Virus record (IMG/VR): IMGVR_UViG_3300015263_000061
Coordinates: 1 to 20,294 of that record
DNA: 20,294 nucleotides
Strand: one strand, 5' to 3'
Source of the DNA: a virus
Below, one piece after another: positions 1-20,294 of the stretch. Every line of letters begins with the position of its first letter. The first letter of the stretch is position 1. Made by a program: the position numbers and the translations under genes. Below the pieces are notes generated by a model. That model did no database searches, was not told the origin of the DNA, and saw only the letters and a program-made list of their open reading frames with translations.

Positions 1-290
1 GCGGGCATCTTGTCCCACTGGAGTTGCAGCTCAGGCATTCCACCAGTGCCCTGCTGGTCACCAGAAGTATTGAGGAACGTCGACAGGAAGGAATCCCGCT
101 CGTCCCCATAATAGTTCGGATCCCAGATCGGAGCACCGTAGTAGATATCCTCACCAGCACCCAGCTGATTGGCTAACCACCCCGCTCCGTTGCCATATGG
201 ATCATCCATATAGCTACTAGGATTAAGTTGCATCCCGCCAATGCTGCGGATAAAGTCCGCATACTTGGCTTCGGCATTGGTCATTGCCAT
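1..290 (-). CDS. Unknown phage protein, N-terminal part (runs off window)
   Basis: An open frame begins at ATG 290 and stays open for 96 codons to the window edge, so only the N-terminus is visible. The start is supported by GGAGG five bases upstream, inside the last codons of the preceding gene, and by a one-base gap to that gene's stop. A second in-frame ATG at 284 is possible but has a longer SD spacing of 11. The peptide begins MAMTNAEAKYADFIRS and is rich in Tyr, Gly, Asp and Trp, with no signal peptide or membrane helix. Family not recognised. It follows a low-complexity gene downstream of the neck and fibre genes, where P22-like phages often encode internal ejection proteins. That role is only positional inference. 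Confidence 0.75.
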   Translation of the reverse strand, partial: MAMTNAEAKYADFIRSIGGMQLNPSSYMDDPYGNGAGWLANQLGAGEDIYYGAPIWDPNYYGDERDSFLSTFLNTSGDQQGTGGMPELQLQWDKMP

Positions 291-291
291 A

Positions 292-852
292 TTAGCCTCC
301 GCTACCAGTCATCCTAGCAATGATTGCCGCGATGTCCGGACTCATTCCAACAGCCCCTTGAGGGGGCATAGAACCCCAACCCCCACCAGCGGCTCCGCCT
401 GCACTCGGGAGACTCTGGGGAAGACCACCGCCTACCAGACCAGGGAGAGCGCTAGCAAGGCCACCATACGACGGCATGGAGCCACCTGCCAGTCCAGTAC
501 CCTGACGGGGAGGCATCATTCCACCAGGAATGCTACCGCCTGCCATCCCTGACCCACCTGCAGCCTGAGCACCCTGCATCAATCCCTGGAGGGCTTGACC
601 ACTAATCGGATTTCCTGGACCCTGCTGCGGACCCATGGCACTACGCAATCCCTGTCCCATGGCCTGAGCCATGAAGGGAAGGCTGCTCTGAAATCCAGCA
701 GACCCGCCACCCTGTTGGGCACCAGGCATTTGCTGAGGCATAGGAGCACGGCCAAAGGGGCCGACACGGCCACCTTGAGGTTGAGGCATAGCCCTACGTT
801 GGGCCATGGCGTTCATGAGCATCTGAATAAATTGCGGGTTCTGAGGAATCAT
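292..852 (-). CDS. Gly/Met/Gln/Pro-rich low-complexity phage protein
   Basis: 186 residues from ATG 852. This start is chosen over an in-frame GTG at 861 because GGATGGAG at 861-868 gives an SD spacing of 8 to ATG 852 but would overlap the GTG. The first 20 residues look helical (MIPQNPQFIQMLMNAMAQRR). The remainder is strongly biased to Gly, Ala, Met, Gln, Pro and Ser, with repeated GG, MAQ and PQQ-like segments, and it ends in a short hydrophobic patch (SPDIAAIIARM). There is no signal peptide or catalytic motif. It is separated by one base from the genes on each side, so translation is probably coupled. Small Gly/Ala/Gln-rich proteins after the neck genes are typical of podovirus ejection proteins such as P22 gp7, but no specific homology is recognised. 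It could equally be a virion linker protein. Confidence 0.75.
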   Translation of the reverse strand: MIPQNPQFIQMLMNAMAQRRAMPQPQGGRVGPFGRAPMPQQMPGAQQGGGSAGFQSSLPFMAQAMGQGLRSAMGPQQGPGNPISGQALQGLMQGAQAAGGSGMAGGSIPGGMMPPRQGTGLAGGSMPSYGGLASALPGLVGGGLPQSLPSAGGAAGGGWGSMPPQGAVGMSPDIAAIIARMTGSGG

Positions 853-853
853 T

Positions 854-1543
854 TTATACACTCCATCCGTTCATGGCACGGTTCATATAGGTTTGGTTGT
901 TGGCGTTATTCATATTGTTTCCTGCTCCCTGATTACCAGTCGTCGTCAAGACGCCAGCATTCTGGTTGGTATTCAGGTTATTTCTTACGCCAGTCGGGCC
1001 AAGAGTGACGGAGTTCACGCCCAGTCCTGGATTATTCTGCCACTGTCCCGTGTTGGCATTCACCAGATCACGGGGATTGTTGGCAGAGGCGCTAACGTTA
1101 AGGCTGTTGTTAACCGGAGTAGTCGCCTGATTAACGGCGTTAACCGCAGCTGGCGACTGAACGGTTTGAGTGGGGTTATTGTTAGCATAGTTAACCGCGT
1201 TAGCAATAATCCCGGTACCACTACTAGTGGTGTTATTATTGGTGGTGGTATTCGTATTGAACTGACTATTGATCAGATCGGTGTTCGCACCATTCGGATT
1301 GTAGAGTTCCGAATTTAGGTAATTATTCTGCCATTCCGCAGCAGACTGGGCTCGCTGGGCCTCATACGCAGCAGGGTCAGTAGCCTGCAGGGCAGAGACT
1401 ACCTGGAAAGTATTGGGATCCAGGTAGAGAGCACCTCCTCCACCCAGCCAGATATTGGAAAAGAGTTGGGTAGCGTCTGCCTGTGGATAGGCGGCTAAAA
1501 TGTCAGCCAACGGCATCCCGGAGACGTTGATATAGTCAGCCAT
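854..1543 (-). CDS. Asparagine-rich phage protein
   Basis: 229 residues. ATG 1543 overlaps the stop of the preceding gene as TAATG. The first 70 residues or so look folded (MADYINVSGMPLADILAAYP, then a Gly run and an Ala/Gln-rich helix ending AAEWQN). From about residue 72 to the end the chain is low complexity: about 43 of about 158 residues are Asn, with Thr, Gln, Ser, Gly and Ala and almost no charge. The bias covers only this gene and is not seen in its neighbours. No enzymatic motif, signal peptide or membrane helix is visible. Family not recognised. By position it could be an ejected internal protein or a minor virion component. A disordered, N/Q-rich prion-like segment is what the composition shows. 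Confidence 0.8.
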   Translation of the reverse strand: MADYINVSGMPLADILAAYPQADATQLFSNIWLGGGGALYLDPNTFQVVSALQATDPAAYEAQRAQSAAEWQNNYLNSELYNPNGANTDLINSQFNTNTTTNNNTTSSGTGIIANAVNYANNNPTQTVQSPAAVNAVNQATTPVNNSLNVSASANNPRDLVNANTGQWQNNPGLGVNSVTLGPTGVRNNLNTNQNAGVLTTTGNQGAGNNMNNANNQTYMNRAMNGWSV

Positions 1544-1824
1544 TAGTTGTACTCCTGAATCTCGACAGCTCGACCCGGATCAGCGATCTGCTGTGCTCGT
1601 TGAGCGGTGAGTATTCCTGCCGCCACCATCTTGGTTAGTAATTTGGCAGTCCGAGGACTGGCCACGTCAATCATCTGCATACGCAGAAGTCGTTCTTTAA
1701 CAACCTCAGCCACGACACTGGTCTTGGCTAGGGTGAAGAATGCTTCGAGTTCCTCGTCAGTAAAACGATCAAGGAACTCAGTGCCAGAGATGTACTGGTA
1801 GGGATAGGTAGTTCTAGTCGTCAT
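1543..1824 (-). CDS. Small helical phage protein
   Basis: 93 residues from ATG 1824, which overlaps the stop of the glycine-rich fibre gene as ATGA. An upstream in-frame GTG at 1833 would add three residues but lies inside the fibre gene and is less attractive. After a short Thr/Tyr-rich N-terminus comes an amphipathic helical region (FTDEELEAFFTLAKTS, then VVKERLLRMQ) and a second helical half (RTAKLLTKMVAAGILT). The general form (a ~95-residue protein with an acidic helix followed by an Ala/Leu-rich helix, just after a tail-fibre gene) is common in phages, but I cannot assign a function. A fibre chaperone or a minor tail component is possible from its position only. Confidence 0.8.
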   Translation of the reverse strand: MTTRTTYPYQYISGTEFLDRFTDEELEAFFTLAKTSVVAEVVKERLLRMQMIDVASPRTAKLLTKMVAAGILTAQRAQQIADPGRAVEIQEYN

Positions 1825-3020
1825 ACGATCCACTCAAATAAGACCATGCCGAGCTTTCCGTCTCCACCCGCAAGCGCCCCGACAACGCCATCGCCACGAG
1901 CGCCACTGCCACCTCCCCCAAGTCCAGATCCGGGCGCATTACCAGCCGCGCCAGCAGCTGCTCCATGGGCTCCAACTCCGAAGAAGGAGGCGCCACCTGA
2001 GCCGGATTGTCCTGCGTTGGACCAGCCCCCGGCGAAGTGGTTGGGGATTGATCCTCCTCGTCCTGCGTCGCCATACCCACCACCTCCACCAATGCAGTTC
2101 ATCTCGATGGGGCCACCGCCATCGTACCCGTTGGGAGTACCAGCAGTAGTAGCACCTAGACCATGGTTGGTGACTACGCCACCACCACTGATCTGGTATC
2201 CACCACCGTTACCTCCATTACCATGAGCACCAGCTCCAGGTCCACCAGCAGTCCCTGCTACACCGCCGTAGGCGGTAATGGTCTGCATACCGGTACCAGA
2301 TACATAGGAGTCAGTACCGTTATTGCCAGCAGCTCCAGCGACTCCGGTGCCACCAGCACCGACGTAAGCAGTCAGTGAAGATTGAGCAGTGTCGATCCAG
2401 TAGGGGAAGCGGACCAAGCATCCACCTGCTCCGCCTCCCCCTCCGCCAGCAGTGGTGCCAGCCGTAGTGCCACCTCCTGCTCCTCCCCCTCCCAAGATCG
2501 TTACCCAGACCATCGAGATCTTATTGCCACGGGCATCCGTGGGAATGGTCCACGCATTGGAACCTGTGGTGATGATCCGCTGAGACTGTAGTCTAGAACC
2601 CATGGGCGTCTGCGATAGAACAAACCAGTTAACAGAAGAGCCGTCGAAACACGCGATGAACTGGGCCCATTCATACTGAGCATTCAGCGTGTAGGTCGTA
2701 GCTCCATCAATCGTATCCGACCCGAGTCGGGATACGGTTACTCCGTAGGTGTTATCCAGTACCTTGACGACGTACTGCTTGTGCTTATACGCTACCCCCG
2801 TAGGGAGGTAGATGGTAACAGCACCACCTGCTGCATCCGTATCGACGAGCAGGAAGTAGTCATGCTCTGTCGGGTAGTACTCCGTAGTATCAACATACTT
2901 GGCTCGGGTTAGTCCCTCCCCAAGAACCCACATCCTATCCTGGTACCGTCTCTGAACATAGGGAGACGTACTGTTAAGGGCTGCAGGCTTAGTTGGAATA
3001 ATCTTCCGAGACGTGGTCAT
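1821..3020 (-). CDS. Glycine-rich tail fibre / adhesin protein
   Basis: 399 residues; ATG 3020 overlaps the previous stop as TAATG. There are two visible parts. Residues 1-150 form a beta-rich N-terminal region (VDTDAAGGAVTIYLPTG, KQYVVKVLDN, WAQFIACFDG, NWFVLS), typical of the virion-anchoring portion of fibre proteins. Residues 177-399 begin VTILGGGGAGGG and are packed with Gly runs, broken by short strands such as LTAYVGAGGTG and GCLVRFPYW, and end in GGDGKLGMVLFEWIV. This arrangement, with its hydrophobic terminal strand, is characteristic of glycine-rich phage tip domains built from polyproline-II helices, as in the S16-type gp38 adhesin. The inferred role is receptor contact or a tail/neck fibre tip. 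It lies directly after the gp10-like gene. The opposite strand and the other minus frame are also open here, because of GGN codons, and are not separate genes. Confidence 0.85.
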   Translation of the reverse strand: MTTSRKIIPTKPAALNSTSPYVQRRYQDRMWVLGEGLTRAKYVDTTEYYPTEHDYFLLVDTDAAGGAVTIYLPTGVAYKHKQYVVKVLDNTYGVTVSRLGSDTIDGATTYTLNAQYEWAQFIACFDGSSVNWFVLSQTPMGSRLQSQRIITTGSNAWTIPTDARGNKISMVWVTILGGGGAGGGTTAGTTAGGGGGGAGGCLVRFPYWIDTAQSSLTAYVGAGGTGVAGAAGNNGTDSYVSGTGMQTITAYGGVAGTAGGPGAGAHGNGGNGGGYQISGGGVVTNHGLGATTAGTPNGYDGGGPIEMNCIGGGGGYGDAGRGGSIPNHFAGGWSNAGQSGSGGASFFGVGAHGAAAGAAGNAPGSGLGGGGSGARGDGVVGALAGGDGKLGMVLFEWIV

Positions 3021-5413
3021 TACTTATTCCCGGAAGTTATAAACAGCTCCATACCTTTCGCCCTGAAATCTCCCAAGCAGTGGATAGCCCAGAAGAACTG
3101 TCTCCGTCTAAAGGAACCAAGTCCATGGAAGCTGTAGTTAGCACTCTGCCAGGGGTTAATCTGTCTGCACCGCATACCACCCCACACTGCCCGGAGAACC
3201 ATGTCATCCGCAGCGATGGTGTAGTGGCTCGTACCAGTATCCTCATACATGTTCTGGTAGGCAGACTGCCCCCGCATCGTCAGGTCTGATCCGGTGGTAA
3301 ACTCGTTATCGCTCCAGGCGAACGCGAGCATAGTCGTGTGAGCATCACCTGCAAAGGGCAGGCCGGTGCCCCGAAAATCCGCGACATAATCGGATGAGTA
3401 CCATGGGCCGATTGCTCCAACCTGGGCTGCGATGGTTGAGTCAAGGTTAAGATCGACGTAAGACGCATAGTGATTCTGCAGCTCCTCGAAGAGATCAATC
3501 GTACCGGAGTACGGAATAACCAGATAATTCTCCGGATAAGTTGTATCTCCGTCGTGGACTCCCTTGTTGTTCCATCCCACAATGGGGTACATCTTGCTGC
3601 CGATTAGGCTGGCTCTTGCGCAGAACTTACGATCATTCGTCTCAAAGTCGATGATCGGACTGGTAATGAAGCAGGTGAAGAACTGGTAGTTAGAGGCCGG
3701 AGCAGCGCCGTCGTCGTCGTTATCCATGAACCTCATATCCGATGCCGTCGAGGAGGCAAAGGTTGCGAGGGAGGCGTCAGCCACTCTCCAGATGGAGGAG
3801 GCCGAGGCGTCGATTAGGTACTGTCTCCGTCCCGAGGTAACCGGGTTGCTGGGAGTCTGCGTGTCATCCGTACTAAGGTTAACAGCCCTCAAAGCCCCAG
3901 CAGGGGCTGCACCAGCGGTGCTGGTAAGGGAGTGGTGCAGCATGAACCAGATCGTTTTGTCGTTAGCGTTGAACATCTGGATCATGTTCCCATTAGTGGG
4001 GAAGGGCTTGGTCGGAGGCTTACGCCCTACTCCAGTAACCCAGTCGGCATCACCCACGCCCGTGAAGAAGCTATCGTTAACGTTGCTAGAGGCACCAGCC
4101 AGGGCGCTCATCTGCCAGTGGGGATAGGACAGGTTGTACTGCCAGCCCAGCTGGATCCCGATGTGCAGTCTTCCTCCCATCTCAATAGGCAGGAGAGACA
4201 TAGCTTCGTACACGTTATCCGTGTAGTCATTATTCGAGGCAGCTCGATACATATTCTCGAACTCGGCATTGCTGACTCGGACGGGCTGGTAGCCCTCCAG
4301 TCTCCACAAGCCATTCATACCACCTTCGGCAGACATGCCGATAAAGAAGATGGTATCCTCGTAGTTCATAATCGTCCGGGGATTGACAGCCCCGAACTTA
4401 ACGAAAGCCTCGTTAGTAGATTCGATGTTGAGTCCGTACTCTGCTCCAACATCCGTGTAGAATTCCAGAGACTGGCGACCAAAGGCCAGAATGTGGTGCT
4501 TGTATCGGAAGAGACCAACTCCCTTGTCCGGGTAGCTAATGGCATTCTCGAACATAGGATTACCAGTCTGGTCCACCCAGCCAGAACCAGTCGTGATATC
4601 CCCGATCTCACTACCCCAGATGTACCCATCATCCGTCATGATGTAGGCTCTGCCATTCAGCATGGCAAAGTTACCAACGGTAACCTTCACGCTGCTCCAC
4701 GGAGCACCACCGTAGTGGGTGGCGAAGTCAGTAGTGGTGATCTGGGTAGGAGCGGCCCACGTCCCGCCAGAGAAGGCAGAGTAAAAGCAGGCAGATGCCG
4801 ACCTGTCGGCCTTAGTCCAGCTAATCGTAACGTACGGTACCAGGGCAGGAGCCGATCCAAGGAACGGCGAGTAGCCACTGGCGAACTCATTCAGGAAGAC
4901 CTGCGAGTTAGCATGGAATCCAAACGACGGCGTAGAGCCAGCGAAGTTGTAGCTGGTAATCTCATGAGCCACCATCGTACCGTCACTAGGCTGGAAGAAG
5001 ATGATCTTCAGCGTGGCGTTGGACTGCAGAGCAGACCCATCCGCGTGGATCACGGCTGCCACCATCCAGTCGTCGATGATGCTGATATTCAGGAAGTCCT
5101 TCGGAGTCCTCTGCAGGGGGTAGTTAGCTGCTACCCCATTCCAGTTATCGAAGACAGTATCCCAGTTGGTATTAAGAGATGCGTCATCCAGGTTGGTATT
5201 GATACCGGTCCTTTTCTGGACCCACACATCCTTGGACCCAGTGATGGGATCCGAACGAGTCTCGGCCCAGCAGTTGATAAGCTGCTGGCCCTTCCCGCTG
5301 AACAGTTCACCATAGGACGAGACGGCCGTGCCGTCCGCCATGGTCTCATCCTCCACGCTATAAAGCGGGATAACGATCTTGTTCTGGGTCTCTTGTAGCT
5401 TAGCGACGGACAT
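3020..5413 (-). CDS. P22 gp10-like tail/DNA stabilisation (nozzle) protein
   Basis: 797 residues; ATG 5413 overlaps the end of the adaptor gene by 14 bases, with only a weak SD. Early in the protein (residues 47-69) the INCWAE...VWVQKRTG pattern resembles the opening of packaged-DNA stabilisation proteins, which normally read N-x-x-(x)...K-R-PG. Residues 308-323 (ILAFGRQSLEFYTDVG) match the conserved hydrophobic-G-x-x-S/Q-x-E-F/Y core of P22 gp10. They are followed by the FVKFGAVNPRTIMNYEDTIF and GLWRLEGYQPVRVSN segments expected of its beta-propeller. P22 gp10 (about 470 residues) extends the neck below gp4 and seals packaged DNA. This protein is much longer, mostly through extra N-terminal and C-terminal beta-rich sequence, so it may carry additional tail domains. 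The neighbouring gp4-like gene supports the call. Confidence 0.8.
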   Translation of the reverse strand: MSVAKLQETQNKIVIPLYSVEDETMADGTAVSSYGELFSGKGQQLINCWAETRSDPITGSKDVWVQKRTGINTNLDDASLNTNWDTVFDNWNGVAANYPLQRTPKDFLNISIIDDWMVAAVIHADGSALQSNATLKIIFFQPSDGTMVAHEITSYNFAGSTPSFGFHANSQVFLNEFASGYSPFLGSAPALVPYVTISWTKADRSASACFYSAFSGGTWAAPTQITTTDFATHYGGAPWSSVKVTVGNFAMLNGRAYIMTDDGYIWGSEIGDITTGSGWVDQTGNPMFENAISYPDKGVGLFRYKHHILAFGRQSLEFYTDVGAEYGLNIESTNEAFVKFGAVNPRTIMNYEDTIFFIGMSAEGGMNGLWRLEGYQPVRVSNAEFENMYRAASNNDYTDNVYEAMSLLPIEMGGRLHIGIQLGWQYNLSYPHWQMSALAGASSNVNDSFFTGVGDADWVTGVGRKPPTKPFPTNGNMIQMFNANDKTIWFMLHHSLTSTAGAAPAGALRAVNLSTDDTQTPSNPVTSGRRQYLIDASASSIWRVADASLATFASSTASDMRFMDNDDDGAAPASNYQFFTCFITSPIIDFETNDRKFCARASLIGSKMYPIVGWNNKGVHDGDTTYPENYLVIPYSGTIDLFEELQNHYASYVDLNLDSTIAAQVGAIGPWYSSDYVADFRGTGLPFAGDAHTTMLAFAWSDNEFTTGSDLTMRGQSAYQNMYEDTGTSHYTIAADDMVLRAVWGGMRCRQINPWQSANYSFHGLGSFRRRQFFWAIHCLGDFRAKGMELFITSGNK

Positions 5414-6152
5414 AGCTATAGTCAGGCTGAATGTACAGAGAGTCGTCCTGGTTAGCGTTAAACATCGCGTACTGGTGTAGTTCTCCAGCTTTCTTTTGGA
5501 TCATCTGCCGCTCTTGCAGAGCAACACCGTAGGTGTACGACAAGTCGGCTGCAAGGTTCCACACCAGGGCTCGATGCCACTCAGGCGGGAAGGAGATGTC
5601 TGCATCCAGGCTGTTCAGGTTCATGACCGGTGCTTCGTAGATGAGCACCAGATCATACTCGGTAGCTGCAGTCGTATCCGGGATCGGCCAGATCCGGATC
5701 TCACCGTACCAATCGGTACCGGTGTAGGTGTCTATTTGCGGATGGTGGTACCATACGGCGACGGGCGTTCCCTCGTGAGTCTTGTTAGGGAGAGCCCAGT
5801 ACTGTTCCCTAGTCCAGAGCTGAAGTGGGATGTCGATGCTGTTGGTATCGCGCCTGAAAGCTTGTAGCACACGTTCCGGCGCCACGGACGTGAAGTGGGG
5901 AGCAGCTTGCGTATCCCCGATCTTGTACGTTCCTTGAGATGCCGTAAGATCGAAGGCTTTCTGCTGAATGGCCCAGATGGCCATCCCGTCAGAGATCCAG
6001 CTTTTGGTGAGTGAATCAAGGACTCGTCTTGCATAGTCATTCTCCCTGTAGCCCAGGGACTCATCCGGACCAATAACACCAAGAAGACGCAGAGCGTCGT
6101 CTATAATGGACTGGGCATTGTACCGGGCGTTATAGGTTCCAGTAACCGCCAT
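5400..6152 (-). CDS. Head-to-tail adaptor, P22 gp4-like
   Basis: 250 residues. ATG 6152 overlaps the preceding stop (TAATG), with GAGG six bases upstream. The N-terminal helical part reads QSIIDDALRLLGVIGPDESL, then ARRVLDSLTKSWISDG, which is the usual helical start of gp4/tail-tubular-A type adaptors (about one helix pair per subunit in a dodecameric ring). A beta region follows (WTREQYWALPNK, GEIRIWPIPDT, EYDLVLIYEAP) and then another helical end (WHRALVWNLAADLSYTYG). The product is expected to sit under the portal and connect it to the gp10-like protein encoded next. It is longer than P22 gp4 (166 residues) and closer in size to T7 gp11-like tail tubular proteins, so family placement between these is uncertain. 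The connector role is well supported by sequence type and context. Confidence 0.8.
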   Translation of the reverse strand: MAVTGTYNARYNAQSIIDDALRLLGVIGPDESLGYRENDYARRVLDSLTKSWISDGMAIWAIQQKAFDLTASQGTYKIGDTQAAPHFTSVAPERVLQAFRRDTNSIDIPLQLWTREQYWALPNKTHEGTPVAVWYHHPQIDTYTGTDWYGEIRIWPIPDTTAATEYDLVLIYEAPVMNLNSLDADISFPPEWHRALVWNLAADLSYTYGVALQERQMIQKKAGELHQYAMFNANQDDSLYIQPDYSYVRR

Positions 6153-6511
6153 TATACACCTCTAGCATTCTTGTTGGATTTGGCCTCAAGAAGATTCTTG
6201 AGTACCTCAACCCGATGGTTGATGACTTTGTCCTTGGGCTTAGCGTTCTCTCGTTTGATCTTCTCTTCCGCAATCCTGGCCAACCGATCCAGGGCCGTAG
6301 CCTTGTGCGGGTGGTCATCCGGTAGATTCTGGGCTCTCCAGAGTCCGTATGGAAGATCCTTGTTCGTCTTGTCAATCGGACCCGGAGGGAGATCCTGTTC
6401 GGATTTCTTGGCCTTGGGCCAGATCTCAAGAGTATTCACTTTGGTGTCGGTGTCCTCGATGCGGACCACCCACTTATCTATGAACTCTTGCTTCGTAACC
6501 TTGCGTGGCAT
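6152..6511 (-). CDS. Small basic hypothetical protein
   Basis: 119 residues from ATG 6511, with AGGAG six bases upstream, starting nine bases after the previous stop. It is rich in Lys and Asp. The central segment (PPGPIDKTNKDLPYGLWRAQNL) is followed by a long charged helix (ATALDRLARIAEEKIKREN and VEVLKNLLEAKSN). It has no Cys pair, signal peptide or membrane helix. I do not recognise the family. It sits between the zinc-finger-like protein and the gp4-like adaptor, so a role in head completion or tail assembly is plausible but not shown. Confidence 0.75.
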   Translation of the reverse strand: MPRKVTKQEFIDKWVVRIEDTDTKVNTLEIWPKAKKSEQDLPPGPIDKTNKDLPYGLWRAQNLPDDHPHKATALDRLARIAEEKIKRENAKPKDKVINHRVEVLKNLLEAKSNKNARGV

Positions 6512-6520
6512 TTATATCTC

Positions 6521-7246
6521 CTAGAGTCCCGAGGTACCAGAGGCGACAGCAATCTGACCAGCCCACGGATGATACTTGGTATAGTAGTAACCAGTGCTCG
6601 GATCCTGGTAAGTAACCCTCACAGAGATCCTAATGACGCCAGTCTGCACCACATACGGCGAGTAGTACGACCCTTGGGAGCGACCGTTGGTCGTCGGATT
6701 GGCCGCAGTAACAATTGCGCCGTGAACGATGAGATTTGGCGTCCCGTTTGTTTGGCCAACCGGTGCTGTAGAGGGATCCCACCGCCCGACCATCTGGTTA
6801 AAGAGGGTATCCTCGACGGTTGAGGAGCTCGTGGTGTCAATTGGCGTACCGCCAACATCGTCTCCGTTATTGACGATGATAACATCAATGTCAGGATCCA
6901 CTCCCAGAAGGATCCAGGGAGCATCCGCATCCGGATCGAAGTAGACATAGATCCTCGATCCATCCGGCAGGACCACGATACTCAGAACATCCAACACGTT
7001 ACCTTGATCATCGGTAACAACGACCGTACCCCAGGACTCACCGCCAGTAGACTCAGGACGAACCCAGTCAGGAGCACGCTCGGAGCGAGGCACCCGGTAT
7101 AGATCCCGGATATGCCTCGGCTCCCAGTCTTCCTTGCACACCATGAGCCCGTCCCAGCGGGGCTTCAGCTCATAGTGCTTCTTCTTAAATCCACAGACAT
7201 CGCAGATCGCGTTGCGCTCTGTAGTCCGGGGTTTGCTCCTATACAT
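6521..7246 (-). CDS. Virion-type protein with N-terminal zinc-finger-like motif
   Basis: 241 residues; ATG 7246 overlaps the stop of the upstream paralogue gene (TAATG). The first 45 residues contain C15-D-V-C18 and, after a KPRWDGLMVC37KEDWEPRH stretch, a third Cys, with D40 or H45 as a possible fourth ligand. Short proteins with a CxxC...RWDGLxVCxxDWExRH signature recur in phage structural modules, and the fold is probably a small zinc ribbon. The rest is beta-rich. Residues 75-100 alternate Val/Ile with Asp and Gly, a low-complexity Asp/Thr/Ser-rich region follows, and the C-terminal part holds the strand-like GVIRISVRVTYQD and YYYTKYHPWAGQ. Function is unknown. The position between appendage and neck genes suggests a virion or assembly component. 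Confidence 0.8.
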   Translation of the reverse strand: MYRSKPRTTERNAICDVCGFKKKHYELKPRWDGLMVCKEDWEPRHIRDLYRVPRSERAPDWVRPESTGGESWGTVVVTDDQGNVLDVLSIVVLPDGSRIYVYFDPDADAPWILLGVDPDIDVIIVNNGDDVGGTPIDTTSSSTVEDTLFNQMVGRWDPSTAPVGQTNGTPNLIVHGAIVTAANPTTNGRSQGSYYSPYVVQTGVIRISVRVTYQDPSTGYYYTKYHPWAGQIAVASGTSGL

Positions 7247-8751
7247 TAGACGACACTCAAGTAGGGATCGACGTAGAAGGAAAGGTCCTCACCGTGAGCC
7301 ATGAATCGCCAGTAGATGTACCCATCGCTAACCGTCGTAAAGGTTACCGAGTGGTCCTGAGCAATCCAGCCCGTAACAGCCGTATCCTTGGTCCACGACG
7401 CCGCATCTCCAGCCGTAACCGTGTCGTTGGGCGCTGCCCCTTCCATGGAACTGGTGAAGTCCAGCAACCCTTCCGTGGCGGAGTAGGGATACATGATCTC
7501 TAGATGACACTCGTCGTGGGTCAGACCCGCTGCCGCGTCGACTAGGGTACTCATCGTAGCAGTATAAGTACCGGCCGTCAGATAGTGGGCAATCCACTCA
7601 CCCTCAACAATAGCGGCATCGTTAGATCCATTCCCCGTCGTGACTTTCCACGAGACGGAGGTTCCGTCGATAATGGCGCTCTTGTATCTGGTCGTATCGC
7701 TGACGACTGCCGATTCATCCGAAGGCCACATCGCATATTTCGACAGGTCCCCGGAGTATCCACGCACGACCACTCGGCGCGTGTTGTTATATGCCGTGCT
7801 CGCGGGTGAAGCCGCGATACCCGTGGCTGGCATATTGCATCCGATAAAGACTATGTCGCCAATACAGTAGTTACCAACACCTCCCGAACCAACGGGATAG
7901 AAAGGATTTGCTCCTTGCGAGAGATCTGCACCGATAATGTTGTTACCAGTCTGACTCTCCCCCAATCCGAGGAAGGTGGTTGGAGCTGTCCCTCCGGAGG
8001 AGATCCCTCCGCCGTACCAGTTGAATTGTCCCGAAGTATGATAAGTATACTGAGTGGATGCCCCAAACTTAACCCAGCAGCCCAGGAAGTCCACACGGTT
8101 TCTCATAGTCGAGGTGTTACCGCCTCGCAAAAAACTGTTTGCTTGGGTCGTATTGATTTCAAACGTACAGTCCACGATCTCCTGATTAAGAAGAGTGAGA
8201 CCAGATCCGAGGGCTAGAATTACCTGCCCGGTTCCCGGACCAGTACCAGCCGCATCAAAGTCGAACCCGAAGGCAGTCGGGAGGTTATAGGTAAGCGTCC
8301 CGTTAGCTGAGAGCGAGAAGGTGGCTCCCCGACGATAAGTATTGTCGGCCGGATCAACCGAGATGTAGGTAACATCAATGCCAGAGGCTTGTCCACCAAT
8401 CGTATAGTTGGTAGCTACACCATCTTCGACGTGATTATAGGCAACCAGTACGACATCCCCATCTACCAATTTGGTGCCGGAAATGCGGTTAGTCAGTTGA
8501 GTTAGGGAGCCCACTGGCTTGGACCAACCATCCGAGCCGGAGCGATAGGTGAAGGTAACACCACCGCTAACAACCGTCCCGGAAGTTGGCCACGAAGGTT
8601 CTGTACCAGCCGACGTTCCGGCTACAGTAACCTCGTAGGTTCCAACACTCGTCGCCGTGATCGAGGATGGCCGGACCATCTCTCCCAGAGAATAGGCCGT
8701 GGAGACGGTATAGGTGGTTACTGAGTTACTGTTAACGTAGTAGGTCGTCAT
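7246..8751 (-). CDS. Beta-rich phage appendage protein, paralogue B
   Basis: 501 residues; ATG 8751 overlaps the stop of paralogue A (TAATG), with GAGGTGG upstream. The N-terminal module carries AYSLGEMVRPS and GTSAGTEPSWP, then GTVVSGGVTFTYRSG, similar to small carbohydrate-binding-like modules at the start of many phage fibre proteins. The middle is a series of Gly/Asn/Asp-rich strands (YGGGISSGG, IVDCTFEINTT, FLGCWVKFGAS) like a right-handed beta-helix. The C-terminus has GTYTATMSTLVDAAAGLTHD and ends in VSDGYIYWRFMAH. It aligns along its whole length with the gene immediately upstream (8751-10235), so the pair arose by tandem duplication. The inferred role is a surface or tail appendage that binds the host or glycans. 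No catalytic residues are obvious, and a head fibre is also possible. Confidence 0.8.
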   Translation of the reverse strand: MTTYYVNSNSVTTYTVSTAYSLGEMVRPSSITATSVGTYEVTVAGTSAGTEPSWPTSGTVVSGGVTFTYRSGSDGWSKPVGSLTQLTNRISGTKLVDGDVVLVAYNHVEDGVATNYTIGGQASGIDVTYISVDPADNTYRRGATFSLSANGTLTYNLPTAFGFDFDAAGTGPGTGQVILALGSGLTLLNQEIVDCTFEINTTQANSFLRGGNTSTMRNRVDFLGCWVKFGASTQYTYHTSGQFNWYGGGISSGGTAPTTFLGLGESQTGNNIIGADLSQGANPFYPVGSGGVGNYCIGDIVFIGCNMPATGIAASPASTAYNNTRRVVVRGYSGDLSKYAMWPSDESAVVSDTTRYKSAIIDGTSVSWKVTTGNGSNDAAIVEGEWIAHYLTAGTYTATMSTLVDAAAGLTHDECHLEIMYPYSATEGLLDFTSSMEGAAPNDTVTAGDAASWTKDTAVTGWIAQDHSVTFTTVSDGYIYWRFMAHGEDLSFYVDPYLSVV

Positions 8752-10235
8752 TATGCCACCTCAATCGCGGGGCAGATATAGATATTCGTGCTTTGCTTAA
8801 ACACCGCCCCTCTCCAGTAGACATACCCATCACTCAAGGTAGTGATCGTAACCGGATGGACCTGCCCGATCCAACCAGTACCAGCAGCACCCTTGGTCCA
8901 TTCAGCCTCCGTGGCACTGGCATCTGTAGTCGTAACGTCAATCCCTTCGAAGCTGGTTGCAATACCCAACAAACCCTTGGTAGTGGAATTCGGATAGAGA
9001 ACCTCACACCAACAGTGATATTCCGGCAACCCTGCCGCTGCATCCATAAGGGTGTGCATCGTGAGTGTGTACGTTCCGGCCGGAAGCCAGTGGGCGACAA
9101 ACGGAGTTCTGGTAATCCTCTTTGTAGAGGCAGGAGTCGAGATATACCAAGAGACCCCTTGACTGTCTATGAAGGCAGCCCGGTAGACAGCCGTCGTGTG
9201 GTTAATGGTTGACTGCCCCTGCACTCCCGTAAGTAGGTAGGGGTACCCGTTCGAGCCTTTGTGGATGACCTCCATCGCGCCTGTATAGGTACCGGCAGGA
9301 CCGGGGGCAACGAAACTGGTCGACAGTTTACATCCGGTCGTCTCAACCTTGACGTAGGGATCGGTCGTGCTCTCAGACGAGCCGACCATGTAACCCGCAG
9401 CCGCCATTGCCGAGAAGTCGAAGCCGTTGAACTCAGCGTGTCCACCACCATCGCCGGGGTTGAGGAACTCGTCAATAGCTGCACTGGTAGCGTCGATTCC
9501 ACCACCATTGAACCACACCTTACCGGAGTAGAAAAAACATTGGGAATCGGTAGCGGCGGCCTTGAACCAGCAGTCGTTAAATACCGCCAATCCATTAGCG
9601 TTTGCCGTGGTCCCAAGTCTCCAGTGAGATCCTGTGGTATTGGTAAGTTCGAACTTACAATCACTAAACGTTTGTTTGGCCCCGTTCGTACTAGACCGGA
9701 AGTTGATGTGGCCCGCCGAAGCGGCTCCTGATCCGTTAATGAAGTCAAATCCGTAGAAAGCGCAACTGCCCAAGATCGTCGTGGTTGTACCGCCGTAGAT
9801 CTTGGCACCGCGTTCGTACTGATCGGTAGACGAGTTCACCGAGACGGCAGACGCATGACGACCACCGGTCAGGTTGTTAAAGAGTGTCTTGGTAGTGGTC
9901 GTTGGTTCAACGTGATCCGAAGCTACCTTAACCGTTACCCCGGTGTTCGTAAGAGCAGTGAAGTTATAACCAACGGTTGAGAGTGCTCCAAAAGGAACAG
10001 CCCAAGACGTACCGGCTCTAGCTGTAAAGGTGGCCGTTCCAGAGACCGTAGTATTCCCTAGAGTCCCGGTCCACGCGGGTTCCGTTCCTCCAGAGGTTCC
10101 AGCAGTGGTACACTCAAAGGTCCAGTAACTCGCCTCCGTATTCGTCGGGGTCACCACGTCCCCGAGTGCATAGGCGGTGTTAATCTGGAACAGTGGTGCC
10201 TGATTGCTGTCTACATAGACAACAGCATTAGTCAT
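8751..10235 (-). CDS. Beta-rich phage appendage protein, paralogue A
   Basis: 494 residues from ATG 10235, with AGGAG five bases upstream, eight bases after the preceding stop. Its order of segments is the same as in the following gene: AYALGDVVTPTN and GTSGGTEPAWTG in the N-terminal module, FYGFDFINGSG, SDCKFELTNTT and FNDCWFKAAAT in the beta-helix-like middle with WFNGGGIDATS, and HWLPAGTYTLTMHTLMDAAAGL plus LSDGYVYWRG near the end. Identity is highest at the two ends and low in the centre, as in fibre or spike proteins whose exposed part evolves fast. It is predicted to be a virion appendage or adhesin. It lies between the small capsid-associated proteins and the neck genes, so attachment to head or tail cannot be decided from position. 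Confidence 0.8.
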   Translation of the reverse strand: MTNAVVYVDSNQAPLFQINTAYALGDVVTPTNTEASYWTFECTTAGTSGGTEPAWTGTLGNTTVSGTATFTARAGTSWAVPFGALSTVGYNFTALTNTGVTVKVASDHVEPTTTTKTLFNNLTGGRHASAVSVNSSTDQYERGAKIYGGTTTTILGSCAFYGFDFINGSGAASAGHINFRSSTNGAKQTFSDCKFELTNTTGSHWRLGTTANANGLAVFNDCWFKAAATDSQCFFYSGKVWFNGGGIDATSAAIDEFLNPGDGGGHAEFNGFDFSAMAAAGYMVGSSESTTDPYVKVETTGCKLSTSFVAPGPAGTYTGAMEVIHKGSNGYPYLLTGVQGQSTINHTTAVYRAAFIDSQGVSWYISTPASTKRITRTPFVAHWLPAGTYTLTMHTLMDAAAGLPEYHCWCEVLYPNSTTKGLLGIATSFEGIDVTTTDASATEAEWTKGAAGTGWIGQVHPVTITTLSDGYVYWRGAVFKQSTNIYICPAIEVA

Positions 10236-10243
10236 GGAAACTC

Positions 10244-10477
10244 CTAGATATCAAAGGTAAAGTCTTCGACACCACTACCACCCATGTCATCCGTGCCCAT
10301 AGTGCCGTCGCCAAAGACATCAGCGGACTTTTTGCGCTTCCTGCGCCACGCCGCTGCCGCTAACCCCGGAGCGTCTGCTTGCCACGGGCCTTTGCCCGCT
10401 CCACCTTTCCAGGGTTTGTAGTTATTCGTAACCTTGGAAGTATACTGATGTCCTACAAGAATAACGGTTGATGCCAT
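10244..10477 (-). CDS. Small hypothetical protein with basic centre and acidic tail
   Basis: 77 residues from ATG 10477. A strong GGAGGA SD precedes the start but lies in a self-complementary element (10481-10494). The N-terminus is strand-like (STVILVGHQYTS). The centre is Gly/Lys/Trp-rich (PWKGGAGKGPWQ) followed by AAAAWRRKRKKS. The end is acidic and Gly-rich (GTMGTDDMGGSGVEDFTFDI). The charge split suggests a flexible linker or nucleic-acid contact, but no family is recognised. It lies between two structural-type genes. Confidence 0.7.
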   Translation of the reverse strand: MASTVILVGHQYTSKVTNNYKPWKGGAGKGPWQADAPGLAAAAWRRKRKKSADVFGDGTMGTDDMGGSGVEDFTFDI

Positions 10478-10480
10478 GTA

Positions 10481-10494
10481 TCCTCCAAGGAGGA
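10481..10494 (-). promoter_or_regulatory. SD-sequestering hairpin before small protein gene
   Basis: On the transcript, UCCUC and GAGGA flank a four-base CUUG loop in a near-perfect palindrome. The GGAGGA arm is the Shine-Dalgarno sequence of the gene starting at 10477, and the opposite arm is its complement. If it folds, it would hide the ribosome site. It could limit translation unless ribosomes or the adjacent stronger hairpin (10495-10510) change the structure. The complementarity is read directly from the sequence; the regulatory role is inferred. Confidence 0.5.
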
Positions 10495-10510
10495 GGGGGC
10501 CGAAGCCCCC
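10495..10510 (-). promoter_or_regulatory. GC-rich stem-loop with UUCG tetraloop
   Basis: A six-base-pair all-GC stem (GGGGGC/GCCCCC) closes a UUCG loop on the transcript, eight bases... downstream of the stop of the preceding gene at 10517. C(UUCG)G hairpins are exceptionally stable and often mark transcript ends or processing sites. No U-run follows; the next bases are UCCUCC. A canonical Rho-independent terminator is therefore not supported. A partial terminator, or a barrier that protects the 3' end of upstream mRNA, is more likely. Confidence 0.6.
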
Positions 10511-10516
10511 GTCCCA

Positions 10517-11035
10517 TTAAGTATTTTGAAGTACGGTAAGAGCAGCCGAACCACTCGTGTAGGAGGTTACGTTTAGTCTAACTGCGGTTACCGGAAAAGC
10601 CAAGTTACCTACCGTCGAAGAGGTGAGGCCCGTCAGAGTCGAGTGATCGTAGGGCTTGATGATACCAAACCGACAGTAGTGCGCTGCGCTCAACCCCGAG
10701 TCGGCAACCGTATAGGTGAAGGAGGTTGCACCAGGGACAGAGGCCACAACACCAGTAGTCGTATCGAAGGGCGAACCAGCCCCTTCGACGATTACCGTAT
10801 CACCCACTTGAACGATGCGAGTACCGTCGTGGGTGACTGTAGCAGTCGTAGTAGATCTGGAGATCGAACCAACAAAAGGACAATCCAACCGGTCAAGGGT
10901 GTACTGTACCTTGCTGGTATTCGTACCAGTAACGTCAACCGACATGGAGATCTCAGTGCCTGCCTCAGAGGCAGATTCCACCGGAACCCATGCCGAGGTA
11001 GTAGCCGATCCGACCTTAACCGTGCTGTGAATCAT
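10517..11035 (-). CDS. Beta-rich virion-type protein
   Basis: 172 residues from ATG 11035, with AAGGAG seven bases upstream. It is rich in Thr, Ser, Val and Gly, with few charges. Residues about 70-115 hold a recognisable small beta-domain pattern, THDGTRIVQVGDTVIVEGAG followed by a TTGVV...SFTYTVADS segment. This pattern of Gly-D-x-V-x-V and Phe-x-Y-T-V strands is frequent in phage head or tail decoration proteins. It has no signal peptide. It follows the capsid gene and another small beta-rich protein, and a UUCG hairpin lies just after it. A capsid-associated or minor virion role is inferred; the specific family is not known. Confidence 0.8.
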   Translation of the reverse strand: MIHSTVKVGSATTSAWVPVESASEAGTEISMSVDVTGTNTSKVQYTLDRLDCPFVGSISRSTTTATVTHDGTRIVQVGDTVIVEGAGSPFDTTTGVVASVPGATSFTYTVADSGLSAAHYCRFGIIKPYDHSTLTGLTSSTVGNLAFPVTAVRLNVTSYTSGSAALTVLQNT

Positions 11036-11046
11036 GGTCGGTCTCC

Positions 11047-11454
11047 TTAGACAGTACCAGGAGCGATACCGTTACCGTCAGTGTAAACCAGAGTAACCGT
11101 CCAATCACCAGCGTTCGAAGCCGTACCCGACTCCGCATAGATACAGTAGATCACGGTAGGAGTCGTGAACACAGTCTGAGCCGTAGCATCTGCTACAAAG
11201 ACTCCGCCGTTCCCAACACCAGCCGCGAGCACGTTTGCCGACCCGAACTCCGTGGCGGTCGCCGAATTGCCGAGCGAAACAGTAGCGGTCGTACCGGCGT
11301 CCGACGCCGTTCCCTGGAAAATAGCACCCAGGAAGCGAGCACCTTTCGGCAGAGTGGCCAGAGCCGTACCAGTCGTCATCGAACGGGTAACCGTCCGAGT
11401 CTTGCCCTTAAGGGGCTTAGGCCCGCGAAGCAGGCTTTCTTTCAATGCACCCAT
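11047..11454 (-). CDS. Small virion-type protein downstream of major capsid gene
   Basis: 135 residues from ATG 11454, with a near-perfect AAAGGAG six bases upstream. After a basic start (KESLLRGPKPLKGKTRTVTR) the sequence is Ala/Thr/Gly-rich and strand-like (ATLPKGARFLGAIFQG, ATVSLGNSATATEF, TPTVIYCIYAES, GDWTVTLVYTD). The composition and position right after the major capsid gene suggest a capsid decoration or head-stabilising protein. I do not recognise a named family. A bulged hairpin separates it from the capsid gene, which could allow the two to be expressed at different levels. Confidence 0.8.
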   Translation of the reverse strand: MGALKESLLRGPKPLKGKTRTVTRSMTTGTALATLPKGARFLGAIFQGTASDAGTTATVSLGNSATATEFGSANVLAAGVGNGGVFVADATAQTVFTTPTVIYCIYAESGTASNAGDWTVTLVYTDGNGIAPGTV

Positions 11455-11469
11455 TCTATTCTCCTTTAG

Positions 11470-11506
11470 GTAAGGAGAGGACGGCCGTTTCCAGCCGTCC
11501 CCTTAC
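11470..11506 (-). promoter_or_regulatory. Intercistronic stem-loop after major capsid gene
   Basis: Directly after the capsid stop (11512), the transcript can form a 13-base-pair stem: GUAAGG pairs with CCUUAC and GGACGGC pairs with GCCGUCC, with a three-base bulge on the downstream arm and an eight-base loop. No U-tract follows. The next bases are CUAAAGGAG, the SD of the next gene. It is therefore unlikely to be a full Rho-independent terminator. A 3' stabiliser of capsid mRNA or a partial terminator is the better reading. Confidence 0.65.
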
Positions 11507-11511
11507 TTCTA

Positions 11512-12411
11512 TTACGCGCCCGGCGAACCGAAGACACCGCGCTTGTCCGTGGCGCCGACCGAGTAGCGGGCCGTCGCTTTGAACTTCGCGTTGTCGGTAT
11601 CGAAGTCGCCGTCCATCGTGAACGTATCCGGACGACGCTCTTTCAGAATGAGGCCGTGCGGCACGTCGGTCTTGATGAACCACGCATCCGTGTCCGTCAG
11701 GTAATGGTTGACAATAACGCCACCAGGGAACTTCGAACGAACGACGTTCACCGTGTTGTTATTGGTGCCCGGCTCGTACTCAGTCTTCATCAGCTTGTCA
11801 GCTTCGAAGGAGAGATCCACCGGAACGATGAGGCTCTGCGGACGAACCGCGATCTTGAGACCGCGCTCGTTCGTGTACTTCCCGAGGTCGATACACGCCT
11901 GCTCCAGCGCCGCCTCCGACAGGTCAGCAGCGGTCGTGAGCTCGTTCGCCCAGGTCGCGCCGACAACGGTCGGGTGGTCAGTCGCACAGAGTTCCTTCCC
12001 GTCACCGTACACATAGGTGTTGCTGAAGGCACGGTTGAGGACGTTGGCTGCAACGATCTCTTTGGTTTGACGCATCGAGAAAGCAAGGCTCTTCGCCTTC
12101 TTCGGAGCGATGACATCGTACTGATCGTCTTCCACCATCTCACGGGTGATGATGAAGCCCAGCCCGTAAGTAATGTGGGTATAACGATCCACGAAGCCCT
12201 GCTGGCTGTCGTCGTACACAACCGACGCGCCCTCGCCTTTGACCTGCGCGAGACCGAAGCCAGACATCCCGACTTCCTCTTCCCAAGCCTTGCGGCTCTT
12301 CTCGACCGTGAAGATCTTATCGTACTCGGTCGCAAACTCTTTGTAGCCATCCCCGTACCAACGGTTTACACCAGGCCAGAGGGCGGCAGCAAAACTACCA
12401 GTGTTAATCAT
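11512..12411 (-). CDS. Major capsid protein (HK97-fold, Mu gpT-like type)
   Basis: 299 residues from ATG 12411, with a strong GAGGAG seven bases upstream. The N-terminus has GYKEFATEYDKIFTVEKS. The centre carries YTHITYGLGFIITREMVEDD (residues about 78-97), a pattern typical of the E-loop/spine-helix region of Mu gpT-like HK97-fold capsids. It is followed by MRQTKEIVAANVLNRAF, a long helix, and a P-domain-like end with RPQSLIVPVDLSFEADKLM and AWFIKTDVPHGLILKERR. The length (about 300) is usual for this group. Gene order (portal, co-chaperonin, scaffold, decoration-type protein, capsid) and the strong SD fit a highly expressed shell protein. The protein builds the icosahedral head. No N-terminal delta domain is visible, consistent with the separate scaffold gene. 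Confidence 0.85.
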   Translation of the reverse strand: MINTGSFAAALWPGVNRWYGDGYKEFATEYDKIFTVEKSRKAWEEEVGMSGFGLAQVKGEGASVVYDDSQQGFVDRYTHITYGLGFIITREMVEDDQYDVIAPKKAKSLAFSMRQTKEIVAANVLNRAFSNTYVYGDGKELCATDHPTVVGATWANELTTAADLSEAALEQACIDLGKYTNERGLKIAVRPQSLIVPVDLSFEADKLMKTEYEPGTNNNTVNVVRSKFPGGVIVNHYLTDTDAWFIKTDVPHGLILKERRPDTFTMDGDFDTDNAKFKATARYSVGATDKRGVFGSPGA

Positions 12412-12433
12412 GACCAGTCTCCTCTAGCTTGGA

Positions 12434-13057
12434 TTAAACGTCAGTCGCGGCGTGGTACTGGTGCTCGTTGATCACAACTTCCCACTTGGCATAGTTGCCC
12501 AGCTGGTTCTCACCAGAAGTGGAAGTCTGATCGGGAACGCGAGCCAGTCCCAGAATCCGCACCTGTCCGCCGGTATCCGTAGACACATCCGAGCTGTCAA
12601 TCATCGACTGACCACGCCCGGTAGTCGTGCTACCAGAACCAACGACGATGTCCGTCGCCAGTCCGACCGACGCTGCGGCAATGCTGCCACCGACGCTGTC
12701 TTCCTGAACGAGGTACACCACGTTCTTGTCATCACAAACCAGAGCGATACGGTTCGTGCTGGCCCGACGATAGTTCGGGTTCAGCGTATCACCACCGGTC
12801 ACCACGAAGCCGACCACGGCCCCGAGCAGCGCGTCACCCGCAGCTGCCTGAGCAACAGTCGCCATTCCTTCACAATTACGACCCGCAACGATCGTGCCAG
12901 CGGCACCCGAAGACCCGGCCAGTTTGACCATCTCACCCACGAACACAGCAGTGTTGTCCGACGAGGGAATGAGATACTCTTTAACCGCACCGGTCCACGC
13001 GGAACCGTCCAGCTTACGAAGCGGGCGAAAGCCAAAAGGCTGGTTGGTGTTAGCCAT
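12434..13057 (-). CDS. Probable head decoration protein
   Basis: 207 residues from ATG 13057, with AAAGGAG nine bases upstream and a 46-base gap to the previous gene. It starts MANTNQPFGFRPLRKLDGS, an opening frequently seen in phage head proteins next to the capsid gene. It is beta-rich, Gly/Ser/Thr/Val-rich and moderately charged (KEYLIPSSDNTAVFVGEMVK, LLGAVVGFVVTGG, RIALVCDDKNVVYLVQ, GQVRILGLAR). It has no signal peptide or membrane helix. The composition and the place immediately before the capsid gene support a decoration or cement protein, present in many copies; the strong SD agrees. It does not carry the helical pattern of a capsid, so I do not think it is a second shell protein. Confidence 0.7.
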   Translation of the reverse strand: MANTNQPFGFRPLRKLDGSAWTGAVKEYLIPSSDNTAVFVGEMVKLAGSSGAAGTIVAGRNCEGMATVAQAAAGDALLGAVVGFVVTGGDTLNPNYRRASTNRIALVCDDKNVVYLVQEDSVGGSIAAASVGLATDIVVGSGSTTTGRGQSMIDSSDVSTDTGGQVRILGLARVPDQTSTSGENQLGNYAKWEVVINEHQYHAATDV

Positions 13058-13103
13058 TTATGCTTACTCCTTTCGCGATTATTAGGCTCCCAACCTACCT
13101 AAG

Positions 13104-13520
13104 TTACTTGTTCGATTTCCGTTCAGCGGATATCTTGCCGTAACCAATAGATTGGGCTGCTTGGTACATTGCTTTCTCAGCTTCATCAATCTTGGCATCC
13201 TTCGAGCGCTGGTCTTCCTCATACCACTCTTTCGGAATCCCCATGAGGTAGGCTTGTACACCACCCCCTACGCCGCGATGAACCAACGAGAACTGAGGCT
13301 TTGTCCAGTCGATTTGCGTCTCGCCCACATGAACCTTGTCATCTGCTTTGATGAAGTTATAACCGGCAAGCAGGAACTTGGGTATCCGGTCACCCACATC
13401 GTTAACCCAGCGGTAGACAAAGTTTTCCGTGTCCAAGCCACGAACAGTCATCTGATCCCGTTGGTCCGAAACAGGGACTCGGGTACGCTTCTTTTCGACT
13501 TTAGTCAATACATCTTTCAT
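13104..13520 (-). CDS. Small conserved-type phage protein between scaffold and head genes
   Basis: 138 residues. ATG 13520 overlaps the scaffold stop as ATGA, with GAGGAG six bases upstream. It starts very basic (KKRTRVPVSDQRDQM). The centre reads NFVYRWVNDVGDRIPKFLLAGYN and then IPKEWYEEDQRSKDAKIDEAEKAMYQAAQS, a charged helix, ending with a basic tail. The FVYRWVND...RI..f..AGY pattern recurs in small phage proteins beside scaffold and capsid genes, but no function is known to me. Possible roles are scaffold partner, capsid-assembly factor or internal head protein. Confidence 0.75.
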   Translation of the reverse strand: MKDVLTKVEKKRTRVPVSDQRDQMTVRGLDTENFVYRWVNDVGDRIPKFLLAGYNFIKADDKVHVGETQIDWTKPQFSLVHRGVGGGVQAYLMGIPKEWYEEDQRSKDAKIDEAEKAMYQAAQSIGYGKISAERKSNK

Positions 13521-14371
13521 GATCCGCTCCTCGCGTTCACATAATCCGCCATATACTCATCCTCAGTCATAAGCTTCAGCTTATTAACGTAGGTGTCCAT
13601 AATCTGGCGCTCTCCATCGGACATAGACTTTTTAGCCTCGGCAAACTTCCCGTTTCCGGACGGCCGTGATGCACCCCTATGGGTTCCTCCAATGCTAGGG
13701 CTTGGAGGCGCTGAACTGCCCTTGCCCTTCCCAAACTTCTCAGGGAAGCGAGTCTTGACCCGCTCTTCGACCAGGGATCCAAGCAGCTTCGGATCCATTG
13801 GCCCCCCGTTCTTTTTGAGAATGTGGGCTACGGCTGCGTCTGCATAGATGTGGAGCTCTTCGTCCTCTAGATACCAAGGGTTCCGAGACACCCACGCCTG
13901 ATACGCTTCGGACTGAACAGGGGCCTGTTGTTGGGCTTGTTGTGGCCGGTCAGCTTCGCGTACATGATCCTTGATGGCATCAATTCGTTCTTCGATGGCA
14001 TCGGCTGCCACGAAGTCGTCGTTCTCAAGCGCTGCCCTTCTCTGAGCCCGAAGGTCCTGGATGGCCTTCTGGTACGCTTGACGTGCCACCTGCATGTTCT
14101 GTTGGTGGAGCTGGTGATAGCTTTGGCGCATCTCTTGCACCTCGTTCCCAAGACGCTTGATCTTGGAAATAAGCTCACCACGTTCCAACCATTCCTTCGC
14201 AGGACGCCATTCTTCCGGATTACCGGAGAACTCTTCCTTGGGTCGCCAGCCTTGTTCGTAGGCGATCTCCTCGGTAGGAGTAAGTTCTACACGTTCCGGT
14301 TCTTGCGGTGCTGCTTCTTGTACCGGAGTCTCTAGGATCTCCGGAGTTACTGGTTTAACCTCTTCAGACAT
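13517..14371 (-). CDS. Scaffolding protein
   Basis: 284 residues. ATG 14371 overlaps the co-chaperonin stop by 8 bases and has GAGGAG seven bases upstream. The N-terminus is acidic and Pro/Glu-rich (EEVKPVTPEILETP). Residues 65-140 form a long, highly charged helix with coiled-coil character (ISKIKRLGNEVQEMRQSYHQ, LRAQRRAALENDDFVAADAI). A QAQQQAPVQ-rich hinge follows, then a compact middle (WVSRNPWYLEDEELHIYADA), and a Gly/Ser/Pro-rich basic linker before the last helix (NKLKLMTEDEYMADY). Such composition and its place between portal and capsid are typical of internal scaffolds, which guide procapsid assembly and then leave or are cleaved. No protease motif is present. Confidence 0.8.
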   Translation of the reverse strand: MSEEVKPVTPEILETPVQEAAPQEPERVELTPTEEIAYEQGWRPKEEFSGNPEEWRPAKEWLERGELISKIKRLGNEVQEMRQSYHQLHQQNMQVARQAYQKAIQDLRAQRRAALENDDFVAADAIEERIDAIKDHVREADRPQQAQQQAPVQSEAYQAWVSRNPWYLEDEELHIYADAAVAHILKKNGGPMDPKLLGSLVEERVKTRFPEKFGKGKGSSAPPSPSIGGTHRGASRPSGNGKFAEAKKSMSDGERQIMDTYVNKLKLMTEDEYMADYVNARSGS

Positions 14372-14708
14372 CTACTTTCTCCTCTTTGGGCGGGAGCACA
14401 GCCAGAATGTCAACGTCATTCATGACCAGGAGACGTTCTTCAGTGTCCGGGTGCGTAATTGCTCGCCCCGAGTACTTGCCGAACATCACCCTGTCTCCCT
14501 CCTTGCACCAGGGCTGACCGTCGAAACTCACGTCAGGCGACTTGTACGCCTGAGAGCCTAGGGCCACCACAGTGCCGGTGGTTACTGCCATTGCGAGACG
14601 ATCTTCCTTCTCGCCGTACTCCAGAAGGATTCCTCCCTTGGAGACCTTCTCAATTTCCTCGGGCTTAACTAAGACCCGAAACCCTACTACCGTTCCGATA
14701 TTACGCAT
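14364..14708 (-). CDS. GroES-like co-chaperonin
   Basis: 114 residues. ATG 14708 is preferred over an upstream in-frame start at 14813 because GGAG at 14716-14719 has ideal spacing and the start overlaps the previous stop by 8 bases. It matches the GroES fold throughout: GFRVLVKPEE (first strands), then KVSKGGILLE (mobile loop with I27-L28-L29, equivalent to the GroES IVL motif that binds GroEL), TTGTVVALG, CKEGDRVMFGKYSG (beta-barrel) and ERLLVMNDVDILAVL (C-terminal strand). The mobile-loop segment is about five residues longer than in E. coli GroES, a trend also seen in T4 gp31. It probably caps host GroEL to help fold capsid proteins. No GroEL-type gene is visible in this window. Confidence 0.9.
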   Translation of the reverse strand: MRNIGTVVGFRVLVKPEEIEKVSKGGILLEYGEKEDRLAMAVTTGTVVALGSQAYKSPDVSFDGQPWCKEGDRVMFGKYSGRAITHPDTEERLLVMNDVDILAVLPPKEEKVDV

Positions 14709-14904
14709 CGTCTGGCTCCATATACAAAACACTGCGGTATGCAGTAATTTGGCCGGACAGAAAAGCATCGGAATATTGATCTTTACCAGCTGTTCTTCCC
14801 AACGTCTCTTCAAGTTCCCTAACCCTGAAACCTACTGTTTGCATCACTCTATCTGTTACCGGGTGATCTAACCACTCACCCCACATCGCTCTGTCAATTG
14901 CCAT
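14701..14904 (-). CDS. Small helical protein between portal and co-chaperonin
   Basis: 67 residues. ATG 14904 overlaps the portal stop (TAATG), and its stop overlaps the co-chaperonin start by 8 bases. It contains WGEWLDHPVTDRVMQTVGFR, then RELEETLGR and a C-terminal GQITAYRSVLYM helix. The W-L-x-H-P-V-T opening followed by paired helices and a GxIxAYRxxL motif is a familiar pattern of small proteins beside phage portal genes, but their function is not known to me. The tight coupling suggests a head-assembly accessory. Confidence 0.8.
   Translation of the reverse strand: MAIDRAMWGEWLDHPVTDRVMQTVGFRVRELEETLGRTAGKDQYSDAFLSGQITAYRSVLYMEPDDA
14716..14719 (-). promoter_or_regulatory. SD that fixes the co-chaperonin start
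   Basis: GGAG lies seven bases before ATG 14708 on the minus strand. This spacing is ideal. It selects that start over the longer upstream frame, whose extra residues show no resemblance to the GroES fold. Confidence 0.7.
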
Positions 14905-17195
14905 TACTTACCTTTTTTCTTGGACGCTCCTTTCGCCGGGGAGCGGGGCCGACCGCCAGCTGATTTGGTTTTAGCTAGCGCCTGACTCTCGGCCATCTCT
15001 TCCTTGTGCCGTAGAGTCTGCTCATGTTGGGCTGCCTTGGCAGCACTCTCCATCTCTAGGTTCCTGCCCTTCACTTGGGCAGCGTGTTGATCCATGGCTG
15101 CATCCAGATTAGCCTTGCGCTCCTGCTGCATGAGTTTCATTTGGCCCTCACGTTCTCTGAGAGCCATCTTCAACTCTTCCAGTTGAGCCTTCAGCAGGCC
15201 GAGCTCACGCTCGACATCAAGGGCGTTCATCTCCTTGACCATGTCCATCTGGTGCTTCTCTTTGTCCATCTCGTGCTTGGCTGCGTCGATCTTACCCTTC
15301 ATCTCCATAGCCTGGACCTTGGGATCCGGAGCCGGAGGCGGAGGTTGGACAATAAGCTGTTCAGCCTGGGGAATCTCCAGAGCATTGGCCATAAGCTTAC
15401 CAAGCAGGGGTACGTTAACTACCCCGAGCGGCACCAAGAGCTGAGTAACCTGCTGGTACTTCTGCATCCTGGTAGCAGCGCTGTCACCCGTCGGGTCTGC
15501 TGACGGGATGATGTCGTCCTCTGGGCCATCGTACTCGTTTGGCTGCATCGGAACGTTAAGGATTTCACCAGTCTTACCCTTCAGGGATTCGTATACCCTG
15601 TTAAGACCGTAGATCTTCTTGAACTCTTTGTAGAGAGCCCGGTAGAGTCGCTTGTAGATTGCCGTGAAGACCTTCATCCCCTGCTCCACCGTTTCCTGGG
15701 TGGTAGTAGCCGGGGTGTTCTGTCCGGGCATCTTGCCCGTGAAGATCTCTGCGATACTTGCCAGCTTGTTCCCCGACTCGATCAGAAGGTTGAGCAGGTT
15801 GAACAGGACAGGCGAGGGATCCTTTACAGGAAGGGGTACAAAACCTCCTTTAATTTCGTCTGCAGTCGCATTCGCCACTTTCCATTCGCCAGGACGCCAG
15901 GGCTGATCCCCCATCTTGATGCGGAGGCTCTTAGACATGACTCCGCTTTGTAGATTGGAGAGAGAACCAGCGTCAATAAGCTGATTAAGGACAGTGTTGA
16001 TAGCATCATTAAGACTACCAAGAAGGTACCCAAAGCCGTTATCGTAAATAGCGGAATCTGGATTAGGGATAAAGCCAAACTTGGTAAAGTATTGGATAGG
16101 CTTGATGCTAATGATCTCGCCATCCTCTGACTTCTCAACCCCCTCGCTAGACCAGCATGCGACGATCCGTACCACCTTTCTAGACCGTGCATGGACGACC
16201 ACCATGTATGGCTCTTCGTATCCATCGTCATCGAGGTCAAGATAGGTGTATTGACACAGGAAGAGATGGGGAGCTGCTGCTTCATCTTGTCCTGGTTCGT
16301 CGAACTGCTCGTCGAAGTTTTTCTCCGGACGCTTGTCGTCTTCTGAATCCGGACCATTTTCGAGTTCTTCTTCGAGTACGTCAAGGAACTCTTCGTCTCT
16401 CCGTACCTTTTCAATGATCTGATTCTTCGTAAGGTAAACAAGCTCTGTCTTGCGGTAAGCGCTCTCGACAGTTTCGGCGTGGTAGTTGATGATGAACTGA
16501 TCCGGCGTGAGCCACTTGCTGCAGAGTTTGTCATTTTCTACATACGTCTTCTTGAAAGAGACTCCAACCACCGGGTTGTAAGTAAGCAGCCTGTCCATAT
16601 CCTCTTCCCAGTTCTCGCACTGGTACATGATCTGGTAGGACATGTGCTTCCCAATACGGACAGCCCGCTCCAAGCGGGAACCATCTGGATCGTAGCCGAT
16701 GACGCGAGGCTTGACGATCTGGTTATCGTTCGGCACCAGGGACGGATACGCCCTGGCTGCGAACTGCATAGCTGCCGTAGCGATTAACGGATACTTGACA
16801 TTAGCTGCACCCGGCCAGGGATAACTCTTCTCGTCCGCGAGCAAGAGGGCTTCGCGTAGATACTCCTTATTTCTTTCGAGCCAGGGAGCAACTGTCTGTA
16901 GATCTTCTTCGTAGCCATCATAAACCTTTTGGCCAATCTCCTCTAGGAGAGGTTGACCATCCTCCGTTTTCTTTTTCTTGAGCCGCTTCGCAATGTTTGC
17001 TTCGCGCATCGCGTAGTCAAACAGCTTCTCCATCTCAGCTTCCGGATCAATCATCTCCTCTTGAGGAGCGCCCTCCGGCATACCTGGCATGGGCGGCTGT
17101 CCTGGTTGTGGCATCCCCGGCTGGGGCATTCCACCACCTCCCATGGGATCCATAGGATTCGGTGCCTGTTCCATACCTGGTTGAAGTGGCATCAT
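14904..17195 (-). CDS. Portal protein (P22-like)
   Basis: 763 residues from ATG 17195 (a second ATG follows immediately), three bases after the terminase stop. The N-terminal 45 residues are Met/Pro/Gly/Gln-rich and probably disordered. The core has PWPGAANVKYPLI (residues about 125-137), a hallmark of P22-type portals, then QFIINYHAETVESA and NGFGYLLGSLNDAINTVLNQ, the latter corresponding to the region near the tunnel helix. The C-terminal third (about residues 640-760) is a long charged, Gln/Met/Lys-rich helix with heptad features, comparable to the P22 barrel, and ends in a Lys-rich SPAKGASKKKGK tail. A dodecameric ring at one vertex, serving DNA entry and exit, is the expected role. The length is close to P22 gp1 (725). 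Confidence 0.9.
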   Translation of the reverse strand: MMPLQPGMEQAPNPMDPMGGGGMPQPGMPQPGQPPMPGMPEGAPQEEMIDPEAEMEKLFDYAMREANIAKRLKKKKTEDGQPLLEEIGQKVYDGYEEDLQTVAPWLERNKEYLREALLLADEKSYPWPGAANVKYPLIATAAMQFAARAYPSLVPNDNQIVKPRVIGYDPDGSRLERAVRIGKHMSYQIMYQCENWEEDMDRLLTYNPVVGVSFKKTYVENDKLCSKWLTPDQFIINYHAETVESAYRKTELVYLTKNQIIEKVRRDEEFLDVLEEELENGPDSEDDKRPEKNFDEQFDEPGQDEAAAPHLFLCQYTYLDLDDDGYEEPYMVVVHARSRKVVRIVACWSSEGVEKSEDGEIISIKPIQYFTKFGFIPNPDSAIYDNGFGYLLGSLNDAINTVLNQLIDAGSLSNLQSGVMSKSLRIKMGDQPWRPGEWKVANATADEIKGGFVPLPVKDPSPVLFNLLNLLIESGNKLASIAEIFTGKMPGQNTPATTTQETVEQGMKVFTAIYKRLYRALYKEFKKIYGLNRVYESLKGKTGEILNVPMQPNEYDGPEDDIIPSADPTGDSAATRMQKYQQVTQLLVPLGVVNVPLLGKLMANALEIPQAEQLIVQPPPPAPDPKVQAMEMKGKIDAAKHEMDKEKHQMDMVKEMNALDVERELGLLKAQLEELKMALREREGQMKLMQQERKANLDAAMDQHAAQVKGRNLEMESAAKAAQHEQTLRHKEEMAESQALAKTKSAGGRPRSPAKGASKKKGK

Positions 17196-17198
17196 TCG

Positions 17199-18716
17199 TT
17201 AGTACCCCGTAGTCTTGTTACGCCCCTGTTGAGTATGACCACTTTCGCGCATAAGATCCTCATACTCATCCTCGTCGATCTCTTCCTTGGTAGGAGCCTC
17301 GACCATCCTGTTGAGGACTAGGCCCAACTGGGCCGAAGCATCTACCAAGTCGTCCCGACGGGTGCGAGGGAACGAGCATAGCTGGTCGATGTAGGTCTGG
17401 GCCCATGGGGCTTCCATGTCCACCTTGACCTTTCCAGCTCTGGCTCGAGCCCTGAAACTCTGAACCCGTTGAGTCTTGTCATTCCTGGACGCCGTTGCGT
17501 ACAGGTTCAAGTAGATCCCGGTCTCATCCTGCCGCCTCTTGAGAAACGGCATGACCGATGAGGCGATCTGTCCCTTTTCGAAACAGAACACCTCTGGTTC
17601 GTACATCGCTTGCAACTCGAAGAGGGTTTCAACCGCCCTCTCTGAGTCCATCCTCTCGTAGATAACGTGCTTGATCAGAAGATCGTGGCTCTCTGTTACC
17701 GCCCCGATCACGAAAGCACTGTAGTCCGAGTAAGTCTCTTGCGTTACCGCCAAGTCGAACCCGACGTAGTAGTGACAGGTCTTTTCCCTGTCCTCCATCG
17801 TCATCTCTTTGAAGTCTGCCCGCCTGAACTGGGCAGTAGTTTCATCGAGAGGCTGGTTCAGGTACTCTTGAGCGTACCCTTCCGGGTGTCCCCGCTCAAT
17901 GTACATGTCGCGTATGGCGACTAGGTCCTCTTTACTGTGCCGTTCGGGCCACAGTATCTTAGAAAAATCGGTTACTGACGGATGAGCACGATATAAACGG
18001 GAATACCATCCGGATTCGCGCGTTGTATACGTTACTAACCCGTCAGTAACACAGAACTTGTCTGTCTCTTTCGGCATTAAGGACGCCAACAGGCTGTCCT
18101 CATGCAGGATTGTGCCGACGATTCGGATGATTCCGCTCTTAGCCCTGATGGGGAGGAGAGTATTGAGGAACCATTTGAGGAGTTTGTCCCTCCGGTCCTT
18201 ACTCATCACCAGCTCATCGTTCTCCATGTCATCACAGATGATGAGATCTGGTCTTTTACCGCCCCACTTGAAGCCTCGAATCTTCTGGCCCGACCCTTTG
18301 GCCACGATTCTTGCCTCGTGACCGTCAACAAATCTGATAATAATGTCCGTCTCTGTGTCCTTTGGCCACTTCTCGATCTCCTCGATCCCGAAGAGGGCCA
18401 TCAACTTCTCGTTCTCCGAGAGTTCCTTCTTGATATCCGCCAAGAAGAGGACACTCTGAGCCTCCGTATCGGAGACCAATACTACATAGCTGGCCTCCCG
18501 GAAGATCACCTTGCAGATTAAGTACGCATGGGTGATCGCTGTGCTCTTTGCGTGGCCCCGTGGGGCCGCTATTGCTACGAACTTGGCACTGCTGCAGCAC
18601 ATGTCCCACCATTCCGTATGACACTTCGGGGTGGGAACTGGTTCATCAAACCCTGACATCAACAGCGTCTTGACTACGCCGTGGATCGTCTCGCCCGATA
18701 GGCGCTTACTCGACAT
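17199..18716 (-). CDS. terL: Terminase large subunit
   Basis: 505 residues. ATG 18716 overlaps the end of the previous gene by 11 bases. The packaging ATPase is visible: Walker A APRGHAKST (residues 51-59), Walker B DLIICDD (157-163) with the catalytic acid, and coupling motif GTIL (201-204). The nuclease half follows: YVGFDLAV (D321), VFCFEKG (E380) and RRDDLVDA (D455, D456, D459), the three acidic clusters of the RNase-H-like fold. Together these show a motor that cuts concatemers and translocates DNA through the portal encoded next. No clear small-terminase gene is seen upstream. The end (EEIDEDEYEDLM) is acidic. Confidence 0.95.
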   Translation of the reverse strand: MSSKRLSGETIHGVVKTLLMSGFDEPVPTPKCHTEWWDMCCSSAKFVAIAAPRGHAKSTAITHAYLICKVIFREASYVVLVSDTEAQSVLFLADIKKELSENEKLMALFGIEEIEKWPKDTETDIIIRFVDGHEARIVAKGSGQKIRGFKWGGKRPDLIICDDMENDELVMSKDRRDKLLKWFLNTLLPIRAKSGIIRIVGTILHEDSLLASLMPKETDKFCVTDGLVTYTTRESGWYSRLYRAHPSVTDFSKILWPERHSKEDLVAIRDMYIERGHPEGYAQEYLNQPLDETTAQFRRADFKEMTMEDREKTCHYYVGFDLAVTQETYSDYSAFVIGAVTESHDLLIKHVIYERMDSERAVETLFELQAMYEPEVFCFEKGQIASSVMPFLKRRQDETGIYLNLYATASRNDKTQRVQSFRARARAGKVKVDMEAPWAQTYIDQLCSFPRTRRDDLVDASAQLGLVLNRMVEAPTKEEIDEDEYEDLMRESGHTQQGRNKTTGY

Positions 18717-18960
18717 CGTCTAGGTACTTACGGTCGTTCCTCAGAATAGTCTTGACAAAGATGGGCTGAGTCGTGATGAATCTCAGGCCGACGTTTACTG
18801 CTCCGAGCAACGCTAGGACAATGGGATATACATACGGAGGCAGGTCCGTAAACAGGACGGCCGGGATCTGGAGAATAGCGAAGAACCCTGCAGCTGCGTT
18901 GAGCCACAGGGTCTTCGACTTGTACCAGTCCTTGCCTCGGCGATACTTGAGGTTAGTCAC
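18706..18960 (-). CDS. Two-helix membrane protein, holin candidate
   Basis: 84 residues from GTG 18960, which overlaps the preceding stop as GTGA, with GGGAG eight bases upstream. After a basic start (LKYRRGKDWYKS) there are two hydrophobic segments, residues 18-37 (TLWLNAAAGFFAILQIPAVL) and 44-61 (VYPIVLALLGAVNVGLRF), joined by a short DLPP turn. The tail (TTQPIFVKTILRNDRKYLDDVE) is charged. Both ends are predicted inside, as in two-TM (class II) holins. The K-T/S-xW-xN...N-x-x-LR-x-x-TTxPI pattern is common to phage proteins annotated as holin-like. A lysis role is plausible, but no endolysin gene is recognised in the window. Confidence 0.8.
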   Translation of the reverse strand: MTNLKYRRGKDWYKSKTLWLNAAAGFFAILQIPAVLFTDLPPYVYPIVLALLGAVNVGLRFITTQPIFVKTILRNDRKYLDDVE

Positions 18961-19232
18961 CGTTTAATGCTCCCATCAATCTGGGTAACGTAGCTAACAG
19001 CCGGGCCGAAGCCCGACTTGATCAATACGCCATCCAGGGCGACAGCGCCCTGGTAGCCAGTCATGTTGATCCAGACAGCCATAGCCTCCACGCTCTCGAA
19101 GGAGTCCTTGGGGGTAAGAGGGGGTTTAACCTCTACCGTAGGTTCCTTCTTCTCTTCCAGCGTGTGGGGAGCGTACTTCTTCTGAAGCCGCTCCACCACT
19201 CTTTGCCACCAGGATCTCAATTTCTTGAACAC
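18957..19232 (-). CDS. Small soluble hypothetical protein
   Basis: 91 residues from GTG 19232, two bases after the previous stop, with GAGG at an SD spacing of five. The first 22 residues are strongly basic and amphipathic (MFKKLRSWWQRVVERLQKKY). A Pro/Glu/Lys-rich linker follows (EEKKEPTVEVKPPLTPKD), then a compact C-terminal part (FESVEAMAVWINMTGYQGAV and IDGSIKR). There is no signal peptide. Family not recognised. It lies upstream of the holin candidate and terminase. It may be a minor virion or lysis-associated protein, and it does not look like a DNA-binding small terminase. Confidence 0.7.
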   Translation of the reverse strand: MFKKLRSWWQRVVERLQKKYAPHTLEEKKEPTVEVKPPLTPKDSFESVEAMAVWINMTGYQGAVALDGVLIKSGFGPAVSYVTQIDGSIKR

Positions 19233-19234
19233 TC

Positions 19235-19861
19235 CTACCTCGTGTTGGGCTGGTTCGGACGGGGCTTGCCAGGGGAGAACTCGCCTTCCTGGTCAGCAAC
19301 CCAGATGGCCCCACGGGCATTGAGCTTATGTCCGTGCATATCCTTGGTCGGAGCACCGTTGGCAATCCAGTCGTGGTACACCTGGACAAGATCCGTCTTG
19401 CCTTCCGGGGCGTGCTTGTTCTCAATCCAGCCGAGATCACCAGCGCTCTTAACCGAGGTAATCCAGGCAGCGTCCTTATCAACCGGGGTAACGATCTGGA
19501 GATGCTTGGGGAAATCCCCAGCGATCATACTCAGGATCATATGGGCCGTGGAGTAGTGCTTGTTGTAGGATCCCTTCTGGCAGCCAACCACGCCGTTCAT
19601 CCAGAAGTCCTTGGCGGCTACCATGTCGCCATCCCCGTTCATCACCCATTCCGGCCCCTTGACGTGGCCGTTAGACCCCAGCTCGAAGGGAACCAGCACC
19701 GGCCTCACAGGCTGGGGCTGCTCTACCGGGGGAGGAGTTTCAGGATTCGGTCGCGGATCAACCGGAACCGGGCTTGCAAGTTTTGCTTCCAGCGCTGCAA
19801 TACGGTTGATAAGCTCATGCAGTTGCTCCACTAGGAGAGTTAGGATTTGGTCAGTGTTCAT
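19235..19861 (-). CDS. Coiled-coil, proline-linker and globular-domain protein
   Basis: 208 residues. ATG 19861 overlaps the stop of a 27-residue frame as ATGA and has AAGGA upstream. Residues 3-30 have Leu/Ile at heptad spacing (ILTLLVEQLHELINRIAALE), a likely coiled-coil oligomeriser. Residues 31-55 are Pro/Val/Gln-rich and disordered. From about residue 58 there is a compact domain rich in Trp, Gly, His and Asp (FELGSNGHVKGPEWVMNGDG, FWMNGVVGCQKGSYNKHYST, DLVQVYHDWIANG), ending in a Pro/Arg tail. No catalytic motif of a known lysozyme or amidase is clear. It could be a virion or lysis-module protein; the function is unassigned. Confidence 0.7.
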   Translation of the reverse strand: MNTDQILTLLVEQLHELINRIAALEAKLASPVPVDPRPNPETPPPVEQPQPVRPVLVPFELGSNGHVKGPEWVMNGDGDMVAAKDFWMNGVVGCQKGSYNKHYSTAHMILSMIAGDFPKHLQIVTPVDKDAAWITSVKSAGDLGWIENKHAPEGKTDLVQVYHDWIANGAPTKDMHGHKLNARGAIWVADQEGEFSPGKPRPNQPNTR

Positions 19862-19941
19862 CGCTTCTTTCCTTTCTTCGGCTGCTTCTTGAGGATCCCT
19901 TGCTCCTTAGCAAAGGAACCCTCGAACAGGGCCGAAGCCAT
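19858..19941 (-). CDS. Putative 27-residue basic micro-ORF
   Basis: A short frame from ATG 19941 encodes 27 residues (MASALFEGSFAKEQGILKKQ, then PKKGKKR). It ends in an ATGA overlap with the next gene. The C-terminus is highly basic. Its own SD is weak. The intimate overlap with the following start suggests it may serve mainly to couple translation. It could be a genuine micro-protein or only a leader. Shortness limits confidence. Confidence 0.45.
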   Translation of the reverse strand: MASALFEGSFAKEQGILKKQPKKGKKR

Positions 19942-19957
19942 AAGGTTGGGTAGCTTC

Positions 19958-20233
19958 TTAGACCTTGCCGTTTTCGTTTTGGATGCGGGTCTTTTCGAAT
20001 TCATTAAGGATCCCTACCGTGGTTTCCATGAGGTTCTTGAGCTGCTCCTCGTTCATGCACTTCTTGACGGCGTGCGATTCGATGAGGCCGAAGTCTTCCT
20101 TTCCGGTGAGGACCAGGGACTGGGCAGCAAGAACTTGCTCACAAGCTTCGAGTGTCGGGAACCCTGGCACAATGACCTGAGTCATGAAGCCAAAGCTGGC
20201 GGAGGTGAAAACGGCAAAGACAAGGCTAAACAT
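19958..20233 (-). CDS. Small secreted protein with signal peptide
   Basis: 91 residues from ATG 20233, supported by an 8-base overlap with the preceding stop and by GGAG ten bases upstream. A longer frame from TTG 20287 is disfavoured because it overlaps another gene end. The start (MFSLVFAVFTSASFGF) is a hydrophobic, signal-like segment with no basic n-region, so secretion is probable but not certain. The mature part contains FPTLEACEQVLAAQ and VKKCMNEEQ, giving two Cys (C31, C59) that may form a disulphide, and then a helical NLMETTVGILNEFEKT end. Such Cys-pair small exported proteins recur in phage genomes with unknown function. It precedes the holin candidate, so a lysis-cassette role is possible. 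Confidence 0.7.
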   Translation of the reverse strand: MFSLVFAVFTSASFGFMTQVIVPGFPTLEACEQVLAAQSLVLTGKEDFGLIESHAVKKCMNEEQLKNLMETTVGILNEFEKTRIQNENGKV

Positions 20234-20294
20234 TGGGGTTGGTCTCCACGAGGCGTACCTCTTTAACTTTGTAGTCGAACAGTTCAAAGAGGTC
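20226..20294 (-). CDS. C-terminal end of an upstream gene (partial)
   Basis: The minus-strand frame entering at the window edge is open for 22 codons and ends at TAG (20226-20228), encoding a charged tail DLFELFDYKVKEVRL followed by VETNPNV. Its stop overlaps the next start by 8 bases, the same arrangement seen at two other junctions here, which supports it as a real gene end. Too little is visible for a function. Confidence 0.5.
   Translation of the reverse strand, partial: DLFELFDYKVKEVRLVETNPNV

Follow-up and report, generated by a model that had tools for sequence, protein, structure and literature searches.

Two adjacent genes of a P22-type podovirus probably encode divergent copies of one spike protein

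Two adjacent genes of a short-tailed, P22-type podovirus probably encode divergent copies of one virion spike, which arose by an old tandem duplication. The window analysed here is the whole virus record IMGVR_UViG_3300015263_000061 of IMG/VR with a length of 20,294 bases. Each copy is predicted to combine a small N-terminal module (from here: N-module), a beta-helix body and a C-terminal, CBM-like beta-sandwich. The two proteins belong to a spike-like family of ~500 aa from environmental phages that apparently has no name so far. Most of the known examples of phages with more than one receptor-binding protein are enterobacterial phages.

Results and discussion

Gene order and integrity of the gene pair

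All structural genes of the record are located on the minus strand. The terminase (17199-18716), portal (14904-17195) and GroES-like (14364-14813) genes are followed by the major capsid gene (11512-12411), with a gene for a scaffold-like protein listed between the latter two. The capsid protein is 47-54% identical to those of loci L005-L007 and its gene forms the upstream border of a variable slot. Two small genes (11047-11454 and 10517-11035) and a 77-aa ORF (10244-10477) precede the pair, which consists of copy 1 (P0002/B494, 494 aa, 8751-10235) and copy 2 (P0001/A501, 501 aa, 7246-8751), both with reading frames open throughout. Downstream lie the genes for a CxxC protein (6521-7246), a tail adaptor or head-completion protein (5400-6152; PHROG 12985, E = 2.9e-28, with homologues annotated as tail adaptor), a tail stabilisation protein of the P22 gp10 type (3020-5413; PHROG 578, E = 1.2e-15) and a glycine-rich tail protein (1821-3020). 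The start codon of copy 2 shares one base with the stop codon of copy 1 in the sequence TAATG (GCATAATG), and the same one-base overlap couples the CxxC gene to copy 2. In relatives, the N-terminal ~70 aa of the CxxC protein recur as a conserved marker flanked by the capsid and head-completion genes.

The same metagenome yielded a second contig, which differs by 6 mismatches in 12,418 nt, none of which falls within 7246-10235. Since both genes are identical in the two contigs, an assembly artefact was ruled out as the origin of the pair.

The two copies are homologous from end to end

The initial annotation had described two adjacent genes of 494 and 501 residues sharing the order of all recognisable segments, and every motif quoted there was found in both proteins, in the order AGTS[AG]GTEP[SA]W, DC.FE and CW.K, GGGI, DAAAGL and SDGY.YWR. 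In BLASTP, the copies were aligned over their whole length with 176 of 502 positions identical (35%, E = 1e-71). The alignment score of 676 compares with 57 +/- 9 for shuffled sequences (maximum 90, n = 300). Against 66 other large proteins encoded in the slot of related phages, mean scores were 63-64 and the maxima 115 and 102, which places the pair far above a background of unrelated beta-rich proteins; the proposed alignment check thus confirmed the relationship. Each fifth of the protein, the centre included, was significant on its own (z from 5 to 49).

The level of identity differed along the proteins, with 49% over residues 1-80, 29% in the central part and 45% in the last 150 residues. 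Copy 1 consists of the AGTSGGTEPxW N-module (residues 1-80, 9996-10235), the predicted beta-helix (residues about 100-345, 9201-9938; supported by a strand ladder in the AF2 model and by Foldseek) and the predicted, CBM-like beta-sandwich domain (residues 351-494, 8754-9185; AF2 and Foldseek). The corresponding parts of copy 2, likewise on the minus strand, are an N-module (residues 1-80, 8512-8751), recognised by its 49% identity with the module of copy 1, the divergent central part (residues 81-350, 7702-8511; 29% identity with copy 1) and the C-terminal domain (residues 351-501, 7249-7701), recognised by its 45% identity with the copy 1 domain. The earlier statement that the central part differs therefore holds in the sense of divergence and not in the sense of lost homology, as the centre is significant on its own.

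Within the family defined below, mean identity was 37% for the centre, compared with 55% and 50% for the two ends. The ratio of central to terminal identity was 0.55 for the pair and 0.69 +/- 0.11 for ordinary family pairs, 8% of which were equally low. Because the divergent centre is a family-wide trend, it is by itself no evidence of selection on the duplicates. The low identity of the centre is real but mostly a trait of the protein. The idea of a divergence of the exposed part brought about by duplication is hence weakly supported, with a ratio at the low end of a range that is also reached by ordinary pairs.

A family of full-length relatives in environmental phages

Neither protein yielded a match in named phages by tblastn at 1e-3; at E <= 10, the matches listed for copy 1 did not extend beyond the first ~100 residues and fell mostly on the N-module. 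Two relatives used as queries against named phages and genome-contig scans with queries A1 and A7 gave no match either, and no full-length relative was found among the named phages and bacterial genomes searched. The pair had no meaningful match in a sequence search of the PDB and no significant match in Pfam or NCBIfam; for the Pfam families Pect-lyase, Beta_helix and NosD there was no match at E <= 1. Matches to PHROGs were confined to the N-module, for which PHROG 20658, labelled 'head decoration', was the sole label (E = 9.5e-7 for copy 1). A 493-aa protein of an Alcaligenes phage encoded in the same region (7900-9378 in L005) was considered as a relative and rejected as it did not match the pair.

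When IMG/VR was scanned with both proteins in full or with their C-terminal part, only the sister contig was returned; this lineage is represented by one phage with two contigs. A scan with the N-module alone yielded module-bearing proteins, from which a profile of the pair picked the full-length relatives, and a second scan with three of these as queries yielded 43 loci. The resulting family comprises 50 distinct full-length members, the pair and 48 others from IMG/VR. A profile built without the pair matched copy 2 at E = 9.2e-39 and copy 1 at E = 5.7e-33. With the same profile, the bodies without the N-module were matched at E = 1.8e-18 and 2.8e-12, respectively, and the central parts alone at E = 5.8e-11 (copy 2) and 2.3e-9 (copy 1), while copy 1's C-terminal domain, taken by itself, was matched weakly (0.006). 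None of 50 shuffled and neither of 2 reversed control sequences was matched.

Tandem arrays and the age of the duplication

Most family loci carry a single copy. Tandem arrays of 2 to 3 copies were found at 7 of ~40 distinct loci, namely the locus of the pair and six further ones (L111, L171, L182, L183, L193 and L202), where two or three full-length copies lie side by side. Identity between copies within arrays ranged from 32 to 62%, and the copies in the other arrays have kept body and C-terminal domain.

In an IQ-TREE phylogeny of the 50 members, copy 1 and copy 2 were sisters with support values of 100/100, in agreement with the proposed tandem duplication followed by divergence. Sister copies were also resolved for the pairs in L111 (100/100) and L202 (100/99) and for two of the three copies in L183 (98/94), and with weaker support for two of the three copies in L171 (93/96). 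The copies in L193 were not sisters, and those in L182 had no supported branching order. Array copies are thus each other's closest relatives in at least 4 of the 7 loci. Sister copies in several arrays, together with the non-sisters in L193, point to repeated duplication and to the joining of distinct copies on at least one occasion. The branches of A501 and B494 are long, with >2 changes per column, so that the depth of their common branch is unsure while the pairing itself is secure.

Third-position identity between the two genes was 0.34, 0.30 and 0.37 in the N-terminal, middle and C-terminal regions, respectively. Synonymous sites are hence near saturation throughout; recent gene conversion between the ends was rejected as the cause of their similarity, and the duplication is old.

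These data also bear on a heteromeric spike, which the initial annotation had named besides two related adhesins. Here, the two paralogues would co-assemble, e.g. into a heterotrimer, and both would be needed. Trimerisation resides in the C-terminal domain in the K2-2 and P22 tailspikes (PMC10936425), and in the pair this domain is unusual in that its identity is 43% between the copies and <= 24% between either copy and any other member. The TAATG overlap suggests coupled translation. Alike C-termini are, however, equally expected from simple sister descent, and the number of copies per array varies. Since most family loci are single-copy, the protein normally works alone. A heteromer is therefore not favoured and appears quite unlikely.

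Predicted fold and a possible enzymatic activity

An AF2 model from a two-row alignment was discarded (pLDDT 37). When the alignment comprised 35 rows of the family, copy 1 was modelled with a pLDDT of 76.9 and a pTM of 0.67 as a small beta-module (1-75), a strand ladder (about 100-345) and a C-terminal beta-sandwich (380-494), with confidence <50 around residues 312-340. Copy 2 would adopt the same fold, which we infer from its homology to copy 1.

In Foldseek searches of the PDB, the model of copy 1 matched ten chains below 1e-3, all of them tailspikes or tail fibres (prob 0.99-1.00, TM 0.17-0.28). The best match was the tailspike of Klebsiella phage K2-2 (8IQ5/8IQ9/8IQE, E = 1.7e-8, prob 1.00), further ones the CBA120 tailspike TSP4 and the Kp7 tail fibre gp52. 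In the BFVD, a protein of an uncultured phage was matched at 9.6e-22, besides many tail fibres and depolymerases. The C-terminal part resembled CBM16 (prob about 1.00, TMt 0.41-0.49) as well as CBM61, CBM4 and CBM22, with TM <0.5 for the CBMs. Given the low TM-scores, these matches are to be read at the level of the fold class. The designation as beta-helix-like agrees with the family-based model and its tailspike matches, although the global TM-scores are low.

The K2-2 tailspike is reported to be a capsule depolymerase, the C-terminal beta-sandwiches of which mediate trimerisation (PMC10936425). It shares with the predicted pair the succession of a beta-helix and a C-terminal beta-sandwich, but has another N-terminus and no detected sequence similarity, and its catalytic glutamates found no support in the pair. 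This comparison bears on whether the copies are polysaccharide depolymerases, each cutting a different polymer, a possibility which overlaps with the spike interpretation and does not exclude it. The predicted tailspike-like fold and the activity of the closest structural match would fit such a role. Against it, no Pfam enzyme family was matched, conserved acidic positions in the 35-row alignment were few (D100, E110 and D273 in the body, E52 in the N-module) and no catalytic acid pair was identified among them. We therefore regard enzymatic activity of both copies as doubtful.

Genomic context and probable location on the virion

The slot, bounded by the capsid and tail adaptor genes, is variable in 43 related phages and spans 1.4 to 9.5 kb. 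The domains encoded there are pectate-lyase, beta-helix, laminin-G lectin, GDSL lipase, endosialidase chaperone and gp53-like tail fibre domains, and many of the large slot genes match tailspike or fibre PHROGs. Among 83 loci of this kind, all from phages whose capsids are related, none had a full-length relative of the pair. Family members in phages with unrelated capsids adjoin tail adaptor and gp10-type genes (L176, L178, L184 and L187), L178 encoding its member near a tail fibre. Others directly follow large tail proteins (L099, L202) or a pre-neck appendage protein (L111). With unrelated capsids but tail-side neighbours, the family has evidently changed phage types and kept to receptor-binding neighbourhoods. 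The neighbourhood of the pair is likewise of the tail or receptor-binding type used in assigning beta-helix tailspikes.

Head fibres or capsid-decorating glycan binders, which would help the phage to stick loosely to cells or to mucus-like matrices, would place the proteins elsewhere on the virion. Compatible with this are the location of the two genes directly behind those for the capsid and the match of the N-module to the 'head decoration' PHROG 20658. The proteins of that PHROG, e.g. of Brevibacillus phage Sundance, share with the pair only the ~65-residue N-terminal AGTSGxTEPxW module and lack its body and C-terminal domain. Moreover, the module is mobile: many proteins in IMG/VR possess the N-module only, and it occurs in many other phage structural proteins, tail proteins included. 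Such promiscuity means that the module does not prove tail anchoring either. As family members elsewhere follow tail, neck-appendage or tail-fibre genes and the slot occupants of relatives are tailspike- or depolymerase-like, a location on the head seems improbable. An assignment of the N-module to CBM5/12 was rejected as insufficient, with 1 of 20 modules matched at E = 0.006.

A recurrent insertion site in the C-terminal domain

Most members of ~650-950 aa have an extra ~170-180 residues in the C-terminal domain, about profile position 467. In several of them the insert is a SPRY domain (PF00622): it passes the curated cut-off in L193 as well as in L202, matches were weaker in L171, L182 and L199, and SPRY was not detected in L183 and L198; the pair lacks this domain. 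At about the same site, L096, L099 and L135 possess an inserted second N-type module. The addition of domains at one, presumably exposed, loop supports a role in binding, and the predicted adhesin role accords with both synteny and the SPRY inserts of relatives.

According to the interpretation as divergent spike copies, each copy would most likely make a spike of its own at the tail or neck. Host surface polysaccharide would be bound by the beta-helix together with the C-terminal sandwich, and the centres, having diverged, may allow one phage to recognise two glycan variants. Presence in the virion, oligomeric state, trimerisation, glycan binding, receptors and differing specificity are what we infer for both products.

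Several spike genes per phage are also known from the Ackermannviridae and CBA120 (PMC11414711, PMC7506556), and an origin by gene duplication was proposed for the Ackermannviridae tailspikes, which share N-terminal assembly domains (PMC11414711). In these tailspikes common N-terminal Gp10-like/XD domains are combined with C-terminal variation, whereas the pair has conserved ends and a variable centre; a Pfam search found the Gp10-like/XD domains in neither protein.

Somewhat speculatively, the family may represent a modular spike system, in which a socket in the C-terminal sandwich takes up different binding domains (SPRY or N-type module), while repeated tandem duplication of whole genes gives rise to 2-3 co-expressed spikes with varied specificities on one virion, in phages that differ in head and tail type. 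In this one spike family, tandem duplication has been repeated and lineage-specific, and domains were inserted recurrently at one site; many currently unannotated proteins can now be assigned to a defined family with a predicted fold. The family thereby offers a natural series of how phages gain receptor specificities by copying whole spike genes, and, as its side-by-side duplication recurs, a single virus may offer several distinct grips on surface sugars.

Genes surrounding the spike-like pair

The two adjacent spike-like genes are immediately preceded upstream by an unlisted ORF (10244-10477, 77 aa), one end of which is Gly/Asp-rich. On their other flank, the product of 6521-7246 joins an N-terminal part of ~70 residues (CxxC, C) to ~170 unrelated residues. 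The counterpart of this N-terminal part, present in 59 loci of related phages, is often a small, stand-alone protein. The glycine-rich product of 1821-3020 (Gly_rich_2; PHROG 863, tail fibre assembly) is possibly another appendage. Downstream of the tail genes, two low-complexity proteins, one Gly/Gln/Met/Pro-rich (292-861) and one Asn/Thr-rich (854-1543), had no homologues among the related loci examined. Within the head module, a GroES-like co-chaperonin gene (14364-14813) is kept in 66 related loci.

The window and the sister contig from the same metagenome differ at six positions. Five of these lie in the gp10-type gene, between 4448 and 5372, with four of them inside a stretch of 142 bases; the sixth is at position 14213.

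Paralogues and domain insertions in related phages

Among capsid-related phages, the only other paralogue pair found inside the slot between capsid and tail adaptor genes was that of locus L020 (13770-14294 and 14566-15174; 39% identity over 142 aa), which is unrelated to the spike-like family. In the family genes of five phage loci, a SPRY domain (match above the curated cut-off in L193 and L202, weaker in L171, L182 and L199) is inserted into the C-terminal domain at one site, and at about this site those of L096, L099 and L135 carry a second module of the N-terminal type instead. This site in the C-terminal domain of the family proteins is a recurrent insertion hot spot.
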